Source of the DNA: Planctomycetia bacterium
GTDB taxonomy: Bacteria; Planctomycetota; Planctomycetia; Pirellulales; Thermoguttaceae
NCBI GenBank assembly: GCA_030527205.1
Contig: JAUNBG010000009.1
Span: 1-64,000 of the forward strand
Direction: 5' to 3'
DNA length: 64,000 nucleotides
Part shown: positions 1 to 64,000 of the stretch, piece by piece
Layout of the letters: the number at the start of each line of letters is the position of its first letter
Position numbering within the stretch: the first letter of the stretch is position 1
The notes under the pieces: generated by a model
What the model was told of the DNA's origin: nothing
The model's database searches: none
Seen by the model: only the letters and a program-made list of their open reading frames with translations
Position numbers and translations under genes: made by a program

Positions 1-1634
1 GGGTCTGCTGGCAACGATTCGGTCGTTTGCGTTTCTGCTGGCAACGATTCAGTTGTTAGCGAATTAATTGAAATAAAACGATCCAACTGATTTTTGACCG
101 TTTTGGACGATTCTTTTTTCTTATCTTTTTTCAGATCTGAATTTTGATCATTGTTATCAGATTGTTGCTTTATAGCCGTTTTTTTTCCTTGACGAGCCTG
201 ATTTTCCTTTGGAAGGTTTGCGGAAACAGAATCAGCCTTTTCCTGAATCAATGGATTGGGATATGAATCGGAAGAAATGTCTGCAACGTTTTTCAAATCG
301 TTTTCTTCCAAAGAAGTTAATGTTTCATTGATTTCATAAGTTTTTTCTGACGAAGATTTGGCTTTTCTTCCCCTTTTGGGAGATTCTTTTTCGAGGGAGT
401 CCTTTTGGGGAGAGTCTTTTCTCTTTCGCGTTTTTATTGAATTCGGGGATTGGGACGAAAGATTGGACTCGGATAAATCGTCTTGCGATGCCGCGTTCTT
501 TACGGAATCGGAACTGGTCTGCTCATTTTCTGAGCTTGACTTGATGGACTCTGGATGAATCCTGGTTTTTTTAGTATGAATAGACTCCTTTTTCGTGATT
601 CGTGTTTCGGAAGTCTTCGTTGTTATTGTTTGTTCATATTCAGAAATGATTTCTGTTTCGGAAAATTGAATACTTAAACGACTTTCTCTTTTTTTAATTT
701 TGTCTGACGTTTTAGACGATTTTTTAGGTTTAGGCTTCTTCAACTCTGTTGACGAGTCATCAGAAACAGTCAATTGTTTCTCGTCTTCCCAGGAAACTTC
801 TGATTCAAAACCAAACTGATCAACATCTTCAACAATCAAGTCCGGATCAATGGTTTCTTCAATATCAATATCCTCAATAGGAATAATGGCCGGGAGCTTC
901 GATTTTCGATCTTTTCGAGCGACTTTTTTAGCTATTTCCGCAGGATCTGCTTCTTCATCATCAACTAAGGGAAGCCAGGAACGAAGAGAAACGTCCGGGT
1001 CAATAGAAATCAAAATATTCATTGATTCGCCGGGTTCAGTTTGTTCCATAAATGTTGAGCCAAATTCATGAAGCAAAGAAAAATAAGAAGAATCGATTTT
1101 GTTGAATATTGGAACAAATTCATGATTTTCGTCGTTTATTTGAACTTGTTCCAAAAGTCGCATAACTCTTAAGAGTCCTTCATCCAAAGGAATCGTTGGA
1201 ATTCCTAATAAAAGATGAGAGACATAATGGATCATGAAATGAGTTGTAAAAGGAATATTGGCCAGAAATTGATGAATTTCTTCAATTTTTTGACCCCGAA
1301 GTTCTTCCAGATCGAATTTAAAATAATTCTCAAATATCCATTGCAAAGTTCGACGAATTCGTTCGCCTGTTCGAACCGGGTCATGAAGCAAAGGAAAAAC
1401 GGAAGCTAATTCATTTGCCGTTGAAACTCTAATTTCATTCCAATCGATAAAATAGCGTTCTAAAACGGAAAAAGAATAATTGGCTTTTTCTATGGATGTA
1501 TTTTCTAAAAAAGCGGCATAAATGAGATGTTCCAGGACAGAATGTTTTTTATTCAGTAAAGAAGGAATCTCTTTATACTTTTTTCGCAAAACCTTGCATA
1601 AGCTTTTAATGACTTTTTGTTCTTTAGAAACCAT
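1..1634 (-). CDS. EndoIII-like (HhH-GPD fold) protein with long low-complexity tail, C-terminus cut by window edge
   Basis: An open frame runs from an ATG at 1634 to the window edge, so the C-terminus is missing. Residues about 30-215 align with endonuclease III: the stretch before the conserved Asp reads IPTIPLD (D151), followed by an RV as in EndoIII. However, the hairpin that carries the catalytic Lys in EndoIII (GVGRKT) reads FTTHFM here, so the Lys is replaced by Phe, and no four-Cys Fe-S cluster motif follows. It is therefore probably a noncatalytic DNA-binding relative; I recall similar proteins in planctomycetes but cannot verify that. From about residue 225 on, the chain is acidic, then Ser/Lys/Glu-rich and likely disordered, ending in a 10-residue repeat at the edge. 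It is co-directional with rbfA 376 bp upstream of it. Function unknown. Confidence 0.75.
   Translation of the reverse strand, partial: MVSKEQKVIKSLCKVLRKKYKEIPSLLNKKHSVLEHLIYAAFLENTSIEKANYSFSVLERYFIDWNEIRVSTANELASVFPLLHDPVRTGERIRRTLQWIFENYFKFDLEELRGQKIEEIHQFLANIPFTTHFMIHYVSHLLLGIPTIPLDEGLLRVMRLLEQVQINDENHEFVPIFNKIDSSYFSLLHEFGSTFMEQTEPGESMNILISIDPDVSLRSWLPLVDDEEADPAEIAKKVARKDRKSKLPAIIPIEDIDIEETIDPDLIVEDVDQFGFESEVSWEDEKQLTVSDDSSTELKKPKPKKSSKTSDKIKKRESRLSIQFSETEIISEYEQTITTKTSETRITKKESIHTKKTRIHPESIKSSSENEQTSSDSVKNAASQDDLSESNLSSQSPNSIKTRKRKDSPQKDSLEKESPKRGRKAKSSSEKTYEINETLTSLEENDLKNVADISSDSYPNPLIQEKADSVSANLPKENQARQGKKTAIKQQSDNNDQNSDLKKDKKKESSKTVKNQLDRFISINSLTTESLPAETQTTESLPAD
4..60. repeat. 30-bp in-frame tandem repeat at window edge
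   Basis: Two units of a 30-bp sequence lie at 4-33 and 34-60 (the second with a few changes). On the minus strand they encode a 10-residue repeat containing TTESLPAE in the tail of the EndoIII-like protein. The array probably continues beyond the window. Confidence 0.7.
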
Positions 1635-2010
1635 TTTATTTCTATTTTCTATATGAAACGCTTGACTCAATCATTATTTAACTCAAAAAACTTGATATTC
1701 CCGTTTTTATCAATGGAAATCTGTCAATAATGGACGGATATTGAAGTCAAAACCGACCAACAACCTTTGAAATCGAACTGGAAGAACATTGATTTAACCA
1801 AGACGCCAGAATTGAGATAAGATTATTATTTTTGAATGAATTGTATCGTTCATGCCAGTCTTTTTAATATCTCCCCCTTTACAATTATATTCAAACCTGT
1901 TGAAAAAACTTGAATGATCTATTCGCAAAACCGGAAATCCCTGACGAATTATTGAAGACAAAATTGTCATCAAATGACTTCTGTTATAGCAACAATGATT
2001 CGATTTTTCT
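1635..2010. other. Intergenic, nothing recognised
   Basis: AT-rich spacer between rbfA and the EndoIII-like gene. I see no convincing ORF, RNA or terminator; a minus-strand frame here is a shadow of rbfA. Confidence 0.6.
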
Positions 2011-2427
2011 TTATTGTTCCAAAGTTGAGGTTTCTGAAATCTGGTTGTTTGAGGTCGATGTTTGAGAAACTGAATCCGCCTCTTTCGCTCTTTTTTCGTC
2101 TTCAAGGATTTGAGAAACCGCGATAAGATTTTTAATTCCCTCATCAATCTCAAATTGAAGTCGCGGCGTATACCGAGTATCAATTCGTTGAGCGCATTTC
2201 TGCTGCAAAAAGCCGCTCGCATTTTTTAATCCCTTGAGAGCAAGCGATTCTTTTGCCGCATCGCCTCGAACTGTAAACAAAACTTTAGCGTTACGCATAT
2301 CTGCCGAGACTTCGACTGCTGTTATTGTTACATTTTGAACTCTGGGATCTTTCAAGTCGGTCAATAACGACATTGCGACAACTTCCCGAATGGCTTCTGC
2401 CGCTTTTAATGTTCTTCTGGACGCCAT
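2011..2427 (-). CDS. rbfA: Ribosome-binding factor A
   Basis: This 138-residue protein matches RbfA, a KH-fold factor that binds the 30S subunit and helps process the 5' end of 16S rRNA, notably in the cold. The N-terminus (ASRRTLKAAEAIREV) and the segment LKDPRVQNVTITAVEVSAD are family signatures, as is the core ending RYTPRLQFEIDEG. The last ~25 residues are Ser/Thr/Gln-rich and look like a disordered tail. It is the third member of the nusA-infB-rbfA order but sits 396 bp downstream of infB, so it may have its own promoter. No Shine-Dalgarno sequence is visible before the ATG. Confidence 0.95.
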   Translation of the reverse strand: MASRRTLKAAEAIREVVAMSLLTDLKDPRVQNVTITAVEVSADMRNAKVLFTVRGDAAKESLALKGLKNASGFLQQKCAQRIDTRYTPRLQFEIDEGIKNLIAVSQILEDEKRAKEADSVSQTSTSNNQISETSTLEQ

Positions 2428-2823
2428 ATTTTATGATTATCTAAAATTGTTAATCTTTTCAATGAATTATTTTATTTAAAACAACAAAATTGTCTAAATT
2501 AAAAAACATGAAAAAACGGATTATTCTGCGAAGAGACTTTTGGGAGGCTTTGAACTTTTTGGGGCTTTTAATATCGGATCATAAACGAAATGTCCCTGGA
2601 ATTCTTTTGATAAGATTCTTTTTGTTCTCAAGCCTGTTCAAAACCAGATCATTATTACAAACCGACAACGTCAGGCAAATGACAATGTCTGATTTTGTCG
2701 AATTCAGCACAAACAATCAATAAATGTTTTAAAAACAAAAATCATTAAACGAAATCAAAAGCAAACAATTTAAAACCGAAAATCGTTTAGGGAATCATTT
2801 CGCGATAAAAATGGAAACAAAAG
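2428..2823. other. infB-rbfA spacer
   Basis: No convincing gene is seen. A plus-strand frame at 2490-2723 lacks family features and a ribosome binding site. Around 2667-2702 an imperfect hairpin (CGACAA pairing with TTGTCG, plus inner TCAG/CTGA) could lie in the infB-rbfA transcript. Confidence 0.4.
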
Positions 2824-5800
2824 TTAAAATGTTCGAGCAATTTCCTCGATTTTATAAGCTTCAAAGATATCGCCTTCCTTAATGTCATTAAAATTCTTAA
2901 GTTTGATCCCGCATTCATAACCTTCGCGAACTTCCCGGGCATCATTTTTTTCGCGTTTCAAAGTCTCGACGGGATAATCGCCAATAATTCGACTTTCTCG
3001 AATCAATCGGACGCGGGCGTCTCTTTCGATCATTCCGGCCATAACTCGACAACCGGCAATAGTCCCAATTCGGCTGATAATAAACGTTCGTTGAACGATT
3101 GCCCGACCAAGTTCTTTAACCTGTTCAAGCGGTTTAAGCATTCCTTCCAAAGCGGCTTTGATATCTTCCGTTAATTTATAAATGATATCATAACGTCGAA
3201 TTTGAACCTTTTTCTTTTCCGCCAAAGTTCGAGCTCCTTCATCGGGGACAACATTAAAACCGACAATGATCGCGTCAGAGGCATCGGCTAAATGAACATC
3301 CGCTTCAGTAATTCCTCCGACAGACGCCTGAAGAATTTTAACTTTAACTTCTGGATGTTCCAATTTTCCCAATTCTTTGCGAATTGCTTCAATTGAACCG
3401 CGAACATCGGCTCGAATTATTATATTAAGAGTTTGTTGCGTTTTCGCTGTATTCATTCGATCGAAAAGCGTTTCCAATGTCATATGAGTTTGAATATCAG
3501 AAAGCTCATGATCATGAACGAATTTGGTTCGTTCTTCCGCAATTTGACGGGCAACGGAAATGTTATCCAAAACAACAAACTTGCTTCCGGCGCTGGGAGC
3601 GACATCCAGACCGAGAAGGGTTACTGGCGTACTTGGCCCTGCCTCATCAAGATGTTTTTGAGGATCAAGAGTATCGAACATTGATCGAACGCGTCCATAA
3701 GCGTTGCCGCAAAGGACAATATCGCCGGGACGCAAGGTTCCTTTTTGAACAAGAATCTTGCAAACGACCCCTTGACCGGGAAGCATTGAGGATTCCAAAG
3801 CAACGCCAACGGCAGGTCGATTCGGGTTGGCCTTTAATTCATGAAGTTCTGAAACGGTTAAAAGAGTCTCCAGCAACGAATCGATTCCCATTCCGGAAAT
3901 GGCGCTGGTTTCAACAATTTCGACATCGCCGCCCCATTCGCTCGGCATGATATCGTTTGCTGCAAGCTCTTGAACCGTTTTATCTTTTTTAACGCCAGGA
4001 AGATCCATTTTATTCAAGGCAACAACAATAGGAACTCCGGCGGCCCGAGCATGACTTATCGCTTCTTCTGTCTGCGGCATAACGCCGTCGTCTGCAGCGA
4101 CAACAAGGACAGCAATATCAGTACAATTTGCCCCCCGGGCTCGCATTTCCGTAAAAGCTTCATGACCTGGCGTATCAACAAATGTGACATCCCCATTTGG
4201 TGTCTTAATTCGATAAGCTCGAATATGTTGCGTAATTCCCCCCTTTTCTCCCGAGACAACATTCAAATGAAGAATTCGATCAAGCAAAGAGGTCTTTCCG
4301 TGATCGACATGCCCCAGGAAGGTTATAACAGGCGGACGCGGAACCAGGCTTTCGGGAGTGTCAACCAATTCAAATGCGGACGAAACGAATTCTTCTTCCA
4401 ATGACTTCTCTTTTTTAATCGTTGCTTTGAGATCAAACGCAACAATGAGAAGTTCGACTGTCTCTTCATCCAAATTATGGTTGATCGTTTTGAGGACGCC
4501 AAATTCCATCAATTTTTTTATAATACTGGCGGCAGAAAGTCCAGTCGCTTCAGCAAATTGTTTAACCGTACAAGGCATTTCTATATTGATATCGTTTTTG
4601 CGAGGAACCGTTGAAACTGCCGTTTTATTCTTCTTTTGACGAATTTGTCGACTAAAATGGAATTCGCTTCCGGTTTCAAATTCAACGTTATGCGAACGTC
4701 GATTATCGATATTTGTGTTACGGCGTTCCTTTTTTCCGCTTCGCAACTCATCTTTAAAATCGGAATCAGGGCGAGTTTTGCCGCTTCCCTTTTTGGTATT
4801 GAATTTGGCGCTGGCAAGCAAATCCGGTTCATCAATAACTGGAATAAAGGGCTTCTTTTTGACCTCTTTTTTGGGGAAACGATCTTTATTCGGGCGAGTC
4901 CCATTTGCAACATTGGGAGATTTTTCTGGTTTTTCCAGCTTGCCCCCTTTTGTTCGTTTCTTTTCGCGACCTTCCTTGATATGCTCCGTCAAGGGACGCT
5001 GGGTTTTTTCCATTTCAGCCCTGATTTCATCGGGCGAAAATCGTTTTGCCGGCTTTTGAGGAGCCGGTTCTTTTTCCGACTTCTTCTTTGACGGTTTAAT
5101 TGGCTGCGTTGGAAGCGGAGCAAGATGAATCGCCAACCCCGGTTTATTTGAGGCAGCGATTTTTTTGCCATTTTCGTCGCTTTCCAACTTTTTCTTTTTC
5201 TTTTGATCCAGAACAACCATTTTATCAGAGGAAGGAGCAACCATAAGAGGCGGACGTTTCATTTCGTTTAACGCCTCTTGACGAGCCTGATCAATCGGAG
5301 AAATGAAGGAAGGACGAACAAGAGGTTGCGGCTTGATGGGAGAAGGGATATTTCGATTGGCCGCTGCTTTCGTTTTATTGGATTCGTTTCGTCCTCGATT
5401 GGGTTTTTCTCGCGGCTCTTCTGCAGCAGCAGAATCCCGATTGACATCAGGCGATTTTTTTTCTTTTCCTGGTCTTGATAAACGACGTTCCGGTTTTTTT
5501 TCTTCTTTGGGTTCCGATATCGTTTGGGTTGCGTTTTTTGTGGGGGCAACAAGGGTCGAATTATCTTTTGGAGTAACGTCAACGATTGTTTGTTGGTCTG
5601 AAGAATCAGCCGAAGACGAAGAGGGAATTTCCTTCGAGGTTAATGTTGACGTTTCGGGAATATCAATGGATTCATCAGGAAGGTCAGAAGAAATATCTGA
5701 CGTTTCAACGGGAGAAGTTGTTTGGTCTTCCTGGACAGCAACGTTTTCAACCGAAACTTCTTCGATTATTTCCGTATTACTCGAATCAACGTCAATCTTT

Positions 5801-6537
5801 TGATCTTCTGTTTCTTTCTGATCCTTAGAAACGGATTCAACGACTTCAGCAGGAGTGAGCGATTCCTGGGAATCTGTTTTGCTTTTCGAAAGCGGAGAAA
5901 GAACCGCTTTTTCTGTTGATGAGTCCGCTTTTTTTCTTGTTTTGGACGACGTTTGGTCTAACTCAGGAGAAGTCGATTGAGTAACAGAGGATGCGGTTTG
6001 GTCGCTGAACTTTTCATTGGCAACGTCTTGCTTTTTGGTTGTTTTTTGATCCTGAACAAAAGTTTCTGTTTCAATATGATCTTCTTGAACTTGTTTTTTC
6101 TGAGTTTGCTCTTGAGAAGCTTGAGAATCAGATTGAATTTCGTCTTGAGAAGGAATTGTTGGAGAGGTCTGATCGTTTGAAGAGAGTTCCTCTTTTTTCT
6201 GATTTTCCGTAACAATATCATTAAGAGAGCGTTCCGAGGGCTTTGTTAATTCAGAAAGACGAGAAGGACGACTCGGTTTAAGAACCGGAACCTTTCCGGT
6301 ATGAAGAGAAACCGATGGTTTTTGTAACGGCATAGAAACAACTTCTGAAATCAGATCCTTTGCCGTTTTAAGAATTGGCGTTCTTGTAAAATAATCTGTA
6401 ACGAGTTGGACTTCCTCGTCTGTCAAACTTGCCAATGCGGAACCTTTTCCTTCAAGTCCCAGCTTTTTGCAAACATCAACGAGCAGTTTGCTTTCAACTT
6501 TAAGCTGTTTGGCCAATGCGTAAATTCGAATCGACAA
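2824..6537 (-). CDS. infB: Translation initiation factor IF-2, long form
   Basis: A GTPase that brings fMet-tRNA to the P site and promotes subunit joining. At 1237 residues it is much longer than the usual 700-1000. The first ~50 residues form an IF2_N module. A long disordered Ser/Glu/Lys/Pro-rich region follows (about residues 70-640), then a second IF2_N-like module beginning [15 protein letters not shown]. The GTPase core starts near residue 735 with G1 GHVDHGKT, G3 DTPGH and G4 NKMD, followed by domains II, III and the fMet-tRNA-binding C domain. The start is TTG at 6537, preceded by GAGAAG on the minus strand; no better ATG exists upstream. It lies between nusA and rbfA, as in most bacteria. 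Confidence 0.97.
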
Positions 6538-7234
6538 TGTATGCTTCTCTTATTTTCTAAGGATGATCTGTAAAAATTCAAGATGATATGAACTTTTTCT
6601 CAAACGATAAAACAATAATAAGTTTTTTGCCAATATATAAAATATATAATATTGAAGGACAATTTAAAATATTAAGAAGTCATAAACTTCATAAAATATC
6701 AATTGCCATTGAAACTTCATCGAAAATGATCAATACAATCAAAGCGTTTCTGTCTCTTTCAATAAAAACATAATATTTCTTTGATTTGCATTCCCCGGTT
6801 GTCGTCATCAATAGTTTAAACGATTGGAATAATCGCCTTTTGGGAATTTTAGTATTGAAAACATTCTTTATTAAATAATATTGTTTCAAAAAACCTTTCT
6901 ATCAAAAACTTTCTAAAGAAAAAACAATAATCGTTGCGTCATTAGATCAGGAATTCCAATCAAATGTCAATAACGAAGAACTGAAAAACAAACAATATTC
7001 ATAGAGAAATCAAATAATCAAAATATAAGTTCTCGTGAACCATTCAGGTATTCAATTGAATATGATGTTTTCGTTCTGGTTTGAAAATCTTTTCCTTTAT
7101 AGTTTATGAATTACTTTTTGGGGCAATCAACAAATTGATGAAATCTTTTTAAAAACAAAGACAATCAATTTGAGTTGTCCTTGTTTATTTCAGATCATTC
7201 TTCAATTTGTCGAAAACGATTATCAGGAACCGCA
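6538..7234. other. Long nusA-infB spacer (about 700 bp)
   Basis: Very AT-rich spacer inside what is usually a tight operon. I see no gene, tRNA or clear terminator. It is long enough to hold a separate infB promoter, but I could not pin down good -35/-10 boxes. Confidence 0.5.
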
Positions 7235-8539
7235 TCATGCCGACTCTTCATTTTCAGAAACCGCCGAATTTTCCGCAGAAGATTCGACCGTTGTCTCAGA
7301 ATTACTGGAAGGGGCATTGGATTCTTTTTTGTCCTTTATATTTATATTGGGGGATTCTGAAGAATTATTTCTTGAGGCGATTAACTTTTCATTTTCGTCG
7401 GCAAGACGTTCCGCTTCTTCAACAATTTCATCTGCTTCTTCTTCGGAGAGATCTCCCATTTCCCTTAAATCGGAAGGTTCAATAATGGAAAGATCGTCAT
7501 AAGTAAAAAAGCCTTCGCCAACAAGTCGATCGGCTAATTCCGTACTAATTCCTTTAATTGCGACAAAATCGTCAAACGCTTTGGTCAACATTTCATCCAA
7601 TTCGTCTCGAGTCATAATTTCAATATCCCAATTGCAAAGTCGACTGGCCAAACGAACATTTTGACCTTTTCGACCAATTGCCAGGGAACGTTGATCTTTT
7701 TGAACCAAAACGATAGCGCGACCGAGTAACGAGCAGAGAATAACTTCGTCGACGTTTGCCGGCTGCAGAGCCTGAGGAATAAACGTCAGCATATCGCTGC
7801 TCCAGGAGACAACATCAATCCGTTCATTATTAAGTTCGTCGGTTATATTTCGAATTCGACTTCTTCGAATGCCAATACAGGCGCCAACCGAATCAATTCG
7901 CGGATCATCGCAGGCAACGGCAACTTTGGAACGATGTCCTGCTTCCCGACTGATTCCCTTAATCTGAATAACTCCTTCTTGAATTTCTGGAACTTCTTGT
8001 TCGAGAAGTCGTTCAACAAAAGCCGGACGCGAACGGCTCAAAATAACCTTTAACTTTGTCCCGCTTTTTTTAACGTCAACAACAATAGCCTGAATCCGTT
8101 CGCCATTGCGATATGATTCGCCAGGGATTTTTTCGCTTCGAGGGAGAATCCCTTCGGTATTGGAAAGGGTTATTGTACAAGCCCCATTCGCCTCATTTCG
8201 ATGAACGCTTCCGCTGACAAGTTGATTAATAAGAAGCTGATAATCGTTATAAAGCGCATCTCGTTCCGCTTCTCGAATCTTTTGGATCATAACCTGTTTG
8301 GCTGTTTGAGCGCCGATTCGTTCTGCTATTTCATTTGTTGTCAAAGGAATATTGTCTCGATAAGCTGATATTTCGCCTGATAACCGATCAATATGAACAA
8401 CAACATTTGAATCTTCGCCGCTATGTTTACGCGCCGCAATGATAAGAGCCTGCTCGATTCCGTGAAATACAATTTCTTTATCGATTTTTCGGTCGAGATG
8501 AATTTGGTCGACGATCCGAAGGATTTCATCGGGATTCAT
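7235..8539 (-). CDS. nusA: Transcription termination/antitermination factor NusA
   Basis: NusA binds RNA polymerase and modulates pausing, termination and antitermination. The 434-residue chain shows the N-terminal polymerase-binding domain, an S1 domain, two KH domains (RKGQNVRLASRL is the typical KH2 signature) and a C-terminal helix-hairpin-helix part (AIKGISTELADRLVGEG) ending in an acidic tail. Basic residues of the linker such as GISREAGHRSKVAV are conserved. It heads the nusA-infB-rbfA set. The usual upstream neighbour rimP is not next to it; the next gene upstream is the unrelated lsrF-like gene 405 bp away. Start ATG at 8539, no clear ribosome binding site. Confidence 0.97.
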   Translation of the reverse strand: MNPDEILRIVDQIHLDRKIDKEIVFHGIEQALIIAARKHSGEDSNVVVHIDRLSGEISAYRDNIPLTTNEIAERIGAQTAKQVMIQKIREAERDALYNDYQLLINQLVSGSVHRNEANGACTITLSNTEGILPRSEKIPGESYRNGERIQAIVVDVKKSGTKLKVILSRSRPAFVERLLEQEVPEIQEGVIQIKGISREAGHRSKVAVACDDPRIDSVGACIGIRRSRIRNITDELNNERIDVVSWSSDMLTFIPQALQPANVDEVILCSLLGRAIVLVQKDQRSLAIGRKGQNVRLASRLCNWDIEIMTRDELDEMLTKAFDDFVAIKGISTELADRLVGEGFFTYDDLSIIEPSDLREMGDLSEEEADEIVEEAERLADENEKLIASRNNSSESPNINIKDKKESNAPSSNSETTVESSAENSAVSENEESA

Positions 8540-8944
8540 ATTATAATACTTTCGCCATTTTTATATGAAAAATGTAAATCGTTTTGGTTTTTAATTCTAT
8601 TTTTCAACGAATTTAATGATTTTCTTTGATTCAACAAGAGCCATTAGATTACGGTTTGGGAATCGAAATCAATTGACTTTTTGATTTGCGATTCCATAGA
8701 AAAGTTCAATCAATGCGACCTTTTGTTGAAACGGTTCGTTGAAGTCATTCCTGAAAATAAAAAACAATAACAATAAATACAACGAAACGGAAATAGCTGG
8801 AACAACATTTCCGTTGAAACGTCCAAGCAATCCCCATTTGAATAAACTAAACAATCCGCATTATCATAGCATACCTTTCAAAGCGGTAACGTCAAGTATC
8901 CAAGAGGGTCTTTCTTGCATATTTTTGAACAAGTTTAACGATTT
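8540..8944. other. Intergenic, nothing recognised
   Basis: AT-rich spacer between the lsrF-like gene and nusA. No supported ORF, RNA or terminator is seen. Confidence 0.5.
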
Positions 8945-9829
8945 TTACTTATGTTCGTTTTTGTAGGTTTCGTAAATTTCGAAAGCTTGTTGAACTTTAA
9001 CGCCGTCATGAACGATAGCGCGAACCGCCAAAATCATTCCAACCGGCGAATCGGATTGAAAGATATTGCGTCCCATATCAACCCCTGAAGCGCCTTGATC
9101 AATAGCTTGAAATGCCATTTCCAATGCGTCTCGTTCTCCAAGTTTTTTTCCGCCGGCAATAACAATCGGGACCGGAACGGAATTGGTTACCTGTTCAAAT
9201 TTCTCGTTGCAGAAATATGTTTTGACGACATTAGCGCCATTTTCGGCGCAAATTCGACTGGCCAAACTCAAATATCGAGCATCTCGGACAAGCTCTTTTC
9301 CAACGGCGGTTACTCCCAGAGTTGGAATGCTGTATCGAGTTCCCAAATCAACGGTTTTTGTTAAATTGCGAATTGTAATTCCCTCATGTTTGGGATCCCC
9401 AATCGCAACCATACAGGCAAGGAGCGAAGCGTTAACTCGAATAGCCTCATCAATATCCTGAAGAACTTGATCGTTGAGTTCCGTCAAAATCGAAGTCCCG
9501 GCATCAAAACGATAAGAAATCGGCTTGTTGCAAGTTGGAGGAACAATCGTTCTCAAAGCTCCGCGCGTACACATAATGCAATCGCTATAAGGAATAAGCG
9601 GAACAATCGTCAAATCCATTCTTTCCAAACCAGACGTCGGCCCCATAATAAAACCGTGATCAAACGCCAACATAACCGTATGACCCGATTTCGGATTGAA
9701 AATTCGGGAAAGTCGATCTTTCATTCCCCAATCGACATGAGCGTTTCCTTTTAAAAAGAAACCTTCAGAGCATTGAGGAATCCCAATTCCAAAATCTTTT
9801 GCATCAATATTGCCTTCTCGATCAGCCAT
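8945..9829 (-). CDS. lsrF: LsrF-like 3-hydroxy-5-phosphonooxypentane-2,4-dione thiolase / class I aldolase
   Basis: The 294-residue protein closely follows E. coli LsrF, which in AI-2 breakdown cleaves phospho-DPD with CoA to DHAP and acetyl-CoA. Shared segments include WGMKDRLSRIFNPKSG, AFDHGFIMGPT (with the active-site His), VPIVIAGGKKLGERDALEM and ASGVDMGRNIFQSD. The Schiff-base Lys is present in VVKTYF. It belongs to the DhnA/DeoC aldolase superfamily, so a sugar-phosphate aldolase role is also possible. The start ATG has AAGGAAA upstream. Its upstream co-directional neighbours are dhaL and dhaK, whose product is DHAP. No lsrK, lsrG, lsrB or lsrACD genes are in the window, which argues that the substrate need not be AI-2. 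Confidence 0.85.
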   Translation of the reverse strand: MADREGNIDAKDFGIGIPQCSEGFFLKGNAHVDWGMKDRLSRIFNPKSGHTVMLAFDHGFIMGPTSGLERMDLTIVPLIPYSDCIMCTRGALRTIVPPTCNKPISYRFDAGTSILTELNDQVLQDIDEAIRVNASLLACMVAIGDPKHEGITIRNLTKTVDLGTRYSIPTLGVTAVGKELVRDARYLSLASRICAENGANVVKTYFCNEKFEQVTNSVPVPIVIAGGKKLGERDALEMAFQAIDQGASGVDMGRNIFQSDSPVGMILAVRAIVHDGVKVQQAFEIYETYKNEHK

Positions 9830-10072
9830 TTTTTTCCTTTTATCAATTATTCTCTTTATAAATTATATGAAAAAACTATTTTATGAATAAAGTTCTTTAA
9901 ATAGAATTTTATTCCTTTTTTGCGTAAAAGAATAAATCGTTGTTTATTTGACGTCGATCCGCAAGCATTCCGAAGCCGCGAAGGTCATCAGGGATTGTCA
10001 ATCAATTAAAGGAGAGAATCGAATTCGATGCTCAACAAGAATCTTTGACAAAATGGACGTTCAAACCAGCGA
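9830..10072. other. dhaL-lsrF spacer
   Basis: 243-bp spacer between co-directional genes. No distinct hairpin with a U-run is seen, so read-through from dhaL to lsrF is possible. Confidence 0.4.
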
Positions 10073-10708
10073 TTATTCTGAAAGCGTTTCAGCAAAAGCG
10101 GACAAAATGAGAGCAAAGCTGGTTGCCCCTGCGTCGCGATGTCCCCTTGAGCGTTCTCCGAGATTTTTGGCTCGCCCCATTTTGGCAATCATATTTTCCG
10201 TATCAGCCGCTCCTTTTTCTGCTGCTGTTGCTGCATTTTGAAACAACTCGTTAAGCGAAACATCGGGTTTATTGATTAATGTTAACTTCATTGATTCAAC
10301 GGCAGGAATCATTGCGTCCATTAAGGTTTTGTCTCCTTTTTTCGCTTGCGTCATCCCTTGAACATTGGTCAAACCAGAAGAAAACATTTTTGAGACCTCT
10401 GCCGGATCAAGAGATTCAGACGAAACCGCTTCGCTCATTCCGAGATAAAATGACCCGTTTAATGAACTGGTTGATCCGCCAGTTGCGCTCATAATGCCCC
10501 AGCCTATATTGTTGAGCGTTTGCGAAAATGATTCTTCCTGTTTTGAAGCTTCGACAGCCGCTTTCATCGTTGACAAAATTGCCGTTCCGTGATCGCCGTC
10601 GCCTGTTGCAGAATCAAGTTGATTTAAATAGTCAAAATTAGCCTCAATTTTGGCTAATGCCCCAGAAAGCATTTGCGCAAAAAGAGCCTTGGTTAGTTCG
10701 GTTTGCAT
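10073..10708 (-). CDS. dhaL: Dihydroxyacetone kinase subunit L (nucleotide-binding)
   Basis: DhaL is the all-helical barrel that holds the nucleotide and passes phosphate to dihydroxyacetone bound on DhaK. The magnesium-binding signature TGDGDHG is near residue 37, the GG[ST]SS nucleotide loop appears as TGGSTSSLNGSF, and the C-terminal GERSRGHRDAGATS matches the family. The length of 211 residues is normal. DhaK and DhaL are separate proteins, as in PTS-dependent kinases, but no DhaM phosphodonor gene is present here. It may therefore use ADP recharged elsewhere, or ATP directly. No Shine-Dalgarno sequence precedes the ATG; the gene lies 366 bp after dhaK with a repeat element between them. 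Confidence 0.93.
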   Translation of the reverse strand: MQTELTKALFAQMLSGALAKIEANFDYLNQLDSATGDGDHGTAILSTMKAAVEASKQEESFSQTLNNIGWGIMSATGGSTSSLNGSFYLGMSEAVSSESLDPAEVSKMFSSGLTNVQGMTQAKKGDKTLMDAMIPAVESMKLTLINKPDVSLNELFQNAATAAEKGAADTENMIAKMGRAKNLGERSRGHRDAGATSFALILSAFAETLSE

Positions 10709-11074
10709 ATCAATTATTTATCAATATTATTAATTATTATTGTTCTTATTTATCATCATTCAATAAATTAAAACTCGCAGAAATTTCCGGAAAATATCCC
10801 GCCAATTTCGCAGGCAGAAAGGAAAACGGAAGACAACAACTCAAACCGTTTTCCCAGCGATCAGGAATTCCATTCAACAATCCATTCAACTAAGAATCGG
10901 ACAGTCTTTCTTTTTTTCAAGGATGTCCAAATCTAACAATCTTCAAGGAAGTTCTAAAAACCTGTTTTTGCAATAACCCCCATTCAGAAAACGTCGCAAA
11001 AACCCGTTCATGCGGACGAAACGTCGCGTTCTCTGCGGGTTTTTAGAGCTTCCTTGAACGAATTTTTCAAAACC
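10709..11074. other. dhaK-dhaL spacer holding repeat element copy 1
   Basis: Apart from the 117-bp inverted-repeat element at 10942-11058, I see nothing supported. The element starts 16 bp after the dhaK stop codon. Confidence 0.6.
10942..11058 (+). repeat. Dispersed inverted-repeat element, copy 1
   Basis: The ends are near-perfect inverted repeats of about 21 bp (left end with AGGAAGTTCTAAAAACC, right end its complement with one mismatch). The interior carries a GCGGACGAAACGTCGCG-type core. It has the same orientation as copies 2 and 3. It sits directly after the dhaK stop and could act as a 3' hairpin. Confidence 0.85.
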
Positions 11075-12079
11075 TTATCGAGTAACCCAATAAGGAGCGT
11101 TGCTTGGAGCATTGAGCAAAGCCTGAATTTCGTCGTCGATAATTCCAAGGAACATTTGAAAACCAGACGCTTCCTGAACGGTTAAAATTTCATCGCAACG
11201 GCTGAATCCAACGCTGATTCCCTGTTCTTTAAGAACATTATAAGCTTTACCAAAAATAATGAACATTTCCATTAACGTCGTCGCTCCGCTGCCATTAATA
11301 ATGAGAATGACGCGGTCACCCGATTGAGCTTTAATGGCAGCGATCAGCTTTTGAACCATAATTTCAGCAACAGAATCAGCGGACTGAAGAGGTTCAGGTC
11401 CGTTTCCGCCCCCTTCGCCATGCTGCCCCATTCCGATTTCCATTTCGTTATCGGCTAACGAACCTGTCTCTTGACCGGATTGCGGATGCGTCGCAACCTT
11501 AAGCGTAACGGCCAGAGTCGCCATTTTTTGGTTAAATTTCTCGCCGACAGCCAAAATTTCGTCGACTGATTTTCCCTGTTCAGCCGCAGCGCCAATAACT
11601 TTAATCAAAGGAACGCAACCGCCCAAACCGCGACGATCCTCAATCGGAGCATTGATTCCCGGCGCAATATCTTCAGCTGTTAAAATTTTATGAACATTGA
11701 TTCCTTCTTTCGCTGCCATCATACAGGCCATATTGGCATTCATGACATCGCCGGCATGATTCAAGACAACAAGAATAATGCCGGCATAATCTTTAAATAA
11801 ACGAAGAGCTTCAAGAACCTTTGGAGCGCCGGGCGCGGCAAAAATATCGCCAACAACAGAAGCGTCCAACATTCCGTCGCCAACAAAACCGCTTAACGCC
11901 GGTTCATGACCTGCTCCGCCCAACGTTATGATTGCAACTTTATCTTTCGTTTTCGGATTAGCGCGAAGAACGATTTTCTCCGAAATAACCTTAACTTGAT
12001 TCGGATAACAAAGAGCAAAGCCCTGAAGTAATTCTGGCGTTAATTGACTTGGGTCATTGATAAATTTTTTCATAACCAT
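11075..12079 (-). CDS. dhaK: Dihydroxyacetone kinase subunit K (substrate-binding)
   Basis: DhaK binds dihydroxyacetone as a hemiaminal on a His and receives phosphate from DhaL, giving DHAP. Family marks include GGAGHEPALSGFVGDGMLDASV, NHAGDVMN and the active-site loop EIGMGQHGEGG with the covalent His. The length of 334 residues is typical of stand-alone DhaK. ATG at 12079 is preceded by AAGGA; a second ATG lies two codons in. It is first in the dhaK-dhaL-lsrF series. All three steps converge on DHAP, which suggests one catabolic module for a small ketose or a branched sugar, an inference from context. Confidence 0.93.
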   Translation of the reverse strand: MVMKKFINDPSQLTPELLQGFALCYPNQVKVISEKIVLRANPKTKDKVAIITLGGAGHEPALSGFVGDGMLDASVVGDIFAAPGAPKVLEALRLFKDYAGIILVVLNHAGDVMNANMACMMAAKEGINVHKILTAEDIAPGINAPIEDRRGLGGCVPLIKVIGAAAEQGKSVDEILAVGEKFNQKMATLAVTLKVATHPQSGQETGSLADNEMEIGMGQHGEGGGNGPEPLQSADSVAEIMVQKLIAAIKAQSGDRVILIINGSGATTLMEMFIIFGKAYNVLKEQGISVGFSRCDEILTVQEASGFQMFLGIIDDEIQALLNAPSNAPYWVTR

Positions 12080-12776
12080 AATTTCGTCCTTTTAATTTTA
12101 TGAAGTCTGCGTTTATCTCAAAAGAGAAAATATTTCATTAAATTCATCATATCAGATTTTTATTCGAAAGAAACCCCTTTGAATAATTCTCTCGCAAAAA
12201 TATTCTTTAATATAATGAGGTTCAAGCCTATGAAAAACTCTGATCCTGCGTTCGTCAACCCGCAAGCGGTCAACGGATTTTTAAAGACGACCCCCCAGGC
12301 CATTTCGTTCAAGATAAACAAACCATTTCTTTTAAAAAACAATTTGAATCAATGACGACTTTGAATTTTTTATTTTTTAAAAAGAAATAATAACATTTTT
12401 CATAGCGAATCAGAGAAAAATAATGAACCAAAGGAATCCCTTGGGCAACCCTTTTCAAATTTGACTTCTTTGTTAAAATATATCAAAATTCTGATTATAA
12501 TGTAATTGTTATATAAATTGATAACTGGTTTTTTGAATTAATTACAGAAACGAACTCATTTCTTTGAGTTGACTATTTTGAATTCATTTTCTCGAAATTG
12601 TTTTCTAAAATAAATATTGAAATTCGTTTCTTATTATACTGATTTTTCAGGACATTTTGACTCCGTTGTTTTGTCCGCGTCCATTCAAAAAATGAACGAG
12701 AACAACTCAAACCTGTATAAAATGAGTATTTTTTTCCGACAAATTCATCAACCCCAAAATAAGGGAGAGCAGTCGA
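12080..12776. other. Divergent promoter region between dhaK and the IscU-like gene
   Basis: About 700 bp between divergent genes. It holds one degenerate intergenic repeat (12241-12312) and a very AT-rich stretch. A TATAAT lies near 12494-12499 with only a weak -35 (TTAAAA) 17 bp before it. No gene is seen. Confidence 0.5.
12241..12312. repeat. Degenerate dispersed intergenic repeat (family 2)
   Basis: Shares the pattern CGCAAGC...CAACGGATTTTTAAAGACGA with other intergenic copies, for example at 26505 and 61169. Strongly diverged. Confidence 0.4.
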
Positions 12777-13469
12777 ATGCAGTTTTCTCATGAAGTGCAA
12801 CAGATGACCTGTGTTGCAAAAGGTCCGAATCATGGTCCCGCTCCGATTCCGGAGGAAGGTCGCTGGGTTCCTGTTACACAAATCTCTGATATTTCCGGTT
12901 TTACTCATGGAATCGGTTGGTGTGCCCCTCAACAGGGAACCTGTAAATTGTCTTTAAACGTTAAAAATGGAATTATTGAAGAAGCTCTCGTTGAAACGCT
13001 TGGTTGTTCCGGAATGACGCATTCCGCCGCAATGGCTTCAGAAATTCTTCCCGGAAAAACGCTTTTGGAAGCTCTCAATACGGATTTGGTTTGCGATGCC
13101 ATCAATACAGCAATGCGCGAACTCTTCCTTCAAATCGTTTATGGTCGAACTCAGTCCGCTTTCTCTGAAGATGGACTTCCGGTCGGGTCGGGACTCGAAG
13201 ACCTTGGGAAAGGTCTCCGTTCTCAAATCGGAACGATGTATAGCACAAAAGCCAAAGGGGTTCGTTATCTCGAAATGGCCGAAGGATATGTTTTGGAAAT
13301 CGGTCTCGATGCTGACAATGAGGTTGTTGGTTATAAATTTGTCAATCTTGGCAAAATGATGGACGCGATTAAAAAGGGAACCGATCCGAAAGAAGCGTTC
13401 GAGAAAAATATTGGAACTTATGGTCAATTTGCCGAAGCCGTTAAAACAATTGATCCGCGTAAAGAATAA
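12777..13469 (+). CDS. IscU/NifU-like scaffold protein paired with GGGtGRT protein
   Basis: The 230-residue protein has an IscU/NifU_N-like core: the strand KLSLNVKNGIIEEALVETL, the loop GCSGMTHSAAMASEILPGKT resembling the second Cys loop of IscU, and a C-terminal strand region. Cysteines are at about residues 12, 49, 56, 77 and 106; the third scaffold Cys at the usual C-terminal place is absent, so the cluster ligands may differ from IscU. GGGAG lies upstream of the ATG. The next gene encodes a GGGtGRT protein, and I recall these two as a conserved pair in anaerobes annotated only as 'iron-sulfur cluster assembly scaffold protein' and 'GGGtGRT protein'. A role in building or loading a metal cluster is inference. 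Confidence 0.8.
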   Translation: MQFSHEVQQMTCVAKGPNHGPAPIPEEGRWVPVTQISDISGFTHGIGWCAPQQGTCKLSLNVKNGIIEEALVETLGCSGMTHSAAMASEILPGKTLLEALNTDLVCDAINTAMRELFLQIVYGRTQSAFSEDGLPVGSGLEDLGKGLRSQIGTMYSTKAKGVRYLEMAEGYVLEIGLDADNEVVGYKFVNLGKMMDAIKKGTDPKEAFEKNIGTYGQFAEAVKTIDPRKE

Positions 13470-13558
13470 TGTATTGAACCGTCAGTAACAAAACGTAAAT
13501 CATTTTATGGTTTATTAATTTGTTTTGTCAAACTTTTTCAATTATTGAAACGGTTCTC

Positions 13559-13581
13559 TTTGGTCGGGACCAAATTATAAT
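13559..13581 (+). promoter_or_regulatory. Perfect 7-bp dyad abutting a TATAAT box upstream of the GGGtGRT gene
   Basis: TTTGGTC-GG-GACCAAA (13559-13574) is followed at once by TATAAT (13576-13581). There is no good -35 box, and the dyad fills the spacer region, so it could be an operator or activator site. It lies about 135 bp before the start codon. It could also simply form an RNA hairpin. Confidence 0.4.
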
Positions 13582-13714
13582 GGTTTTTGATTTTTCGTCG
13601 TCATTGTCATCCTAACAGGCAAAAGGTCTTCAGAGGACAAAAATATCGAAAACAATCAAAGATTTCCCGAAAAATAAAAACAATAACAAAAAGACAATAT
13701 TTGAGGAAATAATC

Positions 13715-14713
13715 ATGGTTCAATTTGAAAGTTATGAAAGAAGGATCGGCAAAATCGAACCTGTCTTGAAGCAATATGGTTTTGCGGATTTGGAAGAAGT
13801 TCGCGACTTTTGTTTATCCAAAGGGGTCGATGTCGCCTCGATCGTTCGATCCATTCAGCCGATTGCGTTTGAAAATGCCGTTTGGGCTTATACTCTCGGG
13901 ACGGGAATCGCCTTCAAAAAGGGTTGTCTTAAAGCAGCCGACGCCGCGGAAGCGATTGGCGAAGGTCTTCAAGCGTTCTGCATACCGGGTTCCGTTGCGG
14001 ATCAGCGTCAAGTCGGACTTGGACACGGAAATCTTGCCGCAATGCTTCTTCGAGAAGAAACCAAATGTTTCTGCTTTCTTGCAGGTCATGAATCGTTTGC
14101 TGCGGCCGAAGGCGCAATCGGAATAGCAAGAACAGCGAATAAAGTTCGCAAACAACCTTTGAAAGTTATTTTGAACGGGCTCGGCAAAGATGCGGCAATG
14201 ATCATCAGTCGAATCAATGGCTTTACTTATGTTCAAACGAAATATGAATATTTGACCGGAAAGTTGAATATTGTTCAGGAAAAATCATATTCAACAGGCG
14301 AACGAGCCAAAGTTCGTTGTTTTGGTTGCGATGACGTTTCGGAAGGGGTTGCAATTATGCGATTCGAAGACGTCGATGTTTCAATAACAGGGAATTCAAC
14401 CAATCCGACGCGATTTCAGCATCCCGTTGCAGGGACTTATAAAAAATGGTCGGTTGATAATGGCAAAAAATATTTTTCAGTTGCTTCTGGCGGCGGAACA
14501 GGTCGAACGCTTCATCCCGACAATATGGCGGCCGGCCCAGCTTCTTACGGAATGACCGATACAATGGGACGAATGCATTCAGATGCTCAATTTGCTGGTT
14601 CTTCGTCGGTTCCTGCCCATGTCGAAATGATGGGACTGATCGGAATGGGCAATAATCCAATGGTCGGCGCATCCGTTGCTGTTGCTGTTGCTGTTGAAGA
14701 AGCGAGCAAATAA
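13715..14713 (+). CDS. GGGtGRT protein
   Basis: This 332-residue protein carries the motif that names the family, SVASGGGTGRT (GGGTGRT at about residues 259-265), followed by LHPDNMAAGPASYGMTD. Other possible ligand groups are CFGC near 202-205 and CFC near 118-120. The glycine-rich loops and VILNGLGKDAAMI suggest a nucleotide- or cofactor-binding fold. The biochemical function of the family is, to my knowledge, unknown. AGGAAA precedes the ATG. It follows the IscU-like gene by 245 bp with its own candidate promoter, and an intrinsic terminator closes the unit at 14806-14838. Confidence 0.88.
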   Translation: MVQFESYERRIGKIEPVLKQYGFADLEEVRDFCLSKGVDVASIVRSIQPIAFENAVWAYTLGTGIAFKKGCLKAADAAEAIGEGLQAFCIPGSVADQRQVGLGHGNLAAMLLREETKCFCFLAGHESFAAAEGAIGIARTANKVRKQPLKVILNGLGKDAAMIISRINGFTYVQTKYEYLTGKLNIVQEKSYSTGERAKVRCFGCDDVSEGVAIMRFEDVDVSITGNSTNPTRFQHPVAGTYKKWSVDNGKKYFSVASGGGTGRTLHPDNMAAGPASYGMTDTMGRMHSDAQFAGSSSVPAHVEMMGLIGMGNNPMVGASVAVAVAVEEASK

Positions 14714-14805
14714 TCATCGAAGACGGTTATACAACCGACGCTTAGGTTTTTCCGCTTTGCCGCATTTCGGAAAAACTCAAGGAAAACGTCATAAATATCA
14801 ACTTT

Positions 14806-14838
14806 AAACCTCAGAGTTTTTTGATCTGGGGTTTTTTT
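14806..14838 (+). terminator. Intrinsic terminator after the GGGtGRT gene
   Basis: AAACCTCAGA pairs with TCTGGGGTTT and is followed by a T-run. A second hairpin just upstream (GTTTTTCCG/CGGAAAAAC, about 14747-14776) may strengthen it. Confidence 0.75.
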
Positions 14839-14917
14839 ATCAATAACTCTTTTTGAATTATTATCAGAAAATATTTGATCAATTTGCCAGAAACGAACGT
14901 TCTATAAAAGGAAGACG

Positions 14918-15355
14918 ATGCGAGTTTTTATTGCAGGAATAATGCAAGGGTCACGAAAAGAGAAATCGCTTCATTCTCAAAATTATCGTCAGGAAATAAG
15001 CGAAATATTTCTAAAAGCGTTTCCCGAAGCGGAAATATATGATCCCTATGCGAAAAATCAAAATTCATTGAATTATGGCGATGAAACCGGCAAAGAGACT
15101 TTTTTGCGTCATAATAAAATGTGTTCGACCGGAATTGATGTTCTGATTGCTTATGTTCCAGAAGCGTCAATGGGGACAGCAATTGAAATTTGGGAAGCCT
15201 GGAAAAATGGAGCAACGATTCTGACAATTAGTCCTTTGACGAAAAATTGGGTTGTTCGTTATTTAAGTGAGGCGATTTATCCAGATATCGAAACGTTTGC
15301 CGATTCACTGAAAGATTGGAAAATTGATGGCGACAAATTGGTCAAAAGAATCTGA
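14918..15355 (+). CDS. Nucleoside 2-deoxyribosyltransferase-like protein
   Basis: The 145-residue protein resembles the nucleoside 2-deoxyribosyltransferase superfamily, which cleaves or transfers N-glycosidic bonds of deoxynucleosides. It starts with the strand MRVFIAGIMQGS. The core DVLIAYVPEASMGTAIEIWEAW has the Asp and the Glu that serve substrate binding and nucleophilic attack in the family. A C-terminal region of about 30 residues (YPDIETFADSLKDWKIDG) follows. A good AAGGAAG site precedes the ATG. Its 3' end overlaps the start of the ThiF-like gene, so the two are probably translationally coupled. The exact substrate cannot be told; some relatives are only nucleotide-binding proteins. 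Confidence 0.7.
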   Translation: MRVFIAGIMQGSRKEKSLHSQNYRQEISEIFLKAFPEAEIYDPYAKNQNSLNYGDETGKETFLRHNKMCSTGIDVLIAYVPEASMGTAIEIWEAWKNGATILTISPLTKNWVVRYLSEAIYPDIETFADSLKDWKIDGDKLVKRI

Positions 15356-16295
15356 AGAACTGACTTTTGAAGCGAAGTCCCGTTATCATCGCCAGATCAT
15401 GATTGAATCAATCGGCGAAAAGGGACAAATGAGATTGCTTCGGTCAAGCGTTTTTATATGCGGTTGCGGCGCGTTGGGCGGAGCGGTTGCCGAAATGCTT
15501 GTTCGAGCTGGAATCGGAGCAGTTCGAATTATTGATTCAGATTATGTTCAGTTAAGTAACCTTCATCGTCAGACTCTTTTTACTGAAAACGATGCCCGAC
15601 TCAAGCGATTAAAAGTTCAGGCAGGCCAGGATTCATTGGCGGCGGCAAACTCAACCGTTTTGATTGAGGGAATCGTTGATCGCTTTTCTTCGGCAAACGC
15701 GGAAAAAATGATTCTCAATCCTTTTGACGCCGATAAAAAAGTCGATGTTTTGATTGACGGAACCGATAACTTTTCGACGCGGTTTCTTTTAAATCAAATT
15801 GCCGTTCAATATAATATTCCGTTTATCAGCGCAGGCGTTTGCGGAACAACCGGGCAATTTCTGACGATTTTTCCCGGTCAAACTCCTTGTTTGGCCTGTC
15901 TGATTGGAAACGACGAAAAGGATCAATATAATAAATCCAGTCAAAATGGCCAATTTGTCGAAACCGGGAACGATTTATCCGGTTCATTCCAGAATCCCGT
16001 TTCTCAATCCGATTTTGTCAATGATAATGATATCGATTCGTTATCCAATCTCTTTCCGATTCTGCCGCCAATCGTTCAATTAATGGCGGCATTGGAAGCT
16101 TCTGCGGCAATTAAAATCTTGTCGGGAAATCGAGAAGCAGTTTCGAAAAAACTGATCTCGATTGATCTTTGGAAGAATCAATGCCGATCTCTTGATCTTG
16201 CGTCACTGGTTCAAAAAGAGGATTGTCCTGTTTGTCATCGAAAAATGGACGAAAGAATGTCGCAACAGAATGTTGATTCTGAAGCGAATTCTTGA
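15324..16295 (+). CDS. ThiF/MoeB/HesA-family adenylyltransferase (E1-like)
   Basis: E1-like enzymes adenylate the C-terminus of a ubiquitin-like sulfur carrier (ThiS, MoaD) or another substrate. The 323-residue chain begins with RYHRQIMIESIGEKGQ, then a Rossmann loop GCGALGG (about 47-53), Asp at DSDYVQLSNLHRQ and the DGTDNFSTRF segment. Two Cys pairs, CLAC and CPVC, probably bind zinc. A stretch between the zinc pairs is Ser/Asn-rich and looks like an insertion. The start overlaps the previous gene by 32 bp (ATG at 15324 or 15327). No thiS, thiG, moaD or moaE is nearby, so the carrier protein is unknown. C-terminal rhodanese is absent. Confidence 0.88.
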   Translation: MMATNWSKESEELTFEAKSRYHRQIMIESIGEKGQMRLLRSSVFICGCGALGGAVAEMLVRAGIGAVRIIDSDYVQLSNLHRQTLFTENDARLKRLKVQAGQDSLAAANSTVLIEGIVDRFSSANAEKMILNPFDADKKVDVLIDGTDNFSTRFLLNQIAVQYNIPFISAGVCGTTGQFLTIFPGQTPCLACLIGNDEKDQYNKSSQNGQFVETGNDLSGSFQNPVSQSDFVNDNDIDSLSNLFPILPPIVQLMAALEASAAIKILSGNREAVSKKLISIDLWKNQCRSLDLASLVQKEDCPVCHRKMDERMSQQNVDSEANS

Positions 16296-16545
16296 AAGCA
16301 AAATTGTCTCGAAAAAAGAGAAGTAAATCAATATTTTCGAGTTGGATTAATAAAAAGGTCATTTTGTCGAGACTGCCCATTTGTTAAAAATTGCCAAATG
16401 CTCAAGCAGCTAACTTTTTGTATTATTGTCCTGTATAATCGTCAAAAATCGGATTATTGAAAAGAAAGCGACAAAATGACTCAATTCGGGATCAATAAAT
16501 GAAACCCGGCCAAAAATCTCATTGAAAAGAATCGAACTTTTTCGA

Positions 16546-17727
16546 CTATTTTTGATAATCGTCAAAGAAATTCATAGCAGCCTTTCGCCAAGATTCGATT
16601 GATTCTTCCTGTTTAACAACTCCGGCAACCTGAACCATATAAAGAGCGACAAAATGATTTTTGTAAATCGTTGCGTTGGTTCCCCAAGCGCCGCCATGCC
16701 CAAACCAGTTATCGCCGCAAGCCAAACCAAAACCATAATGAACGTCAGATTTGTCGCCTGTCTGTTTCGAGGAAATTAGTTTGACCGACTCTTCGGAAAG
16801 AATGCGTTTTCCATTGAATTCTCCGCCGCCCGCCAACATTTGATAAAATTTTATCAGATCAATCGGCGTCGAAAAAAGTCCGCCGCCGCATTCCGCATAA
16901 CGATTCGGATGATCAAATGGCTCGGTCATATAAGAAACATCGGAGAGCCAAATGAGTCCGTCCTGTTGTTCGTTTGATCGATAGCCCTTCGCCAGGCGGG
17001 CAATTTGATCCTCGTTGGGAAAAAAGGTTGTTTCCGTCATTTCCAATGGTTCAAAAACTCGCTGTTGAAGAAAGTCTTCAAACGGCATTCCGCTGACGCG
17101 TTCGACAACAGCGGCCGCAACGTCAATACCAATATTGGAATATTGATATTTCGTTCCCGGTTCATGATCAAGCCCTGTCATTTTAAGCGTTGCCAAAAAT
17201 TTGTCTGTCGGCAATGAATCAATGCCAAATTGATCCTGAAACGACGTTATGAACGGCCAGCCGGCAGTATGGCTCAAATTTTGGCGAAGCGTCATTGGAT
17301 TTTGTAACTTTTTTTGTAATCTTGTCTGATTGTCCTGATAAACGGTTACATTAAGATCGGAAAGCTCAGGAAGATAGGTTGAAATCGGCGCGTCCAGATC
17401 AAGTTTTCCCTCTTCGACCAGAATCATGACGCAAACGCCGCCAAAAGCTTTCGACATTGAAGCAATCCAAAAAAAGGAATTCTCGTCAATCGGTTTTTGA
17501 TTTTCAATATCGGAATAACCAACGGAGTCAATGCTGAGAATCTCATTTGGCGTTGCTAAAATCGAAACGACGCCTGGCATTTGATGAGATTCAATATAAG
17601 GAGATAACGCCGCAATAATCGACGGTTCTTCTGCGGAGAGAACATTGACGAATGATATTGTTATTGAAATCGTCAAAAACAATATCGCTCCAAAAAAACG
17701 GAATTGCTTAATTGATTTGTGATTCAT
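16546..17727 (-). CDS. Secreted class C beta-lactamase-like serine hydrolase
   Basis: A 393-residue protein of the beta-lactamase/penicillin-binding/esterase EstB superfamily. A hydrophobic signal segment covers about residues 10-30 (ILFLTISITISFVNVLSA). The catalytic SxxK motif is SMSK, the second motif is YSN in KYQYSNIGID, and the third is HGG in FGHGGAWGT. Many planctomycetes have such paralogues; they are often esterases or peptidases rather than true beta-lactamases, so resistance should not be assumed. No neighbour suggests a specific substrate. It is convergent with the ThiF-like gene 250 bp away and has no clear Shine-Dalgarno site. Confidence 0.85.
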   Translation of the reverse strand: MNHKSIKQFRFFGAILFLTISITISFVNVLSAEEPSIIAALSPYIESHQMPGVVSILATPNEILSIDSVGYSDIENQKPIDENSFFWIASMSKAFGGVCVMILVEEGKLDLDAPISTYLPELSDLNVTVYQDNQTRLQKKLQNPMTLRQNLSHTAGWPFITSFQDQFGIDSLPTDKFLATLKMTGLDHEPGTKYQYSNIGIDVAAAVVERVSGMPFEDFLQQRVFEPLEMTETTFFPNEDQIARLAKGYRSNEQQDGLIWLSDVSYMTEPFDHPNRYAECGGGLFSTPIDLIKFYQMLAGGGEFNGKRILSEESVKLISSKQTGDKSDVHYGFGLACGDNWFGHGGAWGTNATIYKNHFVALYMVQVAGVVKQEESIESWRKAAMNFFDDYQK

Positions 17728-17830
17728 ATTTCTGTTTTGATGTTATTTATTTAAAAGTTGAATATTGATTTATGAATTCAATAGAACAATAATTGTTGCT
17801 TTATAAAAAACTCTTGACAATCGGGAATTT

Positions 17831-17897
17831 TTGGACGCAAGCCCGCCAACAAAGAACGAAATATTGAAAGCGAAGCTTGTTGTCCAGACCGGCTTTG
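17831..17897. repeat. Degenerate dispersed intergenic repeat (family 2)
   Basis: Contains CGCAAGCCCGCCAACAAAGA and GCGAAGCTTGTTGTC, matching the pattern at 61169-61240 (CGCAAGCCCGGCAACGACGA, GCTAAGCTTGTTGTC). Confidence 0.45.
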
Positions 17898-17941
17898 ATC
17901 TAAAAGATCAAGCCAGGGAAATGATTGTCAAAGCGTTGAAA

Positions 17942-19438
17942 TTAAGGGGTTGGAGTTTCAGGAGCAGGAACAGGGGCATCGTTTTTTGAACCTTCAGGTC
18001 GTCCTCTTCGATTCATTCGCTGAGCCATTTCGACAATCGGAGCCATATCAATCGCGGAAAGCGTTCCAGGAGGATCGACTTGAGAATTTAAAAGGCCAGG
18101 GAAAGGCCAATCGAAATTGACAATAATCATTTTTCCGTTCGAAATGACGCATTCGCAAGGTTGATCCAAAAGACCGTCATTGCCATCAGTATCGTCGTTT
18201 TTCCAAATAACGCGCGGTCGGGCTTTTTCGCCTTTCGGAACGGTTCGGAATGCCCAAATAGCATTATTTTGCGAGTCATTAATAAATATTTGTTGCGTTT
18301 CTTGATCAAAAAACATTCCGTCGCAGCATTGCAATTTCAAATCGCCAAAGGGGCCTCGCGGAAATCGTCGCGGCGGATTATTCGGCGCTCCAGATTGTCC
18401 TTCCGGCGAAGGCTGATTTGAATCAGAATTGGGAGCAGCTCCGCCTTGAGGTCCAGGCATTGGTTCTTCCAAAGCGGTTGGATCATAAATATTAATAACG
18501 TTTTCTCGTTGATAGGTTCCGTCTTCATTCGGATAAACGGCAAAAAGAGCGCCGTTTCCAAAATGTCCAAAATAAATGACGCCGCTGGTTGAGTCAATTG
18601 CCATTCCGTCGGCGCCTGTATTATCGCCGCGTCCAATCTTTTTGACTTTTTCAAAAGCGAGACAATGCGGATCATCCGCCGCCGCATTGACTTTAATGGC
18701 TGGCGTTTCTCCGATTCCCGCTTTCAAAACGTCTTCGCCTTCAAACATAAAAAGAGCGCCTGAACCAATAAATTCTTCGCTGTTTGGGTCTTCTGTATCC
18801 AAACAAGAATCAGTATAAAACAGACGGTTATTGCTCCACTGAACCGCATTGGCCAGCTTGATTCCATCGATGACCGTTTGAACTTCGCCTGTCGGTTTGC
18901 CGTCTTTCATGACAACGCGAAGAATACGAGATTTTGCGTCTGTATTTTTCTGAAAGCCATTATTATGAAAATATTGATTATCGCAAACATATAAATTGCC
19001 GTCCGGTCCGAAATCAATTCCCATTGGACCGCATTGACCGGTTGATTCGAGAACGGGATATTGTAAAAGCTCTTCAAATGTCCCGTCTTGATTAATCTGA
19101 AGAAGATAACCGCCTTGATGAGAATCGGGTTTAATATAGTTTTCGTCCATTCGACCAAAGTTCGGAACGTTTAAATACATAACGCCCGTTTCGGCATTAA
19201 CGGTCATTCCGTCCGGAGTATAATAGAGGTCTCCCAAATTGGCAAAAAGAGTCGGTTTGAACCGGTTCATAAATTCTTCCGGATCGAATCGCGGACGCCC
19301 GCCAGCAGGTTCGCCTGGACTGCTCGAAGCAACTCCTGCTTGCGGCGCTGAATCCTTTTCCTGTTCTTTCGGCTTGCAACCGATCAATAAGGACAAGGAA
19401 CAAATCGTAAACAACCAAAAAAGCAATTGTTTTGGCAT
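17942..19438 (-). CDS. Lipoprotein with NHL/SMP-30-like beta-propeller
   Basis: I place the start at the ATG at 19438 because AAGGAAA lies just upstream and a lipoprotein signal follows (LLFWLFTICSLSLLIGC, lipobox LIGC). The mature 470-residue protein begins with a Pro/Ser-rich linker, then shows repeated blade-like segments such as GIDFGPDGNLYVCDNQ, GMAIDSTSGVIYFGHFG and FFDQETQQIFINDSQNNAIWAF, as in SMP-30/gluconolactonase and NHL propellers. A low-complexity Pro/Asn/Gly insert sits before the last blades. A sugar-lactone hydrolase or a binding role is possible, but no catalytic residues can be assigned. A longer frame begins at 19564 but has no signal peptide. Confidence 0.7.
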   Translation of the reverse strand: MPKQLLFWLFTICSLSLLIGCKPKEQEKDSAPQAGVASSSPGEPAGGRPRFDPEEFMNRFKPTLFANLGDLYYTPDGMTVNAETGVMYLNVPNFGRMDENYIKPDSHQGGYLLQINQDGTFEELLQYPVLESTGQCGPMGIDFGPDGNLYVCDNQYFHNNGFQKNTDAKSRILRVVMKDGKPTGEVQTVIDGIKLANAVQWSNNRLFYTDSCLDTEDPNSEEFIGSGALFMFEGEDVLKAGIGETPAIKVNAAADDPHCLAFEKVKKIGRGDNTGADGMAIDSTSGVIYFGHFGNGALFAVYPNEDGTYQRENVINIYDPTALEEPMPGPQGGAAPNSDSNQPSPEGQSGAPNNPPRRFPRGPFGDLKLQCCDGMFFDQETQQIFINDSQNNAIWAFRTVPKGEKARPRVIWKNDDTDGNDGLLDQPCECVISNGKMIIVNFDWPFPGLLNSQVDPPGTLSAIDMAPIVEMAQRMNRRGRPEGSKNDAPVPAPETPTP

Positions 19439-19966
19439 AATCGTTTCCTTTTGGTTAACTTGTTCATTCTGCTGAATCCCTGAATCGTCATTTTCGAGAC
19501 AACTCTCGATAATTCCCATTTGAGAAAAATTCGAGAAAAATTGATTCAAGAATAAAGGTTCCAATATTTATATAATTGAGATATTGCTCTGGACAGATTT
19601 ATTATTAATAAAATGTTGCATTATTGTTTTTGTGTTTCAATATTTCTTCATCATGAAATGAAATGCGGAAACAATAAAAAAATGATAACAAAAACAACTT
19701 GAAAATGGGGCGATATGAATTCTGTCTTGTTTGGTTTCGGCTCAAAGTTGCTTGTTTTCCATTGAGTTTTTTAGTGACTGAAAAACTTTTATTTCCTATT
19801 AAAGATTGGCGAAATAAAGCTTGTTTCATTAACTGTTAGCTCAATTGCAGATCAGAGACAATAATCAATTTTAACGGAATAATATCAGAAAAACGTTTGG
19901 CAATTCCAATTCTTTTGGGTTCTAAAATCCAATTTCTGTTCTCAAAATGATCAAAAACCCGAAATC

Positions 19967-20038
19967 GTTCGGCTCACAAATCCGCAAGCAAACAGACGGA
20001 TATCGATGACGAAGCCAGTCACTCATTTCGACTTTTGA
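19967..20038. repeat. Degenerate dispersed intergenic repeat (family 2)
   Basis: Shares CCGCAAGC...AGACGGAT and GATGACGAAGCC...CATTTCGA with the copy at 26505-26578. Confidence 0.45.
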
Positions 20039-20051
20039 ATTAATAATATGC

Positions 20052-20169
20052 TTGAAGGAAATTCTTAAAGCCTGTTTTTGACAATAAACTCAATTAGGAA
20101 AATGTCGCGAAAACCCGTTCCAACGGACGAGACGTCCGCGTTCCCAGCAAGTTTAGAATTTCCTTTGAA
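20052..20169 (+). repeat. Dispersed inverted-repeat element, copy 2
   Basis: The same layout as copies 1 and 3: end AAGGAAATTCTTAAAGCC, interior AATAAACTCAATTAGGAAAA and GGACGAGACGTCC core, end AGAATTTCCTT. The termini are slightly decayed. Confidence 0.85.
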
Positions 20170-20387
20170 TCAATTGTAAACGAAAAAGTTTCGAACGGCA
20201 ACCCGCGTTTTCATTTTTTAAAAAATTTTGATTCATTTCAATTATTTTATAACTTTAAACTTTTTCAGTATTCAGAAAATCTTCGCTTTTCCAGATTTTT
20301 TCGCTAACTTCGCTAAGATATGAAATATTTTTATTTTTTCTGAAGTTCTATTTTGTTTCTAGCAGAGGCCAAAAAACGAATTTGTTA

Positions 20388-20436
20388 AGAAAAAAGGAAG
20401 CATTAAATTTCTCGTCAACCTATTTAACGCTTCCTT
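20388..20436 (-). terminator. Intrinsic terminator of the autotransporter gene
   Basis: On the minus strand AAGGAAGCGTTAAAT pairs with ATTTAATGCTTCCTT across a short loop and is followed by T6. It lies about 100 bp after the stop codon. Confidence 0.8.
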
Positions 20437-20534
20437 GTTATGTTGCGCCAATATTATTTTTTTAATAAATTGCGCTATTCCCCAAACAAGAGAGAAATGG
20501 TTTAGGGGAATGCGAAACTCAAGATTTATATTTG

Positions 20535-23500
20535 TTACCAAGAATATTGAGCGCCGGCGCTTCCGCTGACTGTTTGGACATAATCGTTCAATTGAAGGTC
20601 GCAATTTCCAAAGAATTGCAGTCGATCATTAATCGTCCAATTTCCGCCGATGCCGAACATAACGAAATCTCGCCCCAGTCCGTTTCCAACAACCCTGAAC
20701 GGAACGTTTGGATTTCCAGAGAAGGCTGCATAACCATTCGCGCTTGTTTCCAAAAATTCATGAGTCCAGTTCGTATAAACGGAGACATCCAAAAGTCGTC
20801 CTCTCAACGCCATTTCGCGGTTCAATCGAAGACCGAGAACCGATTGCAGACTGTCATAATCGGTTTTATTGCCAATTAAATTCAAACCATTCCAACCGGA
20901 TTCGTTATAATCGTCTTGATGAATAAATGTATATTGAAGTCCGCCATACGGTTGCAGATTCATTTGTCCAAGCCCGAATGTATAGCCTCTTTCGAGATAA
21001 ACATTGCCCGACCAACCGTCCTGACTCGAATCAAAGTTTCCGGCATAAGTTCCAATATTAAAACTGCGATTGGTCGAATAATCCGTAATTCCAAGGCTTC
21101 CCAAAGCCAGACCATAACCGAAACGATCATTCCAACGAAAATAGGTTCCGAAGATATTTTCGTTCAGATCAACCGAACCAATACGCGTTCCCGTTTTGAC
21201 ATCGGAATTGCTATAACTGTAAAAGAGTCCAAATTGTTGAGTCGCATTGGAACCGAGCTCAAGGCCGAAAATTCCGCCCATTAAATTATAATCGAAACCA
21301 GAAGTCTGTTTATGACTGTCGACATCGCCGGACATCCCATAAACCGACATCCAACCGCTCAGGCCGTTTCGTTCGATCATTTGTCCGCGAAGAATGGAAT
21401 TGCTTCCGGTTGAAGCCCGCGGCGTTACTTTTTGGCTCAACGATTGACGAATTTGCGTTCGATTAAGCATTTGAGCGGTTATTGCTGAATAACGAACTTC
21501 GCCGCTTAATTCTCCAACGACATCAGGATTGTTTATCTGTTCGTTTTCCAATGCATTGAGGAATTTTCCAAATTGTTCCGACAAGTTTGGATCATCAGCC
21601 CAACGCGCTAAAGCCATTCCAACGCCTCGTCCATTATTGGACAGAACGTTGTCTGTATAGTTGATCTTCTGCCAGATCAGATTGAATTGCCTGTTGTTTT
21701 CCGTATTCATGACAAATCGTTTTCCAACGACGTTATCAACGACAGACAACTTTTTAATATTGGCGGACAAATATCCGTTTTCTGTGTCAAAAATGGTCAG
21801 CCTGGTTCCTTCTTCAATTTCGTTGTTGAGGTTAACCTGAAACGTTCCGCCATTCAATGCAATATTTCCGTCGGTTGTTTGAAATTTCGTGTAATTATCT
21901 TCGTTTTCAACATTAATATCAACAACGCTTCCTGTATTCATTGCAAAAGCATTGGTTCCGGATTCCGCATTCAATGTTGTCGTTGGCGTTCCCTTCAAAC
22001 TCAATGTTCCGTTCAGGGTTAAAGCTCCAAACGAATTCGCCCAACCAGTTAAAGTTGTTCCTGCGGCCGTTATAATATCCGCTTGAGCCAACTGACTATT
22101 ATTTGTTTGATTATCATCCAGAGAATCGACGCCAAGTTGCAAAGTTCCAGCATTGAGCAAAGCTGTATCAAACGCATCGGATCCGTTCAGAATGAGCGTT
22201 CCATTTCCGAGTTTATTCAAAATGCCTTTATCTTTAACCTCTTCGTTATATTCGATTTCTCCGTTAAAGGTTACAACGGCATTTCCTGTATCAATTTGGA
22301 AAATATTATTGGTTGGAGTTTCGCTGTTGTTTACAAAATGAATTGTATTGCCGAGCAAAACATTTCCTGTTGTTCCGCTGATTGTAATGCCGCCGCTGTT
22401 TTGAATGTTAATGTCTTCTGCGCCCCAAAGATTTCCATAAATTCCAGATTCAGGAAGCTCGACGCCTTCATAATTAAGCTCAAGAATACCGGCGCTGGTC
22501 AACCAGGTATCGCCGCGATTTTCAAAATGAGTCTGATTATCTCCCTTTACAAGCAGAGTCGAAGCATTGATTTTTGTCGTTCCGTTGAACATTCCGGATT
22601 TTTCAGCAAGAGAACTCGCTGCTCCAGATTCCAAAGCAACGGTTCCGCCGCCAGAAATCGATAAAATATCCGAGCCATTCAAATTTGAAATCGATAAGGT
22701 TTTTTCGGACGCAACCTTGATATTTCCATTTCCTTGTAAGATCAAGGTTCCTAAGTCATTATCCAGGAAAACCGATAATAACGTTTCTTTTCCCAAATCA
22801 ATAGTCGATTGGTTGCCGACCGATTTTGAAGACGTTAATTGAAGTTCGCCGTTATCTTCCGTTTTGAAAATTCCGGCCCAATTGTCATTATTTCCTGAAA
22901 GTTGCCAAGCTTGCAATGAAGGTTCCGCGTCGTCTTCTGCGGCAGCATAAATGTTTTGGAAAAGAACTGTTCCTTTCCCTGAAAAACCGCTGCGAATTTT
23001 GGTTATTGTATTAAGATTGCTCAATGTCAACGAACTGTCGGTTCCAACAACGATCTTTGTGTTTGCCGTTGAAGCATCCAAATTATCTAACGAAACAGTT
23101 TGGCCATCATGAACTTTGATGCCGCCTCCGTCTTCCAATTTAACCAAAACGGCATCAACAACGGAATCGTCATTAAGCGTTTTTTGGTTCAATCCATTCT
23201 GATCCGTTAATCCGAGATAACCGCCGCCAACCGTTATTTGACCGATATTGCTTGCCCCGGAAACTCCGTTATCGACAAGATTCAGCGTCCAAACGCCATT
23301 TCCTTTTTTAATAATATTGACTTTTCCGGTTTCCGAAGGTTCGTCAAGCGAATCGGCAATAATTCCTGTATAAGAACTGTCGGCGTCGCTGTTGATTGTC
23401 AGCGATTTTTGCCCCAGAACAACCGCAATGCCGTTGGCGCCTTCTGCTGAAGAAAGAGCGCCGAGCGTTACATTTCCTGTCGCGGAACCGTTCGCATTGG

Positions 23501-26078
23501 AAAGATCAAAAATTCCGGATTTTAATCGAGTTTCGCCCTTATACTGAAGATTTCCTGTAATGGCAAGAACATTCGAACTCTCAGACAAATCAATCAAAAG
23601 TCCGCCGTTTCCGGAAAGGGTTCCGGTTAGTTTTAAATCTTGATGATCATTTGTTATATTTAATAGACCGGCATCCAAATTAATATTGTTGCCAAGAACA
23701 ACTGGAGACGTTTCTTCATAGCCATTGGCATTCCTGATAATTTGTAAAACCGTTTGATCTGTTAAATTCGTTATAACAGCATTGCCTAAACTGTTATACC
23801 AATTACCGGAACCGCTCCATTCTTCCGTTTCTTCATTATAGATTCCCGTTTCCCGTTCGGCAAGAACTCGCAACGTTCCTTGATTTAATTGAATTTCTGA
23901 AAAATTGTTCGCGTTTGCTGCAACTCGTCTTTTCGTCTCGGAATCAATTCCTGTATTAGAAATTTCCAAAACCTGTTGCGCGTTATTCATATTCATTTGA
24001 AGAACGCCTGTTGCCTCGCTATTTGTCGAATCGGTTTTAATTTGTCCAGAAAGAACGACGTTTCTGCTCGAATCAACGTCGGAAGCAACGCCGATTCTCA
24101 TCGGTTCGGTTCCCGAAAGCAAAATATTATTGGCAATAGTTGCTGATCTGTTTTCATCAAAAGCATCGTTGCCAACTTGCAAAGAATTCGCCTGATCGAC
24201 ATTATATTCCGTTTGACCAAAGAGAATCGTTCCGTCGCCCAACGCGCCTTCATGATCCATTTGGATTGTTCCGCCCAAAATCTTTGTTGTAAAAATATTG
24301 GCAATATTCGTTGACGATCCGGCATTAATGGTTGCCCCGCGATTATCGCTGGCAATCCTCAAAATTCCGTTTCCTTCTTTAATTAAGGAACCATTGCCTG
24401 TCGCGTCAACAATTGTTCCGCGATAAACGGAATTTCCGTCTTCGCTTCCTTGCGAAACGGTCAAATTATTCCCATTCAAATTGACAGAACCGTTGCCGCT
24501 GGCAGATTCGCTCCCTTCGGATTCCAAAGAATCGCTATAAAGATTTTCGACGCTTTGATCCGCATTGAGTTGAAACGCTCCGTTGTTGACAACCAGATCG
24601 GAATATTGACTGATTGCATTTTCCGTTGCGGCAATAATTTTTCCTTCATTGATCGTTGTATTCCCGGAATAAGACGACGCGGAATCATTATTAATATCCA
24701 AAACAAGAGTTCCAGAACCATTTTTAACAATTCCCCCTTTGTTGGAATCTTGATAAACGCCGACATTCTGCGTTGCTCCGGCATATCCGCCAATATTGTC
24801 TCTGACAATAACTTGAGCCTCGCCTTGAACATCAATTGTTAAATCGTCTTTAAGGAAAATCGCATTTCCGATTCCTTCGCCATCTTGAGCATTTCCGCTA
24901 TAATCCGGCATTCCCATTATCGAACCAGCATTTCCGCCTTCGGCGCTATTTCCTGAAAAAACAGTTGATCCGTTCGAATAAACAATAGAAACATTCGCTC
25001 CTTCTTCAACAAAAAGAGCTCCGCCCAAACCAGCGCCGCCGCCTCCAACGCCGCCGCCTGTGACTGTCGTTGTCAAATCTGATTGATAACCGCCATTTCC
25101 GGCCGCAAAACCGCCAACGCCGCCATTATTTTCATCGGAACCGCCGCCGCCTCCGCCGCCGAAACCGCCTAAACCTCCCGCAATCAAACCAGCGCCTCCG
25201 CCGCCCCCTTCGCCGCCATCGCCGCCATAATAAGTTGAAGCGCCTCCGCCGCCGCCATAACCGCCGTCGCCGCCGACAAGACCGGATCGACCGCCTTCTG
25301 TATGCGGTTCCCTATTCCAACCTTCCGGTTCTTCGCCTTCTTCATAAGGAACGCCGCCGCCATTTCCCGCTGTAACGCTTCTTTCATTCAATCCGGCATT
25401 GTTGCCTTCGCTTCCTTGATAACCCGTTCCGCCGCCGTCGCCGACAACAATATCCGAATTGGGCTCTGTAACAATATCGCCGCCGCCGTCAACACTCAAG
25501 CCGCCGCCGCCTCCAACCGCATGACTTTCCGCAAGAATTGAACCGCCGTCGCCGCCATTGGCCTGATTATTCTCAAAAGAGACGTCAATCAATCTAATGT
25601 CGCCGCTTCTGGCATAAATCGCGCCTCCTGCCCCTAATCCGCCGCCGCCAGTAACGCTTCCTGAACCGCCTTGTCCCCCTTCCGCAACGCAATTTTCAAA
25701 GGAAAGTCCCTCGATTTCGACGCTCGAATTCGTTCCTGCTGTATCAATATAAAAACCGCGATATTCCCCCGTTCCGTTGATTGTTCCGTTATTAACGCTC
25801 GTTATTGTCAGGTTATAATCGTTATTCCCAAGAATAGCTGGAAGATCGCCCGCAAGATTGATCGTTCCGTCAATTTCAATTATTGTATTTCCGGAAGAAC
25901 CCGAATTAAAATTGTTGATTGCGTTACGAAGTTCTGAATAGCTCGAAACGCGGATTGATTCGGCGAATGATGAATTCGCTATTCCCAATAATCCGCCCAT
26001 CGCTATTAATAAAATAGCGATTCGACGACATTTTCCGGAATTTCGTTTCTGTTGACGCTTCTTTTTTGAATAATTCAT
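20535..26078 (-). CDS. Giant autotransporter (type V secretion) with beta-helix passenger
   Basis: The protein has 1847 residues from the ATG at 26078, chosen because GGGAG lies 7 bases upstream; an ATG five codons earlier lacks a site. A basic N-terminus and signal segment (IAILLIAMGGLLGIANSSFAES) cover about 40 residues. The passenger starts with a pectate-lyase-like part, then a Gly-rich, Phe/Tyr-poor stretch (about 130-390, for example GGFGGGGGGG). Repeats of the form KxGNGxLxLxxxxx...GTLxLG follow, matching passenger-associated transport repeats. The last ~290 residues are an autotransporter barrel (SGWMSVYGMSGDVDSH onwards) ending in an aromatic residue, SAGAQYSW. This implies outer-membrane insertion and surface display or release. 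Ligand or role unknown; adhesion is only a guess. Confidence 0.9.
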   Translation of the reverse strand: MNYSKKKRQQKRNSGKCRRIAILLIAMGGLLGIANSSFAESIRVSSYSELRNAINNFNSGSSGNTIIEIDGTINLAGDLPAILGNNDYNLTITSVNNGTINGTGEYRGFYIDTAGTNSSVEIEGLSFENCVAEGGQGGSGSVTGGGGLGAGGAIYARSGDIRLIDVSFENNQANGGDGGSILAESHAVGGGGGLSVDGGGDIVTEPNSDIVVGDGGGTGYQGSEGNNAGLNERSVTAGNGGGVPYEEGEEPEGWNREPHTEGGRSGLVGGDGGYGGGGGASTYYGGDGGEGGGGGAGLIAGGLGGFGGGGGGGSDENNGGVGGFAAGNGGYQSDLTTTVTGGGVGGGGAGLGGALFVEEGANVSIVYSNGSTVFSGNSAEGGNAGSIMGMPDYSGNAQDGEGIGNAIFLKDDLTIDVQGEAQVIVRDNIGGYAGATQNVGVYQDSNKGGIVKNGSGTLVLDINNDSASSYSGNTTINEGKIIAATENAISQYSDLVVNNGAFQLNADQSVENLYSDSLESEGSESASGNGSVNLNGNNLTVSQGSEDGNSVYRGTIVDATGNGSLIKEGNGILRIASDNRGATINAGSSTNIANIFTTKILGGTIQMDHEGALGDGTILFGQTEYNVDQANSLQVGNDAFDENRSATIANNILLSGTEPMRIGVASDVDSSRNVVLSGQIKTDSTNSEATGVLQMNMNNAQQVLEISNTGIDSETKRRVAANANNFSEIQLNQGTLRVLAERETGIYNEETEEWSGSGNWYNSLGNAVITNLTDQTVLQIIRNANGYEETSPVVLGNNINLDAGLLNITNDHQDLKLTGTLSGNGGLLIDLSESSNVLAITGNLQYKGETRLKSGIFDLSNANGSATGNVTLGALSSAEGANGIAVVLGQKSLTINSDADSSYTGIIADSLDEPSETGKVNIIKKGNGVWTLNLVDNGVSGASNIGQITVGGGYLGLTDQNGLNQKTLNDDSVVDAVLVKLEDGGGIKVHDGQTVSLDNLDASTANTKIVVGTDSSLTLSNLNTITKIRSGFSGKGTVLFQNIYAAAEDDAEPSLQAWQLSGNNDNWAGIFKTEDNGELQLTSSKSVGNQSTIDLGKETLLSVFLDNDLGTLILQGNGNIKVASEKTLSISNLNGSDILSISGGGTVALESGAASSLAEKSGMFNGTTKINASTLLVKGDNQTHFENRGDTWLTSAGILELNYEGVELPESGIYGNLWGAEDINIQNSGGITISGTTGNVLLGNTIHFVNNSETPTNNIFQIDTGNAVVTFNGEIEYNEEVKDKGILNKLGNGTLILNGSDAFDTALLNAGTLQLGVDSLDDNQTNNSQLAQADIITAAGTTLTGWANSFGALTLNGTLSLKGTPTTTLNAESGTNAFAMNTGSVVDINVENEDNYTKFQTTDGNIALNGGTFQVNLNNEIEEGTRLTIFDTENGYLSANIKKLSVVDNVVGKRFVMNTENNRQFNLIWQKINYTDNVLSNNGRGVGMALARWADDPNLSEQFGKFLNALENEQINNPDVVGELSGEVRYSAITAQMLNRTQIRQSLSQKVTPRASTGSNSILRGQMIERNGLSGWMSVYGMSGDVDSHKQTSGFDYNLMGGIFGLELGSNATQQFGLFYSYSNSDVKTGTRIGSVDLNENIFGTYFRWNDRFGYGLALGSLGITDYSTNRSFNIGTYAGNFDSSQDGWSGNVYLERGYTFGLGQMNLQPYGGLQYTFIHQDDYNESGWNGLNLIGNKTDYDSLQSVLGLRLNREMALRGRLLDVSVYTNWTHEFLETSANGYAAFSGNPNVPFRVVGNGLGRDFVMFGIGGNWTINDRLQFFGNCDLQLNDYVQTVSGSAGAQYSW

Positions 26079-26415
26079 TTGGCGCTCCCGCATTTTTATT
26101 TATCGAAACCTTTTTATTCGGCTTTTTCTTTTGAGCTTTTTTCAACTGAAAGGACAAAATAATTGGAAAGGGTTTGTCCAAGAACAAGGCAACTTTTAAT
26201 TCAATTGTTATAACTAATAATATAAACAAAAGAGTTTTATCTATGCTAATTCGGATTATCGTCAAAAATGACCGAAAACTTTTTAGAAAAGCTGTAAAAT
26301 TTTAATGATTATTGCTTTTTTTTGCAATATGACTTTTTTGTCGAAAAAAACAAAATTCTGTTTATTGCAGCTTTGATTATTTTTCGCGAATAAGTTCCTT
26401 TCATTAAATAAAAAC

Positions 26416-26444
26416 TTGAAATCGAGACAATTCTTTTGTATATT
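26416..26444 (+). promoter_or_regulatory. Candidate sigma-70 promoter
   Basis: TTGAAA (26416-26421), a 17-bp spacer and TATATT (26439-26444), about 200 bp before the oxidoreductase start. Confidence 0.45.
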
Positions 26445-26504
26445 AATGGGAGAGACAGAAAAAGCTTGATATTTTATACTCAAGCCGCTTGAAAACTTTA
26501 AGAT

Positions 26505-26578
26505 TCTCGGGTTTGCAACCCCCCGACAACAACAAGCGGATTTTTGAGGACGAAGCCTGTTGCTCATTCAGATTTCGA
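26505..26578. repeat. Degenerate dispersed intergenic repeat (family 2)
   Basis: Contains CGGGTTTGCAACC, CGACAACAACAAGCGGATTT and GACGAAGCCTGTTG; the clearest copy for comparing the family. Confidence 0.5.
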
Positions 26579-26645
26579 TATATCAAAGTTTTTCTGAATA
26601 ATATCATTTTCTAACGATCCCTCTTTAATAAGGAGTCATATTATA

Positions 26646-27962
26646 ATGACTAATCAATTCAATCGGCGAACTTTTTTGAAAACAGCTTCTCTGTCAACGC
26701 TTGGCTTGGGCGTTTTAGGAACAACATTTCCTTCTCCCGCTCTGAGTCAAAGCGCAAACCCCTCTTCAAAAATCAATATTGCTCATATCGGACTTGCTGG
26801 AATGCAAGGAGGGTTTCATTTGAGCGGCAGCGCCAGTCAAAATCGAATTGCTCTTTGCGATATCGACGACAATTATCTTGAAGCGGTCGGAAAAGAAAAT
26901 CCGGACGCCAAACGTTATAATGATTATCGGGAAATGTTGGCTGATCTCGAAGATCAAATTGACGCCGTTATCATTACAACGCCTGATCATACGCATGCCG
27001 TTGCCGCAATTGACGCTATGAATCGCGGAATTCATTGTTATTGCGAAAAACCTTTGGCGCATGATATTTATCAAATTCGTTTAATGAAAAAAGTTGCCCA
27101 GGAAAAGAAAATCATTACGCAAATGGGAACTCAAATTCATGCTGGCGATAATTATCGACGCGTTGTTGAACTGATTCAGGCCGGAGCCATTGGTTGCGTC
27201 AAAGATATTCATGTTTGGGTTGGAACCGTTTGGGGCGGAACTCCAGCAACGAATGACGAAGTTGAATGTCCGAAAAATATCCATTGGGATCTTTGGATCG
27301 GCCCAGCGCCAAAGCGTCCGTATCAACCTTGCTATTTTGGCGGAAATTGGCGTTCGTTTTGGGATTTTGGAAACGGCGGAATGGGCGATATGGCTTGCCA
27401 TTTTCTTGATCTGCCATTTTGGGCTCTCAATTTGCAATATCCGCTTTCCAGTGAAGCGAACGCATTGCAGCCCGCTGACAAAGATTTTGCAGCCCGCGAT
27501 TTGATTGCAAAATTTGAATTTCCCGCCCTTGAAGGAACGGAACCGTTAACCTTAACTTGGTATGACGGCATTCAAAAACCGCCCATGCTCAAAGAAATTG
27601 GTTTGGAAGACAAAAGCAATGGCGTTTTGTTCATTGGAACGGAAGGAATGCTCTATTCTAATTATGGCCAGCATGCTCTTCTTCCGAAAAATAAATTTGA
27701 AGGTTTTGAATATCCTCCGCAGACTATTCCTGCTTCAATTGGTCATCATGCCGAATGGATTAAGGCTATTCAAGACGGAAAAGACGAAACGACCTGCAAA
27801 TTTGATTATTCTGGTCGCGTTGCGGAAACGGCAATTCTTGGCCCCATTGCTTATCGATGCGGTCAAAAACTTATTTATGACGCCGAAAATATGAAAGTAA
27901 CCAATTGCGATGCCGCTGCCGCTTTGATAAAACAGGAATATCATAACGGTTGGAATTTATAA
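26646..27962 (+). CDS. Tat-exported Gfo/Idh/MocA-family oxidoreductase
   Basis: An NAD(P)-type sugar oxidoreductase family member with a twin-arginine signal (NRRTFLKTASLSTLGLGVLG). The Rossmann region begins INIAHIGLAGMQGG, the CEKP motif is present (HCYCEKPLA), and a GMGDMACHFLDLPFWAL stretch forms the substrate domain typical of planctomycete and Bacteroidetes paralogues. The length of 438 residues is normal. Tat export of a folded, cofactor-bearing enzyme points to the periplasm, where such proteins act on sugars or glycosides, sometimes by an oxidation-elimination route. The substrate cannot be told. A strong terminator follows at 28050-28091, so it is a single-gene unit. Confidence 0.92.
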   Translation: MTNQFNRRTFLKTASLSTLGLGVLGTTFPSPALSQSANPSSKINIAHIGLAGMQGGFHLSGSASQNRIALCDIDDNYLEAVGKENPDAKRYNDYREMLADLEDQIDAVIITTPDHTHAVAAIDAMNRGIHCYCEKPLAHDIYQIRLMKKVAQEKKIITQMGTQIHAGDNYRRVVELIQAGAIGCVKDIHVWVGTVWGGTPATNDEVECPKNIHWDLWIGPAPKRPYQPCYFGGNWRSFWDFGNGGMGDMACHFLDLPFWALNLQYPLSSEANALQPADKDFAARDLIAKFEFPALEGTEPLTLTWYDGIQKPPMLKEIGLEDKSNGVLFIGTEGMLYSNYGQHALLPKNKFEGFEYPPQTIPASIGHHAEWIKAIQDGKDETTCKFDYSGRVAETAILGPIAYRCGQKLIYDAENMKVTNCDAAAALIKQEYHNGWNL

Positions 27963-28475
27963 TTGATTCGACAAAATAAGAATTCTAATTGAATAATATT
28001 GATTGTCGCCGGATCATATTGAAACCGGAATAGATTTCGTTCTTTTGTCATCCCTGATTGTTGGCCTGACAAACCAACAATCAGGGATTTTCAATAAACT
28101 TGACAAAACATTTTTAAAGAGTTTTATCAAAATAAAGCCGGACGATTTCATTTCATCGTTCATTTGAATAACTTCGTTCTTTAACTTTTCTAAATATTTC
28201 CTTAAAATGATTCGATATTTTCTTGGACTTTGCCGATTATAACAAGAGTGAGTTTTTTAGCGACAGTTTTGATTCTGCTTATTAAAATAAAAATTGGCAG
28301 AATCCTTGTCCTCTTCAAGGCAATATGAATCTCTCAATAATTCTTCAAAAATTATTTCGATCTGTTGCATCCGCTAAAGTTAATTGTTAGCGCTGTAATT
28401 TGAAAAGAGAATTAAGAGCTTTGGGAAAAATGGGTAATTCAGGCGACCGAAAAGTTAATAACGAGAGTCAGCGAA
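27963..28475. other. Intergenic with terminator and leader
   Basis: Beyond the terminator at 28050-28091 I see no gene. The rest is probably the promoter and leader of the next three-gene set. Confidence 0.5.
28050..28091 (+). terminator. Intrinsic terminator after Tat oxidoreductase
   Basis: ATCCCTGATTGTTGG pairs perfectly with CCAACAATCAGGGAT and is followed by TTTT. One of the strongest hairpins in the window. Confidence 0.9.
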
Positions 28476-29825
28476 ATGAGTCAGCAATATCAATTTCAAC
28501 AGAAAACCGTTTCGAGCAGTTCATCCTTTTCCGATGATTTGAATGAAAGAAATGACGATAATCTTTTGTTGATCAATAACGAGGCTTTTTCGCCCAATTG
28601 GATGAACGAAGAACTTGATAATAAAGAAAATTCGGCTTATCCTTTGCCAAGAATTGTTGCTCGAATGCCAAAATTGAAGCTTTCGAATTTGGATTATGAA
28701 CAACGTCAACATTTTGGCAAAACGATCTTTGTTCTTTTGGCGTCCCAAAAAAAACGTTGGATCAGCATTTTTGGCGGAATTATTCTTGTTGCGGTTATTT
28801 TCGGAATTTGGAAGAATCCCGAAGAAAAGATCGATTTACCGATTTCTTCTCAGGAAAGTCAAATTGAACCGGCCATTGTTTTCGATTCCGAACGTTCCAA
28901 TTTGTCGAAAAACGCTCTCGCTGTAATGCCATCGAACGCGATTAAAAGCTTGAGCGACCAACAGAACGCCTTTCCTGCTGATTATTCTATTAATATCGAA
29001 AATGATCAAAATAATGACGTTTTAACCGCTTTGCATTTTGATGCAATGAATCCCCCCAAGTCGGTTTATTCGTCAAATGAACCTTCTTTTGACTCTGCTG
29101 GGTTTTCGGAAAATTCGACATCCATTGAGAATTCTTCTTATGAATCGTCATTTCCGAATGCTCCCTATTCGTCAGAAAATTTTTCTCAATCGAATTTTAA
29201 TTTGCCCCAATCCGAATCCAATGTCCCGTCTCAATATTTTGACAATTTCAATTCGACAAACAATGAGGAAATTTGGATCAACGACGTTCCTTTCAATTAT
29301 TCTTCAGCAAACCAACGTTCAAATTCTTCTCCTTTGAATAATCAAACAAATAATTCGTTTAATAACCAATCAAATATTCAAACAAATGTTCAAATGAGTT
29401 GGACCGATTTGCAGAACGAGCCATTATTGGACAACAATGGTTACAGCAGCAATGATTCGAAACAGTCAATGAAAAACGAATTGCAACGCTTTACGCCAAC
29501 AAGTCGGAACACTCAAGACGTTCGTTATCATTTAATGCCCAATAATAACTCAAATCAATATAACAATAATCAAAATAATGTTAATATGAATCAGGGAACC
29601 CATTCGTTTGCTCCGAATCAGAACAACAACTTTCCGATCAATTCAAACAGAATGGGCAATCAATCTGTTCAAGACTCTTCGATGAATGAATCGAACTTTT
29701 TTAATCAACCAATTAACAATAATAATTATTCCAATAATGTTTCTCCCAATCAGAATTATCAAGGACAAAATCAAACAATAAACTATTCATCAAGCAATCA
29801 AGGTTTTAGCCAATATCGTCATTAA
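28476..29825 (+). CDS. Asn/Ser-rich single-pass membrane protein of unknown function
   Basis: I recognise no family. The 449-residue chain has a cytoplasm-like N-terminal ~90 residues, a basic flank and one membrane segment at about 95-112 (WISIFGGIILVAVIFGIW), then ~330 residues of Asn/Ser/Gln-rich, likely disordered sequence with runs such as NQYNNNQNNVNMNQ. The layout suggests an N-in, C-out protein whose tail extends into the periplasm. It precedes a CpsD-like ATPase and an ExeA-like AAA ATPase on the same strand. By position it could be the membrane anchor or chain-length-type partner of those ATPases; this is inference. A GAGAG site lies upstream of the ATG. Confidence 0.75.
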   Translation: MSQQYQFQQKTVSSSSSFSDDLNERNDDNLLLINNEAFSPNWMNEELDNKENSAYPLPRIVARMPKLKLSNLDYEQRQHFGKTIFVLLASQKKRWISIFGGIILVAVIFGIWKNPEEKIDLPISSQESQIEPAIVFDSERSNLSKNALAVMPSNAIKSLSDQQNAFPADYSINIENDQNNDVLTALHFDAMNPPKSVYSSNEPSFDSAGFSENSTSIENSSYESSFPNAPYSSENFSQSNFNLPQSESNVPSQYFDNFNSTNNEEIWINDVPFNYSSANQRSNSSPLNNQTNNSFNNQSNIQTNVQMSWTDLQNEPLLDNNGYSSNDSKQSMKNELQRFTPTSRNTQDVRYHLMPNNNSNQYNNNQNNVNMNQGTHSFAPNQNNNFPINSNRMGNQSVQDSSMNESNFFNQPINNNNYSNNVSPNQNYQGQNQTINYSSSNQGFSQYRH

Positions 29826-30202
29826 TACAAATCAGATATCTTGGTCTTTTTAACAATATTCCTTAAATAATTGGAATAAAATCATTGAATTGTTTTTCGA
29901 GCAATTCAATAAGTTTATTAAATCCAGAACGAAACATTTCGTTTCATACAGAAATCGCAAAGGACGACAGATTTTGTCCTTTGCGTAATGAACCCATCAA
30001 TCTCGGATTTAAAAACAAAAAGGTTAAGAAGATTCAACTGACTTGAAATTGATATTGTTGTTCAATATGTAAAAACGTTGAATGACAATTGAAAAAAGGC
30101 TTACTAAAATCGGTTTTATAGCGAACGATTGTTCTTGAAATACTTGATTTTTGTCTTATATGAAATGCAGCGTTAAAAATCATAAACGATAATGGATTCA
30201 AA
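29826..30202. other. Spacer with hairpin
   Basis: Contains a strong stem at 29956-29985 (CGCAAAGGACGAC/GTCCTTTGCG) without a good T-run. It could be a terminator, an RNA-processing site or an attenuator between the membrane-protein gene and the ATPase genes. No ORF is supported. Confidence 0.45.
29956..29985 (+). terminator. Hairpin, possible terminator
   Basis: CGCAAAGGAC pairs with GTCCTTTGCG over a ten-base loop. A U-run is missing, so termination efficiency is doubtful. Confidence 0.4.
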
Positions 30203-31657
30203 ATGTCTTCTTTTGATCGAGTTTTTTTAAAAGTTTTTCCCAATGAAAACGAAGCCGTTTCTTCGTTAAACGTTGCGGAATCCATATCAACGGTTGACTC
30301 AAACAAAAAAGAGAACGGAAACTTTGTTCTTGATGAGTCCAAATCAGAGCTGTTCGAATCAATTGATAAAGAAAAACTCAATCAATCGGAATCTGTTTCA
30401 GAAAAATTCAATTCCAAGGAAATCGAGAAACCTCAAACATTATTTTTTGAAGATTATGCGCAAAAAAGATTTCATTCGTTTTTTAACGAATTGAACGATT
30501 CGGAGGCTTTGTCGAATCCAAACGATTCATTTGACGAATCAACAACAAAAAATTCAAAAGAAAACGGTTTTATTCAGAAAATTGAAACGAATTCAACAAA
30601 AGTTTCCTTTCAAAATTCAGCAAAGATATCTTCTGATTATCGGTCAGAAATTCTCAAATTAACCCCGCAACGAGAGACAATTTCGCCACAGGAAAATGAA
30701 ATGTCCGCCGTTATTATTCCGATTCATGATAACGCCTTTATTGCTTCGCAACAGGATTTTGTTTTACCAACCGGAAAATCTAAAAATAATCTTGAAATAA
30801 CGCTGGATAATCAGGACGAAATAGAATCTCAACGAATTAATCAACCTTCAAATGATTATTTTTTAAATAATTCAAATACTAATTTTCAAGGCGATAAATT
30901 TCCTTCTGAAGGCAATGTTTTCTCCCTGGAACAAACAATTTCTTTAAAAGAATTGCAAATAAAACATTTTCCGAGCATTTGCGATGAAATGTTTCAAAAT
31001 GCTTCCGTTCAATTGAGCGCTTTAGGCAATGCCGTTTATGAAGAAATATTGGCGGGTCATAAGATCATCGGTTTTAATGGCCTGAGCAGTCAATCAGGCT
31101 GTTCAATCATTTTGCTTGGGCTCGCTGGCGAAATGTTGTCGAGAGGACTTAGCGTTCTTCTGATTGACGGCAACTTTGAAAACCCGTCCTTAGCTTCGTT
31201 ATTGGATATCAATGTTCAAACAGGTTGGGAACAAGCCGTTCTGAATCATCAATCGCTTGATTCCGATTTAATAAAAATCAAAATTGCCGTCAATTCGGAT
31301 GAAACCGTTTTGTCAACAAGTTGTTTGCCGCGAATTTCTAATCTGGATAATGCCTTTCTTTATCTTCTTCCTTTATCAAAAGGAACCGTTTTGAAAGCGA
31401 TTAAAGCAAGTTATCATCCGGATTTGAATAAAATGATTCATCAGATTTCCGATCAGTTTGACCTTATTCTTTGGGATTCAGGTTGCTCTGACGTTTCGAT
31501 TCAAGAAAAAATATCAGAAATGAAACGTTTTCGAGAAGACGGTTATTATCTGGTTCAGGATATTCGCTTGAATAATCAAAGACATATTCAACAATTGGTT
31601 ACAGAAAGTTCCCGCAGCAATATCCCTTGTTTAGGCATTATAGAAAACTTTGTTTGA
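30203..31657 (+). CDS. CpsD/MinD-like ATPase with degenerate P-loop and disordered N-terminal half
   Basis: Residues 1-240 are Ser/Asn/Glu-rich and look disordered. The C-terminal ~240 resemble the P-loop domain of CpsD/CapB-type tyrosine kinases (BY-kinases) used in polysaccharide export. The usual Walker A Lys is missing: the loop reads GLSSQSGCSI (about 293-302) after KIIGFN. Walker A' is VLLIDGNFENPSL and the Walker B-like strand is LILWDSG. There is no C-terminal Tyr cluster. The fold is therefore recognisable but classical ATP hydrolysis is doubtful. The next gene starts 9 bp downstream, so the two are co-transcribed. In exosortase/PEP-CTERM loci similar ATPase pairs occur, but no polysaccharide genes are in this window. 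Confidence 0.7.
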   Translation: MSSFDRVFLKVFPNENEAVSSLNVAESISTVDSNKKENGNFVLDESKSELFESIDKEKLNQSESVSEKFNSKEIEKPQTLFFEDYAQKRFHSFFNELNDSEALSNPNDSFDESTTKNSKENGFIQKIETNSTKVSFQNSAKISSDYRSEILKLTPQRETISPQENEMSAVIIPIHDNAFIASQQDFVLPTGKSKNNLEITLDNQDEIESQRINQPSNDYFLNNSNTNFQGDKFPSEGNVFSLEQTISLKELQIKHFPSICDEMFQNASVQLSALGNAVYEEILAGHKIIGFNGLSSQSGCSIILLGLAGEMLSRGLSVLLIDGNFENPSLASLLDINVQTGWEQAVLNHQSLDSDLIKIKIAVNSDETVLSTSCLPRISNLDNAFLYLLPLSKGTVLKAIKASYHPDLNKMIHQISDQFDLILWDSGCSDVSIQEKISEMKRFREDGYYLVQDIRLNNQRHIQQLVTESSRSNIPCLGIIENFV

Positions 31658-31666
31658 GAGAAAATC

Positions 31667-32539
31667 ATGTATACAAAATATTGGGAACTCCAAAAAAAAC
31701 CGTTTGAATTAGGTTGCGATCCAGCTTTTTTCTATGCTGGCGAAACTCATCTTGCCGTTTTGCTCAAATTACGCTATACAATTGAAAATCGACGGGGCAG
31801 CGCTCTTTTTTGCGGAACGCATGGGACAGGAAAATCGATGATTGTTTCCATGCTTTCGCGATATGGAACGAATATCTGCGGATTAGGTCCGTTTATTAAT
31901 TTAGGAATGCCTGTTTTTCAAACCGATGATATTTTATTATATCTGGCCGATTCAATGAGTCGACTTAATCCAGAAATAAAGGGAAACGATCCGGGATTTG
32001 CAGAAATATCGGAAATGCCTTGGGGAACCCTGAATTCGTCTGGATTATATCGCGCTTATTCCATAATCGAACAATTTTTAATAGAAAATTCAGAAAATCA
32101 AAAGCATACTGTTTTATGCGTCGATGATTTTCATCAATTAAACGATCCCAATATTTTAACTTTATTTAAATCTTTAATGGAGTTGCAATATCGTTGTCGT
32201 CCAATTCTGTCGTTAATATTAATGACGACGTCCGCGTCAAGGCTTTCTCCGTTGAGCGATCAATTTGTTGATTATTTTATCGAGACAAAAGCGGAAATTC
32301 CCTCTTTAGATTTTTCAGAAACCGAAAAATATATTCGACATCGACTCGAGATTGCAGAAGCGACTCGCGAGATTTTTTCGCCTGATTCGATTCCCTTGAT
32401 TTATGAAATAAGCAATGGAATTCCGCGAAAAATTAATCGAATTTGCGATCTTGCTTTGTTAATTGGTTATGCTGAAAAAATGCCGCAAATTACGGAAGAT
32501 GTTATCGAATCTCTCAACCGCGAATTGGTTGCTTCTTGA
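31667..32539 (+). CDS. ExeA/GspA-like AAA ATPase
   Basis: The 290-residue protein starts with the family signature YTKYWELQKKPFELGCDPAFFY. It has Walker A GTHGTGKS (about residue 48), Walker B VLCVDDFH and the C-terminal lid with GIPRKINRICDLAL. ExeA-type ATPases help place type II secretin or polysaccharide machinery across peptidoglycan, and a close group accompanies exosortase loci. Here there is no peptidoglycan-binding domain. GAGAGAAA precedes the ATG, and the gap to the CpsD-like gene is 9 bp. Together they probably form a cytoplasmic ATPase pair acting on a membrane complex; the partner may be the Asn-rich membrane protein upstream. Confidence 0.85.
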   Translation: MYTKYWELQKKPFELGCDPAFFYAGETHLAVLLKLRYTIENRRGSALFCGTHGTGKSMIVSMLSRYGTNICGLGPFINLGMPVFQTDDILLYLADSMSRLNPEIKGNDPGFAEISEMPWGTLNSSGLYRAYSIIEQFLIENSENQKHTVLCVDDFHQLNDPNILTLFKSLMELQYRCRPILSLILMTTSASRLSPLSDQFVDYFIETKAEIPSLDFSETEKYIRHRLEIAEATREIFSPDSIPLIYEISNGIPRKINRICDLALLIGYAEKMPQITEDVIESLNRELVAS

Positions 32540-32672
32540 TTGGTTTATTGAATAATCTTGCCGCATAAACAATTTTTAATGCAAAAATTCAATTAAAAAA
32601 CATTATATTGAATCGCTCAATTTTGAATTCTTCGATTCGTCAATCTCGAACTGATTACGGAAGGCAAAAATC

Positions 32673-32711
32673 TCTCGCCCGCTCATTTTGAGTTCGATAT
32701 AACGGGCGAGA
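32673..32711. terminator. Bidirectional hairpin between convergent genes
   Basis: TCTCGCCCG pairs with CGGGCGAGA. It lies between the plus-strand ATPase gene and the minus-strand hydrolase gene and could serve both. T-runs are weak. Confidence 0.55.
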
Positions 32712-32769
32712 GGGATTCAAAATTGATCTCAAAACGAAACGTTTTCAATGACTGTTCATCGAAATATTG

Positions 32770-35103
32770 TTATTGAATTTCCAGACAATAAATATATTGG
32801 AAACGATCATTGGGGGCGACGTCTCCATTAATGCTGAAATCGGACCAATCGCCATTCATTTGAATATTATCTGCCCATTTGAAATAAAAAGTTAACGAAT
32901 TCTGTGAGGTCGACTTTTCTTTTTTTTCTGAAAAAACGTTTTTCGATTGAAAAATGGTTCTTGGAATGGTTAATTCCATTTGATTTTCCGTCAAACCAAA
33001 AGGCGTCTTAATAAAATGACAATGATAATATTGACCAAATAACGAAAGCTCGGTTGAATTCGATTGAAGATCAGTATCATTTTGCGACGCTTGATTTTGC
33101 GGGCAAAAATCATAATAGACGGTTAATTCGTTCTGTTTATCGTTTTCTTCATGACGAACAATGATATCGTATCCCATCGGACCGCTGTTTGATTGCAAAT
33201 CGGAGTCAATAAGAAGAAGCATCCAATTGGGATCGTTGGGATCGGAAATCGAATCTTGCGTTTTCACATAAAATGAAACATTCTTTTCGTCTGCGGAAGC
33301 TTTGGCTGATATGAAGTCATTTCGACCCGTTTCATTAATATATTGAGTATTGCTTCCCCAACCCCGGCAGTTTCGATGAACCGGATCGCCAATGGTATCG
33401 CGATATTCCGGTTCAATATTGATCCAATCAGAAAAATTGCCGTCAATTATGATTTTTCCTGTCTGAACTTTTTCTGGCGGACGAACTCCCTTAAATTGTC
33501 GAATATTGGCAATCAATTGATAATAATAGTTGTCGGAATGGCCGCCGATCATTGGTTCAATATCGCGACTGTATTCCTGGTTACATTGATCGACAAACGA
33601 AACTGCGGTTGCGCCATTAAAGGGCGCGTTTTTGTCAAAACGTCCTGCGATCCATTCATTCCAACCCGTTACAAAAATGATTTCCGGATCGATTTGAAGA
33701 GCATGATCCCATTGTTCTTGAAAATTGCGGCCTGTCATATCCTGATCTTCTGGAGCTGGCTCAGAACCGTTATGAAAACTTCGACCATGAGATCGAGGAT
33801 GACTCAAAACGCCGAGTTTGCCATCGACGGCATTTTGGGCAACGCCAACGCAAAGTTCTTCAAGTTCATTTTGGTCATTATAATATTGATGTTGCGGATA
33901 AACTTCCAGCCAACCCCATTGATTGGCTTTGGTTGGTCCGCTAAAATAATCGGGCTGAGGGGCTCGAAAAGTAAAAAAATCTTTGATTTCGGCAAAAGAA
34001 TCTTGAGCTGGAAAGATTTGCAAGACAAAATTCTGATCGATTATCTTGCCATTTTCGAACGCTTCTTTCCAAATAATGTTCTCATTTTGTTGAAGTTGTT
34101 GAGAATCTTTGGCAAGGGAATATAAACCAACTTTTCCCTGCGGATTGAAAAATTCGATAAAATAAGTTCCTGCCGGAATCGTCTTTTTCAAGGGAAAAAC
34201 AAACGTTTGATTATCTCGAATTTGAGTCGCTTCAATTTGATCAAGAATTTCTCCTTGAGCTGATTCTTTTCGAAGGCGAATCGTTAAGGACGAATTGGTT
34301 TCTGTCCATGTCGGAAGAACAAATTGAATCTTTGTTATTTCGCAACGAGTTTCAAAACTTTGAGCCAACGATTGATTAGAAGTCAATAAAACAGGAACGG
34401 CTCCTTTCGTTGAAACGGAGAGAGACGAGTCAGACAACAGATCGGGATCGGCGAGAATCAGCGGTTTTCCTTTCCAATAGAACCAAACATCGGAATAATA
34501 ATTTTTGCTGTAAACGTCATTCCAAAGTTCTTTGACAACTTTGGTCGGCGCCCAGAAAGGACAAAGAAATGCGACTTTAGGAACTCGATTTCCCTGCTTT
34601 TGCATTTCCGAAAAAACCTTAAAAAGCGGTTGATATGATTCTGGATAAGTCAATTGATTTGTGACGTCGAAACAAATAACATCGACTCCGGCGTCGGCCA
34701 GCATTTGCGCATGTTTTCGCAAAACAGCTTCATCTTCGCCAACATAATAATTGAAAATGGATTCCCCCCAATGATGCGGCGCATACATTTTTCCCCAAAG
34801 CGGATGATTGGGATCATTCATTGCGTTGGGGTCTTGAGCTTGTATTTTCGATATATTATAGGGACCCGCCTCGCCGTGACGCCCCAGCCAAAGAAAATAA
34901 AACATCGCAATATATTTATCATTTCGAACATCGCCAACAGTTGAATGATCGGGCAGGGTTCGTCCCAACTGATCCGTTGCTGTCCATAAATCGCTCTTGA
35001 CATCAATTTCTTGAGCCTGGCCGAAAATCCCGATCAAGAGAAAAACGATTCCTGTGAACGAATAAACAAGCAACGCGGCTTGAGGTTTTGTATTTGAGAA
35101 CAT
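32770..35103 (-). CDS. Secreted GH99/GH71-like glycoside hydrolase with CBM9-like C-terminal domain
   Basis: I set the start at the ATG at 35103 since GGAG lies 8 bases upstream and a signal segment follows (AALLVYSFTGIVFLLIGIFG). The mature N-terminal part has the (beta/alpha)8-like features of GH71/GH99-type endo-glycosidases: YIAMFYFLWLGRHGEAG, DAGVDVICFDVTN and the typical FVTGWNEWIAGRF strand. Around residue 590 a CBM9/DOMON-like domain begins (IIIDGNFSDWINI), common in exported carbohydrate enzymes. At 777 residues it is larger than single-domain members. Substrate unknown; alpha-mannan or similar glycans would fit the family. A longer frame to 35208 lacks a ribosome binding site and signal peptide. 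Confidence 0.7.
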   Translation of the reverse strand: MFSNTKPQAALLVYSFTGIVFLLIGIFGQAQEIDVKSDLWTATDQLGRTLPDHSTVGDVRNDKYIAMFYFLWLGRHGEAGPYNISKIQAQDPNAMNDPNHPLWGKMYAPHHWGESIFNYYVGEDEAVLRKHAQMLADAGVDVICFDVTNQLTYPESYQPLFKVFSEMQKQGNRVPKVAFLCPFWAPTKVVKELWNDVYSKNYYSDVWFYWKGKPLILADPDLLSDSSLSVSTKGAVPVLLTSNQSLAQSFETRCEITKIQFVLPTWTETNSSLTIRLRKESAQGEILDQIEATQIRDNQTFVFPLKKTIPAGTYFIEFFNPQGKVGLYSLAKDSQQLQQNENIIWKEAFENGKIIDQNFVLQIFPAQDSFAEIKDFFTFRAPQPDYFSGPTKANQWGWLEVYPQHQYYNDQNELEELCVGVAQNAVDGKLGVLSHPRSHGRSFHNGSEPAPEDQDMTGRNFQEQWDHALQIDPEIIFVTGWNEWIAGRFDKNAPFNGATAVSFVDQCNQEYSRDIEPMIGGHSDNYYYQLIANIRQFKGVRPPEKVQTGKIIIDGNFSDWINIEPEYRDTIGDPVHRNCRGWGSNTQYINETGRNDFISAKASADEKNVSFYVKTQDSISDPNDPNWMLLLIDSDLQSNSGPMGYDIIVRHEENDKQNELTVYYDFCPQNQASQNDTDLQSNSTELSLFGQYYHCHFIKTPFGLTENQMELTIPRTIFQSKNVFSEKKEKSTSQNSLTFYFKWADNIQMNGDWSDFSINGDVAPNDRFQYIYCLEIQ

Positions 35104-35273
35104 TTTTGACTCCATTTTTATATTAATGAATTGATTTCTAACGAAGCCCGAAAAGGCATTCGACTTCGTCTTTTGGAACCCGTTCTTTCTTGACGGACTT
35201 CTGTTCAACGATTTTTGATTTTTACTGAATTGAAGAAAAACGGGAAAAATCGAAAAACGACTCTTGGAATTCT

Positions 35274-36950
35274 CTATATTTTTCGATATTTTGCCCGTCG
35301 ATGTTCGCCATGATGAGGATCTTCAATTTTGAGTCGCTCTTCATATTCTGAAAAGTTTCCTTCAAACCAACGAACTTGTCCGTTTCCTTCGAAAAGCAGC
35401 AAATGAGTACAAATGCGATCAAGGAAAAAACGATCATGACTGATAACAAGAGCGCAACCGGGAAATTCGATCAAGGCTTGCTCAAGAACCCTCATTGTTC
35501 CGACATCCAAATCGTTGGTTGGTTCGTCAAGCAATAAGAGATTTCCGCCTCGTTTGAGAAGTTTGGCTAAATGAACTCGATTTCGTTCGCCGCCAGAACA
35601 GACGCCGACCAAACGCTGTTGTTGAGTTCCTCGAAAATTAAAACGGGAGACATAAGCCCGACTGTTCATCTCGATTGACCCAAGTTCAATGCGATCTTTG
35701 CCGCCGGTTATCTCTTGAAAAACGGTATTGTCATTATTCAGGGCGTCCCGATGTTGATCGACATAAGCCAATTGAACTGTTGAGCCCAAATCAATGGTTC
35801 CTGAATCAGGTTGTTCTTCGCCAACAATCATTTTTAAAAGAGTTGTTTTTCCGGTTCCATTTGGACCAATTATGCCGACAATGGCGCCTCGCGGAATGTC
35901 AAACGAGGCCGAATCAATCAGTTTTACTCTTGTTCCCCCGATCTCATAACTTTTACAGAGATCACGAACCGCTAAAACTTTTTCTCCGAGTCGAGGGCCA
36001 GGAGCAATTTGAATTATGGCATCGCTTTTATCGTCAAGCTTTTGTTCTGCGGCCATTTTTTCATAGGCGTTAAGGCGAGCCTGATTTTTTTGCAGACGTC
36101 CCTGATGAGCCATTTGAATCCAGTCGAGTTCTCGTTTGAGCGTCTTTTGACGTTGAGATTCCTGTTTTTCAGAGATTCGCAAAAGTTCTGCCTTTTGTGC
36201 CAGCCAGGAAGAATAATTCCCTTCAAAGGGAAGACCCCGCGTATTGTCGATTTCAAGTATCCATTTCGTTATATGATCGAGAAAATAACGGTCATGCGTA
36301 ACGATTATAACGGTTCCTGAATAATCCCGAAGCGTTCCTTCAAGCCAATGAATGGTTTCGGCATCCAAATGATTCGTTGGTTCATCCAAAAGAAGAAGAT
36401 CAGGTTTTTCGAGCAAAGCCATACAAAGCGCAACTCGACGCCGTTCCCCTCCTGAAAGTCGACGGACAATTGCGTCGTCGGGCGGAAGAACCAAAGCGTC
36501 CGCCGCAAGATCAATGCGTCGATCCAATTCCCAACCGTCCAAATGATCGATTTCTTCCTGAAGACGTCCCAGTTCATCCATTAATTTATCAAAGTTATCC
36601 GCTTGATCCGGGTCGCCCATCAACATCGAAATCTCATTAAAACGATTAATTTTAGCTTGAATCGGCGCCAATGTCGTCATCAAATTTTCCCGAACCGTTG
36701 CGTCAAGATTCAATTCGGGTTCCTGGGCTACATAGCGAACTTTCATTCCTTTGACCATGCTCACTTCGCCGTCAATATCTTTATCAATTTGCGCCATTAT
36801 CTTAAGCAAGGTCGTTTTTCCGCTTCCGTTTTCTCCGACAATTCCGATTTTGGCGCCATAATAAAAGGAAAGGCTTATGTTTTGGAGAATAACTTTCCCG
36901 CCAAATCGCTTTGTGACGCGATTCATCTCAAATATAAAATGAGGAGGCAT
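35274..36950 (-). CDS. ettA: Energy-dependent translational throttle ABC-F protein EttA
   Basis: A 558-residue ABC-F ATPase with two nucleotide-binding domains: Walker A GENGSGKTT and GPNGTGKTT, signatures LSGGERRRVALCMALL and CSGGERNRVHLAKLL, and LLLLDEPTNHLD / LLLLDEPTNDLD. The linker between them (KTLKRELDWIQMAHQGRLQKN region) and the arm LGRLQEEIDHLDGWEL match EttA, which binds the ribosomal E site and senses the ADP/ATP ratio to gate entry into elongation. The length equals E. coli EttA closely, and there is no C-terminal resistance-type extension. Repeat element copy 5 begins 43 bp upstream of the start codon. Start ATG at 36950 without a strong Shine-Dalgarno site. Confidence 0.95.
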   Translation of the reverse strand: MPPHFIFEMNRVTKRFGGKVILQNISLSFYYGAKIGIVGENGSGKTTLLKIMAQIDKDIDGEVSMVKGMKVRYVAQEPELNLDATVRENLMTTLAPIQAKINRFNEISMLMGDPDQADNFDKLMDELGRLQEEIDHLDGWELDRRIDLAADALVLPPDDAIVRRLSGGERRRVALCMALLEKPDLLLLDEPTNHLDAETIHWLEGTLRDYSGTVIIVTHDRYFLDHITKWILEIDNTRGLPFEGNYSSWLAQKAELLRISEKQESQRQKTLKRELDWIQMAHQGRLQKNQARLNAYEKMAAEQKLDDKSDAIIQIAPGPRLGEKVLAVRDLCKSYEIGGTRVKLIDSASFDIPRGAIVGIIGPNGTGKTTLLKMIVGEEQPDSGTIDLGSTVQLAYVDQHRDALNNDNTVFQEITGGKDRIELGSIEMNSRAYVSRFNFRGTQQQRLVGVCSGGERNRVHLAKLLKRGGNLLLLDEPTNDLDVGTMRVLEQALIEFPGCALVISHDRFFLDRICTHLLLFEGNGQVRWFEGNFSEYEERLKIEDPHHGEHRRAKYRKI

Positions 36951-36992
36951 TTTTCTGAATCCTATAATATAAACTGAATAAAAAACAAAAAT

Positions 36993-37102
36993 GAAGTTCT
37001 AAAAATCCCTTTGAAATGCAAACGTCTCGTCCGCAAAAACTGGTTTTAACAACTTTCTCTGAAAATGCATTTGTTGAAAAATCTGGTTTTTTAGAATTTC
37101 CT
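36993..37102 (-). repeat. Dispersed inverted-repeat element, copy 5
   Basis: End GAAGTTCTAAAAATCC, end GGTTTTTTAGAATTTC, interior ACGTCTCGTCCGCAAAAACT and TTGTTGAAAAA. It is in the opposite orientation to copies 1-3. Confidence 0.8.
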
Positions 37103-37454
37103 TAGACAAACTTTTTTTCTTATAATAACTGACCGCGTCAACTTGGCTCAAATTTTTTGAGCTTATTCTCTGATTCTTGAAAAATCATTTTTCGGCTGCA
37201 AAAAGAGTCAAAAAACAAGTCGAACATCATTGTTCAGTATATCATTAAATTTTATTTTTGTCATGAGCTTATAATTTTATTGATTTTTTATTTTTTTGAG
37301 TTAAAATGGAGAATTAGTGAATAAAAGAGTGGATTTTATTCGCTTTTCATGTTATGATAGTATTAAATCAGCGATTCAATAATAATGAGACTTTATAAAA
37401 TGAGCATAAAAGCTAAATAAATTTGGCTTTTTTTATTTTCAATCCATTATTTTC

Positions 37455-37483
37455 TTGACATGGTTCTATAAAATGATTAGAAT
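37455..37483 (+). promoter_or_regulatory. Sigma-70-type promoter of the DUF1559 gene
   Basis: A consensus TTGACA (37455-37460), 17-bp spacer and TAGAAT (37478-37483). It predicts a leader of about 160 nt, which holds a hairpin near 37586-37624 (GGGAAA.../...TTTCCC). Confidence 0.7.
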
Positions 37484-37651
37484 AAATGTTGAAGTGTTAT
37501 CAATATGATACTCATCATAAGAAAAAAGCTCAAAAACTAAACGCACTTATTGTATTATCGTAAAGTGTATTTAAAATGTCTATGGGAAATCAACAACTTT
37601 GTTGCCATGTTGTATGTTTCCCGTAAAAAGCCAGCATAAGGAATACAGCAA

Positions 37652-38815
37652 ATGAGAAAAATGAATTTTTATCAAAAGGGAAAAAACGGATTTACCCTGG
37701 TTGAACTTTTGGTCGTTATCGCAATCATTGGAATTTTGATTGGACTTCTATTACCTGCCGTTCAAGCCGCTCGTGAAGCGGCGCGTCGAATGAGTTGCAC
37801 AAATAACTTAAAACAATTGGCTTTAGCCGCCCACAATCATCATGATACTTATGGTACTTTTCCGGCTGGTTATTGTCCTCAGAATTGGGCGATTGATAAA
37901 TTCGGCGATAATTTGCTCGTTAATTGGGCTGCCGATGGAAGCGGTTCCGATTATTATCAACGCGAACTGATTTCCTATCTCGTACCCCTTCTTCCGTTCA
38001 TTGAACAGGCTCCCCTTTATGATTCAATCAAATCAATGCATGAATCTGGCGCTTATGTTCCGCCTACGGTCGATTATAAAACTTATTCGCCCAGCGCTGG
38101 CGGCGCTCTTGAGCCTTCCCCGTTTACTTATGAAATTAGTAATGTTTTGTGTCCTTCTGATTCTTCTGGCGTTTCTGATGATTTTGGCGCTATTTCCTAT
38201 CGCGCATGTCACGGAGACGTTTTGGACCGACGCGTCATCGTTGCCAATAATTCAATGGTTACAAATTATGTTTCGGATCGAGGCGTCTTTTCTCGAGGAG
38301 ATAAAACTTCCTGTTCCATGGGCGGGATAAGCGATGGAACAAGCAATACAATCTTCTTCTCCGAAGCTTGTCTTGGAAGCGGTATCAGTCGCGCTGAAAA
38401 AGGCGGAATTATTTTAAACGCTTTTACGACTTCCGATTCCCCTGCTGTTTGTTTTAATTACAAAGGCGATGATACGTTGACAATGGATACTTCCTCGTCG
38501 GGTATGTTTTGGGGACAAGGACATTTCACTTATACAATGTTCTTCACAATTCTTCCTCCGAATTCGCCCTCTTGTGCCCAAGGCGATAATGCCGAACAGA
38601 ATCCTTTGATTTCCGCGAGCAGTAATCACAGCGGCGGAGCCAATGGCGCTTTGGCTGACGGTTCCGTTCGATTTTTCTCCGATACGATTAATGCGGGAAG
38701 CGCTGGCGATCTTTCGATTCCTCGACCGGCAGCTACTCTTGCAGGACAGTCTATTTATGGCGTTTGGGGAGCTTTGGGATCCCGAAACGGCGGCGAGTCT
38801 TCCAGCGGTTTATAA
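37652..38815 (+). CDS. DUF1559 prepilin-like protein
   Basis: The 387-residue protein starts with a type IV prepilin leader and methylation motif ([20 protein letters not shown]) and the family segment [17 protein letters not shown]. It ends with the H-x9-DG motif, here [18 protein letters not shown]1559 proteins are hugely expanded in Planctomycetota and are probably processed by a prepilin peptidase and assembled as pseudopilins or displayed at the cell surface; their exact role is unknown. The gene is alone, with a consensus promoter and a structured leader. AAGGAA precedes the ATG. It is the best lineage marker in the window. Confidence 0.95.
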
Positions 38816-39214
38816 TTATCCTGTCAATTTTTATGAAAATGTGACGTCAATCAGATGAATTGACGTCCTGTCAACTTCCAGTTATTATCTCAATTGGTCC
38901 ATTCAATTCGAGATAATCTCTGTTTGGAAGAAACGGAAAATTTATAATCTCTTTGTATTCTGTGCCAATAATATTGTTTTTGTTGCAATATTGGGCGGCA
39001 TTCGTTGTTCTTCTCAATATTTTCTGTTTTTTGAGGGGGATCATATTTCTCTCTTTTAATTCTGCTGGAGACTTGATTTGATAAAAGTTTTTTGGCCTTG
39101 TTTTTCTTTTCTAAAGTTTTATCATATTAAGCAATTATTTTCTTCCCTTGAAATCGGGGGCATTTCTTTTGAATTTGTCTCTCTCGACAATTTTGGGTTG
39201 ACGGACTTTATTAA
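38816..39214. other. Intergenic with possible terminator
   Basis: A hairpin at 38843-38867 (GACGTCAAT/ATTGACGTC) lies just after the DUF1559 gene but without a T-run. The rest shows nothing I can support. Confidence 0.45.
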
Positions 39215-39664
39215 ATGAATACGAAAATGCCAAAAAACAATATTATTTCTAAAATTCCCATTTATCAAGAAACAATACAAGTTCAGTCATCAGATATCGA
39301 CGAATTTGGTCATGTCAACAATGTTTGTTATGTTCATTGGATGCAGGAAATCGCGACGAATCATTCGGCTGCGGTTGGTTGGACTGTTCAGCGTTACACA
39401 GAATTGGGCATTATGTGGGTTGCGCGACGCCATACAGTCGATTATTTGCATCCAGCATTTTTGAACGACGAAATTCTTGCGGAAACCTGGGTTACCGAAA
39501 TGAAAAATGTCAGCAGTATTCGAGCCTATCGTTTCACGCGAAAGTCCGATCAAGTCGTTTTGGCAACGGCAGAAACCCGTTGGGGGTTCGTCTCGACCAA
39601 ATCGGGAAAGTTAATGAAAATTCTTCCCGAAATTCAATATATTTTTTCGGAAAATAACGATTAG
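39215..39664 (+). CDS. Hotdog-fold acyl-CoA thioesterase (YbgC/4-HBT type)
   Basis: A 149-residue hotdog protein. The catalytic region SSDIDEFGHVNNVCYVHWMQE carries the Asp and the GHVNN helix start typical of YbgC/4-hydroxybenzoyl-CoA thioesterase proteins. Downstream strands VDYLHPAFLNDEILAETW and TAETRWGFVS complete the fold. The likely reaction is hydrolysis of an acyl-CoA or acyl-ACP thioester in the cytoplasm. No tol-pal genes, which often accompany ybgC, are nearby. The first ~15 residues precede the usual family start. No Shine-Dalgarno sequence is visible. Confidence 0.9.
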   Translation: MNTKMPKNNIISKIPIYQETIQVQSSDIDEFGHVNNVCYVHWMQEIATNHSAAVGWTVQRYTELGIMWVARRHTVDYLHPAFLNDEILAETWVTEMKNVSSIRAYRFTRKSDQVVLATAETRWGFVSTKSGKLMKILPEIQYIFSENND

Positions 39665-40880
39665 AGCGAATTTAAGTTTGTCAAAAGACGGTTTCAAGGA
39701 TTATTCTGTCGCAATCAACTTGAAAATACCAAGAAATGAGATTTACTCAATGGAGTAACATTTTCTGAAAATCTGATATTCAACGGAAAATGAGGCGCAT
39801 AAAAAAACAGAAATTGAAATGAGCCAATGACCAATCGGCTTTTGGGTAAAGGAAAGGGCAAGGTAATCCTGAACCAGAGTTATAAACATTTCAATTCCTG
39901 CTTGACCAGTATTTCTTTAAGAGCAAAAAGTATGCCAAAGCAAATGTTTTCTGTGATTGCCGATAACGAAAAGTCATCGTTTTTCGATGTTGATTAACCG
40001 TTGTTGGGCTTTCGAGCAAAGAAATCCGCGTTTAGCAACTGAATTAAGAATAAATGAATTCTGTGAACCGCTTATTAATTTTATCAACGATTCAGAAAAG
40101 TTCAAATCCTCTGTTCTTTTATTTGAAAAATAGAGCAGAGAATGTTTGTTTTATCAAATGATTGCTTTATTTTGCTGCATTATAAAACAGTTGATTTTGT
40201 TTTATTTTAAGACTCTTGTTTGCCTTTTTCGTATTTCTTCAAAAGTCTTGAACGACAAATTGATGTTTTTTTGTTTATTGTCTGTCTTTATGTAAAATGT
40301 GCGTTACATGATTAACAGAACGGAATACCTATTTTAAAAAACAATATCAACGATAAGATAATTAATCATTCGTGATTCCAATCTTTGCAAGACCAAAAAC
40401 AGATGAATTGTTCAAACCATCATTTTCGGGAAGCAAGTTTGAGAAACAACCGTCGACCATGCCGAAAATGTCCAATTGCGTTTTTTTAAAAAGGGGCATT
40501 TTTTTGCAATAAAATAACAAAGAATGCTGTAATTTTCTTGACATATGTTTGCAAGAACGTTAAGATATATATTAGAAATCATTTGTCTGCCGTTTCCTAA
40601 ATTGGACCGAATTGAGCTTGTTGCTTTTTTCCAAAGAACGCTTGCCGTTATTTGTTCCTCGATTTTTAACGCGAACTTTTTCAACCCGTTTTCCTGTTGG
40701 CAAACCTTGACGAAAGTTTCGGTTTTATGGATCATTCGTTGCAGTCAGGCTTGCGTCTTTTTGCATTCAGGTTTTTGGGGACTTGAGATAAATCAGCCGA
40801 ATTTTGAGAATGAAGTTGTCGACTCAAATGATTACTTTTTTGAAACAATTTGATCTGCCTTCAACCAGAGTCAGGAAATA
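39665..40880. other. Long intergenic region (1.2 kb) with a promoter near its end
   Basis: Overlapping short frames occur on both strands, but none has family features, a ribosome binding site or a plausible composition. The only feature I support is the promoter at 40538-40566. A decayed gene or an unrecognised RNA cannot be excluded. Confidence 0.45.
40538..40566 (+). promoter_or_regulatory. Sigma-70-type promoter upstream of moxR-like gene
   Basis: TTGACA (40538-40543), 17-bp spacer, TAAGAT (40561-40566). It shares TTTTCTTGACAT with the DUF1559 promoter. It gives a leader of about 310 nt to the MoxR gene. Confidence 0.6.
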
Positions 40881-41960
40881 ATGTCATCCGATCATCAACT
40901 CCCTTCAACCGATTCGCCTGGAATGCAATCGCAAACAACAGAGGGAAAAACAAGGAATTTGGGTAATATTCTTCAAGAATTTGGACAAACTTGCCAGTTG
41001 ACGCAAAATGAGTTACAAAAAGTCATTGTTGGTCAATCATCGGTTATTCGACAGATTCTTGCTGCCATTTTTACAAAGGGTCACTGCTTATTGGAAGGGG
41101 TTCCCGGTCTGGCCAAAACATTAATGGTCAGTACTGTTGCCAGAATTTTGGACGTTCGCTTCAAACGAATCCAATTTACGCCAGACCTGATGCCGTCTGA
41201 TATTATCGGAACAAACGTTTTGGATGAAGATGCTCAAGGCAGACGAAATTTTCGATTCGTTGAAGGACCCGTTTTTACTAATATCCTTCTTGCGGATGAA
41301 ATCAATCGAACGCCGCCCAAAACGCAGTCAGCGCTCCTTCAAGCAATGCAGGAACGGGAAATAACGGTTGGACAATCAACCTATTCGTTGCCAGAACCCT
41401 TTTTCGTTATCGCAACGCAAAATCCGATCGAACAGGAAGGAACTTATCCGCTTCCGGAAGCTCAACTTGACCGCTTTATGTTCAATATCAAAATCGACTA
41501 TCCAACTTTGGAGGAAGAAGAACGAATTTTATTTGCAACAACGCGCGGCGAATCAATCGAAGTTCGTAAAATATTGAATGGACGCTTGATTCTGAATATG
41601 CAGAAGCTCGTTTCGTCCGTTGCCGTCAGTCAATATATAATTCAATATGTCGCTCGACTTGTCCGGGCAACCCGTCCCAAGGATATTTCTTCTCCCGATT
41701 TTATTAAAGATTTGGTTGATTGGGGCGCCGGTCCTCGCGCTGGTCAATATTTAATTCATGGCGGCAAAGCGCTCGCCGCAATGGAAGGCCGCTTTTCTGT
41801 CGCTGTTGAAGATATTCAAAATGTTGCCATTCCTGTTCTGAGACATCGAATCAGCACAAATTTTCAAGCGCAAGCCGAAGGAATGTCCAACGAAGATATC
41901 ATAAAAAAACTTATCGCAACGGTTGAACGTCCCCAAATCGATAAATTTGAAAAAAAATAA
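40881..41960 (+). CDS. MoxR-family AAA+ ATPase
   Basis: A 359-residue MoxR ATPase, chaperone-like in assembling metalloenzymes or membrane complexes. Walker A is EGVPGLAKT, Walker B ILLADEINR, and sensor 1 lies in IATQNPIEQEGTYPLPEAQLDRF, a strong family signature. The lid with DWGAGPRAGQYLI is also typical. The first ~40 residues form a polar tail. In most genomes moxR is followed by DUF58 and VWA or transglutaminase genes; here the next 900 bp are non-coding and then comes an epimerase, so it is an orphan. AGGAAA precedes the ATG. Confidence 0.95.
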   Translation: MSSDHQLPSTDSPGMQSQTTEGKTRNLGNILQEFGQTCQLTQNELQKVIVGQSSVIRQILAAIFTKGHCLLEGVPGLAKTLMVSTVARILDVRFKRIQFTPDLMPSDIIGTNVLDEDAQGRRNFRFVEGPVFTNILLADEINRTPPKTQSALLQAMQEREITVGQSTYSLPEPFFVIATQNPIEQEGTYPLPEAQLDRFMFNIKIDYPTLEEEERILFATTRGESIEVRKILNGRLILNMQKLVSSVAVSQYIIQYVARLVRATRPKDISSPDFIKDLVDWGAGPRAGQYLIHGGKALAAMEGRFSVAVEDIQNVAIPVLRHRISTNFQAQAEGMSNEDIIKKLIATVERPQIDKFEKK

Positions 41961-42866
41961 TTTTGTCGCGTCTGACTTAATAGAATGAGCCATTTGGGAT
42001 TGCCTTAAAACCTGGTTTTCTCCGTTGCTTTTGTTAAATTGGTCGAAACATTGAGGCTTTTGTCTGGTTTGAGTTTTGCGTATCGTCAAAAAGGAAAATA
42101 TTTCAACGAGACTGTTTATTTCAAAGTCGGCATAATAAGCGATTCTTTCGCGTTTTTTAAGTTTGCCATTGACCGACTTGCGAAAATAAAACCGAGATTT
42201 AAACAATTTTTATAAGCGAACTGTTATCAAAAAGGTTTAAATCAAAAAACGCGAACATTCATAAACGAAACTTTTATTTAGGAAGTTAACTCAAGAAGGA
42301 TCGTTTCCGGGTTCTTCATAAACGAATTATGTTTGATTCTGTTGAGGCAACATTGATTTGCTCCAGCATATATTTTTTTCATAAAACGGCAATAATTTTT
42401 TTATGATATTGCAATGTAAAGAAAAAGTTTGTATAATGCAACATTAAATATTAAGGGATTCAGTATTTTATTTAAGCCAGTTGATAAAACTTGATCATTT
42501 TTGCAAACGCAGCAATGACGATCAAGGTTTTCAAGCCGAAAACTGTTGCTTTGGCTGGTTGTTGCAACCCATATAACGAAGTTTTCTCTGTTGAGAATGA
42601 AACTTCCTTAGTTTGATCAAAGGTCTTTTCCGTTGACCTTGCCGTCTGGACTCCAATGGAACTTGTTTCCATTCATTGGTTTTCGGGAAGACCTTAGTCA
42701 AAAAAGACTTTCATTAGATTTTTTAATTCAGCTCAAATTGTCTTAGAATTGGGCTTCTTGGGCTTGATAAGAAGAATTTTTGCCGTTTTTGTTGTTGAGA
42801 CAGAAATTAAATTGGATTGATTTATAATCAATATTGTCAATTTTAATCATATTTAAAGGAAATTCG
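41961..42866. other. Intergenic, no supported gene
   Basis: About 900 bp. A minus-strand frame at 42472-42672 (66 codons) has a hydrophobic C-terminus but no ribosome binding site, and it overlaps sequence loosely resembling the family 2 repeat, so I do not call it. Confidence 0.45.
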
Positions 42867-44171
42867 ATGAAAAAAAATTTGTTGGGAGTTGCTGCTCTCA
42901 TTTTACTCCTTTTGATCGCGATTGATTCCGTATCGGCTCAAACGCAATTTGGGCGTCGTTTTGGCAATCGTTTTAATCAGAAAGTTCATTGGCGTTCAAC
43001 AACTGTTGCCAGTTCAATCATCAATTCAAATTCCAATCAAACGGTTGATTCAATGTGCGAAGCTGACGCTGTTTCTTCAGAAAAAAAAGTTGTTGAAAAG
43101 AAAGATATTGCAATGACTATTACTGTCAATCCTTTTGGAAAAACCAAGGAAGGTCAAACTGTTAAATCTTATACATTAACAAACAAAAATGGGATTGTTG
43201 CTACAATTCTTGATTTTGGCGGCGTTATTTATTCCTTGGAAACTCCCGATCGAGACGGCAATTTTGCGAACATTTCAGCCAATTATCCATTGATTTCAGA
43301 ATATCAGGATTATCGGCCTTTCTTCGGTTCTTTGGTTGGCCGTTATGGCAATCGAATAGCGCTCGGCAAATTTACGCTCGACGACGTTGAGTATTCTTTG
43401 CCCGTTAATAACGGTCCGAACTCTCTTCATGGAGGAATCAAGGGATTCGACCAGGTTATTTGGAACGTCGAACAATTAACCGAGGAAGATGCCGTTAGTT
43501 TGAAATTGACTTATATGGCAAAGGATGGCGAAGAAGGTTATCCCGGCAATTTGACAACAACTGTTATTTATACATTAAACAATAATGACGAATTGATAAT
43601 TGATTATTTCGCGACGACAGACAAAGCGACGCCAATCAATTTAACCAACCATACATTTTGGAATCTTGCCGGCGCTCAAAGCGGCACAATTTTGAATCAT
43701 ATTCTAAAGCTCAATGCTTCGGCCTATCTCCCGACGAACGATTCGTTAATTCCGACGGGCGAAATTGCGAATGTTGAGGGAACTCCGCTTGATTTCCGAA
43801 CTGCAAAACCGATTGGTCAGGATATTGCAGATGTTACGGAACCGCAATTCAACGGCGGTTATGATCATTGTTTGATTCTTGATCAGAAAACGCCAGAAGA
43901 ACTGACTCTTTGCGCTTATGTTGTTGAACCGTCTTCTGGTCGAACAATGGAAATTCAAACGACAGAACCAGCCGTTCAATTTTATTCTGGAAACTTCCTG
44001 GATGGATCGACAGGAGTCGGAGATTATAAATACGAAAAACATTCCGCTTTTTGCCTCGAAACGCAACATTATCCCGATTCGCCAAATCATTCGGAATTTC
44101 CAAATACGATTTTGCGTCCAGGCGAAACTTACCGGCATACAACAATCATGAAATTTGGCGTTGAAAAATAG
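42867..44171 (+). CDS. galM: Secreted aldose 1-epimerase
   Basis: Aldose 1-epimerase interconverts alpha and beta anomers of sugars. The start ATG at 42867 has AAAGGAAA upstream and is followed by a signal peptide (LLGVAALILLLLIAIDSVSAQ), so the enzyme is exported. About 65 polar residues separate it from the enzyme domain, which shows VGRYGNRIALGKF, SLHGGIKGFDQVIW, NLTNHTFWNLAG (catalytic His) and FCLETQHYPDSPNH (catalytic Glu). The total of 434 residues is longer than GalM because of the leader and linker. Export suggests action on free sugars released outside the cytoplasm. A terminator follows at 44207-44235. Confidence 0.93.
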   Translation: MKKNLLGVAALILLLLIAIDSVSAQTQFGRRFGNRFNQKVHWRSTTVASSIINSNSNQTVDSMCEADAVSSEKKVVEKKDIAMTITVNPFGKTKEGQTVKSYTLTNKNGIVATILDFGGVIYSLETPDRDGNFANISANYPLISEYQDYRPFFGSLVGRYGNRIALGKFTLDDVEYSLPVNNGPNSLHGGIKGFDQVIWNVEQLTEEDAVSLKLTYMAKDGEEGYPGNLTTTVIYTLNNNDELIIDYFATTDKATPINLTNHTFWNLAGAQSGTILNHILKLNASAYLPTNDSLIPTGEIANVEGTPLDFRTAKPIGQDIADVTEPQFNGGYDHCLILDQKTPEELTLCAYVVEPSSGRTMEIQTTEPAVQFYSGNFLDGSTGVGDYKYEKHSAFCLETQHYPDSPNHSEFPNTILRPGETYRHTTIMKFGVEK

Positions 44172-44545
44172 TCAAGGGTTGAAACGGACTTAATTTTATC
44201 AAGCCGAAAAGGACAAAAGTTTTTCTTTCCTTTTTCGTAATTTGTCGTTGTCAAAATTGCGAAACAAACTTTGGGGTCAAGCTTGCAAGCAAAGAGCCAA
44301 TGACCTGGGACAAGAATTGTTGTTTTTTTCGGTTTCGATTATGTTATTGAGAGCGTCAAAGAATTCATTTTCGATGATTTGTTCGAAATATCCGTTTTTT
44401 TCGACCAAAAAGCAAATGTATTCATTTAAAGACGTTTCGTAATTTTTTAGCAAAAGAATACTCATTTGTTAAATGTTGCGAAAATCTTTTTTGTAATAAT
44501 TCTCGTTCTCGATATTTGTTCTGAAAATATATTTTTTTCGAAAAA
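44172..44545. other. Intergenic with galM terminator
   Basis: Besides the terminator, short frames on both strands (for example minus 44277-44465) have no supporting features. Confidence 0.45.
44207..44235 (+). terminator. Intrinsic terminator after galM
   Basis: AAAAGGA pairs with TCCTTTT and runs into Ts. Confidence 0.6.
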
Positions 44546-45301
44546 TCAAGGGGAAATTAATTGAAATTCGATTTCAAATCGACCGTTGGGGTCCTCGGCG
44601 AGAAATGTTTGAGTTGGCCGAATAAACAGTCGACTTTTGGGAAGATTTTGAGACTTTCTTCGCGAATTTTCTTCTCGTAATGTTGCTTCATAAACATATT
44701 GGTTCGCTGTTGATTCTTTTTCGAGCCGAACCATTCCGAAATAGCGCTGAAGAAAAGTCAAAATTTTGGAATAATCTCCCGTTTTGCCAATAAAAGTTAT
44801 TTGACGCATTTGACGTTCATCGAAATAATAGGTCAGAACGCCAGCCAAGTCATCCTTTTGCGAGCCGGTCAAGACAGCAACGCGATATCCGAAAAAAGGG
44901 GACACCGATTGAATTGTATCGACTCTGCTCCAGGAATTGATAATCCAATTTGGGTTTCGGTCAAAACGAACCATTTCTTCAATCGGAATGATTGGACTTC
45001 TGTAAACAATATCTGACCTTTTTTCATTAATGAATTCATTCTGAGAATCAGGAAAACTGTTTGCAATGACTGTTTTGGGATCAGAATTCTGTGACGTTTC
45101 TGTAAAAAACTGTTTCCATTTTGTCAGGGGCTGCGAACGATTGTCTGAATCAATTGCTTTTGTTTTTGACTCTTGAGAATCATTGTTGATTTGTTCCAAA
45201 TTCTTAAAATAATGTCCCGATTCGGTAATCATTTTGGGAACAGCAAAAGCAATAACAACCAACAGTCCGAATTTTAACATTTTGACAAATTGCCCGCCCA
45301 T
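44546..45301 (-). CDS. Single-pass membrane protein, conserved-looking, unknown function
   Basis: The start at 45301 is chosen because AGGGAGAG lies just upstream. The 251-residue protein has one N-terminal membrane segment (LKFGLLVVIAFAVPKMI), a polar linker of about 80 residues and a C-terminal domain beginning near WIINSWSRVDTIQS. That domain contains GYRVAVLTGSQKDDLAGVL and YYFDERQMRQITFIG, reading like a small alpha/beta domain outside the membrane. I recall a planctomycete-only family with this pattern (possibly DUF6690) but cannot confirm it. Neighbours give no clue: it stands alone between galM and the DUF6677-type gene on the opposite strand. Confidence 0.75.
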   Translation of the reverse strand: MGGQFVKMLKFGLLVVIAFAVPKMITESGHYFKNLEQINNDSQESKTKAIDSDNRSQPLTKWKQFFTETSQNSDPKTVIANSFPDSQNEFINEKRSDIVYRSPIIPIEEMVRFDRNPNWIINSWSRVDTIQSVSPFFGYRVAVLTGSQKDDLAGVLTYYFDERQMRQITFIGKTGDYSKILTFLQRYFGMVRLEKESTANQYVYEATLREENSRRKSQNLPKSRLFIRPTQTFLAEDPNGRFEIEFQLISP

Positions 45302-45395
45302 AAAACTCTCCCTGTTCAAATTTCGACAAAAAAGTTCTTTCAATTATTTTTCCGTTCGCAAAAAACAATATTTCAGAGTCAAGCTCGTTTAAAAT

Positions 45396-45462
45396 CCCGG
45401 ATTTTTGAATTAGCAGCCCCGACAACAAAGACGGATTTTGAAAAGTTCGACTCGTCTTCGTA
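45396..45462. repeat. Degenerate dispersed intergenic repeat (family 2)
   Basis: Contains CGGATTTTTGAATTAGCAG and CCGACAACAAAGACGGATTTTG, closely echoing the copy 430 bp downstream. Confidence 0.45.
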
Positions 45463-45830
45463 AACTTGTTTCATTGGAAAGAGAAAAAAGCAAGTTCAAA
45501 GACAAAATCATATTATTAATTGGACTTAAATTTGAATTGCTGTTGAATATTTAATTCTGAAAATAGTTATCAAACAGGCATTTTGATAAACTTCAAAATC
45601 AAGTTATCGAAAAAGTCTCCTTTCTATTCTTTTCGCGTTATTAATTTAAAAACTTTCCCAATTTTAAGAACAATATTTTGAAAGGAATAATCGTCAGAAA
45701 AATTTTCCTGTTTTTAAAAAAAAATTATCCAGACTATCCAAAATCTCTTTTTTTTGTTATAATTTTAATAGTTTGTCTTTTGAAAAGTCCGCATTCCGTT
45801 GAAACATTTTCGACTCAAACCTTGTTGAAC

Positions 45831-45912
45831 CCCGATTTTTTTGAATTCGCGAACCGGACAACGACGAGCGGATTACTAAGGCGAAACGATTGCCTTGAGC
45901 GGTTTCGAGTTT
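45831..45912. repeat. Degenerate dispersed intergenic repeat (family 2)
   Basis: Contains CGATTTTTTTGAATTCGCG, CGGACAACGACGAGCGGATT and GAGCGGTTTCGAG; a near neighbour of the copy at 45396. Confidence 0.45.
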
Positions 45913-46154
45913 ATTTGGGATTTCCCGACTTTTAACGACGAGTTATCAAATTGCCTTAAACTTTCCTTCAGATTGAGCAACGCTTGATTTCAGTCTCAAC
46001 AAACTTCCAAAATATTAATAAAAAATCATTCGCGTATTAGAGCTATCAACGTTTTAAAACGACAATCTTCCCCAGAATAATCGTTAAAACAGGCCTTTTT
46101 AATTATTTTGTTGATTGCAAATCGCGCTGATATAGTCAAAATTCGGATTTTATA

Positions 46155-46787
46155 ATGCATGAAATAATCCCTCAACAATCAAAAAATTCCTGGAATGAAA
46201 ATATTCGCGATATTGAGTTAAAAGATCCGTTGGTCGCAGGCATTTTGGCCTGGCTTGTCCCTGGTTTGGGACATTTATATCAAAGAAGATTTTTTAAAGG
46301 AATTCTGTTCGGTATTTGTATTATTCCGCTATTATTAATCGGAATTTGGATGGGAAGTTATTCCGAACCGACTGATCCGGCGAACTCCGCTTCGGCGAAA
46401 CGTTGGCATATCGGTCGAAATGTTTATTGTTCCTGGCGAAATGGAGATAAACGACTTTATTTTATTCCGCAGGCGTTGATCGGCGGAGTTGCCATTCCTG
46501 CGATTTTGCAAGCGAACCATGGAACCGAAGGAGAGTCTTTTTTGCCAGGAAATGCCTTTGTTCCGCCGCGACTTGCCAATGAACAAAACAATTTTAAACA
46601 GCCAACTCTTAATCAACTTATCGAAAAACTTCATTCTTATTTCGAACTCGGGACGATTTTTACTGTTATCGCCGGTCTGCTCAATATTCTCGCCATTCTG
46701 GATGCCCTTGGCGGACCGGTTTGGATTGTTGAGGACGAAAATCAGATAAAACAAAATGTCAAAGAACGAAATTCAAATAATGCTTAA
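46155..46787 (+). CDS. DUF6677-type membrane protein
   Basis: The 210-residue protein begins with a polar stretch, then a TM2-like hairpin: LVAGILAWLVPGLGHLYQRRFFKGI and a second membrane segment FGICIIPLLLIGIWMG. A middle extracytoplasmic-looking part (YCSWRNGDKRLYFIPQALIGG) and one or two more hydrophobic segments follow (YFELGTIFTVIAGLLNILAI). The pattern matches what I know as DUF6677, confined to planctomycetes; function unknown. It is followed 72 bp later by the flavin/Fe-S subunit on the same strand, so they may be co-transcribed. No Shine-Dalgarno sequence. Confidence 0.8.
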   Translation: MHEIIPQQSKNSWNENIRDIELKDPLVAGILAWLVPGLGHLYQRRFFKGILFGICIIPLLLIGIWMGSYSEPTDPANSASAKRWHIGRNVYCSWRNGDKRLYFIPQALIGGVAIPAILQANHGTEGESFLPGNAFVPPRLANEQNNFKQPTLNQLIEKLHSYFELGTIFTVIAGLLNILAILDALGGPVWIVEDENQIKQNVKERNSNNA

Positions 46788-46859
46788 AACATTAATCAAC
46801 TTTTTCGTAAATGTTTGATATGTGATCGATATAATCAATAGAAATTATATTATTCAAAA

Positions 46860-47696
46860 ATGACAACAAATAATATCTATGAACCGGAACGAATGGAAGT
46901 CATCGAAGTAACGCAGCAAACAGTTGACGTTAAATCGGTCAAAATTCGATTTCGTGATTTGGGAAAAGCCAAAGCGTTTTCATTTCGCGTTGGACAATTT
47001 GGTCTTTATTCTGTTTTTGGAGTCGGAGAATCAACCTTTAATATATGTTGTTCGAATTCAAAAGATTATATCGAATTCTGTTTTCGCAAAACCGGTCGAG
47101 TTACAGAGCAAATGTGGGCCGTTGAGCCAGGCGATACAATCGGTTTTCGAGGGCCGTTTGGCAATTCCTATCCGCTGGAAGACTGGAAGGGAAAAAATCT
47201 TGTTTTTGTCGCTGGCGGGATCGCAATGCCTCCGATTCGTTGCGCTATTCAATATGTTTTGGAAAATCTTGACCAATACGGAAAGATAACGATTGTTTAT
47301 GGAGCCAGAACGGTTAGCGATCTGGTTTTCCGAAATGAATTGGATGAATGGGCTCAATTTCCCAATGTCAACGTTGTTAAGACAGTTGATCCAGGCGGAG
47401 AAACGCCAGAATGGGACGGGCGAGTCGGTTTTGTTCCCAATGTTCTTGGCGAGACGGAAATTGACGGCGAAAATACTGTTGCCCTGGTTGTTGGCCCGCC
47501 GATTATGATTAAATTTTCCTTGCCTGTTCTTTCAAAGATTGGCATTCCGGATACTGCAATTTATACAAGTTTGGAAAATCGTATGAAATGCGGACTTGGG
47601 AAATGCGGTCGATGCAATTGCGGCCCTGTTTATGTTTGCAAAGAAGGGCCGGTTTTTACTTTGGCGCAAATGAATGAATTGCCAGATGATTTTTAA
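46860..47696 (+). CDS. FAD/NAD(P)- and 2Fe-2S-binding electron transfer subunit (PyrK/AsrB/hydrogenase-gamma type)
   Basis: The 278-residue chain has a ferredoxin-reductase layout: an FAD-binding barrel (FRVGQFGLYSVFGVGESTF), an NAD-binding domain (VFVAGGIAMPPIRCAI, VVGPPIMIKF) and a C-terminal cysteine cluster MKCGLGKCGRCNCG...YVC that binds a 2Fe-2S cluster as in PyrK. Relatives pass electrons between NAD(P)H and a partner such as dihydroorotate dehydrogenase, sulfite reductase, a hydrogenase or an HdrA-like protein. None of these partners is in the window, so its donor and acceptor remain open. In an anaerobe it could be a subunit of an electron-bifurcating complex encoded elsewhere. Confidence 0.85.
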   Translation: MTTNNIYEPERMEVIEVTQQTVDVKSVKIRFRDLGKAKAFSFRVGQFGLYSVFGVGESTFNICCSNSKDYIEFCFRKTGRVTEQMWAVEPGDTIGFRGPFGNSYPLEDWKGKNLVFVAGGIAMPPIRCAIQYVLENLDQYGKITIVYGARTVSDLVFRNELDEWAQFPNVNVVKTVDPGGETPEWDGRVGFVPNVLGETEIDGENTVALVVGPPIMIKFSLPVLSKIGIPDTAIYTSLENRMKCGLGKCGRCNCGPVYVCKEGPVFTLAQMNELPDDF

Positions 47697-47736
47697 TTGT
47701 GTTTTTGATGTTTTAATCAAACTTTTGATGATAATC

Positions 47737-47774
47737 AAAATGAATCAACCCCGTTGAATTAATTGATTCATTTT
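47737..47774. terminator. Bidirectional terminator between convergent genes
   Basis: AAAATGAATCAA pairs with TTGATTCATTTT, giving T-runs on both strands. It serves the flavin/Fe-S gene (plus) and gyrB (minus). Confidence 0.75.
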
Positions 47775-47828
47775 GCAATTCATTCACGATATTCATATCT
47801 TGTTCGCAATATTCAAATTATTGACGGA

Positions 47829-50441
<2,613 letters not shown>

Positions 50442-50494
50442 TTAAACTTTATTAAACGAAAATAAAATTTTCGTTCCTGGGTTATAGGACAAAT

Positions 50495-50896
50495 TTATTT
50501 TCTAACAAATTTGATAAAACGAATATTTTCTTCAGGCAACTTTTGTTGGAATTGTTGCAAAATAGCATTTTTATAAAAAGAGATTTCTTGTAAAAGAGTA
50601 TTCCCTTCAACTTCGATTCGAACCGTTTTATTGCGGAACGATTCGAGTCGCAAATGATTTGTGTACGCAGCTTGGTCATCCAATGAGTCAAAAAGATCGT
50701 CCTGTATTTCTTGCCAAACCTTTTGGAAACGTTCGACGCCAATTTTTCGACCGCCGCCATATTTAGCCATGATTTGCGGCATGATGGCGGAAAAATGAGT
50801 CACGCGAATCGGACGAGGTTTTTGCTCTTCTAAATAACGAACCCCTAACGGATAAAATCTTTTTGGTTTTTTGGGAACGTTGGGGTCTTTCGACAT
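50495..50896 (-). CDS. DciA-like (DUF721) protein
   Basis: A 133-residue DUF721 protein. The core FQKVWQEIQDDLFDSL (a W in the first helix followed by a strand pair) and LRLESFRNKTVRIEVEGNTLLQEISFYKNAILQQF match DciA, which helps load the replicative helicase DnaB in bacteria lacking DnaC. The N-terminal ~40 residues are basic and Pro-rich, a common extension. It stands 56 bp before gyrB, the usual place in many phyla, and both probably share one transcript. ATG at 50896, no clear ribosome binding site. Confidence 0.85.
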   Translation of the reverse strand: MSKDPNVPKKPKRFYPLGVRYLEEQKPRPIRVTHFSAIMPQIMAKYGGGRKIGVERFQKVWQEIQDDLFDSLDDQAAYTNHLRLESFRNKTVRIEVEGNTLLQEISFYKNAILQQFQQKLPEENIRFIKFVRK

Positions 50897-51251
50897 AAAA
50901 AAAATATGCTATCGTTTATTAAGGATATCAGTCGGGATTGGACATCGGGGATTGCTTTTATTCATTCGCTTCTTCTTGCCAAGGGCTTGCGAAGACAAAA
51001 ATGAAGGATTGTCAACAGGCTTAAGGTTTATGCTTGTTCTTCTGGCATAAAAGACTCAAACAATTAGGTTGATTATATCATATTTTTCCGATTATGACAA
51101 GGCCGACATAGGGGATTTATAACGAAATCAGACTGGGGCAGAGGCTTTGTCTTCGAGAGTTTGACCATAGGATTACAGCGTTTGCAAACCGAATGATTCG
51201 GGATTTGCAATAAACCCGGCTCGAACGAGATCAAAGGGGAAATGAAAAATC
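50897..51251. other. Divergent spacer between dciA-like gene and miaA
   Basis: About 355 bp with no supported gene or RNA. AAAGGGGAAA lies 11-20 bp before the miaA start. Confidence 0.4.
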
Positions 51252-52250
51252 ATGAACAATTCAATGGCGTCTTCTTTTTCTTTTGGGAACCTTGAAGATT
51301 CGCAAAGAGAGATTCTTTCAAACGAAATGATTCCCCGAGTCGAAAACGTTTGTTTCCTGACAGGAGCAACAGCGAGCGGCAAAAGTCAACTCGGCATTGA
51401 ATGGGCGGAAAAATGGAATGCGGAGATCATTTCTATGGATTCAATGGCCATTTATCGAAAAATGGATATCGGAACAGCCAAACCGACTCTTGAAGAGCGA
51501 AAAAACATTCCTCATCATTTAATCGATATTCTTGATCCTTGCGAAGAATTTTCGCTTGCCGATTATCTTCGTTTAGCAAGAATAAAGGTTGAGGAAATTC
51601 GATCTCGTAACAAAATTCCTCTTTTTGTTGGAGGAACCCCGCTTTATTTAAAAGGTCTTCTTCGAGGCGTTTTTCTCGGACCTGCGGCGGATTCCGAACT
51701 TCGCCATGAACTGCAAGAACAGGAAGCGGCTCACGGAGTCGGATTTCTTCATAATCAGCTTCAAAAATGTGATCCGGTTTCTGCCTTGCGTCTTCATCCA
51801 AACGATCAAAGGCGAATCATTCGCGCTTTGGAAGTCTATGAAAAGACAGGTCAACCAATCTCAACTTTTCAAAAGCAGTTCGATATTCCTGCTTCGCCAG
51901 AATCTGTTCGCGTTTGGGTTCTCGATTGGGATCGCAATGAACTTTATCAACGGATCAATAATCGCGTCGATCTTATGATGAGCGTCGGTTTTTTGGAAGA
52001 GGTTCGTTCTTTATTAAAGGAAAGAAAGCCATTGAGCAAAACCGCGTCACAAGCTGTCGGTTATCGCGAATTAATCGATTATATCGAAAACAGAAGAACT
52101 TTGGAGGACGCTGTTGATCAAATCAAACTGACAAGCCGACATTTTGCCAAGCGACAAGGAACCTGGTTTCGCTCTATGCAAGAATGTCAGTTTATTTCTG
52201 TTGATTCCGAAAAACTTGCCCAATTATCCAATTCAATGTCGTTAACTTAG
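51252..52250 (+). CDS. miaA: tRNA dimethylallyltransferase
   Basis: MiaA adds a dimethylallyl group to N6 of A37 in tRNAs reading UNN codons. The P-loop is GATASGKSQLG (about residue 40), followed by the substrate-binding AEIISMDSMAIYRKMDIGTAKP, the IPHHLIDIL segment and VGGTPLYLKGLLRG. The C-terminal part has SQAVGYRELIDYIE and TSRHFAKRQGTWFR, all typical. The length of 332 residues includes about 30 extra N-terminal residues; a second in-frame ATG four codons on is an alternative start. No hfq gene lies nearby. The miaB step is not in the window. Confidence 0.97.
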   Translation: MNNSMASSFSFGNLEDSQREILSNEMIPRVENVCFLTGATASGKSQLGIEWAEKWNAEIISMDSMAIYRKMDIGTAKPTLEERKNIPHHLIDILDPCEEFSLADYLRLARIKVEEIRSRNKIPLFVGGTPLYLKGLLRGVFLGPAADSELRHELQEQEAAHGVGFLHNQLQKCDPVSALRLHPNDQRRIIRALEVYEKTGQPISTFQKQFDIPASPESVRVWVLDWDRNELYQRINNRVDLMMSVGFLEEVRSLLKERKPLSKTASQAVGYRELIDYIENRRTLEDAVDQIKLTSRHFAKRQGTWFRSMQECQFISVDSEKLAQLSNSMSLT

Positions 52251-52849
52251 ATTGTGTATTTATTGCCTTTTTTTCAATATTTTGGATTTTATTGGTTTTT
52301 CCGGAGTTGTTTTGAGCAAAAATATTCGCTTTTTCTTATTTTTGCTCATTCTTGCTGAACTTCCAATTTGAACGAATTGAGTCAATGCTTCTTTTGGAGT
52401 TAAGTTTATTTTTGAATTTTTTCGTTTCAAAACGTTCCCGATCATCAACCTTTTTGGCATGAATATTGTCATTCGACAATGGCTTCTGTTTATGATTTAC
52501 AAAAATAGAATAAATTGCATTAATATTGGCTTTCGTTATGAAAAGATTTCCAACTGACGCAGAAGCTCTTCAAAATTTGATATGTTCAAACAGAGACCTT
52601 GACATTTTGCCTTTTGCTTGTTAAAATTCCTCTTATTCATGGGAAATATTTGAATTTAGAAAATCAAAATACCGATAACATTGAGGTCTTGAGTTGTTTG
52701 TTAGTTGGATTTAACAGATTTTTTTCGTTTATCAATGATTAACCCTGTTTTTTCCATTTCAAAGTCGAACAAAACAATTTGTTCTGTGCCATTTCTTCCT
52801 CCCCGCCTGAAAAAAATATTCGTTTATCATTTTGAAAATATAAATTATA
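52251..52849. other. Intergenic with promoter
   Basis: A short basic frame on the minus strand (52260-52472) lacks a ribosome binding site and a family, so it is not called. A good promoter lies at 52599-52627. Confidence 0.45.
52599..52627 (+). promoter_or_regulatory. Sigma-70-type promoter
   Basis: TTGACA (52599-52604), 17-bp spacer, TAAAAT (52622-52627), about 220 bp before the zinc-ribbon microprotein gene and plsC. Confidence 0.55.
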
Positions 52850-53074
52850 ATGAGAAAATATATTTACGTTTGCCCTCGTTGCGGAAGAGCGTACATTCGA
52901 TATATTCCTAGACGTAACATGCATTGTCCTGTTTGCGATACTGTTTGGAAAACCCGCAAAGCCAAGGGAACATCAAGTTATTTCAGTTGGAAAGCAACAA
53001 TTGTCTTTTTAGCTATCGTTTTCAGTTTGACAGGTTACGTTTTATATCGATATGGACTGTTTTTTAACTTCTGA
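52850..53074 (+). CDS. Zinc-ribbon membrane microprotein
   Basis: A 74-residue protein with two Cys pairs, CPRC at residue 8 and CPVC near 26, forming a probable zinc ribbon, then a short basic linker and one membrane segment near the C-terminus (ATIVFLAIVFSLTGYVLY). The layout predicts a cytoplasmic zinc finger anchored in the inner membrane. I do not recognise a named family. It is followed by plsC on the same strand and preceded by a consensus-like promoter, which supports expression. No clear Shine-Dalgarno sequence. The regular spacing of the Cys pairs argues against a chance frame. Confidence 0.65.
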   Translation: MRKYIYVCPRCGRAYIRYIPRRNMHCPVCDTVWKTRKAKGTSSYFSWKATIVFLAIVFSLTGYVLYRYGLFFNF

Positions 53075-53169
53075 CAACGTTAAACGAAGGTTTGTCTGAT
53101 AAAAATTTCTGGTTTGTTATTGGTAAACCTTTTGTTTGCAAAATTCTTATATTTGAGTTATCAATCATA

Positions 53170-53847
53170 ATGATATCAACACAAAAAGGTTCATCGAATC
53201 GATCCAAACAGCGTCATGTATCATTGATTCATTTCATTTGGTATCAAATTTGCCGAACGAGTTTATGGTTTGCGTTTAAAATATGTTTTCGAGTTCATTA
53301 CAAAAATTCGCGCCATCTCCCGGGCAAAGGACCGGTTTTGGTTGTTGCGAATCATCAAAGTTTTTTGGATCCGCCAGCAATCGGCTGCGGAGTTTTTCGT
53401 CGAATGAACTTTTTGGCTCGAAAAACATTATTCAAATTCAAACCGTTTGGTTGGTTGATTGATTCTGTTGACGCGATTCCATTGGATCAAGAAGGAATCG
53501 GTTTTGCCGGCATTAAAGAAACGTTGCGCCGCTTGAAAAATGACGAAGCGGTTCTTATTTTTCCCGAAGGTTCGCGAAGCTTTGACGGTCAAATTGCTCC
53601 TTTTACTTCCGGTTATGTTACGCTTGCCGTTCGAAGTCAGGCGACGATTGTTCCTGTTGCCATTGCCGGAGCTTTTGAAGTTTTTCCGCGAACTCGAATG
53701 TTTCCTTCCTTCTTCAAACGGGGGATTCGCATTGAATATGGAAAACCGCTTACTTATAACGATTATGCCGATATGTCCGAAGAAGAAATTCATCAATCGG
53801 TTCTTCATCGCATTCAGGAAATGTTTGACCGTCTCAATTCGCATTGA
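53170..53847 (+). CDS. plsC: 1-acyl-sn-glycerol-3-phosphate acyltransferase
   Basis: PlsC converts lysophosphatidic acid to phosphatidic acid at the inner membrane. Motif I is NHQSFLDP (H-x4-D), motif II lies around RRMNFLARKTLFKF, motif III is FPEGSRS and motif IV VPVAIAGAFEVFP. I prefer the ATG at 53170 (225 residues); a TTG-initiated frame at 53092 would add 26 residues but its GAAGG lies too close to the start. A membrane-associated helix (IWYQICRTSLWFAFKICF) precedes motif I. Its 3' end overlaps the convergent GNAT-like gene by 14 bp. Confidence 0.9.
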   Translation: MISTQKGSSNRSKQRHVSLIHFIWYQICRTSLWFAFKICFRVHYKNSRHLPGKGPVLVVANHQSFLDPPAIGCGVFRRMNFLARKTLFKFKPFGWLIDSVDAIPLDQEGIGFAGIKETLRRLKNDEAVLIFPEGSRSFDGQIAPFTSGYVTLAVRSQATIVPVAIAGAFEVFPRTRMFPSFFKRGIRIEYGKPLTYNDYADMSEEEIHQSVLHRIQEMFDRLNSH

Positions 53848-54562
53848 TGAATTCATTTTTGCCAAATGAGTTCTTTTTCGAAAAATAATATTTTTCAAAA
53901 CAACGAAGCGAATCGCTTTCTGGAGAAAGATCAAACGTTAATTTAAGCCCGACGCCATGATTGCGCCACCAAAGACGTCCCGTTTCGGTTTCCATTAAAT
54001 GAAGCAATGTTTTCGAATAATTGATCGTTGTTGGAAGCGAACGGATTATTCTGCCGGGGAGTTTGGCATTGAATCCAAATCTGGGCCAAGTATAATAACC
54101 GTTTTCTTCTGGTTTTCGTGACGTCTTTGTTAAAATTTGCGAGAAATTTAATTCAAGGCTCTTATTCAACTGACGATAAAAACATTCAGTTCCAATTCCC
54201 TGATTTTGACAATTATGCCGCAAAATTTGATAATGATCAATGCTCAAATGGCATTTTTGTTTGTTTTTGAAAATATGAAAAGAGGAGACCAGACCTAAAT
54301 GAATTGGTTCAACAACATCCAGAATAATCTCGTTGTTAAGACAACCGATAAAAACCAATCCATTTGGGGGCGAACCTGCCAAATCAATCCATTCCTTTGT
54401 TTCAAGACGGCGATGAAAAAAGTCATGTTCCAATTGCAAACATTTGTTTGCCTCGCCTTGATAAAAATGAACTTGTTGATCTTCCTCAAGAAGCAATGAT
54501 CCTTTTAAATGACTCAATGACGAACAGGAAAAAATCTTTTGAAAAAACGCATTTTCTTTCAT
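53834..54562 (-). CDS. GNAT-like protein of unknown function
   Basis: The 242-residue protein has no clear acetyl-CoA loop that I can point to, but it contains a recognisable C-terminal signature: NGYYTWPRFGFNAKLP, then LMETETGRLWWRNHGVGLKLTFDLSP. I have seen this pattern in scattered bacterial proteins that resemble GNAT acetyltransferases; the enzyme activity is unproven. The N-terminal half (GLVFIGCLNNEIILDVV and the ILRHNCQNQGIGTECFYRQ region) fits the strand-helix order of a GNAT fold. It is convergent with plsC and overlaps it by 14 bp. No ribosome binding site precedes the ATG. Confidence 0.7.
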   Translation of the reverse strand: MKENAFFQKIFSCSSLSHLKGSLLLEEDQQVHFYQGEANKCLQLEHDFFHRRLETKEWIDLAGSPPNGLVFIGCLNNEIILDVVEPIHLGLVSSFHIFKNKQKCHLSIDHYQILRHNCQNQGIGTECFYRQLNKSLELNFSQILTKTSRKPEENGYYTWPRFGFNAKLPGRIIRSLPTTINYSKTLLHLMETETGRLWWRNHGVGLKLTFDLSPESDSLRCFEKYYFSKKNSFGKNEFINAN

Positions 54563-54782
54563 AATGATTCATATAAGAATTACGGACGGAACAATTAGCA
54601 GACTCAAATCGACTGATATAATTCGTTTTTGAAAATCAGAGAAATCGGAATCAGCGAACAAAGATTGGCGAAGATTGTCGGATCGTTCTGAAAACCAAAA
54701 AATGACCTGAACCGGTCTGAATTTTCCGTCCAAAATGAAAAGAAATTCGTTGCGATTTAACGAGAAGACAACTTAAGACAAA

Positions 54783-54900
54783 TTCAAAGGAAGTTCTAAA
54801 AACCTCTTTTTTACAATAAACTCAATTCGGAAAATGTTACGAAAACCAGTTTCTGTGGACGAGACGTCCGTTCCCGGCGAGTTTTTAGAATTTCCTTCAA
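54783..54900 (+). repeat. Dispersed inverted-repeat element, copy 3
   Basis: End AAGGAAGTTCTAAAAACC, interior CAATAAACTCAATTCGGAAA and GGACGAGACGTCCG, end GAGTTTTTAGAATTTCCTT. The best-preserved forward copy. Confidence 0.9.
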
Positions 54901-55393
54901 GAACTCAATAATTCAAAGTTGAGACAAACGCAACCAGGAAAATTAAAAGTTTAATATGGATATATTGAAACGAGCCTGGTTCGTTATAAAAAGGATTGCA
55001 TTTCTTTCTTGATGTTCAAATAAAACGGCAACATTTCAAACTATTGATAAATCGTACAGTTTGATTTCATTTTAAAAAATAAAAGTCAAAGAGAATTATT
55101 GACAAGCAGTTATTGTCTCAGAAAAACTGATCATAAACGAATTTCTAACATAAAGGGGTTATGTCATGCTCGTTAAATATTCGTTTCTTGCCTTCGTAGG
55201 CGGAGTCAACGGTCAGCGGATTTTTTGAAGCAGGAAAGGGCAACTTTTCGCTCTTTTATCATTCGCGTCGTTGTCGGGCTTACGATTCAGCGAGCCGATT
55301 TTAATCGAATCGCGTCTAAATGAGTTGTCGACTTTGATGATGTCAAAAAAGGGATAGTCAATCATTAATTTTGAAGAAAATTAAAAAAGGTTC

Positions 55394-55422
55394 TTGAAAC
55401 GAACTTCTCAAATTGGTATAGT
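55394..55422 (+). promoter_or_regulatory. Sigma-70-type promoter of second Tat oxidoreductase
   Basis: TTGAAA (55394-55399), 17-bp spacer, TATAGT (55417-55422), about 90 bp before the start codon. Confidence 0.6.
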
Positions 55423-55511
55423 AAGAGAAACACGAAGAAGTTTTCTGTTTTTACAGACCATTTGTGAATCAAATGGATTTTTTATCCCATACTTTTATCG
55501 AGGAGATTAAG

Positions 55512-56825
55512 ATGCCAAATCAATTATCGCGACGTCATTTTCTTAAAACCAGTGTTCTTGCCGGAACAGCAGTTGGACTTGGTTCAGCGCCGCGTGTTCA
55601 TGCGTCCGAAGACAATATAATCAAGGTCGGGCTGATTGGTTGCGGCGGTCGAGGACGCGGAGCAGCGGTCAATGCGCTCAATGCCGATCCCAATGTTCAG
55701 ATCGTTGCCGTTGGCGACGCTTTTTTGGCGAATGCTCAAGGCGCCGTTGAAGGTTTGAAAGCCGCTTATGGAGATCGGGTAACCGCAACAGAAGAGACTA
55801 CTTTTGCAGGTTTGGAAGCGTATAAACAGGTCATTCCGGAAAGCGATGTTGTTCTTCTTTGCGAATCGCCTGGTTTCCGTCCGATTTCGCTTCGAGCTGC
55901 CGTTGAAGCGGGCAAGCATGTTTTCTGTGAAAAACCGGTTGCAACCGACGCGCCGGGGATTAAAAGCGTTATGGAATCAACAGCCATAGCGAAGGAAAAA
56001 GGTCTTTCATTGGTTTCCGGCCTCTGCTGGCGTTATGATCTCAACGTTAATGATATGATGCAACGCGTTCTTGATGGCGCAATCGGCGATATCGTTTCTG
56101 CTCGTTTAACCTATTTAACCGGCAAACTCTGGAATCGCCCTCGATTGGAAAATGATACAGAAATGCAGTTCCAGGTTCGGAATTGGTATAATTTTGCCTG
56201 GCTTTCCGGCGATTATAATGTTGAACAACATGTTCATACTCTCGACAAAGCTCTTTGGGCAATGAATGACGTTCCGCCGTCCTCGGCTTATGGAATTGGC
56301 GCAAGAATGCAACGGGTTGAACAGCCGGCTTACGGGGATATTTATGACTCAATGGCGGTTGTTTTTGAGTATCCCAATGGAACGACCTTTTATTCCTATT
56401 GCCGTCAGCAAGACGGTTGTTGGGGAGAGAACAACGCTCATTTCGCCGGAACGAAAGGGTTCGCAACAATCTTGGGCGGCGGTCGTATAACCGATCTCGA
56501 CGGCAACGTCATTTATAAGCAGGAACTGGTTCCGTCCGATATGTATACGCTTGAACATATTGAACTTTATAAGTCGATTCGCAATGGCGACCCGATCAAT
56601 AATGGCGATTATATGGCCAAGGCAACGATGATGGGCATTATGGGACGCGAAGTTTGCTATACCGGCAAACGAATGACTTGGGAACAAGCGCTTGACGGTC
56701 CCTCTTTGGCCCCAACCGGTTATTCCTGGGATGATCAACCTTGCAATCTTCCCGATGAAAATGGTCGTTACAAGATCAGCGTTCCCGGAATTGAAGGAAA
56801 AGTTTATCATACGATAACGCGATAA
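55512..56825 (+). CDS. Tat-exported Gfo/Idh/MocA-family oxidoreductase
   Basis: The ATG at 55512 is preceded by GAGGAGA and starts a Tat signal (SRRHFLKTSVLAGTAVGLG); the earlier in-frame ATG at 55464 has no site. The mature part opens with the Rossmann loop VGLIGCGGRGRGAA. The family EKP motif appears as HVFCEKPVATDAPG. Substrate-domain features WLSGDYNVEQHVHTLDKALWAM and GLCWRYDLN set it in a different subfamily from the oxidoreductase at 26646. The likely site is the periplasm, and the substrate probably a sugar or glycoside. The length of 437 residues is typical. It is a single-gene unit with its own promoter. Confidence 0.92.
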   Translation: MPNQLSRRHFLKTSVLAGTAVGLGSAPRVHASEDNIIKVGLIGCGGRGRGAAVNALNADPNVQIVAVGDAFLANAQGAVEGLKAAYGDRVTATEETTFAGLEAYKQVIPESDVVLLCESPGFRPISLRAAVEAGKHVFCEKPVATDAPGIKSVMESTAIAKEKGLSLVSGLCWRYDLNVNDMMQRVLDGAIGDIVSARLTYLTGKLWNRPRLENDTEMQFQVRNWYNFAWLSGDYNVEQHVHTLDKALWAMNDVPPSSAYGIGARMQRVEQPAYGDIYDSMAVVFEYPNGTTFYSYCRQQDGCWGENNAHFAGTKGFATILGGGRITDLDGNVIYKQELVPSDMYTLEHIELYKSIRNGDPINNGDYMAKATMMGIMGREVCYTGKRMTWEQALDGPSLAPTGYSWDDQPCNLPDENGRYKISVPGIEGKVYHTITR

Positions 56826-56969
56826 ATTTTTTTCTGAAACGCTTACTGGTCAGCTGATTTTTATTCGATATAATAGTTTGATTGTTGCTTGAGTCTGAGA
56901 TTGAGACGAACTTCGGCTCAAGCTGTTTTCTCATTTGCTGTTCTTTTCCTTTTTCAACGGAAAGGGAAA

Positions 56970-57524
56970 ATGGAAATGGTTGTTTTAGCTTCTGTTGAAA
57001 AATTTGAGGAAACTCAGATCAATCCGACGTTGGATTCCCAAATCAGGCTTTTTTTATGCGAACAATTTCCAGATTGGGCTTCTGTTTTTCAATATCGAAG
57101 AACCTGGCATGATGCGCCGCCGGTTTTTACTGTTTTGGCGTTTAATGACAACAATGAAATAATCGGGCATGTTGCTATTGTTGAACGAACAATAACGACT
57201 TGTTGGAATTGGCGCTATACTGTCGCGAGTTTTCAAGGAGTTTCGGTTGCAGAAGAAGAACGTCATTCCGGTTTGGCTCATCAACTTCTTTCTCTGGCCA
57301 TAAAAGAGTCAACCAAACTTGGTTATTTATTTGCCATTCTTTTTTGTAAAGAACCGTTGATCTCATTTTATCATGATCAAGGTTGGCAACTTCCTGACGA
57401 TTCGATGATTATGTGGAAAGATCATGATTTGCCGATTCCGATGCGTTCCAATTGTCCAATGTTTCTGCCGTTGAGCAATATGCCGTTCCCAGAAGGTCCG
57501 ATTGACGTTCATAATCCGCTTTAA
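56970..57524 (+). CDS. GNAT-family N-acetyltransferase
   Basis: I take the ATG at 56970 (AAAGGG just upstream); a TTG-initiated frame from 56889 would add 27 residues without a better site. The 184-residue protein shows the GNAT order: a strand VFTVLAFNDNNEIIGHVAIV, then FQGVSVAEEERHSGLAHQLLSLAIKES containing a degenerate acetyl-CoA loop (E-R-H-S-G-L-A in place of Q/RxxGxG/A), and the C-terminal ISFYHDQGWQL. It probably acetylates a small amine or a protein N-terminus; the substrate is unknown. It lies between the Tat oxidoreductase and the antiporter with no obvious link. Confidence 0.8.
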   Translation: MEMVVLASVEKFEETQINPTLDSQIRLFLCEQFPDWASVFQYRRTWHDAPPVFTVLAFNDNNEIIGHVAIVERTITTCWNWRYTVASFQGVSVAEEERHSGLAHQLLSLAIKESTKLGYLFAILFCKEPLISFYHDQGWQLPDDSMIMWKDHDLPIPMRSNCPMFLPLSNMPFPEGPIDVHNPL

Positions 57525-57887
57525 TGTATGCATTTTCATAGCTCTTTTGTTTCAAAGCAAAACAGAATCATCTTGTTTGCAAACGAATAAGATTGTCAGT
57601 CGTTGATATTCAAGCCGCCGATTGAAAATCGTTTGTTCGATTCATAGTCCGGCTTGACTTTTAGACCGATGACGCGCCGGATTAAAATGGGGCGGAGAGC
57701 CCGTTGTTCTGATTGATTCTGCGATTTTTTCATTTTGTTTGATTGTTTCTTTCAATCATTTTTGCTTGAATTCTTCAAAAATTGCCCTCTTGAAAAAAGT
57801 CGAAATTTTGGTCTAATAGATAAAATTTGCTTGATTGCCAAAAATCGAGCGCGTTTATCGAAAACCTTAAATTTTTGGAGAGAACTA
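57525..57887. other. Intergenic with possible hairpin
   Basis: CAAGCCG (57611-57617) can pair with CGGCTTG (57650-57656) across a long loop. Nothing else is recognised. Confidence 0.4.
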
Positions 57888-59786
57888 ATGTCCCAAAACG
57901 AAACAACGTCGGGTCATGACGCTCATCATGTCGAACCCAAGACGCCCTCTGCCATTCCTGTTGTCATTGCGCTTTTGGTCGTCTTTCTCATTTATGCCGG
58001 TCTGATTTGGGCAGGAAAACCGCAAAGTTGGACTGCCGCGCAACATTCTGCCGCTCATCATGAATCGGAAGTTTCTGAAGAATCAGTCGATCATTCCGAA
58101 GCGGTTGCAACTTCCTCTGATTCTGTTGCTGATTCAGAGATTTCTGATCCCAACGAACAAGCAGTCTCAATGACTGAGGACAAACAATCAGTAACAAACG
58201 GGGAAAACGCCCTTTCGTCTGGCGATCATGCAGAATCTGTCGATCAGGGGTTGTCTGACGCTGCCGCTCAAGCAGAGAATGTCCATTTAGAGGAAAACGC
58301 TGAAGCAACAGAACATTCTGCGGAAGCAATTCCCCCGATTTGGATGATTACTCCGTTCTGTATTTTGCTTCTTTGCATTGCGGTTTTGCCATTGATTCCG
58401 GCGACGGAAATCTGGTGGGAAAGCAATTTGAATCGATTTATCGTTGCGGCTGTTTTAGGACTTGTGACTATTGCTTATTATGCTTTTGCCTGCGATTTTC
58501 CGATCGCATTGCATTGGCCGACTCATCAACTCGTAACGCCTCAGGACGGCGCTTTGGCAATGGGTTGGACAATTTTTGTCAATGCGATTGTTAATGAATA
58601 TATCGCTTTTATTGTTCTTTTATTTGCGCTGTTTACGATTTCTGGCGGAATTCGAATATCAGGCGATTTAAAAGCGTCGCCCTTTATTAATTCGATTATT
58701 CTGGCAATAGGCGCCACTTTAGCGAGCTTTGTTGGAACAACGGGAGCCGCAATGTTGCTCATTCGCCTTCTTCTTGAAACGAACAAAGAGCGAAAATATA
58801 AGGTTCATACAATTGTTTTCTTTATCTTTTGCGTTTGTAATTGCGGCGGTTGTTTGCTTCCGATCGGCGATCCGCCTTTATTCCTTGGTTATTTGCGCGG
58901 CGTTGATTTTCTTTGGACGACAAGTCTTTGGAAAGAATGGATGTTCGTCAATGGAATTTTGATTGCTTTCTATTTCCTTTGGGATTCGCTTTGGTTTTAT
59001 CGTCGAGAATCGTCGGCCAATATTATTAAGGACGAAATAGAGCGAAAACCGTTGCGAATAGCCGGTCTGTTTCCAAATCTTTTCTGCTTGATCGGCGTTA
59101 TTTTAGCTGTTATGTTTCTTGATCCGAGCAAGGAAATTTGCGGTTGGAAACCTTGGATGTTCTTCCGCGAAATCGTCCAACTTCTTATGGTTTGCATTTC
59201 ATTGATATTTGGTTCATATTCCATCCGAAAGGCGAATAATTTTAATTATGCAGCGATAATCGAAGTTGCAGCGTTATTCTTTGGGATTTTCCTTTGTATG
59301 CAAGCGCCTCTTCAAATATTAAATGCCAAAGGCGCCGTTATTTCGGAAGCGGCGAATAAATATGGTCAAAAAATTCAATTGAATGAACCTCAACAATTTT
59401 TTTGGATGACCGGTTCGCTTTCATCCGTTTTGGATAATGCTCCGACCTATCTCGTTTTCTTTGAAACAGCGAAAGCGGCTTCGGCAACAGAGCTCGAAAA
59501 ACTCAAGGCAGAAGGAGAAACCGAAAAAGCGGAAAAACTTGCCGCAGAAATAAAGCTTGCCGAAGAGAAATCGGGAGTTCCGGTTCCTTTGGCGTTATTA
59601 GTTGCGGTTTCTTTGGGAGCTGTTTTTATGGGATCAATGACTTATATTGGAAATGGTCCGAATTTTATGGTCAAAGCGATTGCAGAACAATCCGGCGTCA
59701 AAATGCCGAGCTTTTTTGGTTATATGGTTTACAGTATTTTCATTTTGTTTCCGATTCTGCTTTTAATGACGATTGTTTTCTTATAA
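57888..59786 (+). CDS. Sodium:proton antiporter of the CitM/NhaD/ArsB superfamily
   Basis: The start ATG at 57888 has GGAGAG upstream. The 632-residue protein has a first membrane segment (IPVVIALLVVFLIYAGLIW), then an unusual ~110-residue acidic, His/Ser/Glu-rich loop (for example HHESEVSEESVDHSE), and a main body of about 11 membrane segments. Transporter signatures are GGCLLPIGDPPLFLGYL and MTYIGNGPNFMVKAIAEQSG, as in NhaD/CitM-type carriers. A charged insertion (ATELEKLKAEGETEKAEKL) precedes the last segments. Sodium extrusion or carboxylate transport are both possible; the GDPP motif resembles that of planctomycete 'sodium:proton antiporters'. Repeat element copy 4 lies 31 bp after the stop. 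Confidence 0.85.
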   Translation: MSQNETTSGHDAHHVEPKTPSAIPVVIALLVVFLIYAGLIWAGKPQSWTAAQHSAAHHESEVSEESVDHSEAVATSSDSVADSEISDPNEQAVSMTEDKQSVTNGENALSSGDHAESVDQGLSDAAAQAENVHLEENAEATEHSAEAIPPIWMITPFCILLLCIAVLPLIPATEIWWESNLNRFIVAAVLGLVTIAYYAFACDFPIALHWPTHQLVTPQDGALAMGWTIFVNAIVNEYIAFIVLLFALFTISGGIRISGDLKASPFINSIILAIGATLASFVGTTGAAMLLIRLLLETNKERKYKVHTIVFFIFCVCNCGGCLLPIGDPPLFLGYLRGVDFLWTTSLWKEWMFVNGILIAFYFLWDSLWFYRRESSANIIKDEIERKPLRIAGLFPNLFCLIGVILAVMFLDPSKEICGWKPWMFFREIVQLLMVCISLIFGSYSIRKANNFNYAAIIEVAALFFGIFLCMQAPLQILNAKGAVISEAANKYGQKIQLNEPQQFFWMTGSLSSVLDNAPTYLVFFETAKAASATELEKLKAEGETEKAEKLAAEIKLAEEKSGVPVPLALLVAVSLGAVFMGSMTYIGNGPNFMVKAIAEQSGVKMPSFFGYMVYSIFILFPILLLMTIVFL

Positions 59787-59817
59787 TCTGACAACTTCTG
59801 GTTACTCTTTTGAAACT

Positions 59818-59938
59818 CAATCAGGAAGTTCTAAAAACCCGCTGGGAGCGTCGATGTCTTGTCCGCAGGAACTGGTTTTCGTGACGTTTTCCGAATGGAG
59901 TTTATTGAAAAATTTAAATTTTTAGAACTTCCTGATTG
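59818..59938 (-). repeat. Dispersed inverted-repeat element, copy 4
   Basis: The terminal repeats are perfect over 20 bp (CAATCAGGAAGTTCTAAAAA and its complement). The interior is the reverse complement of copies 1-3 (GTCTTGTCCGCAGGAACTGG, GTGACGTTTTCCGAATGGAG). Confidence 0.9.
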
Positions 59939-60052
59939 GAACATTTTATGGTTTTGGCCAAAAGAACCGGTTGTTATGATAAAGTAAGGCAGTCCTTGCC
60001 GAAGAATGGCGAAAGATAACTCAAAGCGTTGTTATGAAGGGCAATTTGCCTT

Positions 60053-60084
60053 TTTGCAAGCCCGCCTTTGAGCGGGTTTGCAAA
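60053..60084 (+). terminator. Strong hairpin, possible terminator or RNA element
   Basis: TTTGCAAGCCCGC pairs with GCGGGTTTGCAAA over a 6-base loop (one G-U). No T-run follows, so it may be a repeat remnant or processing site. Confidence 0.45.
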
Positions 60085-60570
60085 TCCGACGTTTCGGTTT
60101 TGACGGAATTGCGGATAAAGATTTGGCTCAACGATAACATTGAATCAACTTTAGATCCTTTTAATTCCAAATGAAAAGGGGAAAGTTAAAAAGGTCAAGA
60201 TTGAATCTGTTGGCCTCGTTTTATATAATTTTAACAGAATTCATTAATTCAAGTTCAATCGAAAACGGCTTAAAATTCGAATAATATCGAACTTTTGTCG
60301 AAGATTTTGTTTGAGAAAAATGGGCTGGTTATTCTTTTTGAGACGGGTTTTTGTCCTGAAAAAACGCGAGGAATTCTTTATTGTTCAAAAGAACTTGCCG
60401 TTTTTGTCGACTTTTTTCTCGTTTTTGCTAAATGATAAGGGCTGTATAAGATAAAAGTTCGTCGTTTTTGCCGCCAAACGTTTGGCCTGTTTTGGTTGGA
60501 TTGATTTATTGAAGTTGTTTTCGGCGAAAACAGCAAAAAGATAATCCAGACAGATTTAAGGGAAAACAAA

Positions 60571-61053
60571 ATGTCTCAATCTCATCCGCTTCCAAAAGAT
60601 CGATTTTTTTTGATTGAGGATATCGTTGTTCGTCCAGAATCGTTAAGCATTTCTGGAGAAATTTCGTCCCAATCGTTAAAAAACGAACAAAACATCAATA
60701 TTAAATCAGCGGAATTTCTTGAAGATAAGCTTTCTGATCTTGATAACAATCGCCGCGTCGTTTGGATGAATGGCCAGAAATATGAACTGAATCAGAATGA
60801 GAATCTTATTCTCTGTTCCTTTGAAAAAGAAAAAATCTCAGAGGTCTATTGGAAAACGGCGCCCAATAAAATCAAATTTTGGATTGTTCAGGACACGCCT
60901 GACCAAATCAGCATTGTTTCCGAGCAAGATTGGAATGCCGGTCAGGAAACTCTTTATTTATATTCAATTCCGCATCTTGTTGAAGACATATTAAAAAGTT
61001 GCGAAGAATTATTGGATGAAATGTTTAACGTCAATGAAATTCATTGGGATTGA
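60571..61053 (+). CDS. Acidic protein of unknown function
   Basis: I do not recognise this 160-residue protein. It has no signal peptide or membrane segment, is rich in Glu, Asn and Ser, and seems to alternate short strands (RRVVWMNGQKYELNQNENLIL, KIKFWIVQDTPDQISIV) with a helical C-terminus (LVEDILKSCEELLDEMF). AAGGGAAA precedes the ATG at a good distance, which supports translation. It stands alone between the antiporter and the nucleotidyltransferase gene on the opposite strand, so context gives no role. Confidence 0.65.
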   Translation: MSQSHPLPKDRFFLIEDIVVRPESLSISGEISSQSLKNEQNINIKSAEFLEDKLSDLDNNRRVVWMNGQKYELNQNENLILCSFEKEKISEVYWKTAPNKIKFWIVQDTPDQISIVSEQDWNAGQETLYLYSIPHLVEDILKSCEELLDEMFNVNEIHWD

Positions 61054-61168
61054 ATATAAATAAGCGTCTCAAATGATTGGTCAGTTCTTCAAACGGTCAA
61101 ATGTTGATTGGTTTTTTTAAATTGAACGACAAACATCGGGCATCTCATCGGATTTAAGCCCTTTGAAA

Positions 61169-61240
61169 ACCGGACTCGCAAGCCCGGCAACGACGAATTA
61201 ATGACAAAAACGCTAAGCTTGTTGTCGATTTGGTTTCGAA
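61169..61240. repeat. Degenerate dispersed intergenic repeat (family 2)
   Basis: Contains CGCAAGCCCGGCAACGACGA and GCTAAGCTTGTTGTCGATTT; matches the copy at 17831-17897 best. Confidence 0.5.
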
Positions 61241-61446
61241 TAACAATCTTTTTCGATAATTGGTTTTGAAAAGAATCCTTTAATAATTGCTAAAAACAGT
61301 ATCGCAAATCAATAAAATTAACGAAATTGCAATTTTGTTGTTTTGAATTCAATTGTCATCGACATAAAATTTGGTCTTGGGGATTATTGTCTCCCATTTT
61401 TTACGCGTCAACGAAAAATGCGTCCATTTTAATCAGAACTTTAATC

Positions 61447-61482
61447 AGTTTTGTTGGTTTTATTAGTTTTGTTAGTTTTGTC
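61447..61482. repeat. Short 9-bp tandem repeat
   Basis: Four units: AGTTTTGTT, GGTTTTATT, AGTTTTGTT, AGTTTTGTC. It lies 16 bp beyond the 3' end of the nucleotidyltransferase gene. Confidence 0.6.
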
Positions 61483-61497
61483 AGCGGACGTTTTTCC

Positions 61498-62760
61498 TTA
61501 AAGCGATAACGGTTCGCTGGCGAGTTGACGTTCATGACGCGTCAATTCATACATATCATAAAGAAGTTGCGAGTCGCATAAACGCTGATCAACATTTCGT
61601 CTGGCAAACATTCTTGCTTGCGTCGCAACCATAACTTCGACTGGAATCTCCGTTATTTGGCCAAAAGAACGAGCATAATTGACAAAACTGGGAACAGCGG
61701 TTGTCACAAATCCATAATTCATGCTGCAGGCGCCAATTGTTTTTCCAGTAAACAAACTCGTATTAATGGCTGTTTTCGAATAATCTCCGATCACGCAACC
61801 CAAAAATTGCATTCCCGATCGATGTTTTCCCAAAGGAGATTCCATACAAACTTCATTATAGGAATTTTTGAGATCGCTATTGCAAGTTCCTGCTCCCAAA
61901 TTAACCCAGCTTCCCAAATAGCTGTGACCTAAAAATCCGTGATGCTGCTTGTTTGTATAGGGCTCGACAACCGACGCTTCAACTTCGCCGCCAATTTTAC
62001 AAATTGAACTGACCGCAACATCGTCTTTGATTGCCGCATGTTCGATGACTTTGCTTTTGGGACCAATATAAACCGGCCCGCGAATGAAACAAAACGGGCC
62101 AATGTCGACTCCTGATTCGATTATGATCGGACCGTTTCGGCAATCGCTGACAAAGAATTCGCCGATTTTAGGCGGATTATTGGTTTCGCGAGGAATGAAA
62201 ACGCCCTCTTTGATTTCCAAATAATCCCCATTTTTGATTCGATATTCAATATTGTTGTTAAAAACTCGAAGATGATGTCGAATGATATCGGAGGGATGAT
62301 TGAGCAAGGCAACTGATTTTGGAACCGGAATATCCTGAAGTTTAAGGTCATCAATTAAACCAAGAAGTTGAGCGGAACCGATATCTTGATCGGGTAAGAC
62401 GGATGCGTCATCCAAACGAGCGGCAATAATTTCCGTCCCATTTCGATAAATACAATTTGGCATTTCAGAAGAAAGGAGTTTTTTCCAAATGGCAACCATG
62501 TTAGCGTCTGGGACCGTTCTCGCATTGATTGCCAAAACAGGCCCCTTTCTTTTTCCCTGTTGAGCTGTCCAAATGTTGGGAATATCTAAATGAATGATCT
62601 CTTTTAAATGGGGACGAACAATTAATTCAAGTTCTCCCTTTAATTCATGAACAAGGTTTAACAGTCGAAGAGAGCCGACACTGATTGAAAAAGCCGCGCG
62701 ACCAATAGTAACTGGATATAAGAAAGGAACAAAATTGTCTTCAAATATAATAATATGCAT
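61498..62760 (-). CDS. GlmU-like sugar-phosphate nucleotidyltransferase
   Basis: The 420-residue protein matches the 'putative sugar nucleotidyltransferase' family with an NTP_transf_4 N-terminal domain and a left-handed beta-helix C-terminus. The N-terminus IIIFEDNFVPFLYPVTIGRAAF is the family signature; the normal GlmU pyrophosphorylase loop GxGTRM is absent. The beta-helix starts near residue 200 and reads like hexapeptide repeats (IGPFCFIRGPVYIGPKSKV, GAGTCNSDLKNSY). The role is probably uridylylation or acetylation of a sugar phosphate for envelope polymers; the substrate is unknown. GGAGCG precedes the ATG. Confidence 0.85.
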   Translation of the reverse strand: MHIIIFEDNFVPFLYPVTIGRAAFSISVGSLRLLNLVHELKGELELIVRPHLKEIIHLDIPNIWTAQQGKRKGPVLAINARTVPDANMVAIWKKLLSSEMPNCIYRNGTEIIAARLDDASVLPDQDIGSAQLLGLIDDLKLQDIPVPKSVALLNHPSDIIRHHLRVFNNNIEYRIKNGDYLEIKEGVFIPRETNNPPKIGEFFVSDCRNGPIIIESGVDIGPFCFIRGPVYIGPKSKVIEHAAIKDDVAVSSICKIGGEVEASVVEPYTNKQHHGFLGHSYLGSWVNLGAGTCNSDLKNSYNEVCMESPLGKHRSGMQFLGCVIGDYSKTAINTSLFTGKTIGACSMNYGFVTTAVPSFVNYARSFGQITEIPVEVMVATQARMFARRNVDQRLCDSQLLYDMYELTRHERQLASEPLSL

Positions 62761-63121
62761 AAAACGCTCCGAAATGACAGAATATAAAATATAAAAAGAT
62801 CAAGGAAAAATGATTGATGACAATAAAATAACTAAAGAAAAAACATTATTGTCGAAATATAATATTCTCTAATAATTATTCTAGCCATTAAAATAGAAAA
62901 AACGAGGGGGAGCGCTAAAGACCGATTCGAACGAATCCCGGTTTGGCAACCGATTTTGCCCTTTTTAATCAGCCTGTTGTTGCCGGACCAGCGAATCGAA
63001 CGGTCCTGTTTTCAATAGGCTTGAATATCAATCAAGAAGTTTTTTAGACAAAAATCTTGCCAATATTATTAATGGGTTATTTCGATTGCAAAAACCAGGA
63101 TTTTATTGAACCAATATTAAA
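62761..63121. other. Intergenic with degenerate repeat
   Basis: Spacer between purH and the nucleotidyltransferase gene. A family 2-like repeat lies at 62921-63007. It carries an imperfect palindrome (GACCGATTCG / CGAATCGAACGGTC). I checked it as a tRNA and rejected that. Confidence 0.45.
62921..63007. repeat. Degenerate dispersed intergenic repeat (family 2), palindromic copy
   Basis: Contains CCCGGTTTGGCAACCGATTT and CAGCCTGTTGTTGCCGGACC with complementary outer ends. Confidence 0.4.
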
Positions 63122-64000
63122 TTAGTGTTTGAAATGGCGACGTCCTGTAAAGACCATAGCGATTCCAAGTTTATTACAGGTCTCGATAACAATGCTGTCG
63201 TTACGAGATCCGCCGGGTTGAATGACCGCAACAACATCTTTGGCCGCTTCAATGCCGTCGGGAAACGGAAAAAAGGCGTCAGAAGCAAGAACAGCGTCTT
63301 TAATTCGATCGCCTGCTTTTTCAACGGCAATTTTAACCGAATCGACGCGACTCATTTGACCAGCGCCAGCTCCTAAAAGCATTCCGTTTTTGCAGATTGT
63401 AATGGCGTTTGACTTGACATGACGAACAACTTCCCAAGCAAAACGAAGATCATTCATCTGTTCTTCTGTTGGTTTGACTTCCGTAACAACCTGCCATTGA
63501 TCTTCCGGGTCTTTTGCAACATCCGCTTCCTGTAGCAGAGCGCCGCCTGTAATCGGTCGAGTAATCCAACGAGACGGTTTGGTCGATAAAGACCCGCATT
63601 CGAGAAGTCGAACATTGAGCTTCCATTTTGGTTTTGTCGTTAATATTTCCAGCGCTTCGGGAGAGAATTTGGGAGCAACAATCGCTTCGACAAATAAACC
63701 AGGAGTTGCTAAAAATTCTGCAGAAGCTGCATCAACTTCGCGATTGAACCCCAAAATGGATCCAAAAGCGCTTAACGGATCGCCTGCCATTGCTTTTTCA
63801 ACCGCTTTGGAAAGAACAGAATCAACTGCCGCTCCGCAAGGATTGTTATGTTTTAAAACGGCAACAGCGGGTTGATCAAAAGATCGAACAAACGTTAATG
63901 CGGCATCCAAATCAAGAATATTATTATAGGATAATTCTTTCCCATTTAATTGACGAGAAGCAACAATATTGGCCGCCTGATTTTTCGTTTCGGCATAAAG
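63122..64000 (-). CDS. purH: Bifunctional AICAR formyltransferase / IMP cyclohydrolase, 3' part
   Basis: The frame enters from beyond the right edge, so only the C-terminal ~292 residues are seen; these cover most of the AICAR transformylase domain that performs the penultimate step of purine synthesis. Signatures are VAVLKHNNPCGAAV (with the catalytic Lys-His pair), GDPLSAFGSILGFNREVD, VKSNAITICKNGMLLGAGAGQMSRVDSV and the ending DAFFPFPDGIEAA...RRHFKH. The N-terminal IMP cyclohydrolase domain should lie outside the window. The reading frame is intact. Confidence 0.97.
   Translation of the reverse strand, partial: LYAETKNQAANIVASRQLNGKELSYNNILDLDAALTFVRSFDQPAVAVLKHNNPCGAAVDSVLSKAVEKAMAGDPLSAFGSILGFNREVDAASAEFLATPGLFVEAIVAPKFSPEALEILTTKPKWKLNVRLLECGSLSTKPSRWITRPITGGALLQEADVAKDPEDQWQVVTEVKPTEEQMNDLRFAWEVVRHVKSNAITICKNGMLLGAGAGQMSRVDSVKIAVEKAGDRIKDAVLASDAFFPFPDGIEAAKDVVAVIQPGGSRNDSIVIETCNKLGIAMVFTGRRHFKH

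Follow-up and report, generated by a model that had tools for sequence, protein, structure and literature searches.

A conserved three-gene planctomycete module joining a lysine-less BY-kinase-fold protein, an ExeA-type ATPase and a single-pass membrane protein

The three-gene locus and its conservation

The window, meaning the whole stretch of 64,000 nucleotides analysed here (contig JAUNBG010000009.1), comes from a planctomycete of the Thermoguttaceae, order Pirellulales. It carries three genes on the + strand, which code for a single-pass membrane protein (gene 1), a CpsD-like protein (gene 2) and an ExeA-like ATPase (gene 3; Table 1). Genes 1 and 2 are separated by 377 nt and genes 2 and 3 by 9 nt; the ORF coordinates thus agree with the position of the trio and the 9-bp spacing of its last two genes as given in the original prediction. 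A Pfam scan of 10 window ORFs revealed neither polysaccharide-assembly nor secretin genes beside the trio. Away from it, the same genome encodes two Wzz-BY-kinase-type fusions, both of which retain the P-loop lysine, as well as one Poly_export gene and two secretin ORFs.

Table 1. Features of the three-gene locus (positions in the window)
Feature	Position	Strand	Remark
Gene 1 ORF, 449 aa	28476..29825	+	single-pass membrane tether, Asn-rich in lineage, N-in predicted
Gene 1 cytosolic motif IVARMPKL (family consensus VLARIPDL)	28653..28676	+	alignment, regex
Gene 1 transmembrane helix	28758..28811	+	residues 95-112
Gene 1 C-terminal tail, degenerate A-R-F-x-G-x-I-E	29757..29822	+	compared by eye with the tail of locus L117
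Gene 2 ORF, 484 aa	30203..31657	+	BY pseudokinase (sequence and model)
Gene 2 N-terminal helix motif MSSFDRVFLKVF (family M-x-x-L-D-Q-A-F-I-K-A-Y)	30203..30238	+	family regex; possible ATPase docking site
Gene 2 BY-kinase-fold domain	30935..31654	+	AlphaFold2 model, VIA-align
Gene 2 lysine-less P-loop GLSSQSGCSI	31079..31108	+	residues 293-302; alignment of gene 2 family
Gene 2 Walker A' VLLIDGN	31154..31174	+	acidic residue kept in 98/98
Gene 2 Walker B LILWDSG	31463..31483	+	Asp kept in 98/98
Gene 3 ORF, 290 aa	31667..32539	+	ExeA / TIGR03015-type AAA+ ATPase
Gene 3 Walker A GTHGTGKS	31814..31837	+	Lys in 88/88 relatives
Gene 3 Walker B VLCVDDF	32111..32131	+	usual Glu replaced by Asp

A single-sequence search detected relatives of gene 2 in 45 of 60 genomes, a number that includes the own genome. 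Contigs were also scanned for gene 3, and among the best 80 of 272 stretches encoding it, 67 were preceded on the same strand by a relative of gene 2. After near-identical loci had been merged and four loci outside the order set aside, 103 non-redundant loci were available, which were gathered by matches to gene 2 or gene 3 and so give no measure of how often the whole module is absent. Genes 2 and 3 lie side by side in 83 of them, with gene 2 only in 15 and gene 3 only in 5; the median gap between the two is 25 bp. A membrane-protein gene lies upstream in 92 of the 95 testable loci, and its product has exactly one predicted helix in 87 of these 92 (helices were counted with a plain hydropathy window). 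The place of the Asn-rich gene beside the ATPases, a point at which the original prediction could have failed, is therefore kept, as is the gene order across the order, and the trio forms a separate module as had been proposed.

Distances between gene 2 proteins correlate with those between their gene 3 partners (Mantel r 0.73, n=83, a value reached in none of 2000 permutations), a pattern that vertical co-inheritance would produce. In a less biased sample of 156 genomes of the order, 99 have a gene 3 match of at least 231 bits, the next best match scoring 183 bits, and two families (codes f8 and f10) have no high-scoring gene 3. Some match to gene 2 was obtained in 387 of 392 genomes of a phylum-wide sample; among the matches listed, most are frames of 700-900 aa, as in Wzz-BY-kinase fusions, and the full-length ones above 170 bits all come from the order and one further genome of the same class (G432). 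The anatomy of the trio is secure; the function proposed below is inferred.

A BY-kinase fold without the catalytic lysine

The globular domain of gene 2 was modelled with AlphaFold2 (pLDDT 92.0, pTM 0.89), and with both Foldseek and VIA-align BY-kinases ranked first. The closest VIA-align match was Wzc K540M (Z 22.1, rmsd 2.5, 203 aligned), followed by CapA1B1 (Z 21.8) and VpsO (Z 21.7), and the best MinD-like chain was FlhG with a Z of 14.9. Kinship of the fold to MinD, FlhG and ParA is thus also present. The nearest solved sequences to the family profile were VpsO (E 9.6e-25), BceF and CapB, with Wzc lower and one MinD among the best relatives. Against NCBIfam only BY-kinase-type matches were obtained, all under their cut-off.

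It had been noted from the window that the CpsD-like protein keeps Walker A' and Walker B but has a P-loop without lysine. Both observations extend to the 98 non-redundant family members in which residues were counted. None has lysine at the catalytic position (C 35, R 32, A 16, T 6, V 5, S 3, I 1). In all 98 this position is still preceded by Gly and followed by Ser/Thr. Walker A' has Asp as its acid in 93 members and Glu in 5, and Walker B has Asp throughout. Within the last 30 residues 72 members have no tyrosine and 26 have one, so that the Tyr-rich tail is missing. An ExxRxxR-type helix motif ahead of the P-loop is a feature of active BY-kinases; it was found in 0 of 98 members and in 17 of 28 control rows. 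Six of these 28 rows are themselves module members (L092-L095, L097, L101) and three are duplicates, which leaves 19 usable controls for the lysine. It is present in 16 of the 19 and missing in three (L089, L098, L104), indicating that the lysine has also been lost in some Wzc-type proteins elsewhere in the phylum.

A sequencing error or a strain-specific change as cause of the lysine loss is ruled out, since none of the 98 members has the residue and the three congeneric copies have C, A and C in its place. The expectation that one ATPase-like subunit is degenerate was thus borne out in all relatives examined. Given the BY-kinase fold, the missing lysine, Tyr tail and ExxRxxR motif in the family and the retained Walker A' and B acids, gene 2 is, as judged by sequence and predicted structure, a BY pseudokinase and not a strain mutation. 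This pattern suggests binding rather than catalysis: a protein without the residues for phosphorylation and without the tyrosine tail should act by binding.

The head of gene 2, which had been described as 240 disordered residues, comprises about 245 residues and is mostly unstructured. Simple disorder does not describe it fully, however, because the first 12 residues form a helix motif that is conserved. The motif or a variant of it occurs in 75 of 92 complete family members (shuffled mean 0.015, maximum 1) and is followed by a variable unstructured linker; these counts are affected by the uncertain start of several CpsD-like ORFs, which are extended upstream, and the motif regexes for genes 1 and 2 were picked after the alignments had been viewed. 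In a model of a short full-length relative (L141) residues 4-11 are helical, at a pLDDT of about 41-46 for this stretch, the rest of the head is unstructured, and no sign of docking was seen at the N-terminus.

The motif is missing in 12 of 14 members without gene 3 in the locus versus 5 of 78 members with it (Fisher p 1.4e-9, kinship ignored). On the gene 2 domain tree the presence of gene 3 changes 9 times, which yields 2 independent contrasts on well-supported branches and 8 on all branches, too few for the association to reach significance. When 200 pairings were made on the supported branches, motif and gene 3 changed in the same direction in an average of 1.8 of the 2 contrasts and in opposite directions in 0. 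One clade (L196-L199) has no gene 3, yet keeps a form of the motif. Docking of the N-terminal helix on the gene 3 ATPase is thus a possible lead from sequence comparison.

Partner proteins and genomic neighbours

The product of gene 3 matches TIGR03015 with 115.3 bits (curated cut-off 324.5), and the same model is matched by 36 of 36 relatives. Its Pfam matches are of AAA type only, and with a length of 290 aa it has no peptidoglycan-binding domain. That the motifs of this ATPase are intact holds for the P-loop GTHGTGKS but not fully for Walker B, which ends in D-D: the second acid is E in 77, D in 10 and N in 1 of 88 relatives.

The gene 1 protein has a single transmembrane helix with a Lys/Arg-rich N-terminal flank. 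Its asparagine content of 18.3% compares with a median of 3.2%; Asn-richness, taken at first as a defining trait, is therefore only a matter of lineage composition. A cytosolic motif, V-L-A-R-I-P-D-L, was detected by regex in 33 of the 92 upstream proteins (mean of 0.7 after shuffling), and a second motif, A-R-F-x-G-x-I-E, at the end of the tail in 31 of 92 (mean of 0.1 after shuffling). The latter is also seen where gene 2 is missing (AWLTGSIE and similar), and it is degenerate in the window copy. Gene 1 had no match in Pfam or NCBIfam. An HR domain was likewise not matched in Pfam, a search that a very diverged fold would escape. With a single helix and no Pfam or NCBIfam match, gene 1 is not recognisable as a Wzz-like co-polymerase.

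For a census of neighbours, 750 neighbouring proteins from 107 loci were clustered all against all, and the clusters were named from sequence without family search, GT-C genes excepted. In 33 of 107 loci a metH-like gene in divergent orientation is found upstream, a case of ancestral synteny, which shows that neighbours can persist by synteny alone. Other recurrent neighbours are kinase-like proteins and same-strand multi-helix proteins downstream. Neither a secretin nor a type II secretion gene was recognised among the recurrent neighbours of the 107 loci. A Pfam tally of 32 downstream genes gave scattered families only, and a GT-C signal emerged only once multi-helix downstream genes were selected. 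Eight of the 10 multi-helix proteins tested match PMT, PMT_2 or GT87 (E<=0.01), two of them above the curated cut-off. With a profile trained on adjacent genes, 16 of 99 loci were seen to have a GT-C gene immediately downstream in the same orientation, and two further matches in 1328 kb were both downstream on the same strand; because of this training, distant copies elsewhere may be missed. The remaining 83 loci lack a GT-C gene in that position. Among coded genomes the linked loci fall in families f1, f2, f14 and f16. GT-C homologues exist in the genus of the window, none of them seen linked to the module, and the copy in the own genome is a weak match on another contig. The claim that polysaccharide and secretion genes are absent from the vicinity hence stands for the 10 window ORFs scanned with Pfam but not for the minority of loci in which a GT-C gene follows the module.

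Exosortase (PF09721) occurs in 128 of 156 genomes of the order. It was found neither in the own genome, which is about 90% complete, nor in seven other carriers of the module (G001, G005, G006, G051, G262, G384, G396), and the f8 genomes show the reverse, with an exosortase present and the module missing. Co-occurrence of trio and exosortase, raised as a check in the original prediction, is contradicted by this distribution, on which we also reject the module as an exosortase accessory.

A possible scaffold and motor for envelope-glycan assembly

BY pseudokinases as such are already known. For the BY pseudokinase EcpK of Myxococcus xanthus, scaffolding of a co-polymerase through direct contact has been proposed, and HfsB is described as the holdfast BY pseudokinase of Caulobacter; both are needed for polysaccharide assembly (PMC12004946). 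Gene 2 resembles them as a stand-alone BY-kinase fold without catalytic lysine and tyrosine tail, but it keeps the Walker A' and B acids, whereas all three Walker motifs are reported missing in EcpK (PMC12004946). EcpK and HfsB are described with a PCP-2 co-polymerase of the Wzx/Wzy pathway as partner, whereas gene 2 is accompanied by a one-pass tether and an AAA+ ATPase, with no such cluster. When the neighbour was tested as a PCP-2 (Wzz) partner, a single helix was predicted in 87 of 92 loci and the window protein had no Pfam match, an unlinked PCP-2 being possible. A further parallel is GspA/GspB (ExeA/ExeB), in which an ATPase of the same class is encoded next to the one-pass partner GspB, reported to be of very variable length (PMC9239104). 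The trio shares with this pair the ExeA-class AAA+ ATPase beside a one-pass inner-membrane protein with variable tail; unlike in GspA/GspB, there is no peptidoglycan-binding domain, HR match or nearby secretin gene, and a pseudokinase is added. Loss of the P-loop lysine in a MinD/BY-kinase-class protein of an envelope machine is also described for TadZ/CpaE (PMC10482377, PMC13170226). In contrast to these, no receiver domain was seen in gene 2 (in the L141 model the head is unstructured save for the N-terminal helix), no Tad genes were recognised among the recurrent neighbours, and the fold of gene 2 is nearer to BY-kinases than to the MinD-like chains compared; TadZ was not among the rows of the fold search, which excludes nothing. 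TadZ of E. rectale reportedly retains ATPase activity without both lysines (PMC10482377, PMC13170226), so that nucleotide binding and even hydrolysis by gene 2 are possible.

On the basis of fold and residue pattern and of the EcpK/HfsB, GspA/GspB and TadZ/CpaE precedents, we favour the reading that the trio combines a scaffold independent of phosphorylation with an AAA+ motor and serves envelope-glycan assembly, at a probability of roughly 40%. The docking pairs, nucleotide binding and glycan role that we infer would fit together as follows. Gene 1 would be a one-pass tether in which a putative docking motif sits in the short cytosolic part and, beyond the single helix, a long and flexible tail extends outside the inner membrane, with a short motif at its end. 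Gene 2 would work through binding, and its leftover Walker A' and B acids may hold a nucleotide. Its N-terminal helix, at the end of a flexible linker, probably grips the gene 3 ATPase, and its globular domain probably reads the gene 1 tether. Gene 3, as an AAA+ ATPase of the ExeA/XrtA-ATPase type, would supply the energy. Together they may assemble, position or gate an envelope-glycan enzyme complex at the inner membrane without tyrosine phosphorylation, and the likeliest partner of such a complex would be a GT-C glycosyltransferase. The fully specified version, a planctomycete-specific phosphorylation-free machine in which a lysine-less BY-kinase-fold adaptor, by way of its leashed N-terminal helix, couples an AAA+ motor to a one-pass tether and an extracytoplasmic glycosyltransferase, is doubtful as it stands. 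Planctomycetes have been described with holdfasts (PMC7716919), and the holdfast is a natural product to consider for a glycan role of the trio.

The same parts could instead work like GspA/GspB, with ATPase and tether inserting or holding a secretin or other channel through the cell wall and the pseudokinase placing that channel in the manner of TadZ/CpaE. Tether and ATPase stand alone in 5 of 103 loci and in 13 of the best 80 of 272 gene 3 stretches, which is the GspA plus GspB layout. GspB is described with one helix and very variable length adjoining gspA, and some GspA proteins as lacking the periplasmic part (PMC9239104); TadZ has a deviant Walker A and CpaE is reported to localise the secretin (PMC13170226, PMC10482377). 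The own genome does have secretins. Against this, the recurrent neighbours in 107 loci include no recognised secretin, gene 3 with its 290 aa lacks a peptidoglycan-binding domain, gene 1 has no HR match in Pfam, and the fold of gene 2 lies nearer to BY-kinases than to MinD/ParA; we regard this channel function as unlikely, if still worth serious weight. A positioning device for polar growth or budding, using the MinD/ParA-like fold for localisation, would fit the kinship of gene 2 to MinD, FlhG and ParA as well as the vertical inheritance of the module in an order known for budding. It is quite improbable, since the fold agrees better with BY-kinases, the recurrent neighbours of the 107 loci include no recognised division gene, and the lack of a high-scoring gene 3 in f8 and f10 speaks against a part of a universal division machine.

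Genes 2 and 3 further resemble the kinase (TIGR03018) and ATPase (TIGR03015) models of the XrtA/PEP-CTERM core, with members of the same superfamilies, and the trio might be such an exosortase-type exopolysaccharide core whose other genes lie elsewhere. Unlike in that core, the matches stay below the curated cut-offs (115 bits against 324.5 for gene 3), the kinase residues are lost and no exosortase is needed. As the own genome and seven other carriers lack an exosortase and f8 genomes have one without the module, co-occurrence largely refutes this explanation and leaves it very little probability. Hardly credible, finally, is that genes 2 and 3 are functionless, decaying remnants kept by synteny. 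Loss of the kinase residues, and of gene 2 or gene 3 in some lineages, would be in line with decay, but the Gly and Ser/Thr flanking the lost lysine and the Walker B Asp are kept in 98 of 98 members and the P-loop lysine of gene 3 in 88 of 88, both genes stay open over great divergence, and the own genome keeps lysine-bearing BY-kinases alongside gene 2.

In a search limited to open-licence papers, no paper on the module was found, and none in which a BY pseudokinase is joined throughout an order with an ExeA-type ATPase and a one-pass tether. The titles of solved structures name laboratory mutants of the P-loop lysine (Wzc K540M, CapB K55M); throughout the order, evolution has fixed a loss at this very position while retaining the protein. 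The module is thereby an evolutionary test bed for a BY-kinase fold working without phosphorylation. If the docking motifs hold, they would offer a simple handle on a planctomycete envelope machine, and if gene 2 is indeed an adaptor, the trio would be an assembly apparatus of a new class, distinct from both polysaccharide co-polymerases and secretin assembly pairs.

Walker motifs of the ATPase and of related proteins

In the genus of the Planctomycetia bacterium, the Walker B motif of the ExeA-type ATPase of the module carries Asp in place of Glu. The same replacement was found in the ATPase of four of the five non-redundant loci without the pseudokinase gene (L151, L168, L179 and L183). Loss of the P-loop lysine, as in the pseudokinase, was also observed outside the module, in three large Wzc-type proteins of the phylum (L089, L098 and L104).

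Secretin and autotransporter-type proteins

A secretin domain (155.7 bits) was detected elsewhere in the same genome, in a very large ORF on contig C102 (stretch L223), and the ORF lying near it on the opposite strand is presumably PilM-like, judged from the appearance of its sequence. Within the window itself, one of the encoded proteins matches an autotransporter beta-domain (E 7.3e-47), an unexpected feature for a planctomycete.

Positions of the motif and ORFs
Feature	Position	Strand	Length
ATPase Walker B	window 32111-32131	+	
Autotransporter-type protein	window 20535-26093	-	1852 aa
Secretin ORF	L223:3704-8941		1745 aa
PilM-like ORF	L223:1-2506	opposite to secretin ORF	

Genes flanking the module

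At seven loci without the pseudokinase gene (L151, L152, L161, L169, L176, L183 and L184), the gene for the ATPase is followed, in the same orientation, by one for a membrane-anchored protein of ~364 aa; we take the L151 copy to resemble an SGNH hydrolase. Upstream of the module, clustering of neighbouring genes revealed a divergent gene, assumed from its sequence to be metH-like, in 33 of the 107 loci (e.g. L077), which likely marks the ancestral chromosomal place of the module.
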